From Bryobacteraceae bacterium (GTDB taxonomy: Bacteria > Acidobacteriota > Terriglobia > Bryobacterales > Bryobacteraceae), in contig JANWVO010000027.1 of the NCBI GenBank assembly GCA_025056865.1, positions 1-64,000 of the forward strand: DNA of 64,000 nt, given 5' to 3'. Under the pieces are notes generated by a model that was not told where the DNA came from, ran no database searches, and saw only the letters and a program-made list of their open reading frames with translations. This document shows, one piece after another, positions 1 to 64,000 of this stretch (its first letter is position 1; each line of letters begins with the position of its first letter). A program made the position numbers and the translations under genes.

Positions 1-1283
1 GCGGCCGCCGGCGCCGGCTCGGCCACGGCGGCCGCTCTCCGCGGTTCGAAAATCTCCATCCACGCGGCGGCCGTGCACAGCAGCACGTAATACAGGTCGA
101 ACGTCGTCCGGGAAAGGAACGTGGCTCCGACGATGAAAACCCCCAGTGCCGTGGAGACCGCAAGAGGGATGGCCGCTCCCTCGATGTCTCCTTTTTTCAG
201 CAGGCCTCTCCCCCGGCGCCACATCCGGAATCCCACGCTGAACACCAGCCACACATACAGGAGGAAGGCGAAAATTCCGCTATCGACCAGAATCTGAAGC
301 CAGTTGTTGTGCAGCACTTTGCCTGAGTACTCTACGGCGTATTCCGGCGGGACGTACTTGAAGATCAGCCTCTGCTGGTTTGTCTCTGTGAAACCGACGC
401 CGAAAAATGGATAATCCAGCCACAATTTGGGCGCGCTCTGCGCCAGAATGATGCGGCTCCTGGCGGAAGCTTCCTCCCGTGGATCTTTAAGTGTCGACAA
501 CCGCGACGACAGGCTGTCCCAGACCAGGTAGGCGACCCCCGCGCCTGCCACCGCCAGCAGCCCAAACGCGAGCAGCTTCCTGCGCTCGCTGATGGTGACC
601 AGAAACAGTCCCGCGCCAACCGCCAGAATGCCGCCCCGGCTGTGCGTGAAGGCCGTGGCAGCCAGGGCAAGGACGGCAAGTCCCGCGAAACCCAGCTTCG
701 CCGCTTTCCACGGAACCAGCGCGCGGGAGTACCAGCACATCGGAACAGCCATGGCGAAGGCGAGCGCCATCGTGTTGTTGTCGCTCAACAGCCCGCCATA
801 GCCCTCCGCGAACACCGCTCCGCCGTGCAGGATGCCATACAGGCCGAACTTGGCCGACAGCAGGCCTAGCGAACCCGACAGCACCGCGAAGAACCACTTC
901 AGCTCCTCCGCCGTCGTCAGGATGAGCGGGATCACGAAGGACATCAGAAAGACGCGCAGGAAGAGCGTGTAGCGCTCCGTGCACAGCGAAGGATCCACTG
1001 CCACGATGACCGAGATCGTCACCACCAGCAGAAACAGCGCCAGATTCCGCAGAACCGGGTTCAGCACCGCGCGCGGCAGGTTCCGCAGGATCCTCGGCAT
1101 GTTGCAGAAAAGGGTCACCCCGGCCAGAAAGAGCGAATATCGGTTGGGCCCCGCCCAGGCGAGGATGTCCGGCCGCATCATCGCAAACCAGTAATAGCCG
1201 TACAGCCCGAGTACGGGTCTCAGCGGAGCCAGAACGCAGAGGCCAATCACAGTGCCGAGGACGATGAGAGACCGGATGCCCAT
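1..1283 (-). CDS. O-antigen ligase-like membrane protein, exosortase-associated type (3' end outside window)
   Basis: I translated this frame directly; it stays open from the ATG at 1283 to the window edge, so the C-terminus is missing. About 425 residues are visible, with many hydrophobic segments. The N-terminus (short signal-like helix, then a YYWFAMMRPD motif) resembles the exosortase-associated O-glycosylation ligase family. Near residue 300 there is the typical ligase signature: a PFFGVGFTETN stretch followed by a conserved HNNWLQILVDSG loop. Members of this Wzy_C/WaaL-like superfamily polymerise or transfer lipid-linked glycans at the outer face of the inner membrane. It is divergent from the SulP gene, with about 200 bp between the starts. 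The family assignment is strong. Whether it is a polymerase, a ligase or a protein glycosylation enzyme cannot be decided here. Confidence 0.8.
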   Translation of the reverse strand, partial: MGIRSLIVLGTVIGLCVLAPLRPVLGLYGYYWFAMMRPDILAWAGPNRYSLFLAGVTLFCNMPRILRNLPRAVLNPVLRNLALFLLVVTISVIVAVDPSLCTERYTLFLRVFLMSFVIPLILTTAEELKWFFAVLSGSLGLLSAKFGLYGILHGGAVFAEGYGGLLSDNNTMALAFAMAVPMCWYSRALVPWKAAKLGFAGLAVLALAATAFTHSRGGILAVGAGLFLVTISERRKLLAFGLLAVAGAGVAYLVWDSLSSRLSTLKDPREEASARSRIILAQSAPKLWLDYPFFGVGFTETNQQRLIFKYVPPEYAVEYSGKVLHNNWLQILVDSGIFAFLLYVWLVFSVGFRMWRRGRGLLKKGDIEGAAIPLAVSTALGVFIVGATFLSRTTFDLYYVLLCTAAAWMEIFEPRRAAAVAEPAPAA

Positions 1284-1488
1284 TCTGCGAGCTGCCCGTA
1301 CCCTACTCTAGCACGCTGCGGCTTTCCGCCCCATGGAAAACGGCCCCGACCGCTCCGATCTGCCTTTCCACGCCTTTGGGGGCCGCAGAGGTGAAATTTG
1401 GCACAAAAAGGGGGTGAATCCGCGGCGGACTGGTTGTATGATCGACACACTACAAAGTCCAGATTCCTGAACTGGTCTGGGGGTGTCG

Positions 1489-3069
1489 ATGACGACCATC
1501 ACTGGAACTCGGAACGACAAGGAATCGTCCGGGCAGCCAGAAGCCGTTCTGGAGACCAGCCCGGGCAACTTCTTCCGCTCCGACGGCCCGGCTGGCACGG
1601 TGGTGTTTCTGGTCGCGCTGCCCTTGTGCCTGGGCATCGCGCTCGCCTCCAACGCGCCGCTGTTTTCGGGCCTCGTGGCCGGCATTGTCGGCGGAATCCT
1701 CGTTTCCGTCCTGTCCGGCTCCCATGTCAGCGTGACAGGGCCTGCTGCCGGCCTGGCCGTTATTGTGGCCGGGGCCATTGCCACCCTGGGTTCATTTCCG
1801 GTCTTCCTGGCCGCGGTAGTGCTGGCAGGCCTGCTCCAGATTGCGATGGGGCTGCTTCGGTTCGGCATACTCGCCGACTATGTGCCCAATCCCGTCATCC
1901 GGGGCATGCTGGCCGGCATTGGCGTGGTCATCGTTCTGAAGCAGATCCCTCATGCTCTTGGCCGCGACGAGGACCGCGTCAGCGATGTCGGCTTCCTGCT
2001 GCCGCAGAGCTCCAACATGTTCACTGACATCGTCTCGGCGGTCTTCGTGCCGCACCCCGGGGCAGTGCTCATCTCCGGGCTCGCCATTCTCCTGATGATC
2101 GTCTGGGACAAGGTGCAGCCCCGCATGTCCGGCATCCTCGGGCTGACGCCCGGCCCGCTGTTGGCCGTCGCTCTGGGCACCGGCCTGAATGAGCTGTTCC
2201 GGGCGGCCTTCGGGACCCTGGCGGTGGTCGATCCGGAGCACCTGGTGCAATTGCCGGCCATCAGCGCCCCACAGGAGATCTTCCGGCACCTGACGCATCC
2301 GGATTTCAGCCGCATCCAGGATCCCCAGCTCTGGATCATCGCCGGCACGCTTGCCGTTGTTGCCTCCATCGAGACCCTGCTGAACATTGAAGCCGCTGAC
2401 CGTCTGGATCCCTACCACCGCATCACGCCCACCAACCGCGAGCTGTTCGCGCAGGGTGTGGGCAACATCGTCTCAGGGCTGCTTGGCGGGCTTCCCATGA
2501 CGAGCGTGGTCGTTCGGACTTCCGCCAATGTCTTCGCGGGAGCCCGCACGTGGATGTCCAGCTTCATCCACGGCTGGCTGCTGCTCATCAGCGTGCTCTT
2601 CATTCCCGGGCTGCTGAACCGCATCCCGCTGGCCTCGCTGGCCGCTATCCTCATTCTCATCGGCTACAAGCTGGCCAGGCCGGCCCTGTTCCGCTCCATG
2701 TATGCGCAGGGCTGGAACGTCTTCCTGCCGTTTGCGGCCACCGTGGCCGGCGTCGTCCTGCTCGACCTCCTGAAAGGGGTTCTCATCGGGTTCCTGGTGG
2801 GCGTGTTCTTCGTCATCCGCACCAACCATCACGCCGCCATCACCGTCGTCGAGCAGGACCGCCACTACCTCGTGCGTTTCAACAAGGACGCGTCGTTCGT
2901 CAACAAGAATGCGCTCCGCTCCATCCTCCGCCGCATTCCGCAGAAATCGCACGTCATCATCGACGCGACGCGGGCGCTCTATATTGATCGCGACATCCGC
3001 GAGATCGTGGACGACTATCTCGCGCTCGCACCCTACCAGCAGGTAACGGTCGAGCTGCGGAATTTCTGA
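1489..3069 (+). CDS. SulP family anion permease (sulfate/bicarbonate type)
   Basis: An inner-membrane anion transporter of about 526 residues, normal for SulP. The first membrane helix carries the family pattern ([20 protein letters not shown]), followed by a [13 protein letters not shown] motif typical of the substrate-binding half-helices. About ten to twelve hydrophobic segments follow. The last 70 residues form a short STAS-like cytoplasmic domain. The ATG at 1489 has a GGGGG Shine-Dalgarno five bases upstream; an in-frame GTG at 1483 is an alternative start. It sits ten bases before a beta-carbonic anhydrase. SulP plus carbonic anhydrase is a recurrent pair, which favours bicarbonate or a coupled anion as substrate, although sulfate cannot be excluded from sequence. 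Confidence 0.92.
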
Positions 3070-3079
3070 GGGGGCTGCC

Positions 3080-3790
3080 ATGGATGCATACAAGAGACTG
3101 CTGCTCGGAAACAAAGCCTGGGTGGAAGAGAAGATCGCCATCGATCCGAACTACTTCCCGCTCCACGCCGGTCCGCAGAAGCCACAGTTCATGTGGATCG
3201 GCTGCTCGGACTCGCGCGTGCCGGCGGAGGAAATCACCAGCGCCGAGCCGGGCGAGCTGTTCGTCCACCGCAATGTGGCCAACCTGGTGGTTCACACGGA
3301 CTTCAACATGCTCTCGGCCTTGCAGTTCGCCGTCGAGATGCTCCAGGTGGAACACATCATCGTCTGCGGCCACTATGACTGCGGGGGCGTGAAGAACGCG
3401 CTCACCCGCCATGATTTCGGCCTGATCAACAAATGGCTCCGCTACATCAAGGACGTCTATCGCCTGCACCGGCGCGATCTCGACGCCATCGACGACCCGC
3501 AGCAGCGGCTCGACCGGATGATCGAGATCAACGTCATGGAACAGGTCAACAACCTCGCCGAAACCTCCATCGTGCAGCGCTCGTGGAAGAAATATGGACG
3601 CCCCACGCTGCATGGCTGGATCTACGACCTGCGCACCGGATACATCAAGGAGCAGGCCTGCCTGAGGCCCGGCGCGAAACTGGAGCCGATCTACCTGTTC
3701 GATTTCTGGGACGAGCCCGGCACGGAACAGAAGGAGGAATCGAAGCCGCTTGGCGATGCGCCGCCGGTGCCCAGCCCGGCGGCGCATTGA
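3080..3790 (+). CDS. beta-class carbonic anhydrase
   Basis: Catalyses reversible hydration of CO2 to bicarbonate in the cytoplasm. The 236-residue length fits the family. The zinc site is complete: C42 within the GCSDSR motif (with the D44/R46 dyad) and H98 and C101 in the HYDCGG motif. It lies ten bases after the SulP gene, with a GGGGG ribosome site inside that gap, so the two are probably co-transcribed and act together to supply or dispose of bicarbonate. The C-terminal 30 residues are Glu/Pro-rich and probably disordered. The next gene is convergent and only 18 bases away. Confidence 0.96.
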
Positions 3791-3808
3791 GCCTGCGGGC
3801 TTCTGTCT

Positions 3809-5128
3809 TCAGCTCCGGACCACGCAGGCCTCGGCTGCCGCGCGCATCCGCCGAAGGCCTTCCAGGATGCGTTCCGTCTCCTCGAACCCGTAGGAGATCC
3901 GCATCTGGCGGCGCGCGGTCTCCGTCAGGCTGCCGCCCCCAGCCACGCAGTACACGCCGGGGATATAGATGACGCGCGGCGCCTGGCCGCCCTGCGTCAG
4001 GGCCGAAAAGAAGGGCGAACCCGGGCAGGTCTCCAGCTCCCGGAATGTCAGGTAGAAGTAGAAGCCCGCCGAGCCGCCGGTGCAGGACTCCAGCCACGGG
4101 CCCAGCTCTTCGCGGATCGCCTCGCGCACCGCCTGCGCCTTCTCGCGATAGCCTTCGTTCACTGCGCGGATCTGCGCTTCCACGTGGTGGTCCAGCAGCC
4201 AGGAAGCCATTTCCTGCACGAACAGCGGCGCGCTGAAGCCTGCATCGCTCGTGCGTTGCACCATCGCGTTCATCAGCTCGCCGTCCGGCCCGAGCAGATA
4301 GCCGATGCGCAGCGCCGGGGCGAGAATCTTCGACAACGTGCCCGCCTCGAACGCGATGCCCAGCCCGTCCTCCCGCAGCACGGATTCCGGCTGCGCCACG
4401 GCCGGATCGTGCACCAGCCACTCATAGGCGAGGTCGAACAGCACGGGCACGCGGCGCTTCTGCCGGAGCGCAAACTCGGTGGCGATCCGCAGCACCTCGC
4501 GCCGGCGCGCGCCCGACAGGATGGTGCCGGTCGGATTGCTGACCGTCATCACATAAAAAAAGGAGACGTTGCGCGCGGCATCGCCTAGCGCTGCCAGCGA
4601 CTGCTCCATCAGGTCGGCGCGGATCCCCTCTTCGTCTTCGGGCACCGCCAGCAGGCGGAACCCGCGCCGCTCGAGAGCGTCGAGGTAGATGTAATACCCC
4701 GGATCCGACGTGACCACGATCCCGGGCCGGCACACTTCAGCGAACCCCTCCAGCACGCTCATCGCGCCGCAGGGGCCGATAATCAGCCGGAGCTGCGAAA
4801 GCAGCCGTTCGTCGAGCCCGGCATTGCGCCGCGCCAGGAACTGCCGCAGCGAGCGGATCAGGTTCGGGGAGCCCTCCGGACCGCCGTAATTGAAGGCCTG
4901 CCGGTAGCGTACCGGGTCGGCGCAGACGGCCGCGAGCGCTTCCCGGAACAGAGCCGCCGGAATGGTCCGCTCATTCACATAGCCCACGCCGAGGTTGATG
5001 TCGAAGCCGTCGCGGAAGTCCCGCGCGAACGACGCCATCATGCGGCTGGCCGGCGAAGGCTGGGCGCTCCGCCCGCCGTACTCGGACAGGTGCCATTCCA
5101 GGTGATTCACGGCTGTGGCCTCTGGCAC
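3809..5128 (-). CDS. PLP-dependent class I/II aminotransferase
   Basis: A fold-type I aminotransferase of 439 residues. The Schiff-base lysine is K267 in the SLSK-like stretch (TLSKILA), preceded by the cofactor-binding FDLAYEW motif (D232, Y235) and the SNPTGT turn near 197-202; an arginine in the following LRIGYLLG segment probably contacts the phosphate. The sequence resembles the MocR/AAT-like multi-substrate aminotransferase group rather than a biosynthetic enzyme I can name. It starts 12 bases after the stop of trxB and is probably co-transcribed with it; no functional link between the two is obvious. Substrate unknown. Confidence 0.9.
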   Translation of the reverse strand: MPEATAVNHLEWHLSEYGGRSAQPSPASRMMASFARDFRDGFDINLGVGYVNERTIPAALFREALAAVCADPVRYRQAFNYGGPEGSPNLIRSLRQFLARRNAGLDERLLSQLRLIIGPCGAMSVLEGFAEVCRPGIVVTSDPGYYIYLDALERRGFRLLAVPEDEEGIRADLMEQSLAALGDAARNVSFFYVMTVSNPTGTILSGARRREVLRIATEFALRQKRRVPVLFDLAYEWLVHDPAVAQPESVLREDGLGIAFEAGTLSKILAPALRIGYLLGPDGELMNAMVQRTSDAGFSAPLFVQEMASWLLDHHVEAQIRAVNEGYREKAQAVREAIREELGPWLESCTGGSAGFYFYLTFRELETCPGSPFFSALTQGGQAPRVIYIPGVYCVAGGGSLTETARRQMRISYGFEETERILEGLRRMRAAAEACVVRS

Positions 5129-5140
5129 GGCTGGCGGGGC

Positions 5141-6064
5141 TCAATGCCCCTCCGCCTCCAGGAAACGTTCGGCTTCGATGGCGGCCATGCAGCCTGCGCC
5201 CGCGGCGGTGATCGCCTGACGGTAGACCCGGTCCTGCACGTCCCCGGCATGGAAGACGCCGGGCACGCTCGTCCTGGCGCCGCCGTGGCTGACGATGTAG
5301 CCGTCGGCGTCCAGCTCGATCTGGCCCACGAAGGGCTTCGTGTTCGGAATGTGCCCGATGGCGAGGAACAATCCGTCCACCGGCTCCACCCACGTCTCGC
5401 CCGTCTTCACGTTGCGCAGCTTCACGCCGGTGACGTAGCCCTTCTCCACGTCGTAGACGTCTTCGACCACCGCGCTGGTAATCCAGCGGATTTTCGGATT
5501 CGCGCGGCAGCGCTCCAGCATGATTTTCGAGGCGCGGAATTCGTCGCGGCGATGGACGATCGTCACCGTTTCGCCGAAACGCGTCAGGAAATTGGCTTCC
5601 TCCATCGCTGAATCGCCGCCGCCAACGACCATGATTTTCTTTCCCTTGTAGAAAAAGCCGTCGCAGGTGGCGCAGGAGCTGACGCCGTGGCCGATCAGCT
5701 TCTGCTCGTTCGGCAGCCCCAGCCATCGCGCGCTGGCCCCGCTGGCGATGATCAGCGTGCGGCACTCGTGCCACTGCCCGTCGATTCTCACGCGGAACGG
5801 CCGCTGCTTCAGGTCGGCCTCTTCCACCACGCCGTGGATGTATTCGGCGCCGAAGCGCTCGGCCTGCTTCTTCATCCGCTCCACCAGCTCGGGCCCCTGG
5901 ATGCCTTCGGGAAATCCCGGGAAATTCTCGACTTCGGTGGTGAGCGAAAGCTGCCCTCCCGGTTCGTGCCCGGAAACAACCAGCGGCTTCAGGCCGGCCC
6001 TGGCGGTGTAAATGGCGGCGGTATTTCCGGCGCACCCGGAACCAATAATGATGACATTTCTCAT
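5141..6064 (-). CDS. trxB: thioredoxin-disulfide reductase
   Basis: A flavoprotein that transfers electrons from NADPH to thioredoxin. The 307-residue length is right for the bacterial low-molecular-weight enzyme. Visible elements are the N-terminal FAD dinucleotide site (GSGCAG, with Cys where most family members have Pro), the redox-active CATC at C131/C134, the NADPH-binding GGGDSAMEEA motif about 20 residues later, and a C-terminal second FAD motif (GVFHAGDVQD). A GAGG ribosome site lies about eight bases before the ATG at 6064. It lies 40 bases after the Gfo/Idh gene and 12 before the aminotransferase, suggesting a three-gene minus-strand unit. Confidence 0.95.
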   Translation of the reverse strand: MRNVIIIGSGCAGNTAAIYTARAGLKPLVVSGHEPGGQLSLTTEVENFPGFPEGIQGPELVERMKKQAERFGAEYIHGVVEEADLKQRPFRVRIDGQWHECRTLIIASGASARWLGLPNEQKLIGHGVSSCATCDGFFYKGKKIMVVGGGDSAMEEANFLTRFGETVTIVHRRDEFRASKIMLERCRANPKIRWITSAVVEDVYDVEKGYVTGVKLRNVKTGETWVEPVDGLFLAIGHIPNTKPFVGQIELDADGYIVSHGGARTSVPGVFHAGDVQDRVYRQAITAAGAGCMAAIEAERFLEAEGH

Positions 6065-6104
6065 GAGAAAAACCTCTTTTTCAGGAAAATCCCCCGCGCC
6101 GGCC

Positions 6105-7445
6105 TCACACCTTCTCCGGCACGACGTAAGGCGGACGGTAGTTGCGCGTCCAGAGGCGGTTGGCTTCCTCGTCGCCGGCGAAGCGGCCGTCGGCGCCTAC
6201 GCGCAGCGGCCGGCCCACGCGGTAGGCGATGTTGGCCAGGTGGCAGAAGTCGGCCGCCCAGGCGCCGATCTCGATCTCCGCCGTCAGCTTCGTGTGGTCG
6301 CGCGACTTCACGGCTTCAAGGAAGTTCTTCACGTGAGCCACCGTGCCGTCTCCGGTGGCTTTCTCCTCCATCACCTTCTCATAGCGGTCGCGGCCGCCCG
6401 CGCCGGCGCTCCGTGCTCCGACAAAATCCGCCATCGTGCTGCGGTAGACCTCGAAGCCGCCCTGATCGACCACCATGAAGCCTTTGTCCCCGAAGAAAAT
6501 GTTGCCCACGTAGTTGGCGCCGCGGATCGGCGCCAGCCCTTCCGGCGGTGTGGGCAGGTTGCGCACTTCGAAAGTCATCTCGGCATCTTCCCAGTGGAAG
6601 ATGGCGTTCTGCGTGTTGGGCGTCTCCTGGTCGTCCTGCCACAGGAATTTTCCGCCGCTGCCCATCACCAGCTTCGGCCAGTCCCTGCGGCCCAGCCCCC
6701 AGAGGGCGATGTCCATTTCGTGCACGCCCTGATTGCCGATGTCGCCGTTGCCCGTGTCCCAGAACCAGTGCCAGTTGTACTCGAATTTGTTCACGCTGAA
6801 CGGCTTCATCTGCGCGGGACCGAGGAACTTGTCCCAGTCGATGCCCGGCGGCACCGGCTGGTCCGGCGTGTGGCCGATGGAGAAGCGGCGCCGGAAGCAG
6901 AGCCCGCGCGCCATGTATACCTTGCCGATGATGCCCTCGCGGAGCAGTTGCATCGCCTTCATCTTGTGCGGCGTCGAGCGGCTCTGCGAGCCCACCTGCA
7001 CCATGCGCCTGTACTTGCGCGCCGCCTCCACCATCTTGCGGCTCTCGAACATGTTGTGGCTGGCGGGCTTCTCGACGTAGACGTCCTTGCCGGCCTGGCA
7101 CGCCCAGATGGTGGCCAGCGCATGCCAGTGGTTGGGCAGCGGCAGCGAGACCGCGTCGATCTCCTTTGACTCGAACATCTGCCGCATGTCGGCGTACTCG
7201 GCCGGCTTGTAGCCCTTGGCCTTCTCGATCATCGCGATGGCGCGCTCGCGCGCTGCCTGGTTGACATCGCAGACGGCCGCAATGCGGCAGTCCTCGATCG
7301 CGTTGTAGAAGTTGATGTGGTCGCGGCCCCGCCCGCCGAGACCGACAATTCCGACCTGAACCCTGTCATTGGCTCCGAGAATCGGCATCCGCGCCGTGGC
7401 GGCCGCGGCCGCCGCGCCAAGAAAAGTGCGTCTTCCGGTGTTCAT
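6105..7445 (-). CDS. Gfo/Idh/MocA family oxidoreductase, Tat-exported
   Basis: A NAD(P)-dependent sugar or polyol oxidoreductase-like protein of 446 residues. The N-terminus carries a twin-arginine signal (RRTFLG at 5-10, then an alanine-rich helix), so it is probably exported folded with its cofactor. The Rossmann motif GIVGLGGRG lies at about 32-40 and the family EKPASH motif near 120. Secreted Gfo/Idh proteins of this kind are abundant in Acidobacteria and Planctomycetes. The gene is divergent from an alpha-L-fucosidase, 87 bp start to start, which suggests a shared role in sugar breakdown (inference). The substrate is not predictable. Confidence 0.93.
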   Translation of the reverse strand: MNTGRRTFLGAAAAAATARMPILGANDRVQVGIVGLGGRGRDHINFYNAIEDCRIAAVCDVNQAARERAIAMIEKAKGYKPAEYADMRQMFESKEIDAVSLPLPNHWHALATIWACQAGKDVYVEKPASHNMFESRKMVEAARKYRRMVQVGSQSRSTPHKMKAMQLLREGIIGKVYMARGLCFRRRFSIGHTPDQPVPPGIDWDKFLGPAQMKPFSVNKFEYNWHWFWDTGNGDIGNQGVHEMDIALWGLGRRDWPKLVMGSGGKFLWQDDQETPNTQNAIFHWEDAEMTFEVRNLPTPPEGLAPIRGANYVGNIFFGDKGFMVVDQGGFEVYRSTMADFVGARSAGAGGRDRYEKVMEEKATGDGTVAHVKNFLEAVKSRDHTKLTAEIEIGAWAADFCHLANIAYRVGRPLRVGADGRFAGDEEANRLWTRNYRPPYVVPEKV

Positions 7446-7532
7446 CGCCTGTGCTGCTCCACTCCTGCCATTCTAGTGCGGCGTTTTCGCCGCAATCCGG
7501 GCGATCCCGCAGCGATAGAATACCCCACAGCC

Positions 7533-9272
7533 ATGCAAGCCCGCCTCTGCCGCGCCATCCCGGCCATGCTTCTTCTCCTGATGCTCCAGGCCGCCGCGCA
7601 GCCCTCCCAGCCGCCGCTGCCTCCCGAGGAGCGCACGCGCTGGTTCCGCGAGGCGAAGTTCGGCATGTTCATCCACTGGGGCGTGTACTCGGTGATCGGC
7701 CGCCACGAGTGGATCCGCCACCAGGCGCAGATCCCGCAGGCCGAATACGACAAGTATGCCCGGCGCTTCAACCCTGTCCGCTTCAACGCCGACGACTGGG
7801 TCCGGCTGGCGAAGGACGCCGGAGCCCGCTACATCGTCATCACCTCGAAGCACCACGACGGCTTCAGCATCTATCGCAGCCGCGTGAGCAGCTACGACAT
7901 GGAGATCACGCCCTACAGGGGCGATCCGCTCAAGGACCTGGCCGCCGCTGCCAAACGCCACGGCCTGCGCCTCGGCTTCTATCACTCCATCATGGACTGG
8001 CATCATCCCGACTACCGGCCGCGCCGGCAGTGGGAGTATCCGGACACCTACAACCAGGGCGGCGACAACAACCGTTACATCGACTTCATGAAGGAACAGC
8101 TCCGCGAGCTCCTCACCGGCTATGGCGACGTCGCCGTCCTGTGGTTCGACGGCGAGTGGGAGCACACGCTCGCCAATGCGAAGCGCGAGGATGAGATCTA
8201 CGATTTCATCCGTTCCCTCCAGCCCAACACGCTCATCAACGACCGCCTCTACGAACGCAGGCCCGGCAACCGCGCCGACTTCGGCACGCCGGAGCAGTAC
8301 GTCCCGGCCACCGGCCTGAAGAGCCCCGACGGCAAACCCGTCCTCTGGGAGGCCTGCGTCACCATCAACGAGGACTCGTGGGGCTACAACAAATACGAGA
8401 CCGTCTTCAAGACGGAACGCGACCTCATCCGCATGCTCATCGAGGTCGTCAGCAAGGGCGGCAACCTCCTGTTGAACGTCGGGCCGAAGCCCGATGGGAC
8501 CATCCAGGACGAATTTGTCACCCGCCTCAGGGCCATCGGCCGATGGCTCCAGACCAACGGCGAGGCCATTTACGGAACGACCGCCAGCCCCTTCGAGCGG
8601 ATGTCCTTCTTCGGCCGCGCCACTGTGAAGGGGCGCACGCTATACCTGCATGTGTTCCAGTGGCCCTCCGATGGGAAGCTTCGCGTGGCGGGGCTGAAAA
8701 ACCTGGTGCACCGGGCGCGGCTGCTGGCGGATCCCGCGCGGCAGATCAAGGCGGCGCGCGACGGCCCGGACCTCGTGCTGGAGCTGCCGGGCGAGGCGCC
8801 CGACGAGATCGCCAGCGTCGTCGCCCTGGAATTGGACGGAGAACCCGTGACGGAATCCTTTGCCAACCGCCCGGACGCCTCAGGAGTCATTACTCTGGGC
8901 GTCGAATCCTCTGAGATCGACACCGAATTCGAGCAGCGCGCCAAGAAGGAGAACGCGCTCGGCCACGTCTTCCTCACGCAGTGGACGCGCGACCGCGACG
9001 TCCCTTACTGGGTGCTGGAGTCCCCGCGCGGCGGCCGCTACGCGGGGGAGATCAGCTACGCCGCGCGCCGCGCCGGGGCGGGTTTCACCATCGAGGCTGG
9101 CGGGGCGAAGCTGGCCGGCAGGGCCGAGGCGACCGGCGGCGATTGGGTCTTCCGGACGCGGCGCGTGGGCGAGATCGAGCTGCGCCCCGGGAGGACCGAA
9201 CTGAAGGTCCGCATCCAGCCTGCGGGCGGCACGATGAACCTGGAGCGCGTCGTGTTGCGGCCCGTGCTCTGA
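7533..9272 (+). CDS. GH29 alpha-L-fucosidase, secreted
   Basis: A glycoside hydrolase removing alpha-L-fucose from glycans. The mature catalytic domain begins with the family block WFREAKFGMFIHWG near residues 37-50, continues with SKHHDGF, and has the likely nucleophile D206 in the LWFDGEWE motif. An N-terminal hydrophobic signal peptide (to about residue 22) indicates export. The frame is open upstream to 7317, but only the ATG at 7533 gives a signal peptide and avoids overlap with the divergent gene, so I chose it (579 residues). The C-terminal 180 residues form beta-rich domains. The first of these resembles the usual GH29 C-terminal sandwich; the last part may bind carbohydrate. Confidence 0.93.
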   Translation: MQARLCRAIPAMLLLLMLQAAAQPSQPPLPPEERTRWFREAKFGMFIHWGVYSVIGRHEWIRHQAQIPQAEYDKYARRFNPVRFNADDWVRLAKDAGARYIVITSKHHDGFSIYRSRVSSYDMEITPYRGDPLKDLAAAAKRHGLRLGFYHSIMDWHHPDYRPRRQWEYPDTYNQGGDNNRYIDFMKEQLRELLTGYGDVAVLWFDGEWEHTLANAKREDEIYDFIRSLQPNTLINDRLYERRPGNRADFGTPEQYVPATGLKSPDGKPVLWEACVTINEDSWGYNKYETVFKTERDLIRMLIEVVSKGGNLLLNVGPKPDGTIQDEFVTRLRAIGRWLQTNGEAIYGTTASPFERMSFFGRATVKGRTLYLHVFQWPSDGKLRVAGLKNLVHRARLLADPARQIKAARDGPDLVLELPGEAPDEIASVVALELDGEPVTESFANRPDASGVITLGVESSEIDTEFEQRAKKENALGHVFLTQWTRDRDVPYWVLESPRGGRYAGEISYAARRAGAGFTIEAGGAKLAGRAEATGGDWVFRTRRVGEIELRPGRTELKVRIQPAGGTMNLERVVLRPVL

Positions 9273-9331
9273 ACAATTCCGGGAACTGCGCTGCGGCACG
9301 TATCGTACCTGAGGAAAAGAGGAGGTGTGCG

Positions 9332-10057
9332 ATGAGCGGGAAAGCGGCCTGCTGGTCCATTCTCGCGATATCCGGGGCGCTTGTCCTGGCAGGCTGCAAC
9401 GTCCCGCCGCAGGGCAGCGCGGGCGAGGAACGGCTGGAGAAGGTTGTCATTGAGAAGGCGCGGGCGCAGGGTGCCGAGCGGATCACGGCGGAAATCCACA
9501 TCGCCGCCGGCGAGCTGGCGGTTCTCGGAGGGGCCAGGGAGTTTCTGGAAGCCACCTTCGCCTACAATGCGCCTGCGCTCAAGCCGCAGGTCCGGTTCGA
9601 GGACAGCGGCTTCCGCCGGCGGCTCACCATCGCGCAGGGAACCGCTTCGCTGGGTCTCGGCAAGATGCGCAACCAATGGGAGATCCGTTTCGGCAGCGAC
9701 GTGCCGCTGGACCTGGCCATCCGATGCGGCGCCGGCAACAACCGGTTGGACTTCCGGGAGATCCCTCTGCGGAGCCTCGAAATGAATTTGGGCGTCGGGG
9801 AAGTGGAGGCTGACCTTCGCCCAAAGCTGGATCATGATGTCGAAGCCAGAATCAACGGCGGCATCGGGCGCGCCGAAATCCTCGTGCCTGCGGAAGGCGT
9901 CGAGGCCACGGCGCAGGGCGGGATCGGCAATATCCAAGTGATCGGCCTGGACAAAGACGGCGGCGGCTGGAGAAGCGCCAGCCCGGGCAAGGCCAAGGGC
10001 CGCCTGAAGCTGGAAGTCAAGGGCGGAATCGGGGAAATCATCATCCGCGCCGAATAG
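9332..10057 (+). CDS. lipoprotein with toast-rack/LiaF-like beta-solenoid domain
   Basis: A 241-residue exported lipoprotein. The signal peptide ends in the lipobox LAGC (cysteine near residue 21). The mature part is a short-repeat beta structure with recurrent glycine turns (GAGNNRLDF, LGVGEVEADL, NGGIGRAEI, QGGIGNIQV, KGGIGEIII), the pattern of the DUF2154/toast-rack proteins related to the C-terminal domain of LiaF. GGAGG lies eleven bases before the ATG at 9332, which fixes the start. It precedes a two-component pair by 70 bases, so an envelope-stress role is plausible but inferred. Function unknown. Confidence 0.82.
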   Translation: MSGKAACWSILAISGALVLAGCNVPPQGSAGEERLEKVVIEKARAQGAERITAEIHIAAGELAVLGGAREFLEATFAYNAPALKPQVRFEDSGFRRRLTIAQGTASLGLGKMRNQWEIRFGSDVPLDLAIRCGAGNNRLDFREIPLRSLEMNLGVGEVEADLRPKLDHDVEARINGGIGRAEILVPAEGVEATAQGGIGNIQVIGLDKDGGGWRSASPGKAKGRLKLEVKGGIGEIIIRAE

Positions 10058-10129
10058 GCTGTGGCCCGGCTTGGGCGCCGTTGTTAGCCGATCGGGGCGA
10101 TTGCCAGCGGAGCCGGTTTCCGGGTTCCA

Positions 10130-11503
10130 ATGGAAACAGGAACCTGCAAACCCATGGGGTCCGCCGAAACAAACCGGCCTGCGCGCGCTGCCGTGCAGCC
10201 CGTCACGCAGCGCTCCATCCGGCGCGTGCTCGCCGCCGGCTACGGCCTCGTGATCCTCTGCCTCCTGGCCGCCGGGCTGCTCGGCGTCAGGAACCTGGCA
10301 TCCATCCGCGCCACCTCCGCCCAGCTTCTGGGAGAGCAGGTCCGCATCCAGAACCTGCTGGAGGCCGTGCTGCGCGGGCAGCGGGCGATCAATGCCGTGT
10401 TCGCGGATTTCGCCCGGGAGCCGGACACGATCGATGAGGCGCAGCTTCTCAGCCAGCTCGAAAACTCCGACCGGGAGATCGAACGGATCGCCGAAGAAGC
10501 GGCCGGCGAACCGGAGCAGGCCCTCTGGCAGGAGCTGTACAACGCCGCCACGCAGTTCTCCTCCGAGGCGCGCCACATCCTCGGCGAAGAGGCGACGCAG
10601 CGCCGCCCGCTGCGGCGGCTGATGAACGCGCATCAGCGGGTGCTGTCGCTGGTCGACCAGCTTGTGGAAGTGGAGATGAAGCGCAGCGTGGCGCTCAAGC
10701 AGAGGATCGAAGAGCTCTCCGTGCGGCTGGCCCAGCAGTCGGCGGCGCTGCTCGGCCTCAGCTTCCTGCTGGCCGTGCTCACCGCCGCTTACGCCATGCG
10801 CTGGACGCTGCGGCTGACGCGCCAGCTCGAGGAACAGGCCGGCGAGCTGAGCCGCGTCTCCTGGCAGCTTCTCGAGAAGCAGGAGGCCGTCGCGCGCCGC
10901 TTCTCCCACGAGCTGCACGACGAGCTGGGCCAGACGCTGACGGCCCTCAAGGCCAATCTGGTGATGATCGGCTCCTCCGCCTCTCCGCAGCAGCCTCAGA
11001 TCGAGGATTGCCTCCAGCTCGTCGATTCGGCGATGGGCACCGTGCGCGAGGTTTCGCAACTGCTGCGGCCCACCATCCTCGACGACTTCGGCCTCGCCGC
11101 CGGCCTGCGCTGGCTCTGCGAGCGCTTCCAGCAGCGCACGCGGATGGAGGTGGATTTCCAGTGCCGCCTCGAAGACCGCCTGCCGGACGAGGTGGAAACG
11201 CACCTGTTCCGCATCGCGCAGGAGGCGCTCACCAACGCCGCGCGCCACTCCGGCGCCACCCGGATCTCGGTTTCGCTCGACCGCGACGGCCAGCAGGTGC
11301 GGCTCCGGATCGCCGACAATGGAAAAGGATTGGCTCCGGACGCTGCCTCTCCGCGAGGGTTGGGCATGGTGGGCATGCGGGCCCGCGCCCGCAGCGCCGG
11401 AGGCGAACTGAAGATTGTGACCGCTCCGGGCAAGGGGCTCGCCGTCGAGGCCGTGATCCCCTTCACAAACCGGGTGAGCGCGGACGCCCGCATTGCTTCA
11501 TGA
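10130..11503 (+). CDS. membrane sensor histidine kinase, NarL/DesK (HisKA_3) type
   Basis: A 457-residue sensor kinase. Two membrane helices (about 34-52 and 204-224) flank an extracytoplasmic, largely alpha-helical domain of about 150 residues resembling four-helix-bundle sensors. The cytoplasmic part has the HisKA_3 phosphoacceptor H263 in the FSHELHDELGQTL motif and a HATPase_c domain (NAARHSGA, then DNGKG and GLGMVGMRARA). The stop codon overlaps the ATG of the response regulator gene (ATGA), so translation is coupled. The signal sensed is unknown. An ATG eight codons downstream is a possible alternative start. Confidence 0.93.
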   Translation: METGTCKPMGSAETNRPARAAVQPVTQRSIRRVLAAGYGLVILCLLAAGLLGVRNLASIRATSAQLLGEQVRIQNLLEAVLRGQRAINAVFADFAREPDTIDEAQLLSQLENSDREIERIAEEAAGEPEQALWQELYNAATQFSSEARHILGEEATQRRPLRRLMNAHQRVLSLVDQLVEVEMKRSVALKQRIEELSVRLAQQSAALLGLSFLLAVLTAAYAMRWTLRLTRQLEEQAGELSRVSWQLLEKQEAVARRFSHELHDELGQTLTALKANLVMIGSSASPQQPQIEDCLQLVDSAMGTVREVSQLLRPTILDDFGLAAGLRWLCERFQQRTRMEVDFQCRLEDRLPDEVETHLFRIAQEALTNAARHSGATRISVSLDRDGQQVRLRIADNGKGLAPDAASPRGLGMVGMRARARSAGGELKIVTAPGKGLAVEAVIPFTNRVSADARIAS

Positions 11504-12141
11504 GCCGTACGACCATTCGCATCCTGCTCGCAGATGATCATTCCATGGTGCGGCAGGGCTTCCGCCGGATCCTCGAGGCCCAGCAGGACTTCGAGATCGT
11601 CGGCGAAGCCTCCGATGGCCGGGAAGCTGTGGCGCTGGCCGAGCAGCTCCGGCCGGACGTCGTCGTCATGGACGTGGCCATGCCCGGCCTGAACGGCATC
11701 GAGGCCACGCGCCGCATCGTCGAGAACTCGCCGCGCACCAGGGTGCTTGCGCTTTCCATGCACCGGGATGGCGTCTACGTGCGCGAGATCCTGCGCGCCG
11801 GCGCCCGCGGCTATCTGCTGAAAGACGCCTTCGACGCCGATCTCATCGCTGCCGTCCGCGCCGTCGCCCGCGGCGAAGGCTACATCGCTCCCGCCGTCGC
11901 CGACTCCGTCCTTGCCGACTACCGCCAGCACGTCACCGACCCGATTGACCTGCTCACCGCGCGCGAGCGCGAAATCCTTCAGCTCATCGCTGAAGGCAGG
12001 ACCAACAAAGAGATCGCCTCCATGCTGAAGCTGAGCGTCTATACCGTCGACGCCCACCGCGGCCGCATCATGGAGAAGCTCAACCTGCACTCGGCCGGCG
12101 AACTGGTCCGCTTCGCCATCCGCAAGGGCCTGATCGACTGA
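11500..12141 (+). CDS. NarL/FixJ family response regulator
   Basis: A 213-residue DNA-binding regulator paired with the preceding kinase. The receiver domain (1-125) has the acidic pair D12/D13, phosphoacceptor D58 in the VVVMDVAMPG motif and the conserved lysine in GYLLKDAF. The C-terminal LuxR-type helix-turn-helix starts with LTAREREILQLIAEGRTNKEIA. Start chosen at the ATG overlapping the kinase stop. Targets are not known; no matching operator could be assigned from this window. Confidence 0.95.
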   Translation: MSRTTIRILLADDHSMVRQGFRRILEAQQDFEIVGEASDGREAVALAEQLRPDVVVMDVAMPGLNGIEATRRIVENSPRTRVLALSMHRDGVYVREILRAGARGYLLKDAFDADLIAAVRAVARGEGYIAPAVADSVLADYRQHVTDPIDLLTAREREILQLIAEGRTNKEIASMLKLSVYTVDAHRGRIMEKLNLHSAGELVRFAIRKGLID

Positions 12142-12174
12142 AGCGGGCCGCGCCGCCTTCCGCTATCATTGCCA

Positions 12175-13053
12175 ATGGTGAGCCCGGATACTCCACAGCC
12201 TGAAGTCCTTCCTCCGCTCGTATCCGTTGTCATCGTCTCCCACAACTGCCGCGAAGCGCTTGAGCGCTGTCTTGACGCCATTGCGCGCAGCACGGGCGCA
12301 GAGCGCATCGAAACGCTGGTCGTGGACGCCGGCAGCCGCGACGGTTCCGCCGAGGTCGATGCGGACCGCCCGTGGGTGCAGGTGATCCGCATGCCCATGT
12401 ACTTCGGCAGGACGCGCGCCCGCAACATCGGCACGCGCACGGCTCGCGGCGACTACATCTTCTTTCTCGATCCTCGCGTCGAGGTGCAGCCGGGCTGCAT
12501 CCTCCGCCTCGCCGAAACGCTGGAAAACCGCAACGACGCCGCCGCGGCGGTGCCCGTACTCGAAACCCCCGCAGGCGAACCCGTTCCGGCGGCGTTCCGT
12601 CTTCCGGACGCTGCCCAGCTCCGTCAGGCGAGCCTCGAGCTGAAGCCCCTGCCCCGGCTCGAGCCCTCCGGCGAAGCCGTCGAGGCGGCCGAGGACTGGG
12701 CGGTCATGATCCGCAAGACCTTCCTCGGCGGGATGAACTACCTCAACGAGAAGCGCTTCTCGGAGTTCTGGGCGCTGCTCGACGTCTATGCGCAGATCCG
12801 CCTGGCGGGCAGGAAGATTCTCCTTGTCGGAGAGGCGCGCGCCGTGCTCCACCCGGAGCTGCCCCCTGTGGCGGACCGGCGGGAGCTGGCTGCGGACGCT
12901 GTGGCTGGCGCGGCTTCCTACATCGCCCGCTACCAGGGATTCCTGGCGGGACTCGGTTTTCGGCTGGGCTGCTTCTTCTCCGCGCTTGGCAGGTTCGACC
13001 TTGGCCTCGCGTGGTACATCCTTCAGGGGCGTCGGCTCGACCCCACGCAGTAG
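12175..13053 (+). CDS. family 2 glycosyltransferase
   Basis: A GT-A fold transferase of about 292 residues. The N-terminal nucleotide-sugar block VSVVIVSHNCREALERCL is followed by a FGRTRARNIGTRTARGDY segment and the FLDPRVEV motif that supplies the metal-binding acid. The C-terminal hydrophobic stretch may associate with membrane. Possible starts are TTG 12169, ATG 12175 and GTG 12178; I chose the ATG. It probably adds a sugar to a cell-surface glycan such as rhamnan or O-antigen; the donor and acceptor cannot be told. It is 33 bases after the response regulator. Confidence 0.85.
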   Translation: MVSPDTPQPEVLPPLVSVVIVSHNCREALERCLDAIARSTGAERIETLVVDAGSRDGSAEVDADRPWVQVIRMPMYFGRTRARNIGTRTARGDYIFFLDPRVEVQPGCILRLAETLENRNDAAAAVPVLETPAGEPVPAAFRLPDAAQLRQASLELKPLPRLEPSGEAVEAAEDWAVMIRKTFLGGMNYLNEKRFSEFWALLDVYAQIRLAGRKILLVGEARAVLHPELPPVADRRELAADAVAGAASYIARYQGFLAGLGFRLGCFFSALGRFDLGLAWYILQGRRLDPTQ

Positions 13054-13125
13054 CCCTCAGCGGCTCCCCGGGGAAGCTCCTCCGGCGTTTCCCCCGCTAA
13101 AGTCTGCCGCCGCGCCTGCCGATGG

Positions 13126-13662
13126 ATGGGGCAGGATATGGAACTGACGGCGCTCGTCTGGATCCTGCTGCCGCTCTTCATCGCTGCGGGCAGCGCACTG
13201 CTGAGCTACTACATCATGCAGGCGCGGCTGGAAGTGGCTGTCGCTCGCGAACGCGAGAGCCTGGCCGAGGCCCAGGCCATCATCCGCAACCAGGAGAAGC
13301 TGATGGAAGAGAAGGTCCGCGCTGCCGAAGAAGTGGCCGCGCGGCAGGCCTTTGACCAGCTCCTGGCCGATTTCCGCGTCGAGGAGCGGCACTTCATGCG
13401 GGAGAACAGGTCGATGTTTGTCAACCGCAAGTCGCTCGTCATGCAGGAGCGCCTCTACTTCCGCAACATCCCGCTCTCCAACTGGATCGAGCACGAGATG
13501 GTGGTCGAGGAAGGCACGGACGTCAAGTCGCTTGCCGAGCAGGCGTCCGTCTTCAACGCCCGTTCCCTCGCTGCCGCCGGCGCTGCCGGCGCGGCGAACG
13601 GGGATGGAGCCTCCCGCGGCGTGCGCCTGTTGCGCTCCCGGGACTCTGCCCGCATCGCCTGA
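13126..13662 (+). CDS. membrane-anchored coiled-coil protein of unknown function
   Basis: I do not recognise a named family. The 178-residue protein has one N-terminal membrane helix (about 9-30), then a charged helical region (35-80) that looks like a coiled coil and a conserved-looking central block around residues 85-120 rich in Arg, Asn and Phe (ERHFMRENRSMFVNRK). The tail is Ala/Gly-rich and probably disordered. An ATG at 13138 is an alternative start. It stands alone between a glycosyltransferase and the cytochrome oxidase maturation operon. Codon use is like its neighbours. Confidence 0.75.
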   Translation: MGQDMELTALVWILLPLFIAAGSALLSYYIMQARLEVAVARERESLAEAQAIIRNQEKLMEEKVRAAEEVAARQAFDQLLADFRVEERHFMRENRSMFVNRKSLVMQERLYFRNIPLSNWIEHEMVVEEGTDVKSLAEQASVFNARSLAAAGAAGAANGDGASRGVRLLRSRDSARIA

Positions 13663-13852
13663 CCTTCCCCGCCGCCGCGCCCCCATCCGGAGAGGGTCTC
13701 GTCCGGCGGACGCATCCCCCGCCCCCGGTCATCGGCGTGCCGTCGGCTGAACCGCCGGGGCTAAGGCCCGGGATTGCAGAAAGCTGGTTGTTTCCCGCCT
13801 CCTCGCGGTCCACTTCCCGCATCCAATAAATGCGAAAAAATTCTTGCCGGGG

Positions 13853-13875
13853 TAGAATGGGAGCATCGAACTCCC
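13853..13875 (+). promoter_or_regulatory. possible promoter -10 and leader hairpin before the oxidase-maturation operon
   Basis: In the 269-base gap before the CtaA-like gene there is an A-rich segment followed by TAGAAT (13853-13858), a fair -10 box. Just downstream GGGAG (13859-13863) and CTCCC (13871-13875) could pair as a small hairpin. The -35 region (ATGCGA) is poor. This is the only promoter-like signal I see in the gap. Confidence 0.25.
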
Positions 13876-13931
13876 CTGCGAGGGGCGTTCCTTGTCTGGG
13901 ATCATCCTCTGGCCGGCTGCGTGACGATCTG

Positions 13932-14579
13932 ATGATATCCACTGGAGTCCACTTCCTGACTCTCGCACTGCTCGCCGCGACTCTGCTCGCGCTTGGCACG
14001 GGCCTGCCGCAGGCGGGCAGCCTCGGCTCCGGCAGCGTCGAAATGGCCGGCGCGCTCGCGCTCTATCTTCAGTTCGGAGCGCTCTCTCTGGTCTGGCTGG
14101 TGACGGCGCCCTTCTGGCGCAAGGAGCATCCGCGCTTCCGCGACGGCGGGTGGCCGTCCCTGCGCGCGATGGCCTGGGTGGCGCCGTTGGCGACACTGGC
14201 CCAGATTGCCCTGGGCGCGCTATACCGCTACGGTATGGCCGGCGTGATTCCGCACGTCACGTGGGCGTTCGCTGCCGCCATCCTGCTGCTGATGTTCGGC
14301 TCGTTTGTGATCTCGCAGCAGGGTGCCGGGCCGGCCCTGCGCCGGATGGCCGTGCTGCTCGTCTCGGCCACGGGCCTTCAGGTCGTTCTCGGCGTGATGG
14401 CGCTGCTTGACAGGGTGGCGCAGCTCGGCGGCTCCTGGATCCGTTGGGCCGCCAGAGCGCACCTGGCTGCGGGCGCGATCGTGCTGGGCCTCGCCGTCAT
14501 CCTGGCTGCCTTCGTCCTCCGCTGCGCGGAGCCCGCATCGCAGACCGAGCCGGCCACATCGAACGGAACAAACGCATGA
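13932..14579 (+). CDS. short CtaA/COX15-like membrane protein (heme A synthase family)
   Basis: A 215-residue hydrophobic protein with about six membrane helices. Position directly before ctaB and conserved-looking histidines in membrane segments (H7, and histidines in the VIPHVTWAF and ARAHLAAGA segments) suggest heme A synthase (CtaA/COX15). Authentic CtaA is about 300 residues with eight helices and an E-x3-H-R motif, which I cannot find, so it may be a reduced or divergent paralogue. The frame is open to 13830, but the upstream codons look non-coding; ATG 13932 is preferred. Its stop overlaps the ctaB start by four bases. Confidence 0.65.
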   Translation: MISTGVHFLTLALLAATLLALGTGLPQAGSLGSGSVEMAGALALYLQFGALSLVWLVTAPFWRKEHPRFRDGGWPSLRAMAWVAPLATLAQIALGALYRYGMAGVIPHVTWAFAAAILLLMFGSFVISQQGAGPALRRMAVLLVSATGLQVVLGVMALLDRVAQLGGSWIRWAARAHLAAGAIVLGLAVILAAFVLRCAEPASQTEPATSNGTNA

Positions 14580-15436
14580 GGGCCTATCTCGAGCTCACCA
14601 AGCCGCGCATCACCTGGCTCATTCTCATGAGCACGGGCATCGGCTTCTACTTCGGCCACTCCGGCCCGCTGGACTGGGCCCTGCTGGCGCACTGCCTGCT
14701 GGGCACGGCGCTGATCGCCAGCGGCACCGCCACGCTCAACCAGTGGTACGAGCGCGGCGCGGACGCCCTCATGCGCCGCACCGCCGCGCGCCCCATTCCT
14801 TCAGGCCGCGTGCCGGCGCGGAACGCCCTGCTGTTCGGCATCGCTCTGCTGGTGGCGGGCGAAGTGGAGCTGGCCCTCGGCGTGAACGCCCTCACCGCCT
14901 GGCTGGGCCTGTTCACCATTGCCTCTTATCTGCTGCTCTACACGCCGCTCAAACAGAAAACGTGGTGGTCGACCACCGTGGGCGCCTTCCCGGGCGCCAT
15001 GCCGCCCCTGCTCGGCTTCGCGGCGGCGCGCGGCCAGCTCACGGCCGAGTCCTGGGTGCTGTTTGCGATCATCTTCCTCTGGCAGTTTCCGCACTTCTAC
15101 GCCATCGCGTGGATGTACCGCGAAGACTACGGCCGCGCCGGCATCCGCATGCTGCCGGTAGTCGAACCCGACGGCCGCTCCACGGCGCGGCAGGTGCTGG
15201 CCTTCTCGATCCTGCTGATCCCTGCCAGCCTGCTGCCCGGATTCCTTTCGATGACCTCGCACTGGTATCTGGCCGCGGCGCTGGTTCTGGGCGCGCTGTT
15301 TCTGCGTGCCGCGCTAAGGCTGAGCCGCGAACGCTCGGCGCTGAATGCCCGCGGCGTGCTGAAGGCCAGCGTGATGTATCTGCCGCTGCTGTATCTGGCG
15401 CTGCTCGCCGGCAGCCGTCCCGGCCTGTTCCAATAA
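14576..15436 (+). CDS. ctaB: protoheme IX farnesyltransferase (heme O synthase)
   Basis: Transfers a farnesyl group to heme b to make heme O, for heme-copper terminal oxidases. The 286-residue protein has eight to nine membrane helices. The UbiA/COX10 signature is present: an early LTKPRITWL segment, then NQWYERGADALMRRT and ARPIPSGR, where the acidic residues bind Mg-prenyl diphosphate. The second aspartate region (WMYREDYGRAGI) is also present. The start codon overlaps the previous stop; Sco1 follows after five bases. No oxidase subunit genes are in the window. Confidence 0.95.
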   Translation: MRAYLELTKPRITWLILMSTGIGFYFGHSGPLDWALLAHCLLGTALIASGTATLNQWYERGADALMRRTAARPIPSGRVPARNALLFGIALLVAGEVELALGVNALTAWLGLFTIASYLLLYTPLKQKTWWSTTVGAFPGAMPPLLGFAAARGQLTAESWVLFAIIFLWQFPHFYAIAWMYREDYGRAGIRMLPVVEPDGRSTARQVLAFSILLIPASLLPGFLSMTSHWYLAAALVLGALFLRAALRLSRERSALNARGVLKASVMYLPLLYLALLAGSRPGLFQ

Positions 15437-15441
15437 GAACG

Positions 15442-15996
15442 ATGGACCGACGCGCGTGGCTCGCTGCGGCCAGCTCCGCTCTTCTGGCCGGGTGCCTGAA
15501 GGCGCCCCTGCCGGAAATCAACCAGGTGCCGGACTTTGAGCTGATGGATCAGGACGGCCGCCCCTTCCGCAGCGCCGAAAGGCTGCGCGGCCGCATCTGG
15601 GTGGCGGACTTCTTCTTCACCACCTGCAACGGCCCCTGCCCGCGCATGTCCGCGCTCATGCGCCGCGTGCAGGACGCCACCGCGGAATTCGATAACGTCC
15701 GGCTTGTCAGTTTCACCGTCGATCCGAAGACCGACACGCCCGCCGTGCTCAAGGAATACGGCCGGCGCTTCCGCCAGAATCCGGAGCGCTGGTTCCTGCT
15801 CACCGGAGATCCGGAAACGCTGCGCCACCTCGCCGCGCGCGTCTTTTTCCTCGGCGGCATGGGACCGGAGCACGGCACGCGCTTCGCCCTCGTCGACCGC
15901 AAGATGCGCCTCCGCGGCTACTACGAGACGACGGACTCTTCCTGCGTCGGGCAGGTGGTGGGCGACATCCGCAGACTCAGAAGAGAGATCCTCTGA
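15442..15996 (+). CDS. SCO1/SenC family copper chaperone lipoprotein
   Basis: A thioredoxin-fold protein that helps deliver copper to the CuA centre of cytochrome oxidase. The 184 residues start with a lipoprotein signal (LLAGC, lipid-attached C18), so it is anchored to the membrane facing the periplasm. The copper-binding motif CNGPC lies at C62-C66, and the distal histidine is in the GPEHGTRF segment. The start at 15442 is set by the signal peptide; the open frame upstream is just read-through of ctaB. It lies within the ctaB-DUF420 operon. Confidence 0.93.
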   Translation: MDRRAWLAAASSALLAGCLKAPLPEINQVPDFELMDQDGRPFRSAERLRGRIWVADFFFTTCNGPCPRMSALMRRVQDATAEFDNVRLVSFTVDPKTDTPAVLKEYGRRFRQNPERWFLLTGDPETLRHLAARVFFLGGMGPEHGTRFALVDRKMRLRGYYETTDSSCVGQVVGDIRRLRREIL

Positions 15997-15997
15997 C

Positions 15998-16411
15998 ATG
16001 GACGTCCGCGACCTTCCCGCGCTGAACGCGCTGCTCAACACCGCTTCCGCCGTGCTGCTGCTCACCGGCTACCGCCTGATCCGGCAGGGGAGGCGCGAAG
16101 CGCACAGGAAGGCGATGACCGCTGCGCTCGCGGTCAGCGTGCTGTTCCTGGCCAGCTATCTCGTCTATCATGCGCAGGTCGGCAGCGTTCGCTTCCAGAA
16201 GACCGGCTGGATCCGCCCCGTGTATTTCTCCATCCTCATCTCGCACACGGTTCTCGCCGCCTGCGTGGCGCCGATGGCGCTCGTCACCGTCTGGCGCGCC
16301 TGGAAAGGGCGCTTCGACAGGCACCGTCGGCTGGCGCGCATCACTCTTCCGCTGTGGCTCTATGTGAGCGTCACCGGCGTCATCGTGTATCTGATGCTGT
16401 ACCGCCTCTGA
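15998..16411 (+). CDS. DUF420 family membrane protein (CtaM/YozB-like)
   Basis: A 137-residue protein with four membrane helices, matching the DUF420 family. In Bacillus and Staphylococcus the member CtaM/YozB is needed for function of heme A oxidases. Conserved-looking histidines lie in helix 2 (LVYHAQVG) and helix 3 (LISHTVLA). It follows the Sco1 stop by one base, consistent with a role in oxidase maturation. Its TGA overlaps the ATG of the methyltransferase gene. Confidence 0.88.
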   Translation: MDVRDLPALNALLNTASAVLLLTGYRLIRQGRREAHRKAMTAALAVSVLFLASYLVYHAQVGSVRFQKTGWIRPVYFSILISHTVLAACVAPMALVTVWRAWKGRFDRHRRLARITLPLWLYVSVTGVIVYLMLYRL

Positions 16412-16938
16412 TGCCCGTCCCGCCCGCCGAACTCGACGCCCTCCTCGACCTGCTCGATCCGCAGCCCGGAGAGCGGATTCTCGATGCGGGATGCGGCATC
16501 GGACTCGCTGCACAGCGGATCGCCTCCCGCGGCGCCTTCGTCACCGGCGTCGACTCGGAAGCCGCGCTGCTCGAACAGGCGCGGGCGGCGGTGCCGCAGG
16601 CTGTCTTCGTCTGCGCCGACCTCCTCAGCTACCAGCCGGCAGAGCCTTTCGATGCCATCCTTGCCCGCGGCGTGCTGGACTGGCTGCGCCCGCTGCCCGC
16701 CGCTGCCGCCCATCTGGCGGCGTGGCTGAAGCCGGGCGGGCGTCTCGCGGCCGACATCGGCGGCGCCAGCCAGGCCCTGCGCCTGCTGGCGCTGACGGCA
16801 GAGGCGCTCGGCGAGTCAGGCGCGCCTGAGCCCGCCTCTCCGGCACAATGGGAGGAGGCGCTTGCCGCCGCCGGCCTGCGGATCGTTTCCCGCAACGCCA
16901 TGCCAGGCCGGATCCTGATTCTGGCGCGGAAAAGCTGA
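16411..16938 (+). CDS. class I SAM-dependent methyltransferase
   Basis: A 175-residue methyltransferase. Motif I is LDAGCGIG (about 23-30), and the acidic end of beta-2 is TGVDSEA. The post-I motif CADLLSY is followed by a FDAILARGVLDWL segment and a LKPGGRL turn. The substrate is unknown. It overlaps the DUF420 stop (TGATG), so it is translated from the same mRNA, but a role in oxidase assembly is not established. The open frame upstream of 16411 is DUF420 in another frame. Confidence 0.88.
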   Translation: MPVPPAELDALLDLLDPQPGERILDAGCGIGLAAQRIASRGAFVTGVDSEAALLEQARAAVPQAVFVCADLLSYQPAEPFDAILARGVLDWLRPLPAAAAHLAAWLKPGGRLAADIGGASQALRLLALTAEALGESGAPEPASPAQWEEALAAAGLRIVSRNAMPGRILILARKS

Positions 16939-16950
16939 CACCGACACCCG

Positions 16951-17745
16951 ATGTTCCCCAAGCTGCTCCAGTTCGGAGACTTCTTCCTGCCCGCTTACGG
17001 CCTCTTCGTTGCCGCCGGTTTTCTGGCGGGCATGGGCCTCACGCTGCGGCTGGCGCGCCGCGCCGGGCTGGATGCTGACAGGATCGCCAATCTCGCCATC
17101 TACTGCGCGCTGGCCGGCCTCGCGGGAGCCAAGCTCCTGATGTTCGTCATGGATTTTCCGTATTATTCGGAAAATCCAGGGCGCATTTTCAGCCTGGACA
17201 CGCTGCTTTCCGCCGGCGTTTATTACGGCGGCTTCCTCGCCGCCTTCGCCTTCGGATGGTTCTACATCCGCAGCCGCCGCCTGCCGTGGTGGAAGACGGC
17301 CGACGTTTTCGCGCCCGGCATCGCGCTTGGGCACGCCATCGGGCGTCTGGGCTGCTTCGCCGCCGGCTGCTGCTGGGGCAGCGAATGCCGGCGCCCGTGG
17401 GCGGTCACGTTTACCAACCCGGAAGCGCACGAGCTCACCGGCGTCCCTCTCGGCGTGCCTCTGCATCCGGCGCAGCTCTACGAAGCTGCGGCCACCGCGA
17501 TGGTGGCTCTCTGGCTCTACGGCCGGATCCGGCGGCCGCACGCCGAAGGCGAAATCCTTGCCTGGTATCTGTCGCTGTATTCCGGCGCGCGATTCCTGCT
17601 TGAGTTCTTCCGCCATCACGGCCAGCCGTTCCCTGTGGAAGCGGTTCCGCTCACGTGGACGCAATGGATCGCCGCCGCGCTCTGCCTTGCAGGAGTCGCG
17701 CTGCTTGTGCGGCGGCGTCAGCACAGCGAGGCGGCCAGCGCATAG
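16951..17745 (+). CDS. lgt: prolipoprotein diacylglyceryl transferase
   Basis: An inner-membrane enzyme that moves diacylglycerol from phosphatidylglycerol to the lipobox cysteine of prolipoproteins. The 264-residue length is typical. Seven hydrophobic segments are visible, with the family signature HAIGRLGCFAAGCCWG (H128, R132), HPAQLYEA and the late GARFLLEFFR arginine. It would process the lipoproteins seen in this window (9332, 15442). The gene follows the methyltransferase by 12 bases, and its last 28 bases overlap the convergent phosphohexomutase gene. Confidence 0.96.
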   Translation: MFPKLLQFGDFFLPAYGLFVAAGFLAGMGLTLRLARRAGLDADRIANLAIYCALAGLAGAKLLMFVMDFPYYSENPGRIFSLDTLLSAGVYYGGFLAAFAFGWFYIRSRRLPWWKTADVFAPGIALGHAIGRLGCFAAGCCWGSECRRPWAVTFTNPEAHELTGVPLGVPLHPAQLYEAAATAMVALWLYGRIRRPHAEGEILAWYLSLYSGARFLLEFFRHHGQPFPVEAVPLTWTQWIAAALCLAGVALLVRRRQHSEAASA

Positions 17746-19070
17746 AGCCGGTCGGCCTCTTCACGGCTCTTCGCTTCGGCCGAGATGCGCAGCAGCGGTT
17801 CCGTGTTGGAGGCGCGCACGTGGATCCACCCTTCGGGCAGCATGAGTTTCAGCCCGTCGGTGCGGTCGATGCGGGCGCCCGGCAGCGCTGCCTCCAGCGC
17901 CTGCATCAAAAGGCCCAGCTTGCCGTGTTCGAACGGGCACTTGCCGGAGCGCCGCCAGTAGCGCGGCAGCGCCGCCGCCAGCGTGTTGAGCGTTTCGCCC
18001 GTCTCCGCCATGCGTTCGAGGATCAGCGCCATGCCGGTATAGGAGTCCCGGCACAGGTGCACTGCCGGGAAGATGATGCCGCCGTTGCCGCCCTCGCCGC
18101 CGATCACTGCCCGCACGGCGCGCATCCGTTCCACGACGTTCGCCTCGCCCACCGGCGCGCGGTAGACCGGGCAGCCGTGGCGCGCGGCGATGTCCTCCAC
18201 CGCGGAAGTCGTCGTCAGATTCACGACAACCGGGCCCTTCTGCTTGCGCAGCACGCAGTCGACGGCCAGCGCCAGCACGTCGTCGTTGTCCAGCACGCGC
18301 CCGGTCTCGCCCGCCACCGCCAGCCGGTCGCCGTCGGGATCCTGCGCGAAGCCGGCGTCAGCGCGGGCGCGCAGCACCAGCCCGCTCAGCTCGCCCAGCG
18401 ACTCCGGCAGCGGCTCGGGCTCCCGCGGGAACGGCTGTGAAGGGTCGGCATGGATCGCATGCAGCTCGCAGCCGAGGATGTCGCGCAGGAAGCGCACGCT
18501 CATCCGCGAGCCCGCGCCGTTGACCGCATCCAGCGCCACGCGGAACCGCCGCCGCCGGATCTTCTCCACGTCGATCTGCTTCAGGATGCGCGCGAAGTGG
18601 CGTTCCGGCGCGGTCTCCGCGTCCAACACCACGCGGCGCATGTCTTCGTTCAGCGCCTGCCGGAACTCGCTCTGGTGGTACAGGTCGATCAGCTCGGCGC
18701 GCTCGTAGCGGTTGAAAAACAGCCCTTCGCTGTTGAACAGCTTCAGCGCGTTGTACTCGGGCGGGTTGTGCGAGGCGGTGACGGCGATGCCGCCGGCGGC
18801 GCGGATGTCGGCTACATAGATCTGCGCCGTCGGCGTCGGCACGATGCCCAGCTTGATCACCTCGCAGCCGGAAGCGAGCAGCCCGCACGCCACCGCGTGC
18901 ACCAGCATCTCGCCGGAGGCGCGCGTGTCCCGCGCCACCACCACCGGCCCCGGTCCCACGTAGGTGCCGAAGGCCTGCGCGAAGGCGCAGGCGAGGTTCG
19001 GCGTGAGGTAGTCGCCCACCACGCCGCGGATGCCGGCCACGCTGATCTTGAGCGGATGCACGCGGCTCAT
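17718..19070 (-). CDS. phosphohexomutase (phosphoglucosamine/phosphomannomutase family), copy A
   Basis: A 450-residue alpha-D-phosphohexomutase. The active serine is in VTASHNPPEYNALK, the metal loop is DPDGDR, and the C-terminal phosphate-binding loop is RASNTEP. The sugar-specificity loop reads GGEGGNGG, unlike the usual GGE-S-G-H of phosphoglucosamine mutase, so substrate is uncertain. It is the third gene of a minus-strand operon, overlapping the paralogous copy B by four bases. Both copies keep the catalytic residues. Confidence 0.9.
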   Translation of the reverse strand: MSRVHPLKISVAGIRGVVGDYLTPNLACAFAQAFGTYVGPGPVVVARDTRASGEMLVHAVACGLLASGCEVIKLGIVPTPTAQIYVADIRAAGGIAVTASHNPPEYNALKLFNSEGLFFNRYERAELIDLYHQSEFRQALNEDMRRVVLDAETAPERHFARILKQIDVEKIRRRRFRVALDAVNGAGSRMSVRFLRDILGCELHAIHADPSQPFPREPEPLPESLGELSGLVLRARADAGFAQDPDGDRLAVAGETGRVLDNDDVLALAVDCVLRKQKGPVVVNLTTTSAVEDIAARHGCPVYRAPVGEANVVERMRAVRAVIGGEGGNGGIIFPAVHLCRDSYTGMALILERMAETGETLNTLAAALPRYWRRSGKCPFEHGKLGLLMQALEAALPGARIDRTDGLKLMLPEGWIHVRASNTEPLLRISAEAKSREEADRLYALAASLC

Positions 19071-20440
19071 GACGAGTAGCTCCGCACCAGATCCATGATT
19101 TCATCGAACAGCCGCCGCGGCGCCGGCCCGCGCTGCTCGCAGAGGACGCGCACCACCGGTTCGGTCTGCGACACGCGCACATGCGCCCACCGCCCGTCCC
19201 AGTCCAGCCGCAGGCCGTCGCGCCGGTCGATGCGCGCCTCCGGATAGCGCCGCTCGAGTTCGTCGAACAGCTCCGGCACGAAGTGGGTGCGCACCGGAAT
19301 CTTGCCCTTCAGGATCGTGTACGACGGATACCCGGCCAGCAGCTCCGACAGCGGCTCGCCGCGCCGCGCCATGCGCGCGAGGATCGTCAGCATCGACGCG
19401 ATGCCGTCGTAGACATACGGAAACTGCGGCAGCATCACCGCGCCGGTGCCCTCCCCCGCCACGGCGATCCGATCCGCCGGAATGGCCGTCATCGCGTCCA
19501 CCACGGCCTGCCGCCCCACCGGCAGCCGCATCACCGTGCCGCCATGCGCCGCGGCCACCTCGTCCAGCAACGCCGTGGTGGAGAGGTTTGTCAGCACGAT
19601 CCGTCCGGGCCCCCGCTCCAGCAGCTCGTCGGCGATCACGACGATCACCATCTCCTCGCTCGCCGCCTCCCCCTGCTCGTCGGCGAAGGCGACGCGGTCG
19701 CTGTCGATGTCGAACAGGAAGCCCGCATCGGCGCCCACCGTGCGCACCAGCGGCGCCAGTTGCAGCTCGGCCATCTTCTTCGTCGTCGAAGGCTCATGGA
19801 CGAAGGTGCGCCCCTCGAGCGCCTCGTTGATGAGGATGAAGTTCATGCCGAAGCGCTCGATCATGCGCCGCAGGATCAGCCCCGAGGTGCCGTTGGTGCA
19901 GTCGATCAGCACGCGGAACCGCCGCAGCGCGCCGAGGTCGAACTCCGCCGCCAGCGCGTCCAGGTAGGCGTCAATGGCCGTTTCGTCCTCGCGCCGCCGC
20001 CCGAGCGCGTCCCAGCTCCGGAAGCGGAACTTGCGCAGATGGTAGATGTCGAGCAGCTCCTCGCTTTCGGCGCTGGAAAGATACCGGCCGCCGCGCGCGA
20101 GAAACTTCAGCGCGTTCCACTCCGCCGGATTGTGGCTTGCGCCGATCGAGACGCCGCCCGCCGCGTCCATCCGCCGCATGGCATGCTGGATCACCGGCGT
20201 CGACACGATGCCCAGGTCGACGACATCGTGCCCCGTGGCCAGCAGCGCGCCCGCTACGCCCTCGCGGATCATCAGGCTGGAGACGCGCGGATCGCGCCCG
20301 AGCACCACCGGGCCGCCCGGCTCGAGAAACGTGCCAAACGCGGCCGCAAAGTCGAGCACATGGGTGGCCGTGAGCCCGTGGCCGACGATGCCCCGCAGCC
20401 CGGCGGGCGAGATCCGCAGGCTCCTTGCGCCCCGCACCAC
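19067..20440 (-). CDS. phosphohexomutase family protein, copy B
   Basis: A 457-residue paralogue of the next gene. It keeps the catalytic serine (IGASHNPAEWNALK) and a metal loop DIDSDR. The specificity loop is AGEGTGAVM and the phosphate loop RVSQTEP, with Gln in place of the usual Asn. These changes suggest a different sugar phosphate from copy A. The start is a GTG at 20440, or the next GTG at 20437, two to five bases after the stop of the CBM9-like gene. Coupled translation with copy A (four-base overlap) suggests both are made together. Confidence 0.9.
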   Translation of the reverse strand: MVRGARSLRISPAGLRGIVGHGLTATHVLDFAAAFGTFLEPGGPVVLGRDPRVSSLMIREGVAGALLATGHDVVDLGIVSTPVIQHAMRRMDAAGGVSIGASHNPAEWNALKFLARGGRYLSSAESEELLDIYHLRKFRFRSWDALGRRREDETAIDAYLDALAAEFDLGALRRFRVLIDCTNGTSGLILRRMIERFGMNFILINEALEGRTFVHEPSTTKKMAELQLAPLVRTVGADAGFLFDIDSDRVAFADEQGEAASEEMVIVVIADELLERGPGRIVLTNLSTTALLDEVAAAHGGTVMRLPVGRQAVVDAMTAIPADRIAVAGEGTGAVMLPQFPYVYDGIASMLTILARMARRGEPLSELLAGYPSYTILKGKIPVRTHFVPELFDELERRYPEARIDRRDGLRLDWDGRWAHVRVSQTEPVVRVLCEQRGPAPRRLFDEIMDLVRSYSS

Positions 20441-20442
20441 GG

Positions 20443-21132
20443 CTATTCCTCCAGCCGGAGAATGCCGAACGCTTCCGGAATGTGATGATTGCCGGTCGGC
20501 CCCGTCGGCCTCCAGGCGATGCTCTTGCGCGGCGGCGGACCTTGCAGGCGGTAATAGTTCACCCGGAATTCGAACCCCGGCCCCACGCGCTTTTCTGTAA
20601 TCGAACGGATCGGAATCTTGAACGCCCCGTACCAGACTTTGCGCGCGCTGTCGATCCGGGCTGCCACTTCAAAGCCCGAGTTCCACAGCCATCCGCCTTC
20701 CGGCTTCGGTTCCTTGCGGTCGATGTCGAGATCCACCCACTCGCCCAGCGGCGAGACCTGATACTCGCGGTATTGCCAGATCTTTTCGAAATCGGCGCCG
20801 ATGAAAATCTCGGCCACGTCGCGCTCCCACAGCCGGTTCGTCTCGCGGTCCGTCACCGGCTGCGGATTCACGTGAAGCTCTTCATAGGGACAGATGAACA
20901 GAAAGTAGAGGTGCGTGTCCGTCCAGCGGGAGCGGATTTCGGTGCGGTGCCCGGGCGTTGGCGTGCCGCGCGCGCTGTTTTCGGCGATCACCGCCGGCGC
21001 GCCGAACCAGAGGCCGGACTCGGGATCCGTGTTGAGAACCACGTTGCCTTGCAGGCGCCGGCTGCGCGCCACTTCCTGCGTCGCATCCGGCGCCGCCAGC
21101 ATCAAAAGAACAAGGCCGGCGATCCACGGCAT
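20443..21132 (-). CDS. exported carbohydrate-binding family 9-like protein
   Basis: A beta-sandwich protein of about 229 residues after an N-terminal signal peptide. It resembles the CBM9/DOMON-like proteins often found with secreted sugar enzymes: the motifs SRWTDTHLYFLFICPYE, ERDVAEIFIG and EYQVSPLGEWVDLDID match that family. I start at ATG 21132, which has GGGAA six bases upstream. Starts at 21147 or 21168 would run into the divergent small gene. It heads an operon with the two phosphohexomutases, spaced by two bases. Confidence 0.82.
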   Translation of the reverse strand: MPWIAGLVLLMLAAPDATQEVARSRRLQGNVVLNTDPESGLWFGAPAVIAENSARGTPTPGHRTEIRSRWTDTHLYFLFICPYEELHVNPQPVTDRETNRLWERDVAEIFIGADFEKIWQYREYQVSPLGEWVDLDIDRKEPKPEGGWLWNSGFEVAARIDSARKVWYGAFKIPIRSITEKRVGPGFEFRVNYYRLQGPPPRKSIAWRPTGPTGNHHIPEAFGILRLEE

Positions 21133-21155
21133 GGCAGTTCCCATCATATCCGCGC

Positions 21156-21434
21156 ATGAATCCTCCATCCGCCTTCACCGATTACCGCGATGAGCTCGAA
21201 CGGCACGAGTTTCAGATGGGCCCGGAAGCGGGCCGCCTCGCCGTCGCCCTCGATATCCTCACGGACGCGCTGATCCTCGTCGGCCAGCACGGCGTTTACT
21301 GCCAGAGCGCACGTCAGCCGGGCAAGCCCGCCATGGACGTGCAGATCATCTCGCAGAACATCCAGCAGGCCAAGGAGCTGGTCTCCAGCGTCATCACGCT
21401 GCTTCGCGAGCAGCGCCGCCAGAGCCGCGGCTGA
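21156..21434 (+). CDS. small conserved-looking hypothetical protein
   Basis: A 92-residue protein that I do not recognise. It has no signal peptide or membrane helix and is predicted mostly helical, with a hydrophobic central segment (LAVALDILTDALILVG). Strongly GC-biased third codon positions match the neighbouring genes and support coding; the antisense frame is also open but looks less natural. It is divergent from the CBM9-like gene and convergent with the PatZ-like gene, and a strong terminator hairpin lies 57 bases after its stop. Confidence 0.6.
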   Translation: MNPPSAFTDYRDELERHEFQMGPEAGRLAVALDILTDALILVGQHGVYCQSARQPGKPAMDVQIISQNIQQAKELVSSVITLLREQRRQSRG

Positions 21435-21490
21435 GGCGCGCGGCCACGCGCCTGCCTGCCTGCGGGCGAATGGATGCCTCACTCCCTGCG

Positions 21491-21519
21491 GGCGCCCTGC
21501 CGCGGATCGGCAGGGCGCC
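21491..21519. terminator. strong stem-loop between convergent genes
   Basis: A perfect 12-bp inverted repeat (21491-21502 and 21508-21519) with a five-base loop (CGGAT). It sits between the ends of two convergent genes, which is where a bidirectional terminator is expected. No U-tract follows on either strand, as is common in GC-rich genomes. Confidence 0.65.
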
Positions 21520-21543
21520 GCGCGGAAGGCCGTGCGCGCCGGA

Positions 21544-24282
21544 TCAGTTCAGCTCCAGCCGCGCGGAAACCACCGGCTCGTCCACTTCGCGCTGAATGCG
21601 GAATCCCAGCCGCTCGGCCACTCTCTGCATCGCCGTGTTCTCGGCCAGAATGTCGGCGACAATCGCCTTCACGCCTTCCCGGCGGCCAATGTCGATCAGC
21701 CTTCGCAGCAGCTCCGAACCGAGTCCCATGTTCTGGAATTCGTCGGTGACGACAATCGAGAATTCGGCCTCCGGCTGCGCCAGCCCCTGCAACCGGCCCA
21801 CGGCGATGATCTGCTTCTGGCCGGTCTGCGGGTCGGTGCGCTCGGCCACCAGCGCCATCTGGCGGGCGTAGTCGATGAAGCAGATGCGGATCAGCCGTTC
21901 ATGCGCCACGCGCTGGCTCAGGTTCAGCACCTGAAGGTAGCGGTGATAGACCGTGCGCTCGGAGAGCGACTCGTGGAAGCGCACCATCGCCGGCTCGTCC
22001 TCCGGACGGATCGGCCGGATCAGCACCTTCTCGCCGTTCCGCATCGTCCACTCCCCGGCGTATTCGGCCGGGTAGGGCCGGATGGCCGGCCGCGGCAGGT
22101 CCTGCTCGCGCATCGAGGGATCATGGAGCACGATGCGCGCATCCAGCGCCAGCAGCCGCTCCGGCGATGCCAGCAGCGGGTTGATGTCGATCTCGCGGAT
22201 CCAGGGCTGCTCCACCACGAGCCGCGAGAACCGCACCATCAACTGCTCCAGCGCGGCAATGTCCACCGGCTTGCGCCCGCGCACGCCTTTCAGCGCCGTA
22301 AAGATCTTCGTGCGCTCCATCGTCCTCCGCGCCAGCGTCGTGTTCAGAGGCGGAAGCGCCAGCGCGCGGTCGCGGAACACCTCCACAAGCTGCCCGCCCA
22401 TGCCAAACAGGATCACCGGGCCGAACTGCGGATCGATCGACGAGCCGAGGATCACCTCATAGCCGTCCAGCTTCGCAAACGGCTGCACATTCACGCCCTG
22501 GAAGTGCCCGGGGCCGGCCTTTTCCGTCACGCTCGCCTGAATGGCGCGGAAGGCGCGCCGCACCGCCTCTTCATCGCCCAGGTTGAGCTGCACGCCGCCG
22601 ACGTCCGTCTTGTGCGTGATGGTCAGCGAGTGCAGCTTCAGCACCACCGGATAGCCGATCTCCGCCGCCGCGCGCACGGCGTCGTCCTCGGTGGCGGCGA
22701 TGATCGACGGCAGCACCGGGATGCCATAGGCGGCCAGCACCTGTTTCGATTCATGCTCGGTGAGGATGGTGCGGCCCTCGGCGCGCACGCGGTCCAGCAC
22801 CTCGCGGGCCTTCATCGCGGAGCCGCCCTCCTCGTCGCCCGCATAGGTTGGCGTCTCGTACAGCGCCTTCAGGTTGTACGAATAGCGCCACATGTAATTG
22901 AACATGTGCGCGGCGGTGTCCGGGTAGGGAAAGGTCGGAATGCCTGCCTGATTCAGGATCTGCTCGCCCGCGGCCACTTCCACGCCGCCCATCCAGGAAG
23001 CCAGCACCGGGCGGTCGCCAAGCCGGGCCAGAGGCTTCAGAAGCTGCGCCGTCTGCGTGGCATCGGTCATCGCCTGCGGCGTCAGGATGACGAGCATGCC
23101 GTCGGTGTTTTCGTCCTTGGCCACCACTTCCAGCGCCTTGGCATAGCGGTCCGGGCCGGCGTCGCCGATGATGTCCACCGGGTTGCGGTGGCTCCAGGTC
23201 GGCGGCAGGAACTGATTCAGCTCTTCAATGGTCTTCTGCGACAGCTCGGCCAGTTCGCCGCCGCCGAGCAGCAGCGCGTCGGCCGCCAGCACGCCCGGCC
23301 CGCCGGCGTTGGTCAGAATCGTCAGCCGCGGCCCCTTCGGCCGCGGCTGCCGGGACAATACCTCGGCCATGTAGAACAGCTCGGCGATGGTGCTCACCCG
23401 CAGCACGCCGCTGCGCAGGAAGGCTGAATCCAGCACGTCATCGGAGCCGGTCATCGCGCCAGTATGGGAGGCCGCCGCCGCCGAGCCAGCCGCCGTGCGG
23501 CCCGCCTTGATCACGATGATCGGTTTCGTGTAGGCCACCTCGCGCGCCGCCGACAGGAAGCTGCGGGCGTCACCCACCGTCTCCATGTAGAGCAGGATCG
23601 CCCGCGTCTTCGGGTCGTCGCCCAGGTAGTAGATCAGGTCGCCCCAGCCGACGTCGGCCATGGCGCCAATCGACATGAACGCGCTGAAGCCGACGTTCTC
23701 TTTCAGGCTCCAGTCCAGCACCGCCGTGCACAGCGCGCCGCTCTGGCTGAGGAACGCAATGTTGCCGGTGCGCGCCATCGCCGCGGCGAATGTCGCATTC
23801 ACGCCGGTCGGCGGAATCATGATGCCCAGGCAGTTCGGGCCGATGATCCGCATCCCGGCGGCGCGGGCATTCTCCACCAGTTGCCGCTCCAGCTCCGCGC
23901 CTTCCGGCCCTGTCTCCTTGAAGCCGGCCGAAATCACGACGGCCGCCTTGATGCCCGCCTCGCCGCATTCCCGGATGATGCCCGGGATCAGCCGCGCCGG
24001 CGTCACCACCACGGCGAGATCCACTTCGGCGGGGATCTCCTTCACGTTCCGGTACGCCTTGATCCCCAGCACGCTCGCCCGGTTCGGGTTCACCGGAAAG
24101 ACCGCTCCGCCAAACGGCGAGCTGATCAGGTTCCACAGCGTCGTGCGGCCCACCGAGCCGGGCGTTTCCGTCGCGCCGATGACGGCGACGTTCTTCGGCT
24201 TGAAAAACGGATCGAGCGGATGCTCCTTTTCGCCGAAAATGTTGTGCGCTTTCTTGAGGGATTTGCCGCTGCCAGGTTTCAT
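21544..24282 (-). CDS. PatZ-like fusion: ADP-forming acyl-CoA synthetase plus GNAT acetyltransferase
   Basis: A 912-residue multidomain protein. The N-terminal CoA-binding Rossmann domain begins at [20 protein letters not shown] (about 23-45), followed by the succinyl-CoA-synthetase-like domain, an ATP-grasp domain (about 485-700) and a C-terminal GNAT acetyltransferase (about 745-912, acetyl-CoA motif [11 protein letters not shown]). The order is that of Pat/PatZ protein lysine acetyltransferases. Here the SHTGAMTG segment keeps the histidine that carries phosphate in active ADP-forming synthetases, so it may retain acyl-CoA synthetase activity. Start set at ATG 24282; the 25 codons upstream look non-coding. 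Confidence 0.9.
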
Positions 24283-24372
24283 TTGAGTGCTTCCGGTCCG
24301 AATCAATGAAATTCCGAACGCACCTCTATCATCCCGCCCGGCGGGAGCGCGCGGCAAGGGGCGCGAGGGGCG

Positions 24373-27300
24373 CTACCAGTAGCGCCCCTGCGTGTAGGGC
24401 ACGCCCGCGGCGTCGAGCGCCTGCTCGAACTTCTTCAGCTCTTCGAGCAGCGACTTCAGCTTCGCCGACTCTTCGGCCAGCTCCTCGTTCGCGATCCGCA
24501 GGTTCATCTGCATCGTGCCCGTCGGCGGCCCGGCCATGCCGCGCGTCACCGTCACCGCATTGTTGGCCCGGCTCTGGATGGTGGACGGCGCGCCGGACTC
24601 CAGCCCGCGCAGCGTCTCGTCGCCGCGGATCCTGCGCAGGATGGCCGTCACGCGCGCATCCAGCTTCAGCGCCGTCTCCATCATCTGCGGCTGCGCCGGC
24701 CCGTCCAGCAGCGCCCGCCGGATGGCCGTCAGGCGCGCCTTGGCGCGGTTGGCCTCGTCCAGCGCGCCCAGCACCTGCCGCTGAAGCCGCAGCGCCCGCT
24801 CGATGAATTCATCGCGCGCCTTCCGGTCGGCCTCGCTCAGCGTCAGCGCCGGATCGGCCTCCACCGTGATCGTGGCCTCGGCCCCCAGCGGCGTCACCAC
24901 GCCCGCCACCTTCTTCGCCAGCGTCACCTTGTAGACGCCCGGCGCCACCAGCGCGCCGCCCTGCGGCTGCCGCTGGCCCATCGCTTCCTCTTCGGCGCCC
25001 TGCTGCCCCTGCTGCGCCGCGCTGATCGCCGGCCCGCGCAGGTTCCAGGTGACGCGGTGGATGCCGCGCGTCACCGGCCCGGTCAGATGCCGCACCACGC
25101 GGCCCCGGGCGTCGGTGATCGTCAGCAGGATCTGCGGCGGCTCTTCATCGTCTTCCGCTGTCAGCTCCGCCTGCGATGGATACAGCGACGGGTCCTGCTT
25201 GGCGCGCTCCTGCCGCTGCTGCCGCTTCGTCTTCAGCGTCTCCTTCAGCCAGTAGGTGATCGTCGCGCCATACGGCGGATTCTCGGCCATGTAGAGCTGC
25301 TCGCCCTGCGAGCCGCGGCTCTTGCCCGTGTCCTGCACGAACAGCGCCGCCTTCTTCACCGGGAACACGTGCGCCGGCTTCTCGAAGACCTCGTTGGATA
25401 CGTGCCGCAGCGGCGTGTAGTCGTCCAGGATGTAAAAGCCGCGCCCGAACGTGGCCAGCACCAGGTCGCCTTCACGCTCCTGTACCGCCAGGTCGCGCAC
25501 CGGAATCGTCGGCAGGTTGTTGCGCAGCCGGATCCATTTCTTCCCGCCGTCCACGGTGAAGAACAGCCCGAACTCCGTGCCCACGAACAGCAGGTTCGGA
25601 TTCACGGGATCCTCGGCCAGCGAAAGCGCCGGGCCGTTCTCCGGAAGGTTGCCGGAAATCGAGGTCCACGTCGCGCCCCTGTCCGTGGACTTCATCACGT
25701 AGGGGCGGAAATCGCCGTTCTTGTGGTTGTCAAACAGCGCATACACGGTGTTGACGTCATGCCGCGACGCCACCAGCCGCTGCACGTAGACGCCAATCGG
25801 CCCGATGTGCGAAAGATCCGGCAGCCCGGCGATCTTCTCGATCCTGCGCCACGTCTTGCCGCCGTCTTCGGTGACGTGGATCAGGCCATCGTCGCTGCCC
25901 GTGTAAATCAGCCCTTCCTTGCGCGGCGACTCGCTCACCGCGGTGAGGTTGCCGAACGTGGAAGTCGACTGATGCTTCGCAATCGCCTCCGGCGGCCAGA
26001 TGCGGCCCATCACCGGCAGCCTGTTGCGGTCCACCTGCCGCGTGAGGTCTCCGCTCACCGGCGTCCAGGAATTGCCCCGGTCGTCGGAGCGGAACAGCCG
26101 GTTGGCGCCGAAATACAGCCGCTTCGGATTGTGCGGGCTGATGATGTAGGGCGACTCCCAGTTGAAGCGCAGCGGCGGCTCGCCCTTGCCCTCCACCGGG
26201 CGGATGGGCACACGCTCGCCGGTGCGCCTGTCCAGCCGCACCAGCCCGCCGTACTGCGACTCGGCGTAAACGATGTTCGGATCCGTGGGATCGATGCGCA
26301 CCACGAAGCCGTCGCCGCCGGTGACCACGAACCAGTCGTTGTTGGTGGCGCCGTCCACGCCCCGCGTCGCCGACGGCCCGCACACCGTGTTGTTGTCCTG
26401 CGTGCCGCCGCAGACGTTGTACACCGGCGCGCTGTTGTCCACTGCCACGTTGTAGAACTGCATCACCGGCAGGTTCGTGATGTGGCGCCACAGCCGCCCG
26501 CCGTCCCAGGTTTCGTAGATGCCGCCGTCGCAGCCGGCGAGGATGTGGCTGGAGTCTTTCGGGTCGATCCACCACGCGTGCGTGTCGACGTGCTTGGCGC
26601 GTTCGCCCACCGCACGCCAGGTGGCGCCGCCGTCGTCGGAGACGCGCACGATCACGTCCATCATGTACAGCCGCCCGGCGATCTGCGGGTCGGCGAAGAC
26701 GCGCCCGTAGTACATCGGCTGCCCCGCCAGGTTCGACCGGCGCTCCCAGCTTTCTCCGGAATCCAGCGACCGGTATGTGCCCGTGCCTTCGCGCCCCGCT
26801 TCCACCACGGCGTAGACCAGCCCGCGCTGCGCCCGCGAAAACTCCAGCCCGATGCGTCCCAGCTCGCCCGGGGGCAGCCCCGTCGTGATCTTGCGCCACG
26901 TCCTGCCGCCGTCGTTGGACTTGTACAGCGCCGACTCCGGCCCGCCGTGGATCAGCGTCCACACGTGCCGGCGCCGTTGGTGCGCCGCTGCCAGCACGAC
27001 GTCCGGATGGAAAGGATCCAGCGCCACGTCGGTCACGCCCGTGTCGTCGCTGATCTTCAGGATCTGCGTCCACGTCTGCCCGCCATCGGTGGTCTTGTAG
27101 AGGCCGCGGTCGCCGCCGGAGGACCACAGCGGGCCCTGCGCCGCCACGTAGACGACGTTCGAGTCGCGCGGATCGATGACGATGCGCCCGATGTTGCCGG
27201 AGTTCCGCAGGCCCATGTTCTTCCAGGTGCGCCCGCCGTCGGCCGAGCGGTACACGCCGTCGCCGTAGCCCACGCTGCGCTGCGCGTTGTGCTCGCCGGT

Positions 27301-27651
27301 GCCCACCCAGATGACGTTGGGATCGCGCGGATCCAGCGCCACGTCGCCAATCGAGTAGCTGCCTTCGTTCTGGAAGATTGGCGTCCACGTGGTGCCTGCG
27401 TTCGTCGTCTTCCACACGCCGCCGGAGGCGACGCCCGCATACCATGTGGCCGCGTGGTTCGGATGAACGGCCAGGATGTTTACGCGTCCGGACAGCAGCG
27501 CCGGGCCGATCGAACGCAGCCGGAAGGACTGGAACGTGGAAGCCTGCCAGGGGTCGTTCGCGTCAGGCTTGGCAGGGGCCGGCTTGGGCGCGTCCTGCGC
27601 CCAGGCAAGGCTCAGGCAAAACACGGTGGCGAGGCAGGGTGCAGACCGCAT
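24373..27651 (-). CDS. exported BNR/VPS10-type beta-propeller protein
   Basis: A 1092-residue exported protein with a signal peptide ending near AWAQ. Residues 30-760 hold many sortilin/BNR repeats with the Asp-box-like pattern (S/T-x-D-G-G-x-T-W), for example SADGGRTWKN, TTDGGQTWTQ, SNDGGRTWRK and TEDGGKTWRR, forming one or two propellers. The C-terminal third has a beta-sandwich (fibronectin-like) segment and a helical end. Proteins of this size and layout are widespread in Acidobacteria and are often annotated glycosyl hydrolase or sortilin-like, without proven activity. The start was moved to 27651 because only this ATG gives a signal peptide. Confidence 0.85.
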   Translation of the reverse strand: MRSAPCLATVFCLSLAWAQDAPKPAPAKPDANDPWQASTFQSFRLRSIGPALLSGRVNILAVHPNHAATWYAGVASGGVWKTTNAGTTWTPIFQNEGSYSIGDVALDPRDPNVIWVGTGEHNAQRSVGYGDGVYRSADGGRTWKNMGLRNSGNIGRIVIDPRDSNVVYVAAQGPLWSSGGDRGLYKTTDGGQTWTQILKISDDTGVTDVALDPFHPDVVLAAAHQRRRHVWTLIHGGPESALYKSNDGGRTWRKITTGLPPGELGRIGLEFSRAQRGLVYAVVEAGREGTGTYRSLDSGESWERRSNLAGQPMYYGRVFADPQIAGRLYMMDVIVRVSDDGGATWRAVGERAKHVDTHAWWIDPKDSSHILAGCDGGIYETWDGGRLWRHITNLPVMQFYNVAVDNSAPVYNVCGGTQDNNTVCGPSATRGVDGATNNDWFVVTGGDGFVVRIDPTDPNIVYAESQYGGLVRLDRRTGERVPIRPVEGKGEPPLRFNWESPYIISPHNPKRLYFGANRLFRSDDRGNSWTPVSGDLTRQVDRNRLPVMGRIWPPEAIAKHQSTSTFGNLTAVSESPRKEGLIYTGSDDGLIHVTEDGGKTWRRIEKIAGLPDLSHIGPIGVYVQRLVASRHDVNTVYALFDNHKNGDFRPYVMKSTDRGATWTSISGNLPENGPALSLAEDPVNPNLLFVGTEFGLFFTVDGGKKWIRLRNNLPTIPVRDLAVQEREGDLVLATFGRGFYILDDYTPLRHVSNEVFEKPAHVFPVKKAALFVQDTGKSRGSQGEQLYMAENPPYGATITYWLKETLKTKRQQRQERAKQDPSLYPSQAELTAEDDEEPPQILLTITDARGRVVRHLTGPVTRGIHRVTWNLRGPAISAAQQGQQGAEEEAMGQRQPQGGALVAPGVYKVTLAKKVAGVVTPLGAEATITVEADPALTLSEADRKARDEFIERALRLQRQVLGALDEANRAKARLTAIRRALLDGPAQPQMMETALKLDARVTAILRRIRGDETLRGLESGAPSTIQSRANNAVTVTRGMAGPPTGTMQMNLRIANEELAEESAKLKSLLEELKKFEQALDAAGVPYTQGRYW

Positions 27652-27733
27652 ACGCGCCACAGTGTATCGCAGCGGCGGCGTCTTCGAAGATGCCTGCATT
27701 GCGCTCCCGTCCGGCGGCATCCAAGAAAGCAGA

Positions 27734-29239
27734 GTGCAAACCATCGCTGTCACCGGCGCCACCGGCTATATCGGCGGCCGCCTTGTGCCGCGCCTCCTCG
27801 AGGCCGGCTTCCGCGTCCGCTGCCTCGTGCGCTCGCCGATGAAGCTCCGCGACCGCCCGTGGTCGAATCATCCGCAGGTCGAAATCGTCGCGGCGGACCT
27901 CGGCAATGAAGATGCCGTGCGCCGCGCCCTGCAAGGCTGCCGCGCCGCCTGCTATCTCGTCCACTCGATGATCAGCGCGGGCCGGGATTACGCGGCGCAG
28001 GACCGCAGCCTCGCCCGCACGTTCGCGGCTGCGGCCAGGCAGGCGGGCGTCGCCCGCATTCTCTATCTCGGCGGCCTGGGCGAAACCGGTCCCGGGCTGA
28101 GCGAGCACCTCTCTTCCCGCCGCGAAGTCGAGGCGGCGCTTCAGTCTGCGGGCGTGCCTGTCACCGTGTTCCGCGCCGCCATGATCATCGGCAGCGGCTC
28201 GGCGTCGTTCGAAATCCTCCGCTACCTTGTGGAGCGCCTGCCGCTCATGATCACGCCCCGCTGGGTGCACACGCCCTGCCAGCCCATCGCCGTGCGCAAC
28301 GTCATCCACTATCTCGCCGCGGCGCTCGACAACAGCGACACGGCCGGCCAGACCTATGACATCGGCGGGCCAGAGGTGCTCACCTACCGCCAGATCATGG
28401 ATCTGATGGGGGAGGAGCTTGGCGTGGGCCGGCGGCTCATTCTTCCGGTGCCTGTCCTCACGCCCCGGCTCAGCTCGTACTGGATCCACCTGGTGACTCC
28501 GCTGCACCATTCCATTGCCCGCCCGCTGGCCGAGGGGCTCCGCAACCCCGTCGTCTGCCGCGAGACGCGCATCCGCCAGCTCATCCCGCAGCCGCTGCTG
28601 ACGGTCCGCGAAGCGATCCGCGCCGCGCTTCAGAAGTCGGACAGCGGCGAAACCGAGACCACCTGGAGCATGGCCGGCCCCCTGCCCGGTGATCCGGATT
28701 GGGCCGGCGGGAAAGTCTTCGTCGACTCGCGCAGCGCCATCGTGCGCGCGCCGGCGCAGGAAGTGTTCCGCACCGTCTGCCGCCAGGGCGGGCGCAACGG
28801 CTGGTACGCCAATTGGCTCTGGCAGGTGCGCGGCTTCCTCGACCGCCTCGCCGGCGGCCCCGGCCTGCGGCGCGGCCGCAGGAATCCCGATGACATCGGG
28901 CTGGGCGAGGCGCTCGACTTCTGGCGCGTCACAGGCCTCGAGCCGCCCCGCCTCCTGCGGCTGCGGGCGGAAATGAAACTGCCCGGCGAGGCGCTGCTGG
29001 AATTCCGCATTCAGGCGCTTTCGCCGGACTCCTGCCGCCTCGTTCAGGAAGCGAGGTTCCACCCGCGCGGCCTTCTCGGGCTGCTCTACTGGTTCGCCGT
29101 CACGCCGTTCCACGCCTTCGTCTTTCAGGGCATGCTCAACGCGCTGCGGCGGGAGGCTGAGCAGGCGGCCCTCAGCCGGAGCTCTTCAACGCCTCTTCCA
29201 GGCTCTCCCGCACGTCGAACACCGTATCGAGGCGCGTGA
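27734..29239 (+). CDS. NAD(P)-binding epimerase-like protein with DUF2867 domain
   Basis: A 501-residue two-domain protein. The N-terminal half is an atypical short-chain/NmrA-type Rossmann domain (TGATGYIGGRLVPRLLEAG near 7-25). The C-terminal half, from about residue 335, matches the DUF2867 domain commonly fused to it (block NWLWQVRGFLDRLAGGPGLRRGR). Family members are putative NAD(P)H oxidoreductases of unknown substrate. The likely start is GTG 27734, since upstream codons belong to the divergent gene's leader. The 3' end overlaps the convergent STAS gene by 68 bases, so the last 20 residues are the antisense of that gene. Confidence 0.85.
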   Translation: MQTIAVTGATGYIGGRLVPRLLEAGFRVRCLVRSPMKLRDRPWSNHPQVEIVAADLGNEDAVRRALQGCRAACYLVHSMISAGRDYAAQDRSLARTFAAAARQAGVARILYLGGLGETGPGLSEHLSSRREVEAALQSAGVPVTVFRAAMIIGSGSASFEILRYLVERLPLMITPRWVHTPCQPIAVRNVIHYLAAALDNSDTAGQTYDIGGPEVLTYRQIMDLMGEELGVGRRLILPVPVLTPRLSSYWIHLVTPLHHSIARPLAEGLRNPVVCRETRIRQLIPQPLLTVREAIRAALQKSDSGETETTWSMAGPLPGDPDWAGGKVFVDSRSAIVRAPAQEVFRTVCRQGGRNGWYANWLWQVRGFLDRLAGGPGLRRGRRNPDDIGLGEALDFWRVTGLEPPRLLRLRAEMKLPGEALLEFRIQALSPDSCRLVQEARFHPRGLLGLLYWFAVTPFHAFVFQGMLNALRREAEQAALSRSSSTPLPGSPARRTPYRGA

Positions 29240-29528
29240 TCCGCAGCAGCTCGCGGATCTTCGGCGGCATGGCGGCCAGCCGCAGCGACGCGCCGCGCTC
29301 GTTGGCGAGCGACAGCGCGCCTACCAGCTCGCCAATGCCGGTGGAATCGAGCTGCGAGGCGCCGCTGAAATCCACCACCACCGTCTTCGCGCCGCCTTCC
29401 AGCGCTTCCCGCAGCAAGTTGCGCAGCGTGTTGGTGGCCAGCCCCAGCGTGATGCGCCCTTCGCAGGAGATCACCGTCGCGCCGCCTTCCTTCCGGCTCT
29501 CGATGCGGTGCGGGGATTCGCGGGTCAT
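29172..29528 (-). CDS. STAS domain anti-sigma factor antagonist-like protein
   Basis: A 118-residue STAS protein of the SpoIIAA/RsbV type. The phosphorylatable serine is S62 in the LDSTGIGEL motif, preceded by VVVDFSGAS. Such proteins act in partner-switching with anti-sigma kinases and PP2C phosphatases; a PP2C/SpoIIE-type phosphatase is encoded 9 kb away at 38377. No kinase partner is adjacent. I chose ATG 29528, which avoids an unnatural leader. It follows the threonine aldolase gene by about 40 bases on the same strand. Confidence 0.88.
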   Translation of the reverse strand: MTRESPHRIESRKEGGATVISCEGRITLGLATNTLRNLLREALEGGAKTVVVDFSGASQLDSTGIGELVGALSLANERGASLRLAAMPPKIRELLRITRLDTVFDVRESLEEALKSSG

Positions 29529-29569
29529 GGCTGGCTCCGGTCTTCGTATCGTAGCACCGCAGGCGCGGC

Positions 29570-30604
29570 TCAATGGCCGGCCAGCGCGGCGGCAACGGCC
29601 TCGAGCGCCCGCACGCAGTCCGCGCGGCGGACGTCATAGTGCGTCACCGCGCGCAGCACGGACGGGCCGATCGGATTGATCAGCACGCCCCGCGCCTTCA
29701 GCCGCGAGCTCAGCTCCGCGGCGGGGAGCCCCGTGCCGGAGATGTCGAAGATCACGATGTTGGTCGGCGGCACGGCCGGATCCACGCGCACGCCGCGCAG
29801 GTTGGCCAGCCCCTCGGCCAGCAGCCGCGCGTTGGCATGGTCTTCGGCCAGCTTCGGCGGCGTCTGTTCCAGCGCGACCAGCCCGGCGGCGGCCAGCACG
29901 CCCGCCTGCCGCATCCCGCCGCCCAGCCGCTTGCGGTACAGCCTCCCCTGCGCGATGAGATCGCGCGGACCCGCAAGCATCGAGCCGACCGGCGCGCCCA
30001 GCGCCTTCGACAGGCAGAACATCACCGTATCGGCAGGCTCGCACAGTTCGCGCACGCTCGTGCCGCACGCCGTGGCGGCATTGAAGATCCGCGCCCCGTC
30101 CAGGTGGACGCGCAGCCCCAGCGCGTGCGCCCGCGCGCACACGTCCCGCAGCACCTCCGGCGGGTACACCGTGCCCCCTGCCATGTTGTGCGTGTTCTCC
30201 AGCTCGATGCAGCCCGTATCCGCCGCATGCGGGCCCAGCGGCCGGATGGCCGGCGCGATCCGTTCCCACGTGAGGATGCCGTCGGGCGTATCCACCGGAC
30301 GGATCAGGCATCCGGCAAACCAGGCCGTCATCGACAGCTCGTAATTCAGCAGGTGGCCGCGCGAATCGCAGATCACCTCCTGCCCGTGCCGCGTCAGGCA
30401 CTTGATCGCGATGGTGTTGCCCATCGTGCCCGAGGGCACGAACAGCGCCGCCTCTTTGCCGGTGATCTCCGCCGCGCGCTCTTCCAGGCGGTTGACCGTG
30501 GGATCTTCGCCATAGACGTCGTCGCCGACTTCCGCTTCCGCCATCGCCCGCCGCATCTCCGGCGTCGGCTTCGTCACCGTATCCGAACGCAGGTCGATCA
30601 TCAC
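29570..30604 (-). CDS. low-specificity L-threonine aldolase
   Basis: A PLP enzyme of 344 residues that splits threonine or allo-threonine to glycine and acetaldehyde. The N-terminus has [15 protein letters not shown], the family hallmark, followed by [11 protein letters not shown]. The PLP lysine is K200 in [13 protein letters not shown], and the ELENTHN motif is near 135-140. The start overlaps the stop of the HemW-like gene, so the two are translationally coupled. A glycine-producing enzyme next to a HemW-like protein hints at a heme connection only through context. Confidence 0.94.
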
Positions 30605-31677
30605 AGGAACGCCTCGAAGACTTCATTGGACAACATCACGCCGCGCCGCGTCAGGCGGATCCGCGGGCCATGCCGCTCCAGCAGCCCGAGATCGAGGAAC
30701 CGCCGCACGGCCGCGCCGAAACGGGCCTCGTCCTCCTCGCGGAACTCCACGCCCTCCATCAGCCGCAGCCCTGTCAGGTAGCGCTCTCCGGCAAGGTCGG
30801 CCTGCGTCCGCTCCGGCATCGGCCCGCGTTCCGCGTAGGCCCGCACGTCGTCCGTGTTCGCCGCCCGCCACACGCCGTCAAAGGAGTGCGCGTCGGCGCC
30901 GAAGCCCGCGTAAGGCTCCAGCCGCCAGTATTTCAGGTTGTGCCGCGACTCGAAGCCGGGCCGCGCGAAATTGGAAATTTCGTAGCGCCGCCAGCCGTGA
31001 TTTTCCAGAAAATCCACGGCCATTTCGTAGAAATCCGCAATGCGGTCCTCCGGCGGCACCGCGGCCGCTCCAAAGCGTCCGCCGCCGGAAAGGATCTCGC
31101 GGCCCAGCCTCGAGTCTTCGTCGATCTCCAGCATGTAGACCGAGACGTGGGGCGGCTCGAGCCGCCTCAGCCACTCAAGCGACTTCCGCCAGCCCGCTTC
31201 CGTCTGCGCGGGGAGGCCCGCAATCAGGTCGATGTTGATGTTGCCGATGCCCGCCTCGCGCAGCGCCCGCACGTCGCGCTCCACGCCTTCGGCCGTGTGG
31301 CGCCGCCCGGTGCGCCGCAGCTCTTCTTCCGCGAAGCTCTGCACTCCCAGGCTCACGCGCCCGATGCCGCAGCGCATCCAGGCCTTCGCCTCAGCGGCCG
31401 TGATCGCGCCCGGTGCGGCCTCGAGCGTCGCTTCTTTCCATGGCCGGCCGGGCACGAGAGACAGCACGCGCTCCAGCGCCTCCTCCGGCATCGAGCCGGG
31501 CGTGCCCCCGCCCAGATAGACCGTTTCAGGCGTCCACTGCCACTCGTGACCGCGGAGCTCCTCGATCAGCCGCTCCAGATAGCGCGCCTGCAATTCCGCC
31601 GGAAACACGCCCGAGGCGAAATTGCAGTAGGTGCATTTCTGCGGGCAGAACGGCCAGGAGATGTAGACGCCGGGCAC
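30601..31677 (-). CDS. hemW: HemW-like radical SAM protein (coproporphyrinogen III oxidase family)
   Basis: A 358-residue radical SAM protein. The cluster cysteines are C11, C15 and C18 in FCPQKCTYC, followed by the GGGTPGSMP motif and the SLGVQSF block. Length and absence of the oxygen-independent HemN N-terminal extension fit HemW, a heme chaperone, rather than the coproporphyrinogen oxidase itself. The start is a GTG directly after the frataxin stop (TAAGTG). The order cyaY-hemW-threonine aldolase suggests an operon. Confidence 0.9.
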
Positions 31678-31995
31678 TTACAGCGAGAACTCGGGGATTC
31701 GCACGCGGATCGAGTCGGCGATGAGCTGCTCGAGCGTCCGCCCGTCGTCCAGCACGAACGCAGACCCGTTCCAGTCCAGCTTGTAGCTCTTCACGTGCGC
31801 CGACACCCAGATCTGCCGCACTGGCGCGTTCGGGCTGACGACGAACCGCTCGCGCGGGTCCTCGAACTCGATGGTCAGCGCGCCGGCATTCATGTCGACG
31901 TCGAATTCGTGCTCGTCGCTCAGCGCGGCGAGCTTGCGGTACAGCGATTCGATCGCGTCCTCCGCGAGCTTGGAAAACTCCAGTTCGCTCAGCAT
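31678..31995 (-). CDS. cyaY: frataxin-like iron-binding protein
   Basis: A 105-residue protein that matches bacterial frataxin CyaY in length and layout. The first helix (LAEDAIESLYRKLA) leads into an acidic ridge (DEHEFDVDM). The central strands include VRQIWVSAHVKSYKLDW, equivalent to the conserved QVWLA-x-GGYHFDY block, and a C-terminal helix (GRTLEQLIADSI) closes the fold. CyaY modulates iron-sulfur cluster assembly on IscS. The start is ATG 31995 or the adjacent GTG 31998; the 70 codons of open frame upstream are not CyaY-like and contain a hairpin. It lies directly before hemW. Confidence 0.85.
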   Translation of the reverse strand: MLSELEFSKLAEDAIESLYRKLAALSDEHEFDVDMNAGALTIEFEDPRERFVVSPNAPVRQIWVSAHVKSYKLDWNGSAFVLDDGRTLEQLIADSIRVRIPEFSL

Positions 31996-32050
31996 CACTT
32001 CCAGTGTAACGGCGCGGTCCGCCGCGCCGCCTGCATGGCCGTCAAAGAGG

Positions 32051-32095
32051 CCGCCTCCCGGGCCGGGGCGCATAGCGCCCCGGCCCGGGAGGCGG
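32051..32095. repeat. perfect 20-bp inverted repeat, divergent intergenic region
   Basis: Arms at 32051-32070 and 32076-32095 are exact reverse complements, separated by a five-base loop (CATAG). All other positions are G, C or a few A/T within the arms. It lies in the 186-base space between the divergent cyaY and TPR genes, upstream of both, where a terminator is not expected. It could be a terminator of leader or antisense RNA, a REP-like element or a protein-binding site. Confidence 0.9.
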
Positions 32096-32183
32096 TGGAG
32101 GCCCCGGCCCGCCGTGCGGCCCCAACTAGAAGAAAGCGCCCGGAAACACCGTTCCGTGCGCACCCCGCCGGTACAATGGAAGC

Positions 32184-33299
32184 GTGAGCGGCGTCCTCCT
32201 GCTCGTGGCATGGCTCTGGGCGCAGGCGCCGGCGGCGCCCCCGGCCGAGGCCTTGCGCCTGATCGAGGAGGGCCGCGCCGCCGAAGCCATTCCGCTGCTG
32301 GAGGAGGCGGCCCGCAAGGAACCCGCCTCTGCGCCGGTCCATTTCCACCTCGGCTACGCCCTGTCGCTGGCGGGACAGGACGAGCGCGCCATCGCCGCCT
32401 TCCGCCGCGTGCTGGAGCTCGATCCCGGACTGCGCGCCGCGAAGCTGAACCTCGCGCATCTTCTCGTCAAAGCCGGCAGGCCCGCCGAGGCGCGCCCGCT
32501 GCTCGAGCAGTGCCTTGAGCAGCAGCCCGATGACGCCAAAGCCGCGTTTCTGCTGGGCCGCGCGCTGGCAGACACCGGGCAGTGGCGCGAAGCCGTCCAG
32601 GCGTTTGCGAAGGCCGCGCAGAACGACCCGGAGGACAGGGATCTCGCCTTCGCGCTGGCCCACGCCTGCGAGCGCGCCGGAGAGCGCGCCCGCGCTGCGG
32701 AAATTTACGCGCGCTTCCCGGAGGACCCGGCCGCGCTCGAGCGGCTCGGCGCGCTGGAGCTCGAAGCGGGAAATCATGAGGCGGCCATCCGCCACCTGGA
32801 AGCTGCGCGCCAGAAAAGCCCGACCCCCGCTGTTCTCTTTGCGCTGGCCACGGCGTATCTGCGCAACCGGCAGCCGGAACAGGCCGCGGCCGCCGCCGCG
32901 GCGCTGGCGTCGGCCGAACCTGCCAACGCTGACGTGCGCCTCTTTTACGGGCGGATTCTCCGGGACCAGAAGAAATACTCCGAAGCGGCCGGGCAGTTCG
33001 AGGCCGCCACGCGCCTGCGGCCCGGTTCCGGCGAAGCCTGGAACGAATTCACCGCCATGCTCATGCTGCTCAGGCGCTATGACGCGGCTCTCCAGGCTCT
33101 TGAACGGGCGCGCCAGATCAACGGCGACACGCCCGCCTATGACTATTTCCGTGCTACGATGCTCGACGCCATGAACCAGCCGAAGGCAGCGCTGGAAAGC
33201 TACCGGAAATTCCTGGCCGCAAGCAACGGCGCGCATCCGGAGGAAGAGTTCAAGGCGCGGCAGCGCGTCAGAATTCTGGAAAAGGCGGCGGGACGATGA
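32184..33299 (+). CDS. exported tetratricopeptide repeat protein
   Basis: A 371-residue protein. A short hydrophobic signal (to about residue 15, ending WAQA) is followed by about nine TPR units with the usual G/Y/A spacing, for example the pair HFHLGYALSLAGQDERAIAA and LELDPGLRAAKLNLAHLL. It lacks a catalytic domain, so it is probably a scaffold in the periplasm. The GTG start at 32184 has GGAA just upstream. Its stop overlaps the ATG of the next gene (ATGA), so it forms a coupled trio with the two exported coiled-coil proteins that follow. Confidence 0.88.
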   Translation: MSGVLLLVAWLWAQAPAAPPAEALRLIEEGRAAEAIPLLEEAARKEPASAPVHFHLGYALSLAGQDERAIAAFRRVLELDPGLRAAKLNLAHLLVKAGRPAEARPLLEQCLEQQPDDAKAAFLLGRALADTGQWREAVQAFAKAAQNDPEDRDLAFALAHACERAGERARAAEIYARFPEDPAALERLGALELEAGNHEAAIRHLEAARQKSPTPAVLFALATAYLRNRQPEQAAAAAAALASAEPANADVRLFYGRILRDQKKYSEAAGQFEAATRLRPGSGEAWNEFTAMLMLLRRYDAALQALERARQINGDTPAYDYFRATMLDAMNQPKAALESYRKFLAASNGAHPEEEFKARQRVRILEKAAGR

Positions 33300-33733
33300 A
33301 GGGCTGGGCTGCCATCCTGTTTGCTTCCACGGTGCTCGCGGCGCCGCCTCCTCCGCTCACCATGGACGACGTCCGCCGCGAGGGCGATCCGCTGCGCCGT
33401 TTCGAGAAGGCCATCCGGCTGGCCGAGATGCGGCTGGCCGACGCCTGGAAGCTGGTGCGCGAGCAGGGCCCGGTGGGCGAGTTCGAAGGCAAGGTGAATG
33501 AAATTGTCGACGCGGCGCGGCTGGCGCTCGAATCGCTCGAGTCCACCGGCAAACGGCCGTCGCGGCTGTCCCGGCAGTACAAGCGCGGCGAGCTGCGCAC
33601 GCGCGCGCTCGAGCGCGGGCTGAAGGAGCTGGGCGTGGCCGTCGGCTTCGAGGAGCGCGTCTTCGTCGAGAAGGCCCGCGAACAGCTCGCCGGAATCCAC
33701 GAGAAGTTCCTGCACGGAGTGATGTCGAAGTGA
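33296..33733 (+). CDS. small exported helical protein, middle gene of TPR operon
   Basis: A 145-residue protein of unknown family. It has a signal peptide (residues 1-15, ending VLAAP) and an otherwise charged, largely helical sequence with many Glu/Arg/Leu, compatible with a helical bundle. It shares general features with the following gene product but no clear alignment. Its start overlaps the TPR stop, and its own stop is 11 bases before the next ATG. The function is unknown; co-translation with the TPR protein suggests they work together. Confidence 0.75.
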   Translation: MKGWAAILFASTVLAAPPPPLTMDDVRREGDPLRRFEKAIRLAEMRLADAWKLVREQGPVGEFEGKVNEIVDAARLALESLESTGKRPSRLSRQYKRGELRTRALERGLKELGVAVGFEERVFVEKAREQLAGIHEKFLHGVMSK

Positions 33734-33744
33734 AGGAGGCGGCG

Positions 33745-34410
33745 ATGCGCTTTCTCGTCCTGCTCACTCTCGCCTGCCTGCCCGCGGCGGCGCAGCGCGA
33801 TTTCCTCACGCCCGACGAAGTCGAGCAGCTCCGGCTGGTGCAGGAGCCCGGCCCGCGGCTCCAGCTCTATCTCCGCTTCGCCCGCCAGCGCGTGGATATG
33901 CTGGAACAGCTCTTCGCGAAGCGCCAGACCGGCCGCAGCGGCCTCATCCACGACACGCTCGAGCAGGTGACGCAGATCATCGAGGCCATCGACCTCAACA
34001 TCGACGACGCCATCCGCCGCCAGAAGCCCATCGAGAAGCTCGATGGCGTGGTGCAGGAGCAGAAGGAGCTGCTGGCGAAGCTGGAAGCCATCGCCGCGCG
34101 CGAAGAGCCCGACCGCGCCCGTTATCAGTTTGCGCTCGAGCAGGCGCTTGAAACGCTCCGGGACAGCATCGAGATGAACGAGCAGGACCTCCGGGAGCGC
34201 ACGCTCTCGGTGCAGGAGAAGGAGAAGGCGCTGCGCGAGGAGCGCGAGCAGCTCATGTCGCCCGAGCGCAGGCAGGAACTCGAGAAGGAGCGGGAACGGA
34301 TCGAGTCCGAAAAACAGGGCGTCGCGCCGGGAAAGAAAAAGCCGACGCTGCTCAAGCCGGGGGAGAAGCCGGGCCGCCTGGGCCAGCCGCAGGCTCCGCC
34401 GAAGAAGTGA
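33745..34410 (+). CDS. exported coiled-coil protein, last gene of TPR operon
   Basis: A 221-residue protein with a clear signal peptide (MRFLVLLTLACLPAAAQ) followed by long charged helices; residues 130-180 are strongly coiled-coil (heptads of Glu/Arg/Leu). The tail is Lys/Pro-rich and probably disordered. The frame opens at GTG 33730, but AAGGAGG at 33733-33739 is ideally placed for ATG 33745, which also makes the signal peptide start correctly. The 3' end overlaps the convergent AI-2E family gene by 59 bases. Function unknown. Confidence 0.8.
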   Translation: MRFLVLLTLACLPAAAQRDFLTPDEVEQLRLVQEPGPRLQLYLRFARQRVDMLEQLFAKRQTGRSGLIHDTLEQVTQIIEAIDLNIDDAIRRQKPIEKLDGVVQEQKELLAKLEAIAAREEPDRARYQFALEQALETLRDSIEMNEQDLRERTLSVQEKEKALREEREQLMSPERRQELEKERERIESEKQGVAPGKKKPTLLKPGEKPGRLGQPQAPPKK

Positions 34411-35470
34411 CCTCCGCCTGCGGCGCGTATTCCTCGCGCAGCATGCGGAACACCGCCGCTGCCGTGGAAAAGATCACCGGCCCGGCGAAGATCCCGATGG
34501 CGCCGAAAACCTGCATGCCGCCCATCAGCGCGAAGAACACAAGCAGGCCGTTCATCCCCGTGCGCCCGCTCAGCACCCACGGGCGGACGACGTTGTCCGA
34601 CATCCCCACCACCACCGCGCCCCACAGCGCAAGGAACAGCGCCTTGCCCCACGCGCCCTGAAGCAGCAGGAACAGCGCCCCGGGCAGCCAGATGATCGCC
34701 GTGCCCACCACCGGAATCAGCGAGCAGATGGCCGCCGCCACGCCCCAGAAGACCGGCGCGCCCAGCCCCGTGAACAGGAACCCGAGCGAGGTCAGCGCCC
34801 CCTGGACCAGCGCCACCGCCGCAATGCCGTGGAAATTGGCGATGATCGAGTCGCGGATCGAGCCGAGCAGCACTGCGGTCTTCTCCCGCGGCAGCGGAGA
34901 CCACTCGTACAGCCCGTCGCGGATCTTCGGCCCTTCCAGAAACAGGAAGAACAGGATGAACAGCGCCAGCAGCGCGTTGGCGAGGCTCAGCGTGATGTTG
35001 GACAGCAGCGATGCGCCCCACCCGCCAAGCAGCTTCACCAGCGCCTGCGCCTGATCGAGCAACGCCGCCTTCACGTCCGGCGCGGGCAGCCCCGTCTTCT
35101 GCGCCATCCACTGCACCGGCTGCTCCACCGTCTTCGCCAGCCATGCCGCCCACCCGCCCTGCTGCGCGGTGTAATGCGCCGCTGCCTGGTAGACAACGCC
35201 CGCCTCCTGGATCACCGTCACCGCGATCATCCCCAGCGGGGCGAGCACCAGCAGCACGATCACCAGCGTCGCCGCCAGCGCCGCCAGCGCCGTCGAGCGC
35301 AGCAGCCGCAACAGCCTCTCATAGAGCGGCTCGAAGGCCACCGCCAGCACGGCCGCAAACAGCAGCGGCTTGACGAATGGCGCCAGCAGCATCGCCGCCA
35401 GCACCGCGGTGGCCGCCGCCAGCAGAGCCAGCGCCAGCAGCCCCCTGCGCTCCCGCACCGCTTCCGTCAT
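34352..35470 (-). CDS. AI-2E family transporter (PerM/YdiK-like) membrane protein
   Basis: A 372-residue membrane protein with about eight helices, with the characteristic long cytoplasmic or amphipathic region between helices (about 60-160) and the conserved C-terminal core (FLEGPKIRDGLYEWSPLP, then GAPVFWGVAAAICSLIPVVG). Family members include PerM, TqsA and Na+/H+ antiporter-like proteins; the substrate here is not known. Start at ATG 35470, overlapping the tsaE stop by four bases. The final 59 bases overlap the convergent coiled-coil gene. Confidence 0.92.
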   Translation of the reverse strand: MTEAVRERRGLLALALLAAATAVLAAMLLAPFVKPLLFAAVLAVAFEPLYERLLRLLRSTALAALAATLVIVLLVLAPLGMIAVTVIQEAGVVYQAAAHYTAQQGGWAAWLAKTVEQPVQWMAQKTGLPAPDVKAALLDQAQALVKLLGGWGASLLSNITLSLANALLALFILFFLFLEGPKIRDGLYEWSPLPREKTAVLLGSIRDSIIANFHGIAAVALVQGALTSLGFLFTGLGAPVFWGVAAAICSLIPVVGTAIIWLPGALFLLLQGAWGKALFLALWGAVVVGMSDNVVRPWVLSGRTGMNGLLVFFALMGGMQVFGAIGIFAGPVIFSTAAAVFRMLREEYAPQAEVTSSAEPAAGPGGPASPPA

Positions 35471-35895
35471 GGCAGCTCCGTCACATGGATCAGACGGGAT
35501 TCGTCCGCCTGCGGTTCGATGCGGATCTCGATGCGCTCCTCGGGCAGCAGGGCGGGAAACTTTTCCGCCCACTCCAGCAGCACCACCGCCGGCTGCGCCA
35601 GGATCTCGTCCAGCCCGAGCGAGGCCGCTTCGGCCTCCGTGTCCAGGCGGTACAGATCCACGTGGTACAGCCGCCCGCCGCCGTGTTCATGAATCAGAGC
35701 GAAAGTCGGGCTCGAGATCTCGTCCGGCGGAGCCGCACCCAGCCCTTCGGCCACGCCCTTGGCGAACGTCGTCTTGCCCGCGCCCAGGTTGCCGCTGAGC
35801 ACCACGCAGCAGGGCACGGGCCACTCGCGCGCCAGTTGCGCCGCCAGCGCGATCGTCTCTTCTTCGGTCCGGGTGAGGAACGTGCGGGTTTTCAT
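35467..35895 (-). CDS. tsaE: tRNA threonylcarbamoyladenosine biosynthesis ATPase TsaE
   Basis: A 142-residue P-loop protein required with TsaB, TsaC and TsaD to make t6A at position 37 of ANN-decoding tRNAs. The Walker A motif GNLGAGKT is at 35-42, and the family SSPTF and HVDLYRL motifs follow. Length matches the family. The start at ATG 35895 overlaps the nnr stop (ATGA); the longer open frame upstream is a shadow of nnr. TsaB and TsaD are not in this window. Confidence 0.95.
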   Translation of the reverse strand: MKTRTFLTRTEEETIALAAQLAREWPVPCCVVLSGNLGAGKTTFAKGVAEGLGAAPPDEISSPTFALIHEHGGGRLYHVDLYRLDTEAEAASLGLDEILAQPAVVLLEWAEKFPALLPEERIEIRIEPQADESRLIHVTELP

Positions 35896-37364
35896 GCGGC
35901 GGCTTCGCGGATGGCGGCGGGCAGATGGCGCAGCAGATCGGTGGCCGTGACGCAGCTCTCGGTCAGTTCCGCGGCGGCCAGCTCGCCGGCGCGCCCGTGC
36001 AGCCACACCGCGGCCAGCAGCGCCTCTTCGCGGTGGTCGGGCCACTGCGCCAGCAGGCCCGCAATCATCCCCGTCAGGATATCGCCGGATCCCGCCGTCG
36101 CCATCGCCGGCGTTCCGGTAGGATTCACGAACACGCGCCCGTCGGGGAACGCCACCAGCGTTCGCTGGCCTTTCAGCACCAGCACCACGTGGCGCTCCAT
36201 GGCGAACCGCCGGGCGATGCCCAGGCGGTCGGCCTGAATGTCGACGCTCGTGCAGCCGGCCAGCCGCGCCATCTCGCCCGGGTGCGGCGTCAGCACGCGC
36301 CACGGCCCGGGGCCCCGGAAGGCCGTGCCGGCCAGCGCGTTCAGCCCGTCGGCGTCCACCACCATCGGCAGCGCGCTCTGCGCGAACATCCGCTGCGCGA
36401 AGGAGACCAGCTCGGGATCGCGGCCCAGGCCCGGACCCAGCGCCACAATGTCCTTCTCGCCGGGATCATCGAACCAGCCCTGCGTCATCAGCTCGGCCGC
36501 CAGCGACGTCACCGTGCGGCGCTCGGCTTCCGCGCAGGCTACAGTCACCAGCCCGGCGCCCGCTTTCAGCGCCGCCCATCCCGCCATGGCCGCCGCGCCG
36601 CCCTTGCCTTCCGCCCCGCCCACCACCAGTACGTGGCCGAAATCGCCTTTGTGCGCGCCGCGCGGGCGCGGCTCGAACAGGCGGCGGAACCGCGCCGGCC
36701 CGGACAGCGAAAGCCACAGCGACGCGTCGCGTTCCAGCATCTCCGGCGGCGTGCCGATCTCCACCACGTGAAGCTGCCCCACGCGGTCGCACGTCGGCGG
36801 CAGCACCTGTTCCACTTTCGGCGCGGTGAACGTTACCGTGTGCGCGGGCAGCACGCTCTCGCCTTCTTCGCACAGGCCGCTCGGCATGTCGACGCTCACG
36901 ATCTGCGCGCCGGGAAAGCCGCGGTTCATCTCGCGGATGAAATCGAGCGCCACGCCCCGCGCCGGCCCCGCAAGGCCCGTGCCGAGCAGCGCATCCACCA
37001 CCAGCGTCGCCGCGCGCATCCGCGGCTCGATGCCGCGGTGCACGGGCACGCCCAGCAGGTTGAGCATCCGGTAGTTGGCCTCCGCGTCTCCGCGCAGCTC
37101 CTCCGGCGGCCACGCCAGCACCACGTCCAGCGCCGCCGGCCGGCATCGCAGCCGGATCTGCCGCGCGATGGCCAGCCCGTCGCCGCCGTTGTTGCCCTTG
37201 CCGCAGAGGATCACGATCCGCTGTTTCTCCAGCGGCGCATAGTGCCGCTCCAGGAACTCCACGAACCGGCACGCCGCGTTCTCCATCAGGATCAGCGACG
37301 GCACGCCCGCCTCGATGGTGCGGCGGTCGATCTCGCGCATCTGTTCCGCAGTCAGAACCTTCAT
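35892..37364 (-). CDS. nnr: bifunctional NAD(P)HX epimerase / ADP-dependent dehydratase
   Basis: Repairs hydrated NADH and NADPH. The N-terminal epimerase (YjeF_N, about 1-215) has GKGNNGGDGLAIARQ at 55-69. The C-terminal kinase-fold dehydratase (YjeF_C, about 225-490) has the PHPGEMARL motif and the GSGDILTGMIAGLLA motif with the catalytic aspartate. The 490-residue length is standard. nnr and tsaE are neighbours in many bacteria. Both flanking genes overlap it by four bases, so the whole cluster is translationally coupled. Confidence 0.96.
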   Translation of the reverse strand: MKVLTAEQMREIDRRTIEAGVPSLILMENAACRFVEFLERHYAPLEKQRIVILCGKGNNGGDGLAIARQIRLRCRPAALDVVLAWPPEELRGDAEANYRMLNLLGVPVHRGIEPRMRAATLVVDALLGTGLAGPARGVALDFIREMNRGFPGAQIVSVDMPSGLCEEGESVLPAHTVTFTAPKVEQVLPPTCDRVGQLHVVEIGTPPEMLERDASLWLSLSGPARFRRLFEPRPRGAHKGDFGHVLVVGGAEGKGGAAAMAGWAALKAGAGLVTVACAEAERRTVTSLAAELMTQGWFDDPGEKDIVALGPGLGRDPELVSFAQRMFAQSALPMVVDADGLNALAGTAFRGPGPWRVLTPHPGEMARLAGCTSVDIQADRLGIARRFAMERHVVLVLKGQRTLVAFPDGRVFVNPTGTPAMATAGSGDILTGMIAGLLAQWPDHREEALLAAVWLHGRAGELAAAELTESCVTATDLLRHLPAAIREAAA

Positions 37365-38374
37365 CGCAGCGCGCCTCCGGCAGCGCGGATCTCGAAACGC
37401 CGCAGCGGCTCGGCCTCGCCCATGACGATCAGGCAGTCGCCTGCGCCGATCACGGCCGAGGCGGGCGGGTTGAACTCCATCCGGCCGCCCGCGCGGCGGA
37501 TGGCGAGCACGACCACCTGCATCTCGCCGCGGATCCGCGCCTCAGCCAGCGATTTTCCCACCAGGTCGCTGGCCGCGGCCACCTCCACCTGCTCGATGCG
37601 CACCGTCCAGTCCGGCGTGGCCAGGGCGAAATCCAGAAACTGCCGCACATGCGGCTTGATGAGCGACAGCGCCAGTTGCGCGCCCGCCGTCTTGTACGGC
37701 GCCAGCACCGTGTCGGCGCCCGCGCGCACCATCTTGCGTTCGGTCTCTTCCTCGGCGGCGCGCGCCGCAATGCGCAGCGAAGGGTTCAGCGTGCGCGCCG
37801 ACATCACCACGAACAGGTTGTCCGCGTCGGTGCTCAGGGCCGCCACCAGCCCGGCCGCGCGCGCAATGCCCGCCTCGGCCAGGCTCTCGTCCGACGTCGC
37901 GTCGCCGGCCAGCGCCAGGCAGCCGGCGCGCTGCGCCCGCTCCACGCGCTTCTCGTCCCTGTCCAGCACCACCACTGTCGCGCCCGCCTTCCGCAGCTCG
38001 GCCGCCGCGCCGCGCCCGACGCGCCCGAAGCCGCACACGATGTAATGCCCGCTCATCGATTCGAGCATCTTCTTCACCCTTCTCCTGCCGAAAACGTCGC
38101 GGAGCTGCGCCTCCAGGATCGCCTGCGTCATCACGCCGATCACCATCAGCATCGTGCTGACGCTCACCACGATGTAGAACGTGTTGAAGACCCGGCCCGC
38201 CTGCCCCAGCGGCCGGATCTCGCCGTAGCCCACCGTCGTCATCGTCATGATCGCCATGTAAATGGCGTCCAGCCACGGGTAGCCGGCGATGAAGACGTAG
38301 CCCAGCGTGCCCAGGGTCGCGGTCGCGAGCACCGCGCCCGCCAGAGTCCAGGCCCGCTTCGCGATCTGCGGCAT
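37361..38374 (-). CDS. TrkA-type potassium channel protein (two-TM pore plus RCK domain)
   Basis: A 337-residue K+ channel subunit. Two membrane helices (about 10-30 and 62-85) flank the pore loop with the selectivity filter TTVGYG at 46-51. An RCK/TrkA_N domain starts near 109 with the nucleotide-binding motif GFGRVGRG (115-122), and a TrkA_C domain occupies the last 80 residues. The start at ATG 38374 is two bases after the phosphatase stop; upstream frame is non-coding. It may export or regulate K+ in response to nucleotide or c-di-AMP ligands (family knowledge). Confidence 0.94.
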   Translation of the reverse strand: MPQIAKRAWTLAGAVLATATLGTLGYVFIAGYPWLDAIYMAIMTMTTVGYGEIRPLGQAGRVFNTFYIVVSVSTMLMVIGVMTQAILEAQLRDVFGRRRVKKMLESMSGHYIVCGFGRVGRGAAAELRKAGATVVVLDRDEKRVERAQRAGCLALAGDATSDESLAEAGIARAAGLVAALSTDADNLFVVMSARTLNPSLRIAARAAEEETERKMVRAGADTVLAPYKTAGAQLALSLIKPHVRQFLDFALATPDWTVRIEQVEVAAASDLVGKSLAEARIRGEMQVVVLAIRRAGGRMEFNPPASAVIGAGDCLIVMGEAEPLRRFEIRAAGGALR

Positions 38375-38376
38375 CT

Positions 38377-40368
38377 TCAGCCCGCCTTGCGGATCAGCAG
38401 GAGCGTCAGGTCGTCCTGCAACTCCGCGGAGCCCGTCCACCGCATCACTTCCTCGGCGATCCGCTGCCCCAGCTCCGCGACGTCCAGCCCCGCGTGCTCG
38501 CGCAGCAGCGCGTGCAGCCGCTGCTCGCCGAACATCTCGCCGTAGACGTTCTCCGGCTCGGTCACTCCGTCGGTGTAGCACACCAGCAGGTCGCCGGGTT
38601 CCAGCTTCAGGCGGCTCTCGCCGTAGCGCGCCGCGGCGAAGCAGCCTACCACCGTGCCGTTCGTGTCCAGCGGGAAGATCTCGCCGTTGCGCACCAGCAG
38701 CGGCGGCAGGTGGCCGGCATTCGTATAGGTGAGCTCGCCGGCAGCCTCGTCATAAATGCTGAAGAAGAACGTCGCGTACTTCTCCGGGGCTGTCGAGGCG
38801 TAGATCTGCTGATTCAGGTTGGACACCAGCCGCGCCGTGGAGACCTGTTGCGGCCCGTAGCCCGCGCCCATGCCCGCCATCGCCGCCGCCGTCGCCTCCA
38901 CGCACTGCCGCAACTGGCTGCGCATCGCCGACTGCAACGTTGCCATCAGCAGCGCGGCAGAGATTCCCTTGCCCGCCACGTCGCCCAGCGCCACGGCAAG
39001 GCGGTACTCGTCCAGCGCCTGATAGTCGAAGTAGTCGCCGGAGACCATGCGCGCCGCATTGCAGACGCTCGCAATCCGCAGCGAGCCGAACTCGCGCAGC
39101 GGCTTCGGCAGAAGCTGCGCCTGCACCTCGCGCGCGATCTCCAGCTCCGCCTGCAACCGCTGCCGTTCCTTCTCCGCCTGGAGAAGCCGCTCGAGGTTGC
39201 CCGCCATGATGTTGAACGACGTGCCCAGCTCGGCCAACTGGTCGTTGCCCGTGACGAGAATCCGGTGGCTCAGGTCGCCGCTGCGGATGCGCACCGTCGC
39301 CTCGTACAGGTCGTTCACCGCCGAAGTGATCGTGCGCGACAGCGACACGCCGATCCAGATGGAGCTGATCTCGACCAGGAAGAAGACGAGCAGCGCCGTC
39401 GAGAAAAGGATCAGCATCGTCGGCCCGCCGCTGCTCGTGTCCACGCTGAACATGATGCGGAGCGGCCCGGAGATGCGCGTCGCCACGCCAAGAAACACCG
39501 TGGCCGTGCGCTCCGGAGCCTCCCACAGCGACGCTGGCAGCGACACGCCCCACTTCAGCGGCAGATCCAGCACGTTGGCGGGTTCCGGCACGGCAGCCGC
39601 ACCCGCCGCCTCGCCGTCGAGCGGCGGGTGCAGCGACACATCCATCGCGCGGACGCCCTCGGCGCTGATCGAAAACGGCGTCAACTGGATGGCGCCCAGC
39701 CCCGGAGCCAGCCCTTGCAGGAACGAATGCGTCACCGGCACCGTGATGAGCACTTCCGACCGCTCGCCGCCGGCGTGCGCCCAAAGGTAGAAGCGCCCTT
39801 CGCGGATCAGCAGCCCGGCCGTGTTGCCGTGTCCTTCGGGCGGGTGAGGCAGCGCCGCGTCCTCCGGGTAGCGGACCTCGCGCCCCAGCTCGTCTTTCAG
39901 CAGGATCTCCGCGCCCCGGAACCGGTCCCGGATGAAGAACCCGGCCCGCCGCACCGCCTCGGCGCGCACCTGCGGCGCGGCGCGCGCCAGCGACTGCGCC
40001 GCCGCCTCCAGCGACGCGATCCGCCGGTTCATCTCGACGCTCAGCAGATAGGCCGCAATCTGGCCGGACACCACCCAAGCCCCGGCCAGCGTCAGCACCG
40101 CCAGCATCAGCATCGGCACCACCGCGATGAACACGTAGGCGACGATCAGCCGGTTGCGCAGCCGCCAGATCAGGCGCCGCACGATCCGCACCCCGTGCCG
40201 CCACGCCAGCAGCAGGCCAACAACAAACGTGCCGAGTTGCAGCAGGGCTGTCAGCGTGCGTCCCGGAGCCAGCCACTGCGCGCCAAGCGTCCCCAGCACG
40301 CCGGCGGCAAACAGCCGTTCCAGCCAGCCGGCGCTGCGCACTGCTTTCAGCCAGCCGGGCCAACCCAT
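38377..40368 (-). CDS. membrane HAMP-PP2C (SpoIIE/RsbU-type) serine phosphatase
   Basis: A 663-residue sensor phosphatase. Hydrophobic segments lie near 20-55, a membrane helix at about 75-102, and another at 318-342, which bracket an extracytoplasmic region. A HAMP linker follows (about 340-392), then a coiled-coil stalk, then the SpoIIE/PP2C domain (about 415-660) with metal-binding motifs SGDYFDY (443-449), GDVAGKG (462-468), CYTDGVTE (597-604) and DDLTLL (652-657). Such enzymes dephosphorylate STAS anti-anti-sigma proteins; the STAS protein at 29172 is a possible but unproven target. It heads a five-gene coupled operon. Confidence 0.92.
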   Translation of the reverse strand: MGWPGWLKAVRSAGWLERLFAAGVLGTLGAQWLAPGRTLTALLQLGTFVVGLLLAWRHGVRIVRRLIWRLRNRLIVAYVFIAVVPMLMLAVLTLAGAWVVSGQIAAYLLSVEMNRRIASLEAAAQSLARAAPQVRAEAVRRAGFFIRDRFRGAEILLKDELGREVRYPEDAALPHPPEGHGNTAGLLIREGRFYLWAHAGGERSEVLITVPVTHSFLQGLAPGLGAIQLTPFSISAEGVRAMDVSLHPPLDGEAAGAAAVPEPANVLDLPLKWGVSLPASLWEAPERTATVFLGVATRISGPLRIMFSVDTSSGGPTMLILFSTALLVFFLVEISSIWIGVSLSRTITSAVNDLYEATVRIRSGDLSHRILVTGNDQLAELGTSFNIMAGNLERLLQAEKERQRLQAELEIAREVQAQLLPKPLREFGSLRIASVCNAARMVSGDYFDYQALDEYRLAVALGDVAGKGISAALLMATLQSAMRSQLRQCVEATAAAMAGMGAGYGPQQVSTARLVSNLNQQIYASTAPEKYATFFFSIYDEAAGELTYTNAGHLPPLLVRNGEIFPLDTNGTVVGCFAAARYGESRLKLEPGDLLVCYTDGVTEPENVYGEMFGEQRLHALLREHAGLDVAELGQRIAEEVMRWTGSAELQDDLTLLLIRKAG

Positions 40369-40417
40369 TCCGCTTCAGCGTACCTGTTCGCGGTCCAGAT
40401 CCGCTACTGCCGCGCGG

Positions 40418-41206
40418 TCAGAGGCGGGATTTTGCAATGTCGGGCAGCTCTTCCGCCGCCCGGATCTGGTGCGGCTGGAGGTAATTCTCCGTCAGAAACG
40501 TCTTCAGGCGGTCCATCGCCGTGTGGACGTCGTCGACGAATTCCATCAGGTTCATGTCCTCCGGGCTGATCATTCCGTAACGGACCAGCGCATCGAAATG
40601 GATCACTTCGCGCCAGTAGCCGGCGCCGTACAGCATGATCATGATCCGCTTTTCCAGCTTCTGCGTCTGCGCCAGCGTCAGCAGCTCGGTCAGCTCGTCC
40701 AGCGTCCCGAATCCGCCAGGGAAAACAATGAGCGCTTTCGCCAGATAGGCGAACCAGAACTTCCGCATGAAAAAGTAATTGAATTCGAAATTCAGCTCCG
40801 GCGAAATGTACTGGTTCGGATACTGCTCGTGCGGCAGCGCGATGTTCAGCCCGATCGATTTTCCGCCGGCGTCGTGCGCCCCGCGGTTGGCCGCCTCCAT
40901 GATGCCCGGCCCGCCGCCCGTGCAGACGACGAAGCGCCGCGTCGGCGGCTCCAGCGCGTTCGACCACTGCGTGATCAGCCGCGCGAACTCGCGCGCCTCC
41001 CGGTAGTAGCGCCCCATCGGGCCGTCTTCGGTGATCCGCGCCGAGCCGAAAAACACCACCGTGTCGCGGATCTTTTCCCGGCTGAAGCGGTCCAGCGGCT
41101 CCAGATATTCCGCCAGAATGCGGATGGCGCGGCCGTTCCAACTGTCCAGAAACGCCTCGTTCTTGTACGCCAGGGGGGCGCGGTTCAGGTGGCGGCTTTT
41201 CTTCAT
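40418..41206 (-). CDS. LOG family protein (lysine decarboxylase-like, cytokinin phosphoribohydrolase fold)
   Basis: A 262-residue Rossmann-fold protein of the TIGR00730/LOG type. The motifs GGGPGIMEAANRGA (97-110) and PGGFGTLDE (163-171) are complete, so the phosphoribohydrolase active site is conserved. Family members cleave nucleoside 5'-monophosphates such as AMP or cytokinin nucleotides, and many are mislabelled lysine decarboxylases. Start at ATG 41206, overlapping the lpxD stop by four bases; the long frame upstream is a shadow of lpxD. The 50-base gap downstream is untranslated. Confidence 0.92.
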   Translation of the reverse strand: MKKSRHLNRAPLAYKNEAFLDSWNGRAIRILAEYLEPLDRFSREKIRDTVVFFGSARITEDGPMGRYYREAREFARLITQWSNALEPPTRRFVVCTGGGPGIMEAANRGAHDAGGKSIGLNIALPHEQYPNQYISPELNFEFNYFFMRKFWFAYLAKALIVFPGGFGTLDELTELLTLAQTQKLEKRIMIMLYGAGYWREVIHFDALVRYGMISPEDMNLMEFVDDVHTAMDRLKTFLTENYLQPHQIRAAEELPDIAKSRL

Positions 41207-42252
41207 GCCTTCTTTTCCTCCACTCGGGCCTCCAGTTCGGCAAGGCGCTTTTCCAATTGTCGCACCGCCTTCGCAAGCTCCGGCAGCCGCGGGAAGGCCG
41301 TCACCGCGCGCCTCCATTGCGCCGCATCGAAGGCCGGCGAGCCGGCCACAACGCTGCCCGCCGCCACGTCTCCGCCAATGCCGCTCTGCGCATAGGCCAC
41401 CGCGTTGTCGTGGATCGTCAGATGCCCGCTCACGCCCACCTGTCCGGCCAGCAGCACGTTCCGGCCCAGCACGCTCGATCCGGCCAGCCCCGTCTGCGCG
41501 CAGAGGATATTGTCCTCGCCCACCACGCACGCATGCCCGATCTGCACCAGCGAATCGATCTTCGCTCCGCGCTTCACCCGCGTCTCGCCCACGGTGGCGC
41601 GGTCGACGTTCGACAGCGACTGCACCTCGACATCGTCCTCGATCACCGCCGGCCCCGACTGCACGATCTTGTAGTGCGTCCCGTCCTTCCGCTTCGCAAA
41701 GCCGAAGCCGTCGGCCCCGATCACCACGCCGTTCTGGAGGATCACGCGGTCGCCAAGCCGGCAGTGCTCCCGCACCGTGCAGTGCGCGTGCAGCACGCAA
41801 TCTGCGCCGATCACCGCTCCTTCGTAGATCACCACCATCGGATGGATCACCGTCCCGCGCCCGATGCGCACCCGCTCGCCGATCACCGCGTAGGCGCCGA
41901 TGGAAACGCCCTCGCCGATCTCCGCCGTCGGCGCGATCACCGCCGTCGGGTGGATGCCCGGCGCCGGCCGCGGCGGCTGATAGAACAGCTCGAGCGCCCG
42001 CGCGAAGTCCAGATACGGGTTGTCGCTCAGCAGCGCCGGAATGTGCATCGGGCCCGCGTCCACGCCCACGATGATCGCGCCCGCGCGCGACTCCTTCACC
42101 TTATGCGCATACTTCGGATTGGCCAGAAACGTGACCTGCGCCGGGCCGGCGTACTCCATGCCCGCCACGCCCTCGATCTCGCGTTCGCCATCGTCCGGCG
42201 ACACCGGCCGCAGCTCGCAGCCCAGCCTTTCGGCAAGCTCTCGCAGCTTCAT
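41203..42252 (-). CDS. lpxD: UDP-3-O-acylglucosamine N-acyltransferase
   Basis: Adds the second acyl chain in lipid A synthesis, in the cytoplasm. The 349-residue protein has an N-terminal substrate-recognition domain (about 1-100), then a left-handed beta-helix of hexapeptide repeats (about 100-310), with the likely general base H240 in QIGHACVVG. A short C-terminal coiled coil (last 25 residues, rich in Glu) is typical of LpxD trimers. This gene shows the organism makes lipid A and therefore has a Gram-negative outer membrane. Other lpx genes are not in the window. Confidence 0.95.
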   Translation of the reverse strand: MKLRELAERLGCELRPVSPDDGEREIEGVAGMEYAGPAQVTFLANPKYAHKVKESRAGAIIVGVDAGPMHIPALLSDNPYLDFARALELFYQPPRPAPGIHPTAVIAPTAEIGEGVSIGAYAVIGERVRIGRGTVIHPMVVIYEGAVIGADCVLHAHCTVREHCRLGDRVILQNGVVIGADGFGFAKRKDGTHYKIVQSGPAVIEDDVEVQSLSNVDRATVGETRVKRGAKIDSLVQIGHACVVGEDNILCAQTGLAGSSVLGRNVLLAGQVGVSGHLTIHDNAVAYAQSGIGGDVAAGSVVAGSPAFDAAQWRRAVTAFPRLPELAKAVRQLEKRLAELEARVEEKKA

Positions 42253-42320
42253 TTGCGTCCAGCGTAGCGCAGGCGCCGCGCGCCGTGCCTCCCGCGCGGA
42301 GGCGGGACGATAAACTGGGA

Positions 42321-45128
42321 ATGACGCGGATGCGGAGTCGCCTCCTTCTCCTGCTGCTGGCCTCTGCCTTCACGCGCGCACAGGACCCCTCCCGGCAGGC
42401 GCTGGAGCAGGCGGCCGAAGAGTTCCGGAAACTGACCCGCGAGATGGGCCTGCGTCCGGACAGCCCGAAGCGCGCGGCGCGCTCGCGCGCCTCCGCCGGC
42501 GGCGCATGGCACGGCCGCCTCTACCACAACCTCCGCAACGACATCCTCGACGCCGTCCCGCACGAAATCCGCCAGCGCGGCGGCACGAAGAACCTCCTCC
42601 GCCGCAACCAGTTCGGCTTCAGCGTCAGCGGGCCTGTCGTCGTGCCAAAGCTCTATGACGGCGCGCGCAGGACCTTCTTCAGCCTCAACTACGAGGGCGT
42701 CCGCGAACGCATCGCCCGCAGCTCGCTCCGCACCGTCGCCATCGAACCGGAGCGCCGCGGCGACTTCAGCCTTACCGTCGACCAGTCCGGCGCGCCGCTG
42801 CCCATCTACGATCCCGCCACCGTCCGGCTGAACCCGCTCTACAACCCGGCGCAGCCCGTCTCCACCGCGAATCTCGAGTACATCAAGGATCCCTTCCCTG
42901 GCAACCGCATCCCGGATGCCCGCCAGGATCCGGTGGCGCGGAAGGCCCTCGCCTACTATCCGCTTCCCAACGCCAACGCCGGCCCCTTCTTCCGCAACAA
43001 CTACTTCATCGTCTCCCCCGAGACCAACACCGCCGACGGCATGATCGCGCGGCTCGACCACAGCTTTCTCGAAAAGCACCGCCTCACGGTCTCCTGGTCG
43101 TTCACCAACGGCTTCGGCGGCACCGCCCGCCTCATCGACGGCCCCGCGGACTCCGCCCCCGCCGACCGCAGCTTCGTCAACCGCCGCGGCGCCATCGAGC
43201 ACGTCCTGACGCTCTCGCCGCAGACCGTCCACACCGCCAGCTTCGAGGGCCAGACCAACATCTCGGAAAATGTTTCCGACAACTCCGGCTGGCCGGAGCG
43301 GCTCGGCCTGCGCGGCGTCTCCTCCGGCAGCTTCCCGTTCTTCGACCTCGCCAACTACATCGACATGGGCCGCACCACGCCCGTCGCCCGCACCGCGCGC
43401 AACACGTTCACTTTCACCGACTCGCTCTCCCACAAGCGCGGCCGCCACAGCCTGCGCTTCTTCAGCCAGTTCTCGCGGCTCCAGGTGAACACCTTCATCC
43501 CCGCCACGCCCGCCGGAGCCTACTTCTTCACCTGGCGCTACACGAGCCTGCCCGGCATCGTCAACACCGGCCTCGCCTTCGCCAGCTTCCTCCTCGGCGG
43601 CCCCGAAAACGCCGACATCGCGCTCGTGCCCTCGCCTTCCTACTTCCGCAACTGGACCTGGACGGGCGGCGCGCAGGATGTCTGGGAGCTCCGCCCCAAT
43701 CTCACGCTCAGCTTCGGCCTCAGCTTCCTCGCCGCCTCGCCCCGCTTCGAGCGCTACGACCGGCAGAGCATCGTCGACCTGCGCGTTCCGAATCCGGAAA
43801 ACGGCCGCCCCGGCGCGCTCATCTTCGCCGCCCGCGACGGCTACGGCCGCGCCTTCCAGCCGCTCGCCGTCAAGCCCCAGCCAGGCCTCTCCCTCGCGTG
43901 GAACCCGCGCGGCAACCGGCGTTCCGTGCTGCGCCTCTCTTACGGGATGAGCTATCAGGCCTACCCCATCTACAACGGCCAGTGGGGCACGCGCGGCTTC
44001 ACCGGGCATCCCTATTTCTACTCTTCGAATCCCTTCCTCGAACCCGCCTTCCTGCTGCGTGACGGAATGCCTCCTCCGCCCCGCCCCGTGCCGGACCTCG
44101 CGCCGGATGCGGCCAATGACACCAACGCCAACGTGCTCGACAACTCCGGCCGCCTGCCGCGCTACCAGTCCGCCGGCATCAGTTACGAGCGGCAGGTCCG
44201 CGGCGGCATCGTGCTCACCGCAGCTCTCGGCGTCTCCTGGGGCCGCGACGTCTTCATCGGCAACAACGCCTTCCGCCTCAACGCCGTGCACCCGGACTAC
44301 CTGGCTTTGCGCGAGCAGCTCAACGACCTGGCCTGGAACCGCGCCCTCCGCCCGTATCCGCAGTTCTACGAGATCGACGTGTTCTCGCAGTGGCCCGACG
44401 GGCGCTACCGGCGCGAGGCCCTCTCCCTGCGCGCCGAAAAACGCACCGGCCAGGGGCTCTCGCTAAACCTGTCTTACGAATACTCGCGCCAGTTTGACGA
44501 CTACTCCGGCCCCTACGGCCGCCAGGACCAGTTCAACCGGAAAAACGAGTGGGCGCTCACGGCCTGGAACAACCCGCACCGGCTCTCGTTCTCCTGCATG
44601 TACGAGCTGCCGCTCGGCACGGGCAAGCCGCTGCTCAACTATCCGGACTGGCGCGGCTACCTCGCCGGCAACTGGTCCATCTCGGCCATCTCCACCGTGG
44701 CCTCCGGCGAGCCGCTCGCGCTGCGCGCCCAGTTCAACAACACCGGCGGCGTGCTCCAGACCGTCCGCATCAACGCCGTGCCCGGCGTGGACCCGCGCGT
44801 GAAGAAGCGCTCGCCGGAGCTCTGGTTCAACCCGGAGGCCTTCTCCCACCCGCCGGACTTCTCGATGGGCGCCGGCCCTCGCACGCATCCCTTCCTCCGC
44901 GGCCCGCTCTCCCAGAACCACGATCTCTCCGTCGCCAAGCGCTTCCCCATTGACCGCGAGCGCTCCATCGAATTCACTGCGTCCGGGTTCAATTGGATCA
45001 ATCACGCCAACTGGACGGATCCGGACGTCGTCATCGGCCCGCCCGGGGCGCCCAACGTCAACGCCGGCCGCATCATCGGATCGCGCGGCAACCGCGTGGT
45101 GCAGCTCGGACTGAGGTTCAGCTTTTGA
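42321..45128 (+). CDS. TonB-receptor-like outer membrane beta-barrel protein without plug
   Basis: A 935-residue exported protein with a signal peptide (MRSRLLLLLLASAFTRAQ). From about residue 55 it matches the Acidobacterial Oar/TonB-dependent receptor barrel: HNLRNDILDA, RRNQFGFSVSGPV, FSLNYEGVRER, and a C-terminal strand ending in QLGLRFSF with terminal Phe. The expected N-terminal carboxypeptidase-regulatory (CarboxypepD_reg) domain and plug, about 300 residues, are missing; only about 40 residues separate signal and barrel. Starts at 42330 and GTG 42285 are alternatives. It overlaps the VWFA gene start (TGATG), so the two are coupled. Confidence 0.85.
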   Translation: MTRMRSRLLLLLLASAFTRAQDPSRQALEQAAEEFRKLTREMGLRPDSPKRAARSRASAGGAWHGRLYHNLRNDILDAVPHEIRQRGGTKNLLRRNQFGFSVSGPVVVPKLYDGARRTFFSLNYEGVRERIARSSLRTVAIEPERRGDFSLTVDQSGAPLPIYDPATVRLNPLYNPAQPVSTANLEYIKDPFPGNRIPDARQDPVARKALAYYPLPNANAGPFFRNNYFIVSPETNTADGMIARLDHSFLEKHRLTVSWSFTNGFGGTARLIDGPADSAPADRSFVNRRGAIEHVLTLSPQTVHTASFEGQTNISENVSDNSGWPERLGLRGVSSGSFPFFDLANYIDMGRTTPVARTARNTFTFTDSLSHKRGRHSLRFFSQFSRLQVNTFIPATPAGAYFFTWRYTSLPGIVNTGLAFASFLLGGPENADIALVPSPSYFRNWTWTGGAQDVWELRPNLTLSFGLSFLAASPRFERYDRQSIVDLRVPNPENGRPGALIFAARDGYGRAFQPLAVKPQPGLSLAWNPRGNRRSVLRLSYGMSYQAYPIYNGQWGTRGFTGHPYFYSSNPFLEPAFLLRDGMPPPPRPVPDLAPDAANDTNANVLDNSGRLPRYQSAGISYERQVRGGIVLTAALGVSWGRDVFIGNNAFRLNAVHPDYLALREQLNDLAWNRALRPYPQFYEIDVFSQWPDGRYRREALSLRAEKRTGQGLSLNLSYEYSRQFDDYSGPYGRQDQFNRKNEWALTAWNNPHRLSFSCMYELPLGTGKPLLNYPDWRGYLAGNWSISAISTVASGEPLALRAQFNNTGGVLQTVRINAVPGVDPRVKKRSPELWFNPEAFSHPPDFSMGAGPRTHPFLRGPLSQNHDLSVAKRFPIDRERSIEFTASGFNWINHANWTDPDVVIGPPGAPNVNAGRIIGSRGNRVVQLGLRFSF

Positions 45129-46057
45129 TGACCCGCCGCCACTGGCTTCTCCTGCTGGCTCTGGCCCGCGCCCGGGCAGCGAAGCCCAGGCCTGCTGCGG
45201 GCCGCGGCGTGCTGCGCCGCATCGCCGCATGGTTTGGCGACGCCCATCCTGATGGGCTCAAGGCCGTTGTGGACGGACGCGAAGCGGCCATCGACCGCGT
45301 CCTCGGCCCGAAAGACGGCCTCCTCCTGCTGCTCGTGCTCGACCTCACCGAAGACATCGCGCGCATCGACGCTGCGCGCCAGGCCGCTGCCGCGGCCATC
45401 GAATCGCTGCCGGACCACGTCTGGACGGGGGTGCTCAGCGCCACCGACGGGCTCCGCGTGCTCCAGGATCCCGGCCCGGACCGCGCCGCCGCCATTGCCG
45501 CCATCCAGTCCGCGCAGGTCACCGGCCGCGCCGGCCTGCTCGAAACCATCGAGCCCGCCGCGCGACTCGCCGTCGCGCTCGCGCGCAAAGCGCCCGTGCG
45601 CGTCGCCGTCCTCTATCTCACGGACTCCGAAATCAGCAACTACCGCGAAGACTTCACCAACCCCGTCATCAACTACAGCGACACGCGCGACCTCTCGCGC
45701 CGCTTCCCCGACGCGCTCATCCGCGAAAAATCCGCCCGCCTCGCCGCCACGCTCGCCCGCAGCGATGCGCCCGTCTTCGCCGTCCACCTCGCCTTCCGCC
45801 GCGACCGGCTCAACGAGGCCTACCAGACCGGCCTCCAGCAGATCCTCGAGGCCTCCGGCGGTCGCGCCTGGTTCTGCAATCACCTCACCGAAATCCCGGA
45901 CGCCGTCCACGCTGCCTTCCAGCGCATTCTGTCGATGTACTCCATCGACATCCGCCTTCCCGATGGCCTGCCGAAAAGCGTTTCCGTCCAGCTTTCCGCC
46001 AACGGCGGCGTGGACTACCGCACCCGCCTCGCCGCCGAAGGTTGGAGCCGTGAGTAG
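45128..46057 (+). CDS. exported VWFA-like protein of the Acidobacterial type, degenerate MIDAS
   Basis: A 309-residue protein with a possible N-terminal signal (MTRRHWLLLLALARARA) and a von Willebrand factor A-like fold related to the VWFA-related Acidobacterial domain. The core reads LKAVVDGREAAI, then LLLLLVLDLTEDI. The metal site D-x-S-x-S is replaced by D-L-T-E-D, so metal-dependent binding may be lost. It overlaps the receptor-like gene by one base (TGATG) and is probably translated with it. Function unknown; I infer it serves the receptor-like barrel. Confidence 0.8.
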   Translation: MTRRHWLLLLALARARAAKPRPAAGRGVLRRIAAWFGDAHPDGLKAVVDGREAAIDRVLGPKDGLLLLLVLDLTEDIARIDAARQAAAAAIESLPDHVWTGVLSATDGLRVLQDPGPDRAAAIAAIQSAQVTGRAGLLETIEPAARLAVALARKAPVRVAVLYLTDSEISNYREDFTNPVINYSDTRDLSRRFPDALIREKSARLAATLARSDAPVFAVHLAFRRDRLNEAYQTGLQQILEASGGRAWFCNHLTEIPDAVHAAFQRILSMYSIDIRLPDGLPKSVSVQLSANGGVDYRTRLAAEGWSRE

Positions 46058-46110
46058 TGCGATGGGCAACTTGAGGCCATCCCGCCTCTCCGTCGGGTAC
46101 GATTGAGCGT

Positions 46111-46941
46111 ATGCGAAACCCCGTTCTGGCGACTCTCTCCGTGCTTTTGGGGCTTTCGCTGGCCGCGGGCGCATGGCTTTTGCGTTCGCGCTTCCAGATG
46201 CGCGGCGAATTCGGGCAGCAGATCGCGGAGCTGCGTGCCGAAGCCGCCAAAGAGCGCGAACGCGTTGCCGCGCTCCTGCTCGAAAACGAAGAGCTGCGGC
46301 GCCAGCTTGCCGAGAAAGGCATCACGCCGAAGCTGCCCCCGGCCGTGGAAAAAGGCGCCGAAGAGGCCCGCCGGCTCGCCGCCATCCGCGAGCTGGCCGG
46401 CGCGCAGACGCGCCTGGCCGAAGCGCAGGCTGCGCTGCTCGAAATGAAGAACCGGCTGGCGGAACTCGAGGCTTCGCTCGAGCGCGCCAATGCCGAAAAC
46501 AGGCGCCTCGCGGCCGCTGAAGCCGCGCTCCAGGAGGACCTCGACAACACGCGCCGCATCATCCAGGCGATGGAAGCCGAGCTCCGCGCCAAGAACGACC
46601 GCCTCGCGCAGATGGAAACCGCGCTGCGGAAGGCGCGCGAGGAACTGGCCGCTCTCGGCCAGCGCCTGGCCGCCTCTTCGCAGATCGTCAACGAGCTGGC
46701 CGAGATCAACCGCCGCCGCGAGAACACCGTCACCTCGCTCCAGCGGCGCTACCGCGACATCACCGACCAGCTCCGCGCGCTCGCCGTCCGGCTCGACACC
46801 CAGCGCGACAATCCCGCTGCCGCCGCGGGCGATCTGTCCCGCATCCAGACCGCCGTGCTTGCCGCCGAGGACGATCTCAAGCAGCTCAATGTCCTCAACT
46901 CGCAAAGCCAGCAACTGATGCAGAAGCTCACGGGGCGGTAG
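46111..46941 (+). CDS. membrane-anchored long coiled-coil protein
   Basis: A 276-residue protein with one N-terminal membrane helix (about 6-25) and then continuous coiled coil (about 30-235) rich in Glu, Arg, Leu and Ala heptads (for example LERANAENRRLAAAEAALQ). No catalytic motif is visible. Family unknown. It lies 50 bases after the VWFA gene and 23 bases before the AddB-like gene on the same strand; whether it belongs to either is open. Confidence 0.8.
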   Translation: MRNPVLATLSVLLGLSLAAGAWLLRSRFQMRGEFGQQIAELRAEAAKERERVAALLLENEELRRQLAEKGITPKLPPAVEKGAEEARRLAAIRELAGAQTRLAEAQAALLEMKNRLAELEASLERANAENRRLAAAEAALQEDLDNTRRIIQAMEAELRAKNDRLAQMETALRKAREELAALGQRLAASSQIVNELAEINRRRENTVTSLQRRYRDITDQLRALAVRLDTQRDNPAAAAGDLSRIQTAVLAAEDDLKQLNVLNSQSQQLMQKLTGR

Positions 46942-46964
46942 GCGCGCCGTTGTACGCTGTCTGC

Positions 46965-49598
46965 ATGAGGCTGCTCGTTGGCCCGCCCGGCTCCGGCAAG
47001 ACCTCCCGTGCGCTGGAGGAATTCGCCAGCGCGGCGCAGCAGGGAAAGGCCCTGTTCGTCGTGCCCACGGCCACCATGGCCGAACATGTCCGTCATGAGC
47101 TGGCGCGGCGGGGCCGGCACATCCGCCCGTCATGGGTCACAACCATGGCCGGCCTGCTCCGCAGCCTGTTGCCGGAGGCCCGCGTCGCCGGCGCTCCCGA
47201 GCTCGCGCTGGTCGTCGAACTGGCCCTGGCCGGGCGCCCGGATCTGTTCGCCGGGCTCCGCGGCAGCCCCGGCCTTTCTGGCGCCCTCGCCTCGGCTTTC
47301 GAGGAGCTGGCCTACGCCGGCGTGGACTCCCTCCAGTTGGAATCGCTCGTCCGCTTCATCGCCCTTCGGCCCCATCCGGATCTTGTCGCCCTTTACCCTG
47401 CGGTGGAGCAGACGCTGCGGCAACACGGCCTCCGCCTTCGTGCGCAGGCCCTCCTCGAAGCCGCCCGCCGCCTCGCGCAGAACGGCGCGCCCTGGGATGC
47501 CGTCTGGTTCGACGGATTCTTCCTGTTCTCCGCTGCGGAAAGAGAGCTGCTCCGCGCGCTTTCCGGCGTGGCGCGCGTGACGCTCACGCTGCCCGAATGG
47601 GAAGGGGCCAGGCCGGTGATCGAGTTCTTCCAGAAGAGGCGCGCCCGCGTGGAGCGGCTGTCTCCGCAACGGCCCCGGCCGCAGGTGACGCTGATTTCCG
47701 CCGCGTCGCGCGAGCACGAAGTGGAAGAGATCGCGCTGCGCCTCATCGAAGAGCACGCCGCAGGCCGTCCCTGGCGCGAAATGGGCGTCGTGCTGCGCAA
47801 CGAGGAAGCCTATCTCGCCCACTTCGAGCGCGTCTTCTACCGGACCGGCATCCCCTGGCGGGCCTACTTTGGACGCGCCCTGCGGCGGGAGCCCGTCTTC
47901 CTGCTCGTCCGCCGGTTCGTGGATGCCCTGCGCAGCGGTTGGGAAGGCGAGGCGACTCTCGCGCTGCTCGGCTCCCCGGCGTGCGCGGCCGCAGGCCAGA
48001 TGCGCGCCAACGGCCTCTGGGCCAGCATCGTCAGTCAGTTGCCCTTCCGTGGATTGGACCGTCTGGCGCGCCTGGCTCCGGCCGCCGCCCGCTTCCTGGA
48101 GCCCTTCGCCAACTGGCCTCAGCTTGCCCTCCCGCCCCGTCAATGGGCCGCCCGCCTGCGTGAGCTCTGCCGCCTCCTGGCTCCGCCTCCGTCGGACCGC
48201 CCGCTGGCCGAAGAAGAGCTTCGCGACTTCCGCCTTCGCGCCGCCGCCTTGCGGGAGATCCTCGATCTGGCGGAATCGGCCGCCGGTCTGCTGCCCGAGG
48301 ATCCGCTCCCGCTCCCCGGTTTCTGGCAGCATCTGGAAGCGGCGTTGCAGGAAGCGCGCATCTACGCGGAGGAGATCCGGCGCGACGCCGTGCACCTGCT
48401 CGACGTCGAGGAGTCGCGCCAGTGGGAGTTGCCCGTGGTCTTTGTCTGCGGGCTTCTGGAAGGCGAATTTCCGCGCCGCGTCCAGCCGGACCCGCTGCTG
48501 CCGGAGGGCGTCCGCACCGCGCTGGCGGCGCAGGGCGTCGACATCCGCACGCGCGCCAGCCTCGAAGCGGAAGAGCGGTTCCTGTTCGAGGTCGCGCGCA
48601 CGCGCGCCAGCAGCAGGCTCTTTCTTTGCTGGCCTGACCGCAATGACAATGGCGACGCGCAGCTTCGCGCATTCGTGCTGGACCAGGTGCAGACGGAAGG
48701 CGCGCCCAAGGCCGTCGCCCGCCGGCTTGCCATCCGCCCCTCGCGCGTGCCGCAGGCGCCGCCGCGGCCCCGCCTGGCCGCGGACGATCTCCTCGCCGCT
48801 CTGCGTCAGGTGCATGCGCACATCGCTGCCACGGCCATCGAGTCCTTCCTCCAGTGTCCCTTCCAGTTCTTCGCAGGCCGCACGCTCCGGCTGAAGGAGC
48901 CCGAAAAGCTCCCCTCGGCGCGGCTCGATTCCCTCTTTCTGGGCACGCTGGCCCACGCGATCCTTACCGAATGGCACCAGCGGGGCGGCGACATCGGCCT
49001 CATCACCGAAGAAATGTGGGACCGCGAAGCCAGGCGCAAGGGCATTCCGGAAGGGTACCGGGCGCTGCTCGCCCGGGAGGCGATGAAGCGCAACCTCCGG
49101 CTGTTCGCCCGGCAGGCGGGCCTTCAGGAAGGCTGGCAGGTCGAGCTGGAAAGAGACTTGCGCCTCCGCCTTGCCGGCGTGGAAATCCAGGGACGGGCCG
49201 ACCGCGTCGACACCTCTGCCGACGGGCGCTGCGTCGTCTACGACTTCAAGTACTCGAGCGGCTCCTCCGTGTATCAGCGCCAGCAGCGGGAAGAGGCCGG
49301 GCTCAGCATCCAGGGCGGCCTGTATGCCGAAGCGCTGCGGCAGGAAGGCCTTCAGCCGGAGTCCATCCAGATCGTCCTGTTGAAGAACGAAATCGGGCGC
49401 GTTGTGGCGGACACGCCCGAAGAGGTGGAAGGCCGCATCCAGACTGCCGTTGCCGCTGCCACCGGCGCGATCGAGGGGATCCTCGCGGGGCGCATCGAGG
49501 TGAATCCCGCCGACCCGGACCAGTGCACATGGTGCAGCTTCCGCGACGCCTGCCGCCTCCAGCAAGCCGCTCCCGCCGTCCTCGCCGCCACCGAATAA
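46965..49598 (+). CDS. AddB-like PD-(D/E)XK nuclease with P-loop and Fe-S cysteines
   Basis: An 877-residue protein related to the AddB subunit of AddAB helicase-nucleases. The N-terminal P-loop is GPPGSGKT (6-13). The RecB-like nuclease is at the C-terminus: H664, D746 in GRADRVD and the DFK motif at D760-K762. Four cysteines (C631, C854, C857, C863) have the spacing of the AddB Fe-S staple. Chi recognition and end processing are known for the family. No addA-like helicase is adjacent here. TTG 46950 is an alternative start, but ATG 46965 places the P-loop normally. Confidence 0.86.
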   Translation: MRLLVGPPGSGKTSRALEEFASAAQQGKALFVVPTATMAEHVRHELARRGRHIRPSWVTTMAGLLRSLLPEARVAGAPELALVVELALAGRPDLFAGLRGSPGLSGALASAFEELAYAGVDSLQLESLVRFIALRPHPDLVALYPAVEQTLRQHGLRLRAQALLEAARRLAQNGAPWDAVWFDGFFLFSAAERELLRALSGVARVTLTLPEWEGARPVIEFFQKRRARVERLSPQRPRPQVTLISAASREHEVEEIALRLIEEHAAGRPWREMGVVLRNEEAYLAHFERVFYRTGIPWRAYFGRALRREPVFLLVRRFVDALRSGWEGEATLALLGSPACAAAGQMRANGLWASIVSQLPFRGLDRLARLAPAAARFLEPFANWPQLALPPRQWAARLRELCRLLAPPPSDRPLAEEELRDFRLRAAALREILDLAESAAGLLPEDPLPLPGFWQHLEAALQEARIYAEEIRRDAVHLLDVEESRQWELPVVFVCGLLEGEFPRRVQPDPLLPEGVRTALAAQGVDIRTRASLEAEERFLFEVARTRASSRLFLCWPDRNDNGDAQLRAFVLDQVQTEGAPKAVARRLAIRPSRVPQAPPRPRLAADDLLAALRQVHAHIAATAIESFLQCPFQFFAGRTLRLKEPEKLPSARLDSLFLGTLAHAILTEWHQRGGDIGLITEEMWDREARRKGIPEGYRALLAREAMKRNLRLFARQAGLQEGWQVELERDLRLRLAGVEIQGRADRVDTSADGRCVVYDFKYSSGSSVYQRQQREEAGLSIQGGLYAEALRQEGLQPESIQIVLLKNEIGRVVADTPEEVEGRIQTAVAAATGAIEGILAGRIEVNPADPDQCTWCSFRDACRLQQAAPAVLAATE

Positions 49599-49611
49599 GA
49601 AATGGGGACAG

Positions 49612-49632
49612 GCCCGCCCGGGCGCATTTTTT
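49612..49632 (+). terminator. possible Rho-independent terminator after the AddB-like gene
   Basis: A short GCCC/GGGC stem (49612-49615 with 49620-49623) is followed by T6 at 49627-49632, about 20 bases after the stop. The stem is weak (four pairs), so termination is plausible rather than certain. Confidence 0.45.
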
Positions 49633-49760
49633 CGGCCCGCCGCCCGTGCCGGCCCCGGCAACCGCTCCCGCTGCTGTGCTTCGAGTCCTTTCAATCCGCC
49701 CTTGTCCGCAGCCGGGGATCCTCTGCCAATCGCCTCCCTGTCCCCGGCCGGGGGCTGCCT

Positions 49761-51978
49761 TCAGGCTCCGGGCTCGCTGTGCGCCGGGCGAACCCGTAAC
49801 ACAAACCAGACGAGCGCCACCGCACCCACCGCGAACAGCGTATCGCCCGGAGCGCGCATCCACCGCAGCGCCTGCATCCAGGGCGTTTGCAGGAACTCCA
49901 TGCTGCGTGCGTACCAGTAGCTCTGGCTCACGCTGGCGCAGGTCTGCAACAGCCCCACCGGCAACAGGCTGAACACTGTCATCGCGAACAGCCCGCCATT
50001 CATTGCCCAGAAAGCGAATCTCATCGCACGTTCGCTCCACTCTTCCTCCCGGCTCATCGCCCGCAGGCACACCAGCATCAGGCCGATGCCCAGCATCCCG
50101 TACACGCCGAACAGCGCCGCGTGTCCGTGCACCGGCGTCGTGTTCAGGCCCTGCATGAAATAGAGCGCGATCGGCGGGTTGATCATGAACCCGAACAGGC
50201 CCGCGCCCAGCATGTTCCAGAACGCCACCGCCACGAAATAGTGGATCGGCCACCGGTAGCGCCGCGCCCATTCCGTCGCCTGCCCGCGCCGCAGATCGTC
50301 CAGCGCGCCATAGGCGAGCATCGTCAGGGGCACGACCTCGAGCGCGCTGAACACCGAGTCCCAGGCCAGAGCCACGGTCGGCGTGCCCGTGAAGTACAGG
50401 TGGTGGCAGGTGCCGATGATCCCGCCCGCGAGGTAAATCGTCGCGGAAAGCAGCGCCGCCTCCGCCGCCAGCTTCGCCCTCACCAGGCCGAGCCGCGCGA
50501 AGAAGAAGGCAATCACCGCCGTAGCAAACACCTCGAAGAAGCCCTCCACCCACAGATGCACCACCCACCAGCGCCAGTACTCCACCATCGAAAGGTGAGA
50601 GTGCTGGCCCCACATGATCCCCGCTCCATAAAACAGGCCGATCGCGCCGGCGCTCATCAGGAAGATTGTGAGCAGCGGCTTCTGGTCTCCCGCTGTCCGA
50701 AGCGCCGGCTTCACGGCGCGGATCACCAGCACCAGCCACAGCAACAGCCCTGCCAGCAGCAGCACCTGCCAGATGCGCCCCAGATCGACGTATTCGTACC
50801 CCTGATGCCCCCAAAGGAACGCCTGCCGGTCCGTCAGCCGGTTGTGGATGCTCAGCCATTCCCCCGCCAGCGAACCCGCCACAATCGCCAGCAGCGCAAG
50901 GAAAAGTGCGTTCACTCCCAGCTTCTGGTGCCGGGGTTCATGCCCCGAAATCAGCGGCCCGATGAACAGCCCGGCCGCCAGCCACGATGTCGCAATCCAG
51001 AAAATCCCCAACTGGATGTGCCACGTCCGGGTCACGCTGTACGGCAGCCACTTCGACAGCGGAATCCCATAGAAGCCATCGCCCTCAACCCCGTAATGAG
51101 CCGTCACCACGCCCGCTACAATCTGCGCCAGAATCAGCAGCGCGGCCACCCAGAAGTACTTGAGCGTCGCCCGCTGGGACGGCGTCAGCTCCAGCTTCCG
51201 CAGCGGATCCGCCGCCGGGCGCTCCAGCGGCGTCTCCCTGGCCTGCGACGCGTACCACCACACCATCGCGCAGATGCCTCCCAGCAGCATCAGGATGCTT
51301 ACGCCCGTCCACATCACGCTCTCGCCCGTCGGCCGGTTTCCCACCAGCGGCTCGTGCGGCCAGTTGTGCGTGTACGTGATCGTATCTCCCGGCCGGTATT
51401 GTCGACGCCGACCACGCCGTCCACCAGAAGAACGCCGCCAGCTTCCGCGCCCGCTCCGCGTCCGGCACTGCACCCCTGGGAATCGCGTAGGCAGGCTGCC
51501 CCTCCGCAAACAGCTTCGCGTAATAGGCTGCGTTGGCCTCGAAGGCCCGCCCGCGCACCCCGTCAATCACAATCGTGTTCGTCGCGGCATCGTACGTGTT
51601 CGTCCGGAACATCTTCTCCAGCCGTGCCCGCAGTGCGCCCTTCTGCTCCTCATCCAGCTCCCGGAAAGTCCTGCCGTGTCCGGCCCGGGACCATTCCTCC
51701 AGGACAAACTCCAGTTCGCGCCGCAGCCAGTCCGCCGTCCAGTCCTGCGCCACGTAGCTGCCGTGGCCCCACACCGAGCCGACTTCCATCCCGCCCATGC
51801 TCTGCCAGATGTTCTGCCCTGCCGGGATCTCTCCCGGCCCGATCACCGTCGTCCCGTCCCGTGTGACCACGCGGTCCGGGATGGGCGGCTTCTCCTGGTA
51901 GATCCTCGTCCCGATCCAGCCGAGAATCGCGAACGAAATCGCGGTCACGGCGCCAAAGGCGAGCCAGAGCCGTTTCAT
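49761..51978 (-). pseudogene. norZ: quinol-dependent nitric oxide reductase, interrupted by a frameshift
   Basis: Would reduce NO to N2O using quinol, at the inner membrane. Reading from ATG 51978 the first ~193 residues match the N-terminal part of qNOR (IWQSMGGMEVGSVWGHGSY, AAFFWWTAWSAST), then the frame shifts. The remaining ~545 residues lie in another frame (GDTITYTHNWPHEPLVGN, HLWVEGFFEVF, HHLYFTGTPTVA, HGHAALFGVYGMLG) and hold the catalytic helices. Removing one base near 51398 restores S-T-N-R-P-G-D and gives 738 residues, normal for qNOR. So it is either a recent pseudogene, a sequencing error or a programmed shift. It is divergent from the SPFH gene. Confidence 0.88.
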
Positions 51979-52142
51979 CCTTGGAACTCCTTTGCACGGC
52001 GAGCTGCCGGTTGTCCTCAGTCTCGGCTGCCCCGGTTGTGGGTTCCATGACTCCGGTCACACAAAGATCCGCGCATCCGGCAAGGGCGGGCGCGGCCTTC
52101 CCGGCTGGCCCCGGCACCCTGTTCCAGCCGCCGGACGGCATC

Positions 52143-52171
52143 TTGACTGGGTGGTATCGAAGTGATATCAT
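52143..52171 (+). promoter_or_regulatory. near-consensus sigma-70 promoter for the SPFH gene
   Basis: TTGACT at 52143-52148 and TATCAT at 52166-52171 are separated by exactly 17 bases. An inverted repeat GGTATC-N5-GATATC (52153-52158 and 52164-52169, one mismatch) overlaps the spacer and -10 box, so a repressor could bind there. It lies 45 to 73 bases upstream of the ATG at 52216. Which protein binds is unknown; the downstream ribbon-helix-helix gene is an obvious candidate. Confidence 0.6.
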
Positions 52172-52178
52172 TTTCATA

Positions 52179-52195
52179 GCAGGGCGCTGCCCTGC
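52179..52195 (+). other. 5' leader hairpin
   Basis: Perfect 7-bp arms (GCAGGGC at 52179-52185 and GCCCTGC at 52189-52195) with a three-base loop. It starts about eight bases after the -10 box, so it would sit at or near the very 5' end of the SPFH transcript, and it ends nine bases before the GGAGG ribosome site. It may protect the mRNA end or modulate translation. There is no U-tract, so it is not an intrinsic terminator. Confidence 0.6.
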
Positions 52196-52215
52196 CAGAA
52201 AGCGGAGGTTCCCTC

Positions 52216-52216
52216 A
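52216..52216 (+). promoter_or_regulatory. start site of SPFH gene fixed by GGAGG
   Basis: GGAGG at 52205-52209 lies about six bases before the ATG, fixing the start of the SPFH gene. Confidence 0.5.
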
Positions 52217-53097
52217 TGCTCAAAGAGCGAGTCATCGAAGCCTGGAATGGCATCCCGGTCCTGGTGCTGTCGATTGCCGTCCTCATCGCCTCCATCGCCG
52301 GTCTCATCTGGACGGCGAGGCATGCCGGGCCGGAGATGCGGGGCATGCTGGTTGCGTTCTGGATCGTGGTGCTCGTTCTGGACGTGCTGGCATGGCCCGG
52401 TTTCTTCACGGTCCAGCCGAACCAGGGCGTGGTGCTGATGCTGTTCGGCCGCTATGTGGGCACGGTGCGCCAGCCCGGCCTGCGTTTCGCCAACCCGTTC
52501 TACACCAAGAAGCACGTCTCGCTCCGGGTGAGGAACTTCGAGACGTCGAAGATGAAGGTGAACGACCAGGACGGCAACCCGATCGAAATCGCCGCCGTCG
52601 TGGTCTGGAAGGTCGTCGATACCGCCGAGGCCATCTTCCAGGTGGACAACTACGAAGACTACGTGCATGTCCAGAGCGAAGCCGCCGTCCGCAATCTGGC
52701 CACCGCTTACCCCTACGATGCCCATGAAGAGCACCAGGTCTCGCTCCGGGGCAGCACCGCGGAGGTGGCGGCGCGGTTGAAGGAGGAGATCCAGGAACGC
52801 CTGGCGGTGGCGGGCGTGGATGTCATTGAGGCCCGCATCAGCTACCTTGCTTATGCGCCGGAGATCGCCGCGGCGATGCTCCGCCGGCAGCAGGCGGCCG
52901 CCGTGATCGCCGCCCGGCAGAAAATCGTGGAGGGCGCGGTGGGCATGGTGGAAATGGCTCTGGAGATGCTCGCCCGCAGAGGCGTGATCCAGCTCGACGG
53001 CGAGCAGCGCGCCGCGATGGTGCAGAACCTGCTCGTTGTCCTGTGCGGCGAGGCCGCCGCGCAGCCGGTGCTCAACACCGGCACCATCTACCAGTAG
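52216..53097 (+). CDS. SPFH/Band 7 domain membrane protein
   Basis: A 293-residue stomatin/prohibitin/flotillin-type protein. Two N-terminal hydrophobic segments (about 14-33 and 42-62) are followed by the SPFH domain (about 65-260; motifs FFTVQPNQGVVLMLFGRY, GLRFANPF, AVVVWKVVDTAEA, then SYLAYAPEIAAAMLRRQQA). Such proteins form membrane-associated oligomers. The Arc-type ribbon-helix-helix gene follows after 15 bases; this SPFH plus RHH pairing recurs in bacterial genomes, but its role is not established. It has its own strong promoter and is divergent from the nor gene. Confidence 0.92.
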   Translation: MLKERVIEAWNGIPVLVLSIAVLIASIAGLIWTARHAGPEMRGMLVAFWIVVLVLDVLAWPGFFTVQPNQGVVLMLFGRYVGTVRQPGLRFANPFYTKKHVSLRVRNFETSKMKVNDQDGNPIEIAAVVVWKVVDTAEAIFQVDNYEDYVHVQSEAAVRNLATAYPYDAHEEHQVSLRGSTAEVAARLKEEIQERLAVAGVDVIEARISYLAYAPEIAAAMLRRQQAAAVIAARQKIVEGAVGMVEMALEMLARRGVIQLDGEQRAAMVQNLLVVLCGEAAAQPVLNTGTIYQ

Positions 53098-53112
53098 CCG
53101 CGGCGGAAGGCG

Positions 53113-53304
53113 ATGGCGGAGCGCAAGTCATTCCTGCTGAGGATCGACGCCGAAGTGCTCGATGCGCTGAAAAAGTGGGCCGATGACGATCTGCGCTCCC
53201 TCAACGCCCAGATCGAATACCTGCTGCGGAAGGCTCTGAAGGAACATCGCCGCCTCCGCGAGCCCGCCCCGCAGCCCCCTCAGCGGGACCCCTCCGGAAA
53301 GTAG
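53113..53304 (+). CDS. small Arc-type ribbon-helix-helix protein
   Basis: A 63-residue protein with the RHH pattern: a basic beta strand (KSFLLRIDAEV) then helix A (LDALKKWADDDLRS) and helix B (LNAQIEYLLRKALKE). The tail is Pro-rich and probably disordered. RHH proteins bind DNA as dimers; this one may autoregulate the upstream promoter with its inverted repeat. It is 15 bases after the SPFH stop and most likely co-transcribed. There is no partner toxin gene after it. Confidence 0.85.
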   Translation: MAERKSFLLRIDAEVLDALKKWADDDLRSLNAQIEYLLRKALKEHRRLREPAPQPPQRDPSGK

Positions 53305-53349
53305 GGTGCCTGCGACGGGACACACTGGAAGAAGAGCGGCCCCGCCGGG

Positions 53350-53365
53350 CCGGAGCCGGCTCCGG
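53350..53365. repeat. 16-bp perfect palindrome
   Basis: The sequence CCGGAGCCGGCTCCGG is identical to its own reverse complement. It lies in the 89-base gap between the RHH gene and the radical SAM gene. It could be a regulator site or a weak stem; base composition alone makes GC palindromes likelier in this genome. Confidence 0.5.
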
Positions 53366-53393
53366 GGGCCGGACATCGCGACCGGGGAAGCCG

Positions 53394-54482
53394 ATGCGCA
53401 GAGCGCTGCGCAAGCTCCGCGAGGCGGCTGTCTTCGCCCGCGCCATGGCCAGTCCGCACCATCCGGTGCTCGTCCAGATTGTGCCCGTGCGGCGCTGCAA
53501 TCTGGCCTGCGCCTACTGCAACGAGTTCGACCACTCGTCCGCGCCCGTGCCCACGCCGGTCCTCTTGCGCCGCCTCGACCGCCTCATCGAACTCGGCGCC
53601 TCGATCATCACCTTCAGCGGCGGCGAGCCCCTCCTCCACCCCGAGCTCGACACGCTGGTCCGCCACGTGCGCCGCGCCGGACGGATGGCGACCATCATCA
53701 CCAACGGTTACCTGCTCAGCCCGGAGCTGATCCGGCGGTTCAACCGTGCCGGCCTCGACTACCTCCAGGTCAGCATCGACAACGTCGAGCCGGATGACGT
53801 CTCAAGGAAGAGCCTCCGGGTGCTCGAGCGGAAACTCGAGTGGCTGGCCCGCCTGGCCCGGTTCGAAGTCACCATCAACTGCGTTCTGGGCGCCGGCGTC
53901 CGCCGTCCTGCCGACGCCCTGCTGATCACACGCCACGCCCGCCGGCTGGGCTTTCACTCCACGCTCGGCCTGATCCACGACAGCCGCGGTCAGGCGGTCC
54001 CGCTCGATCCGGAAAGCCTGCGCGTCTTCGACGAGATCACGAGGCTTCATGATTCGGTCTACAGCTTCGCCCACTTCGACCGCTTCCAGCGCGAACTGGC
54101 TCGAGGGCGTCCCGCGCCCTGGCACTGTCCTGCCGGCGGCCGCTTCCTCTACGTCTGCGAAGACGGCCTCGTGCACTACTGCTCGCAGCGCCGCGGCTCA
54201 CCCGGCCTCCCCCTCGAGCAGTACTCCCTGGAGGATCTGATCCGCGAGGGCGCCACGCCGAAGCGGTGCGCGGATTTCTGCACCATCTCCTGCGTCCGCC
54301 AGACCGCCATGCTCGACGAGGTTCGCCAGCGGCCTTCCGTCGCGCTTGCCGAGCTCGCCTTGCGCCGGGGCAGGACGCCCCCTTTCCTGCGCTTCCTTTA
54401 CTGGCTCTTCTTTGGACACCCTCTCGCACCGTGGCTCCGGCGAACTCTCGCCATGCGGCTCCGTTCCGCCGGGGCGCCCTGA
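53394..54482 (+). CDS. radical SAM protein with SPASM-like cysteine-rich tail
   Basis: A 362-residue radical SAM enzyme. The cluster motif is CNLACAYC (C35, C39, C42), followed by the FSGGEPLLHPEL block and an ITNGYLLS segment. The C-terminal region has several cysteines (WHCPAGG, YVCEDGLVHYC, CADFCTISC) in a SPASM-like arrangement that would bind auxiliary Fe-S clusters. Such enzymes modify peptides or other substrates; no precursor peptide gene is evident near it. The last 50 residues are hydrophobic and could attach it to the membrane. Substrate unknown. Confidence 0.88.
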   Translation: MRRALRKLREAAVFARAMASPHHPVLVQIVPVRRCNLACAYCNEFDHSSAPVPTPVLLRRLDRLIELGASIITFSGGEPLLHPELDTLVRHVRRAGRMATIITNGYLLSPELIRRFNRAGLDYLQVSIDNVEPDDVSRKSLRVLERKLEWLARLARFEVTINCVLGAGVRRPADALLITRHARRLGFHSTLGLIHDSRGQAVPLDPESLRVFDEITRLHDSVYSFAHFDRFQRELARGRPAPWHCPAGGRFLYVCEDGLVHYCSQRRGSPGLPLEQYSLEDLIREGATPKRCADFCTISCVRQTAMLDEVRQRPSVALAELALRRGRTPPFLRFLYWLFFGHPLAPWLRRTLAMRLRSAGAP

Positions 54483-55053
54483 CGCAGACACGGCCCCCGC
54501 GCCGCTCGGGTCCGCCCTCCCGGCCCGGGCTGCGTGCGGTGGGGTGCGGCTAGGGGAAATTGCAGCGGATTCATAAGGGATTCCGCGCTGCAAATTCAGG
54601 CGAGTTCTCTAAAGGAAACTCCTCACTTTCGCGCTAGCATCGGCGCAGGAGCAATCGGAGAGATTTTTCCTTACTGTGGTCGGGACTCCGAATTTGTACC
54701 GATATGAAACTCGGTGTTCCAGCTTGGTGAGGTCAGCCGTGAAGAATCGGGGTTCTCGCGAGTCGAATCGGGAAAAGCTGGTTTGCGGCGATCTGCAACT
54801 CTGCCTGCCGGGTCTCGGAGAAGATTCCCAGACGGCCACGCAAAGCCTGATAAATCTTTCACTTGCAATCGCATCGGCGGCCCAGGCCAGTGCCGCCCGC
54901 CGCGGCGGCGGAAATGGCCGCGAGATTGCCTTTCCTGCTGCGTCGGACGCCTTGGAAGTTGAATCCGGCGTCCCGCAGGTTCCGCGGAAGAAAGCCAGGA
55001 GCTCCACGAGAGAGACCGGCGCGGAACCGGACTTCGGCAGGAAGGATGATGCG
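54483..55053 (+). other. long intergenic leader before the sigma factor gene
   Basis: About 570 bases without a convincing gene. The frame upstream of the sigma factor is open from 54676 but lacks the strong third-position GC bias of real genes here, so I treat it as leader. It is locally less GC-rich. It contains an 8-bp inverted repeat at 54560-54593 and the decamer ACGCAAAGCC at 54837-54846, a core word of c-di-GMP-I riboswitches, but its usual structural partners are missing. Confidence 0.6.
54560..54593. repeat. TTGCAGCG/CGCTGCAA inverted repeat
   Basis: Exact 8-bp arms at 54560-54567 and 54586-54593 separated by 18 bases, 78 bases after the radical SAM stop. No U-tract follows. It may be an operator or part of a terminator; no other copy of it is seen in this window. 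Confidence 0.55.
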
Positions 55054-55860
55054 ATGGCGGCAAGAGCAACAGCGGCGGCAACCGCGAAAAAGCCCGCAAA
55101 AGCGGCAGAGACGGGCACCGCAAGGAGAAAAAAAGAGACGGCCCTCGAACGGCGCGACCGCGTGGTGATGGAGAACCTGCCCCTGGTGAAGGCGATCGCG
55201 CTGCGCGTGCACGAGGGGCTCCCGGTCCATGTCGAGCTGGATGACCTGGTGCATGCCGGCATCCTCGGCCTTTTCGATGCGGCCACCAGGTACAACCCGA
55301 ACAAGAAAGTCGCTTTCTCCAGCTACGCCAAGCACCGGATCAAAGGGGCGATTCTCGACAGCCTCCGCCAGATGGATTGGGCTTCGCGCGATCTGCGGCG
55401 GAGACATCGCCAGGTGGAGCAGGTCACACGCGACCTTTGCGCCGTGCTGCACCGCCAACCCACGGAAGACGAGCTCGCCGAAAGGCTCGGCGTCGGTCTC
55501 TCGCGCTGGCGCCAGATGGCCCTCGATCTCCGCAATGTGGGGCTGGTCTCCGCTTCCAGCCGGGCGCAGGACCAGGAGGAACTGCCGCCACCAGACTACC
55601 CCGGCACGCCCGAAATGCAGCCCGACCATATGTGCGCCCGCGAACAGATGCGGCGACGTCTGGAAGAAGCTATGCGGACGCTGCCAGAGCGGTACCGCAA
55701 AGTGGTCATCCTTTACTACGGCAACGAGCTCACGATGAAAGAAATCGGCGGCCTGCTTGGCATCAACGAGAGCCGCGTCTCCCAGATTCACAAGTCCGCG
55801 CTGGAAAAGATGGCCGCCGCCCTCCAGCAGAGCGGAATCACCTCGGCGCACTCCTTTTGA
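55054..55860 (+). CDS. FliA/WhiG-type RNA polymerase sigma factor (sigma-28 family)
   Basis: A 268-residue sigma-70 family group 3 factor. After a Lys/Ala-rich N-terminus (1-35), region 2 (NLPLVKAIALRVHEGLPVH..DDLVHAGILGLFDAATRY, then FSSYAKHRIKGAILDSLRQMD), region 3 (PTEDELAERLGV) and region 4 (LPERYRKVVILYYGNELTMKEIGGLLGINESRVSQIH) are all present. Similar FliA/WhiG factors drive motility or sporulation-type regulons; no flagellar genes are in the window. The frame is open to 54676, but AGGAAGGA lies before ATG 55054 and the upstream residues lack sigma homology. Confidence 0.93.
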   Translation: MAARATAAATAKKPAKAAETGTARRKKETALERRDRVVMENLPLVKAIALRVHEGLPVHVELDDLVHAGILGLFDAATRYNPNKKVAFSSYAKHRIKGAILDSLRQMDWASRDLRRRHRQVEQVTRDLCAVLHRQPTEDELAERLGVGLSRWRQMALDLRNVGLVSASSRAQDQEELPPPDYPGTPEMQPDHMCAREQMRRRLEEAMRTLPERYRKVVILYYGNELTMKEIGGLLGINESRVSQIHKSALEKMAAALQQSGITSAHSF

Positions 55861-56706
55861 TTCTGAGTGCCGGCAGCGGCACGGCTGCCGCATTTCTGCC
55901 TCCTCAGGCACAGCCGGAATCCTGCGCTGTCGGGGGGCAGGCCAGGCATGCAGGAAGGGGTGCGCCGCGGAACGCCCGCGCGCTGTTTCGGGCGTGGCGG
56001 CGGATCTTCCGCGGCAGTCACCGGCAGGTCGCGGCGCCGGTGTTCCCGCCGGAGACAGCTCCGGCGGGAAGCCCAGGCTCCCATGCCTCCGGCGAGGCGC
56101 TCTCCACTAATTCCGGCTCCTTCGCGGGAACAGGATCCACCTTGGTTTTCCAGGGCGGGAAATGCAGCGGTGAAGCCCCAAGGCCCAGACTGGCCGGTGA
56201 GAAAGCTTCGGGTTGAACCGGAACCCTGCAACGCAGCTCTCGAGGCGGCTTCGGCAGACCCTGGCCGCCTGCCCGGCAGGCACGGAGCGGAATGCATCAG
56301 CCCCGACGGACGGCGCCGGCCCACGCCGCCCGGCCAGGCACGCCGGCCAGCCCGAATCCCCCTTCATCGCCGGAACGGAATGGCCTTGGGAGCGTAGATT
56401 TTTCGGCCTCGGGCCGCCGTGAAGCAGTCGAAGAGCGTGGCGGCTCTGCTGTGGGCGGGGTACGCCGCCGGCACAAGGGGAGCCCGGGGAAAGGGCGCCC
56501 CGGTGCGCCGTCGGCATCGCCCCCTGCGGGTGAAGCGGCCTTTCCCGGCCTTTTTCTCCGCCTGGAATGCGCAGGCCCGCGCCAGCCAGTCGAGAGCCGA
56601 AAGCACTGGCCTGCCCGGCCAGCCTTCCCGTCTGTTTGCCACCCTGATCCGCAACGCGCAAGATTGGCTGAGAAATTCCGCGCGCGGGAGCCACTGTTCC
56701 ATTGGA
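55861..56706. other. 846-base non-coding stretch between sigma factor and BACON protein genes
   Basis: Six-frame reading gives only Arg/Pro/Gly-rich open frames on both strands with no family resemblance and no usable ribosome site. Apart from the hairpin at 55871 I see no RNA gene or clear repeat. It may hold the promoter for the gene at 56707. Similar long non-coding stretches occur around 58.6-58.9 kb and at the right end. Confidence 0.6.
55871..55890 (+). terminator. terminator-like hairpin after the sigma factor gene
   Basis: Perfect 7-bp arms (55871-55877 and 55884-55890) with a six-base loop, starting eleven bases after the sigma stop. Only a short CATTTC follows, so it lacks a full U-tract. 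Confidence 0.5.
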
Positions 56707-58347
56707 ATGCGCATGTCGCGGCCTTCCCTCCCCCGCGGCCTGCGATTCCGCTGCGGGGCATGGCTCGCTGTGGTGGCAACGGCCGCTTTCAGTCTGGCCG
56801 CTGCGGGCCAGGACACGACACCGCCGGTGCTCGTGACCTACAGCTACTCACCGGCCGCATTCGATGTCGGCGGCGGCGACACCATCCTGAGCGGCACTGT
56901 CCAGGCCACCGATAACTCCTCCGGACTGCAAGCGGCATTTCTCGCCTTTTATAGCCCTTCCGGCAGAAGACGGGTCGATTGCCACAGCGGCGCAGGCTCT
57001 TTCAGCGGAACCCTGCTCGCAGGCACCTTCACATGCCAGGGCGTGTTCCCGCGCTACACGGAAACAGGCACGTGGCTGTTGCAGTTCGTTTCCATCTCAG
57101 ACAAAGCCGGCAACACGGCCACGTACACGAGGTCGCAACTCGCCGCGATGGGCCTGCCGACGACGCTTTCTCTCACCGGAACGGCCGACCTGACGCCGCC
57201 TTCGCTCACCACTTACGACTTCGCGCCCGCCAGCCTCACGATCGGCGGCGGCCCGGCCGCCGTCACCGGCTCCATCACCGCGACGGACAATCTGTCGGGT
57301 CTTTACCTTGCTTACATCGCCTTCTACAGTCCCTCAGGGCAACAGCGTGTTGACTGCTACGGCACTCCCGGAGATCCCTCCTCGGGCACCCCGCTCAACG
57401 GGACTTACAGTTGCCAGGGGACCTTCCATCCCGGCGCCGAGAATGGCCAGTGGAAGGTGCAGTTTGTCGAACTGCGCGACCGCGTGGACAACTCCCGCTA
57501 CTACACCACAGGAGAGCTCGCGGCACTCGGCCTGCCGACAACACTCCAGGTGACCGCAGTCACGGATTCCAGCCCGCCGGTCCTCGCTGGCCTCACCCTC
57601 AGTCCCCTGAACGTCAACACATCTACGGGTCCGGCGTCCATCAGCGGCGTCGTGCAGGCCACAGACGCCGGCACTGGGGTGAAGCAGGCCGTGGTGGCCC
57701 TGTTCAGCCCCAGCGGCGCCCAGCGGGTGGACTGCGCCACCGCCGTGCTTGCGGCGGGGACGCTGAATGCTTCCGCTCCCTGCAACGGGCAGTTTCCGCA
57801 GTACTCGGAGAGCGGCGCCTGGGAAGTACGGTTTGTCTCCATCACAGACCACGCGGGAAACACGGCAACGGTGCAGAAGGCTACGCTCCAGCAGATGGGC
57901 TTGCCGGTTTCCGTGACGGTCACGGGCGCTGCGGCCGCGCCGCCGCCGCCCGGCCTCTCCTTCAGTTTCGTCCTGGGCGGGTCCGTCCCCGCGGGACAGC
58001 AGGTTCAGGTTCTCGGCGCCGCTCTGCCCTGGGTTCTTCAGAAAGAAACAGGCGCGGCGTGGCTTCAGTTGTCCAACACGGCTGGGGTCGCGCCCATGCT
58101 GGTCACGGCGACCGTGAACCCGGCAGGACTCGCCGCCGGGACTTACACCGAAACCCTGCTGGTTCGGGACGTGATCCAGAACCGCGTCCTCGCGAGGCTG
58201 CCCGTCCGCCTGATCGTGCTCGCCTCGGCTCCGCTCACCGCGGCGTGGTTCGACCCGCCGCTGCTCGAAACGATCGTGGCGGAGGACCGGCAGGCTGGGG
58301 AGGCCATCACCGCTTTCGTGCACCTGTACTGGCCGGCGCCTCAATAA
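56707..58347 (+). CDS. exported protein with three tandem beta-sandwich repeats and a BACON domain
   Basis: A 546-residue exported protein with a signal peptide (1-34, ending LAAAGQD). Three repeats of about 115-120 residues (about 38-158, 163-284, 290-407) each start with a TPP-like motif and share SGT/SIT-x-ATDN-x-SG, FYSPSG-x-x-R-V-D-C and a second cysteine in a C-N/Q-G-x-F motif, probably a disulfide. The C-terminus (417-505) resembles a BACON domain (AAWLQLSNTAGVAPMLVTAT, then NPAGLAAGTYT). I start at ATG 56707; 56713 is possible. The open frame upstream lacks any signal peptide. Likely surface or periplasmic binding protein; function unknown. Confidence 0.82.
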   Translation: MRMSRPSLPRGLRFRCGAWLAVVATAAFSLAAAGQDTTPPVLVTYSYSPAAFDVGGGDTILSGTVQATDNSSGLQAAFLAFYSPSGRRRVDCHSGAGSFSGTLLAGTFTCQGVFPRYTETGTWLLQFVSISDKAGNTATYTRSQLAAMGLPTTLSLTGTADLTPPSLTTYDFAPASLTIGGGPAAVTGSITATDNLSGLYLAYIAFYSPSGQQRVDCYGTPGDPSSGTPLNGTYSCQGTFHPGAENGQWKVQFVELRDRVDNSRYYTTGELAALGLPTTLQVTAVTDSSPPVLAGLTLSPLNVNTSTGPASISGVVQATDAGTGVKQAVVALFSPSGAQRVDCATAVLAAGTLNASAPCNGQFPQYSESGAWEVRFVSITDHAGNTATVQKATLQQMGLPVSVTVTGAAAAPPPPGLSFSFVLGGSVPAGQQVQVLGAALPWVLQKETGAAWLQLSNTAGVAPMLVTATVNPAGLAAGTYTETLLVRDVIQNRVLARLPVRLIVLASAPLTAAWFDPPLLETIVAEDRQAGEAITAFVHLYWPAPQ

Positions 58348-58513
58348 GCCAGGCAGCGGCATGGCATCCGGGCCGCGACCCTCTGTCGGCCTTTCCCCGT
58401 TTGCCGCTTCCAATGCGGAAAAGCCCCGCGGCCGTCGGGCGCGCGGAATTTCCGGCGCACTTCACCCTGTCCTTTGCAGCAGACGCTTCATCTGACGCGG
58501 TGGGCGTGGGGGA

Positions 58514-58588
<75 letters not shown>

Positions 58589-58930
58589 TCACCGGGGAAC
58601 AGTGGTCACCCATCATTTTACACAAACCACGCCGGAGCGGAAGCCCCATACCGGGTTCCGTGACGGAACCCCGGGAGTGGAGCCGGGTCACGGGCAGGGA
58701 CGAGGCGGCCTTCCGGATCCGCGAGGGGGCAGGCCCGCGGGCGGTGGCGACTCCGGTCGAGTCAGATCATCCTGAGGGATCGGGCATCGCCCCGCGAGGA
58801 AGCCCCGGCAGCCGGCGATCCCGATCTTCCGCCATTTTCCGAACCCCGCCGCCCGGCGCGCCGCCTGCCCGGCCATGCCCGTGCCCGGAAGATGCCGCCG
58901 ACTGACACAATGGCCGGAGAGGCGGCTCGC
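58589..58930. other. 342-base intergenic region upstream of the aldo/keto reductase gene
   Basis: No gene. It contains a hairpin at 58653-58671 and a possible -10 box for the minus-strand tRNA at 58615-58620. Otherwise the sequence is GC-rich without notable repeats. Confidence 0.6.
58653..58671. repeat. 8-bp hairpin upstream of tRNA-Gly
   Basis: Perfect arms GGGTTCCG (58653-58660) and CGGAACCC (58664-58671) with a TGA loop, 65 bases upstream of the tRNA. There is no U-tract on either strand. It may insulate the tRNA promoter from the divergent gene. Confidence 0.55.
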
Positions 58931-59959
58931 ATGAACCATCGAGATCTGGATTCCCGTGTCCTTCCTCCTCGTCCCTCGCGCCGCAGCGTGCTCGCCGCGC
59001 TGGCAGGCGTAACCGCATTCGCCGACGAAGTGCTCGCGATGCAGCAGTCCGGGCCCGGCGGCATCCCCACCCGCCCGCTCGGCAGGACCGGCGTGCGCGT
59101 CCCCATCATCGGCTATGGCGGCTGGCACGCCGTGGCCGAAAAGAGCGACGAGGAAAGCATCCGCCTCATGCACGAGGCCATCGACCTTGGCATCACCTTC
59201 TTCGACAACGCCTGGGAGTATCACAACGGGCGCGCCGAAGAAGTCATGGGCCGCGCGCTGCGGGCCAGCAGCCTCCGCGAGAAGGTGTTTCTGATGACGA
59301 AGATCTGCGCCCGCGACTACGAAGGCGCCAAGCGGCACATCGACGACTCGCTCCGGCGGCTGCAAACCGACCGCATCGACCTGCTGCAATTCCACGCCAT
59401 TCAGTACGAGGGCGACGCGAAACGGATCGCCGAAGGCGGGCTGAAGGCGGCGCTGGAAGCGAAGAAGGCAGGCAAGATCCGCTTTCTCGGCTTCACCGGG
59501 CACCGCAACCCGAAGGCGCATCTCGAAATGCTCGGGCTGCCGCACGAGTGGGACACCGTTCAGATGCCGCTGAACGTGCTCGACGCCAGCTACCAGAGCT
59601 TCGAGAAGGAGGTCCTGCCCGAATGCCGCCGGCGCGGCATCGCCGTGCTCGGGATGAAATCGCTCGGGGGCGGCATGGAAGCGCCGGTGATCCGCGCCGG
59701 CGTCAGCGCCGAGCTGGCCCGCCGCTACGCGATGTCGCTTCCGGTGGCCACGACGATCTGCGGCATCATGAACCGCGACCAGCTTCACTTCATGGTGCGC
59801 ATCGCCCGCAATTTCCGCCCGCTCAGCGCCGAGGAAGCGGCCGTGCTCGTGCGCAAGGCGCAGCCGGCTGCGGCGCAGGGTCGGCTGGAAGCGTACAAGG
59901 ACCCGAAGCAGGGCTACGGCTGCTCCTACCACGAGCGGGCCATGAAGTCGAACGCCTGA
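58931..59959 (+). CDS. aldo/keto reductase, Tat-type signal
   Basis: A 342-residue aldo/keto reductase. The family pattern RPLGRTGVRVPIIGYGG, then FFDNAWEYHNGRAEEVMGRAL (catalytic Asp/Tyr), a KVFLMTKIC lysine and a QFHAI histidine, gives the tetrad. A twin-arginine N-terminus (RPSRRSVLAALAGVTAFA) suggests export. Three starts are possible; GGAGAGG lies nine bases before ATG 58931, so I use it. The next gene ends 11 bases away on the other strand. Substrate unknown. Confidence 0.9.
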   Translation: MNHRDLDSRVLPPRPSRRSVLAALAGVTAFADEVLAMQQSGPGGIPTRPLGRTGVRVPIIGYGGWHAVAEKSDEESIRLMHEAIDLGITFFDNAWEYHNGRAEEVMGRALRASSLREKVFLMTKICARDYEGAKRHIDDSLRRLQTDRIDLLQFHAIQYEGDAKRIAEGGLKAALEAKKAGKIRFLGFTGHRNPKAHLEMLGLPHEWDTVQMPLNVLDASYQSFEKEVLPECRRRGIAVLGMKSLGGGMEAPVIRAGVSAELARRYAMSLPVATTICGIMNRDQLHFMVRIARNFRPLSAEEAAVLVRKAQPAAAQGRLEAYKDPKQGYGCSYHERAMKSNA

Positions 59960-59969
59960 GCGCGCGGCG

Positions 59970-62900
59970 TCAGCGCAGCTCCTGCAAGCGGAGCCGCGCT
60001 TCCAGCAGGTACGGGTTCAGCTCGAGCGCCTTCTGGAGCTCCGCGCCCGCCGCATCGCGCGAGCCCAGCCCCAAATGCGCCAGCCCTGCGGCCAGATGCG
60101 CCGCCGCCTGCCTGGCCCAGGGCGGCCGCCCCTCGCCAAACTTGGCGAAGAAGTCGCTCTCCCGGCGCCCGGCCAGCGCCTTCTCTGCTGTCTCCAGCAG
60201 CGCGCGGCAGAGCTGCTGCGCGCGCTCCCGCTGGCCCAGCTTTTCTAGCGACCGCGCCTGGTAATACAGCAACACCGCGCCCGCATCCACGCTCGGGTGC
60301 GGCTCCTCGTCGGTGCCCAGCAGCGCGCCGGCAGACTCCCGCCACGCCTTCTCCGCCTCCGCGCGCCGCCCCATCGCCTCCCAGGCCAGCCCGGCATGGT
60401 AGTACGCTTCCGGCAGGCGCGAGCCGCGGTAACCGCGCGTCACTTCCAGATTCTCGGGATACTCGACCGCAGCGAGGAAGTCCCGCACGGCGCCTTCGAA
60501 ATCCTTCGCCGCCATCTTCCGGCGTCCGCGCTCAAGCAGCGCATCGGTCCAGGCGTCCTGGAGGTTGAAGCGCGCCCCTCCCTCCCAGAGGTGGAAGTGC
60601 CGCTTCTGCATGATGGCGATCGCCTCGTCGTGGCGGCCCGCCAGCACGAGCAGCGTCACCAGCCGGCTCATCGCGTCGTCGCGTTTCTCTGCCGTGGCGC
60701 GGTTGTTCTCGAACAACGCCAGCCGCTTCTCCACCGGCGCGCGCGAGAACTCGTACAGGCGGTCCAGCTCGAACAGGTACAACGCATCGCCGCTGTGGAG
60801 CGAAACCGCCTTCTCCAGCGCGGCAATGGCGCGCGGCACGCCTTCGTTCTGGCGCGAATACGCCACGGCCAGATTGCGCCACGCGATGGCGAAGCCAGGG
60901 TTGCGCTCCACGGTCTTCTCCCACAACCGCGCCGCTTCTTCCGGCTGGCGGTCATAGAGCAGCAGGCCCAGGTAGTAGGGCGGCATCGGATCCCCCGGGT
61001 CCGCTGCCATCGCCGCCCGGAAGACGTCCATCATTTCGATCTGGAAGGGGAACACATAGTCGTGCGGGAGCGACGCGGCGCGCCGGTAATGCGCCGCCGC
61101 CGTGGCGGGCTGTCCCATGCGTTCCATCAGCCAGCCGCGCAGATAAATGGCCTGGACGTTGTTCTGCGGCATGCGGTCGAGAATCCAGTTGGCCTCCAGC
61201 CACAGGCCCGCCTGCATGCATTCGAGCGCCAGCTCGAGCCCTTCGGCGGGCTGCTCGCGGAAAATCCGGGCCAGCTCGGCGCCGTCGCGCGTGGCGCGCG
61301 GGTCGATCGGATCGATGTCCCGGATCCGCTGCCGGAGCTGGCCGGCCTCGCCGCCCCGCCCCTCGCGCTCGAGCAGCACGGACTTGAGGAACAGCGCCGG
61401 CGTGTGCCAGGCATTGGTGACCAGCGCGCGGTCGCAGTAGGCCATCGCATCGTGGACCTCGCCGCGCGCGGCGCGGATCTGCGCAATGCGGTAATACGAC
61501 GCTGCCTTCCACGCATGGTTCCATGCCGCGCGCTGCAACCAAGTCTCGGCCTCGTCCAGCCGGCCCTGCCATTGCAGGGCGAGCCCCAGATAGTAGAGCG
61601 CGTCGCCGTCTTTCGGGCGCGTGTAATTCGCCGTCACCCGGGCCACGGCGCGCCGCAGCAGCCTCTCGGCATCCGCGAAACGGCCGCGTTTGAGATGGAG
61701 AATGCCCAGCGCCGTGTTGTTGCGCACGTCGTCCGGATCGCGCCGCAGGGCCTCCTCATGGTAGGGATCGGGCTCCAGTGCGGGGCTGTGGAACTGTTCG
61801 AGCCGCAGCCCGGCCAGATACAGCTCCTCGGTGGTGGCCATCTCTTTCGGCGGGCGTGGAGGCGCCACCGGGTCGGGCAGCGGCGGCTTTGCGCCCGGGG
61901 CTTGCTCGCGCGGCGGCTGCCACGAGACGAGCGTGCGCCCGCCCGCGTCCCGCAGCACGGCAACGAGCTCGTGGGGCTGAACGCCCGGCGGCAGCGGGAT
62001 GGCTTCGCGCAAGGCGCGCGCCGGGTCGAGATCCGCGCGTCGCTCCCACAGCACATGGCCGTTGCGTTCCAGCGACGCCCGCACGTTCTTCATCGGTCTT
62101 GTGACGAAGAAGCCCGTCTCCGCCCTGCCATTGCGCACCTCCAGATTCACGGCGGCTTCCCGTGTGGCGTTCTTCACGCCGCCAATCGAGTGGAACGGAT
62201 ACCAGTACTGCGTCACCGTCTTCACTTCGTAAGGCTGGAGCCACGAATAGTCCGGCTGGTTGTCGCTCCACGCGCCCACCATCAGCTCCAGATAGGGCCC
62301 GTCGGTGTCCGAGAGGATCCTGTCCCAGAGCCTGCCTGACGGGCCTGTGCCCCACGTGAAGAACTTCTTGCCGGGCACTTCGTGGTGGTCGGCCACGTGG
62401 AGCGTGCCCGCCTGACGGCCGTGATCGTAGCCGGCCAGCCAGTCGTCGGCGTCGTTCCACGCGAACATCGAGATCGGGCTCGGATGATTCTTCCACCAGG
62501 AGACGTCGACGCCGCGCGTGAAGTCGACTCCGCCATAAACCGTGTCGGCAATCGGCCAGCGCGCGAATTCGCGCTTGGCGTGCTGGGTGGCGAATTTCGT
62601 CGAGGGCGGAAAAATCACCTGGTAATTCTCGTTCGTATGGACAGCCACATTGGCGAAATAGAGAAGGGAATTCTGCACTGGCGTTGTGTTCAGCGCCACG
62701 ACGCGCGCTTCCAGCACCGAAGAGCCGGGCCGCAGCGTCAGCGTGACCGCCCACCGCATGCGGTCCCGCAGCTCGAGTTCGCCGACGCTCACGGATCTGG
62801 AGCCATCTTTGTGCTCGTGCGTCCGGTACAGCACCGGCAGGAAAGAGGTCGCGCGGTGGTGGTGCGGAATGTTCCACTCGACGCCGCCGGAGATCCACGC

Positions 62901-63269
62901 CCCGAGCATGCCGATCAGCGCCGGCTTGATCACGGACTGCCTGTAGAAGAAGTTGTAGCCGTTCGTCTTGTCGACGGCTTCGAAAATCCGGCCCCCCAAT
63001 TCCGGCAGCACGCACACTTTCAGATATTCGTTCTCGAGGCAGACCTGCCGGTATTCGACGTCTCTCTTCTCATCCGTCAGGTGGTCCTGCATCGGGTAGG
63101 GGTAGACCATCCCCTTCGCGCCCTGGTAGACGCGTCCCGTGTAGAAGAACGGATTCCTGTCGGGCGGTCCGGCGACGTAAGTCGGGATGACGGCCTTGCC
63201 CTCCGTCAGCGTGACCTGAGCCCAAAGGGAAGCGCCCGCGAAGGAAAGAGCAAGAAGACGCGCTGTCAT
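59970..63269 (-). CDS. exported DUF5107 plus TPR protein
   Basis: A 1099-residue exported protein. The signal peptide ends near SLWAQ. The first ~400 residues match DUF5107: the segments FFYTGRVYQGAKGMVYPYP, VLPELGGRIFEAVDKT and ISGGVEWNIPHHHRATSF. DUF5107 proteins resemble aldose-epimerase-type sugar-binding domains. The rest holds at least fifteen TPR-like repeats (for example YHEEALRRDPDDVRNNTALG). The start is set at ATG 63269, which gives the signal peptide; upstream frame is non-coding. It is common in Acidobacteria and Bacteroidetes, function undetermined. Confidence 0.88.
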   Translation of the reverse strand: MTARLLALSFAGASLWAQVTLTEGKAVIPTYVAGPPDRNPFFYTGRVYQGAKGMVYPYPMQDHLTDEKRDVEYRQVCLENEYLKVCVLPELGGRIFEAVDKTNGYNFFYRQSVIKPALIGMLGAWISGGVEWNIPHHHRATSFLPVLYRTHEHKDGSRSVSVGELELRDRMRWAVTLTLRPGSSVLEARVVALNTTPVQNSLLYFANVAVHTNENYQVIFPPSTKFATQHAKREFARWPIADTVYGGVDFTRGVDVSWWKNHPSPISMFAWNDADDWLAGYDHGRQAGTLHVADHHEVPGKKFFTWGTGPSGRLWDRILSDTDGPYLELMVGAWSDNQPDYSWLQPYEVKTVTQYWYPFHSIGGVKNATREAAVNLEVRNGRAETGFFVTRPMKNVRASLERNGHVLWERRADLDPARALREAIPLPPGVQPHELVAVLRDAGGRTLVSWQPPREQAPGAKPPLPDPVAPPRPPKEMATTEELYLAGLRLEQFHSPALEPDPYHEEALRRDPDDVRNNTALGILHLKRGRFADAERLLRRAVARVTANYTRPKDGDALYYLGLALQWQGRLDEAETWLQRAAWNHAWKAASYYRIAQIRAARGEVHDAMAYCDRALVTNAWHTPALFLKSVLLEREGRGGEAGQLRQRIRDIDPIDPRATRDGAELARIFREQPAEGLELALECMQAGLWLEANWILDRMPQNNVQAIYLRGWLMERMGQPATAAAHYRRAASLPHDYVFPFQIEMMDVFRAAMAADPGDPMPPYYLGLLLYDRQPEEAARLWEKTVERNPGFAIAWRNLAVAYSRQNEGVPRAIAALEKAVSLHSGDALYLFELDRLYEFSRAPVEKRLALFENNRATAEKRDDAMSRLVTLLVLAGRHDEAIAIMQKRHFHLWEGGARFNLQDAWTDALLERGRRKMAAKDFEGAVRDFLAAVEYPENLEVTRGYRGSRLPEAYYHAGLAWEAMGRRAEAEKAWRESAGALLGTDEEPHPSVDAGAVLLYYQARSLEKLGQRERAQQLCRALLETAEKALAGRRESDFFAKFGEGRPPWARQAAAHLAAGLAHLGLGSRDAAGAELQKALELNPYLLEARLRLQELR

Positions 63270-63457
63270 GGCGGCAAGCCTCGACGGCAGTATATCGCCG
63301 GGGCAGGGCGAAGGAGCGCCGGCGCAGGCGCCGTGGCTCCTGCTGCCAAGGGATTGGAGCATCGCCCGGTTTCTCCGTTTTCCGGTTCGTTTTGCACTTT
63401 CCCGGGCGGCGCGTTGGGCGGCTGGAATGGCCGCGCTCCCCCTGACGGGGCACGCCG

Positions 63458-63566
63458 CCGCAAGCCTCGGGGGAGCTGCCGGTCAGGACACGCAGCGCGA
63501 TCCTTCCCGCCGCCGCAGGGCGAAACGGGGCCGCAAGCCTCGGGGGAGCTGCCTGTCAGGACACGC
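63458..63566. repeat. 36-bp direct repeat, two copies 73 bp apart
   Basis: Copies at 63458-63493 and 63531-63566 are identical at 35 of 36 positions (G versus T at the 24th base), separated by 37 unique bases. The geometry is CRISPR-like but only two copies exist, and no cas genes are near. I treat it as a local duplication. Confidence 0.85.
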
Positions 63567-63883
63567 GCTCCGGCGGCAGAGCGCCCCGCTGGCTGCCCAA
63601 CGCACCTCCAACGCAAGCACCCCGCCCGGGGCGGGGAAAAGAGCTTTCCGGCGCTTCCGGGGCTGGCCTGCAATTTCCGCAGAATCAGGGGCTTGCGGCG
63701 ATCTTCGGTTCGTTTTGTCATTTTGCGGGCCGCGGGGAAGACCACCGGGACGAGTCCGCCCTGCTCGCCAGGATGAGGGCGGAGGGCAGCGGCCGGCCTC
63801 GCCCCCCACGCTGCCGCAGCCGCCGGTGATCCCGGCGCGCCGCCAGCGGCGAATCACCGCTTAAATGGAGAAATATTCTGGTT

Positions 63884-63903
63884 TTTTGCAATCACTTGCA
63901 AAA
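63884..63903. repeat. TTTTGCAA-TCAC-TTGCAAAA inverted repeat
   Basis: Perfect 8-bp arms (63884-63891 and 63896-63903) with a four-base spacer in an AT-rich patch, 42 bases before an ATG at 63946 that opens a frame running to the window edge. A candidate operator. Confidence 0.55.
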
Positions 63904-64000
63904 TAAACCCGCCATCGGGCCTCCTCGGCTGCGCACGCTGCGCTCATGCGAGGGCAGTCTGGAAAGAACCGTGATTCGCGCCGCAGGCCGCTGTGCCTCC

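Follow-up and report, generated by a model that had tools for sequence, protein, structure and literature searches.

In the stretch of DNA analyzed here (the window, 64,000 nucleotides), the gene norZ for a single-chain quinol-dependent nitric oxide reductase (qNOR) is distributed over two reading frames of the minus strand, 51978-51400 and then 51395-49764, as the result of one surplus base. Judged from its sequence, norZ of this Bryobacteraceae-type acidobacterium encodes an ordinary single-chain quinol-dependent NO reductase, and the break is probably a very recent, real one-base mutation in an ordinary rather than a new kind of gene.

The first frame starts with the ATG at 51978, comprises 193 codons with ACA (51402-51400) as the last one, and reads MKRLWL...FFWWTAWSAST. 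The second frame, at an offset of +1, starts with CGG (51395), reads RPGDTITYTHNWP...HSEPGA, and ends after 544 codons at a stop codon at 49763-49761. Between them, at 51396-51399 of the minus strand, four bases are found at the place of a single three-base Asn codon, which is AAC in all four same-genus genes; the split of norZ by one surplus base, proposed from a sequence-only reading of this DNA, is thereby confirmed. That reading had placed the base at 51398, a position which fits the data, but homology narrows the surplus base only to 51399-51396. The open frame of the N-terminal part runs about 104 codons past the break and ends with the stop codon 51087-51085; as the second frame is open upstream to at least 51566, both frames overlap by about 480 bases. 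Due to this overlap, the switch point was placed by homology and by third-position GC, which swaps frame near 51400. As had been stated earlier, neither half contains an in-frame stop, and the joined protein of 193 + 1 + 544 = 738 residues has the usual length, compared to 735, 735, 735 and 738 residues in four relatives.

The N-terminal part (51400-51978, minus strand, 193 codons) encodes a cytochrome c-like domain (PF22085, E 1.7e-54) and the C-terminal part (49761-51395, minus strand, 544 codons plus stop) the catalytic COX1-type domain (PF00115, E 8.8e-61). Experimentally solved qNOR chains match the C-terminal part over nearly its whole length with a best E of 2.7e-186, whereas the chains of cytochrome c-dependent NO reductases (cNOR) reach only 4.4e-26. 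With E values of this order for both parts, the split gene is not a product of chance. The two domains expected for a qNOR are present in the right order, but in different frames, while they are fused in the relative P0002; what the window's gene lacks is one continuous reading frame. In an intact relative, the cytochrome c-like domain extends over residues 34-208 and the COX1 domain begins at residue 270.

A comparison of the open reading frame among related genomes, which had been suggested as a check, was carried out. The source genome is a 4.18-Mb draft in 61 contigs, and the same-genus set consists of four other genomes (G001-G004) with 82-85% DNA identity, two of them in one contig. All four possess an uninterrupted qNOR frame. 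Among the best 80 of 584 confirmed loci, one of which (L011) is G004 again, 79 show a single frame across the junction and the remaining one (L079) starts after it. In a wider family search, 96 of 237 genomes gave a match at 1e-50, and two adjacent pieces in different frames were encountered in three genomes, the window's genome among them; further partial matches, such as those in G011, G035 (three stops), G085 and G220 as well as pieces at contig ends, are outside this tally. The other two genomes, G005 (break near the same residue) and G196, were considered as recurrences of the break at this site, but two N are present in each of their breaks (L121, 2528-2529, and L122, 1894-1895), so that these represent assembly gaps. 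On the sequences compared, the frame break is private to the window's genome among the relatives examined, and this speaks against a conserved programmed frameshift. Separately, 2 of 104 qNOR loci (L025 and L072, from uncultured Bryobacteraceae and uncultured Schlesneria assemblies) carry a mid-gene in-frame stop, and broken or misread qNOR genes therefore do occur and are not unique to this genome.

For the terminal branch leading to the window's gene, dN was 0.037 and dS 0.384 (dN/dS about 0.10), and the corresponding pairs of dN and dS for four intact relatives were 0.030/0.166, 0.038/0.428, 0.008/0.175 and 0.009/0.116. As controls, 51 genes of the same contig were listed and 31 were used; 3 were left out on account of stops ahead of the gene and 17 because one of two orthologues was lacking. 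On the G000 branch these 31 controls had a median dN/dS of 0.154 (5-95% range 0.061-0.318) and norZ, with 0.096, does not exceed them. Similarly, dN on the G000 branch divided by dN on the G002 branch gave 0.88 for norZ, compared to a median of 0.81 (0.45-1.43) for the controls. The synonymous divergence of norZ (0.385) was above that of most controls. By simple arithmetic on these figures, norZ would have evolved without constraint for about 1% of the branch and for at most about 5%. In sequence terms both halves thus look constrained, to a degree that is also seen among intact relatives and controls. Apart from the single lesion, which is not accompanied by a second one, the terminal-branch comparison with relatives and controls revealed no measurable decay, as would be predicted by both of the explanations initially favored, recent decay and base error.

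One qualification concerns P78 and G540, two positions at which norZ is unlike the other 120 of 121 alignment rows; the halves are therefore not wholly free of oddities. In an alignment of 94 rows, three norZ residues were unlike all other rows (P78Q, V278A and G540D) when 0.28 were expected (P = 0.003). With 29 rows there were 4 private changes (2.1 expected, P 0.15) and with 31 rows again 4 (2.0 expected, P 0.14), a set in which the intact G001 was more extreme (7 changes, P 0.002). With 71 rows 2 private changes were counted (P 0.11) and with 121 rows also 2 (P 0.032), namely P78Q (codon at window position 51747) and G540D (50360). As P ranges from 0.003 to 0.15 depending on the rows employed, these substitutions were rejected as proof of decay, and at the sequence level they may be taken as a weak hint of it. 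A W-to-C change was also discarded as a sign of decay, the column being variable with W in 66 of 94 rows. CoxI and an OGDH-like protein from the same genome showed no private deviations, but their much shorter branches make them weak controls.

Upstream of norZ, the AAGGAG ribosome site is kept. A palindromic motif, TGTGACCGGAGTCATG, is located at 52046-52061 (minus strand) as a putative operator of nor, and a second conserved motif, TGATATCAC, at 52162-52170 (minus strand) is shared by all five genus genomes. An exact match to the palindrome (TGTGACNNGAGTCATG) occurs once per genome and only upstream of nor in each of the five genus genomes (L247-L251); with one mismatch allowed, 4 further places were found in three of the five genomes, while the backward control gave 0. 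The palindrome may serve as operator for a nor-specific NO-responsive regulator, and the motif provides a concrete handle on nor regulation in the genus. Of the genes adjoining nor, the one at 52216-53097 codes for a divergent Band 7 (SPFH) protein; the one at 46950-49598 codes for a protein with a C-terminal PD-(D/E)XK nuclease domain and weak similarity to AddB. Since constraint, upstream motifs and the ribosome site have all been kept, any decay of norZ must be very young.

That constraint persists in both frames would also be explained if the extra base were real and the enzyme still worked through recoding at the junction or as separate chains, a combination that we regard as highly unlikely. 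For programmed +1 frameshifting at the site, from which the full enzyme would result, one could further invoke the ATA codon at the junction, which is absent from the rest of the gene; such a rare codon, however, is expected from a chance frame in a high-GC genome. The site occurs in none of the four genus genomes and in none of the 79 named loci that cover it, no first-frame stop is nearby (the next one lies about 104 codons on), two flanking segments fold no better than shuffled sequences (z of -0.48 and +0.49), and a comparison of 51000-52300 with Rfam gave nothing at the gathering score. In agreement with the earlier reading, which had ranked it as less likely, programmed frameshifting is exceedingly improbable for a site that is not conserved in relatives. 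The break lies close to where the cytochrome c-like domain ends, ahead of the COX1 domain, and this position could also suggest two cooperating chains like NorC and NorB of the cytochrome c-dependent NOR. However, translation in the first frame would not end at the break but would run on through about 104 unrelated residues, and the break is present in only one genome among the relatives examined, so that we give this arrangement hardly any credence either. Taken together, all readings other than a recent mutation or a base error are very unlikely.

The principal competitor of a real mutation is an error of sequencing, of assembly or of a mixed-strain consensus in the draft, with an intact gene in the organism. 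Such an error would agree with two halves constrained like those of intact relatives, with the kept upstream motifs and AAGGAG site and with the four intact relatives, and with the draft state of the genome (61 contigs), in which a single stray error per 100 kb is possible. On the same contig, 80 conserved frames (two rows being norZ), covering 94.6 kb of genes at ≥60% identity, were checked for frame breaks. Ten of the 80 rows were flagged, two of them norZ; six reflected similarity to a neighbouring gene (36-50% identity) and rows 27689 and 42041 were upstream extensions of the relative's frame. In the partly matched rows 67149, 31681, 71749, 121278 and 123480 a second-frame piece was absent, and the in-frame stops in intervals 64984, 108569 and 112100 lay ahead of the well-conserved gene or otherwise beyond its limits. 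Apart from norZ, the 94.6 kb of conserved frames thus showed no true frame break, although homopolymers of at least five bases occur in them 99 times. The break site is no homopolymer, its longest run being two bases. Typical homopolymer indel errors are thus not in evidence, and this mildly favors a real mutation; the two unique changes at otherwise invariant residues are a weak hint in the same direction. On balance, we consider a base error a serious possibility, if the less probable one.

According to the explanation that we prefer, a real and recent mutation, norZ would have been under normal constraint until very recently and would then have gained a single base between codons 193 and 195. 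The ribosome would read about 104 further residues out of frame before stopping, and the resulting fragment would lack the catalytic heme-copper domain. The surplus base would then be truly present in the DNA of the cell and the product of the broken gene would presumably be inactive. One lesion together with a dN/dS of about 0.10 is what such a young inactivation would show. With the catalytic domain missing from the fragment, no NO reductase of the COX1 superfamily would be left in the strain.

Each of the five genus genomes contains three COX1-family genes. In the window's genome, the second one is a CtaD/CoxA-type oxidase that scores over the NCBIfam cut-off, and the third one is CcoN-like, with its best match to the cbb3-type below the cut-off and a match to solved cbb3 oxidases at 1.5e-55. 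This leaves the qNOR as the sole NO reductase of this superfamily in the genome. NirK was found in none of the five genus genomes, and candidates for NirS were dismissed, as the PF02239 matches in all five were partial and weak (the strongest covered 114 of 368 positions at 37.5 bits). Passages of a comparative study describe subdivision 1 and 3 Acidobacteria with norBC or norZ but without dissimilatory nitrate or nitrite reductases and suggest detoxification as the role of norZ (PMC5900883). It would be nothing unusual for one strain to lose such a gene. If the mutation is real, the strain very recently lost a COX1-superfamily NO reductase kept by its relatives, which bears on the dispensability of NO removal; if the base is an error, annotation would wrongly label the strain as NO-reductase negative.

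Compared to known qNOR/NorZ/NorB enzymes with solved chains (28pn/8bgw, 6l3h and 3ayf), the window's gene resembles them in the order of PF22085 followed by PF00115, in length and in the alignment of the C-terminal part, but it is in two frames whereas the known ones are in one. As a case of gene inactivation, it resembles nirK of Neisseria meningitidis and porA of N. gonorrhoeae, for which sections of PMC2924362 describe frameshift or missense lesions in genes that are still recognizable and intact in relatives. There, nirK lesions are reported for 5 of 23 and 8 of 31 strains and the porA frameshift is identical in the strains examined; several strains are thus involved in Neisseria according to these sections (PMC2924362), in contrast to the one draft genome here.
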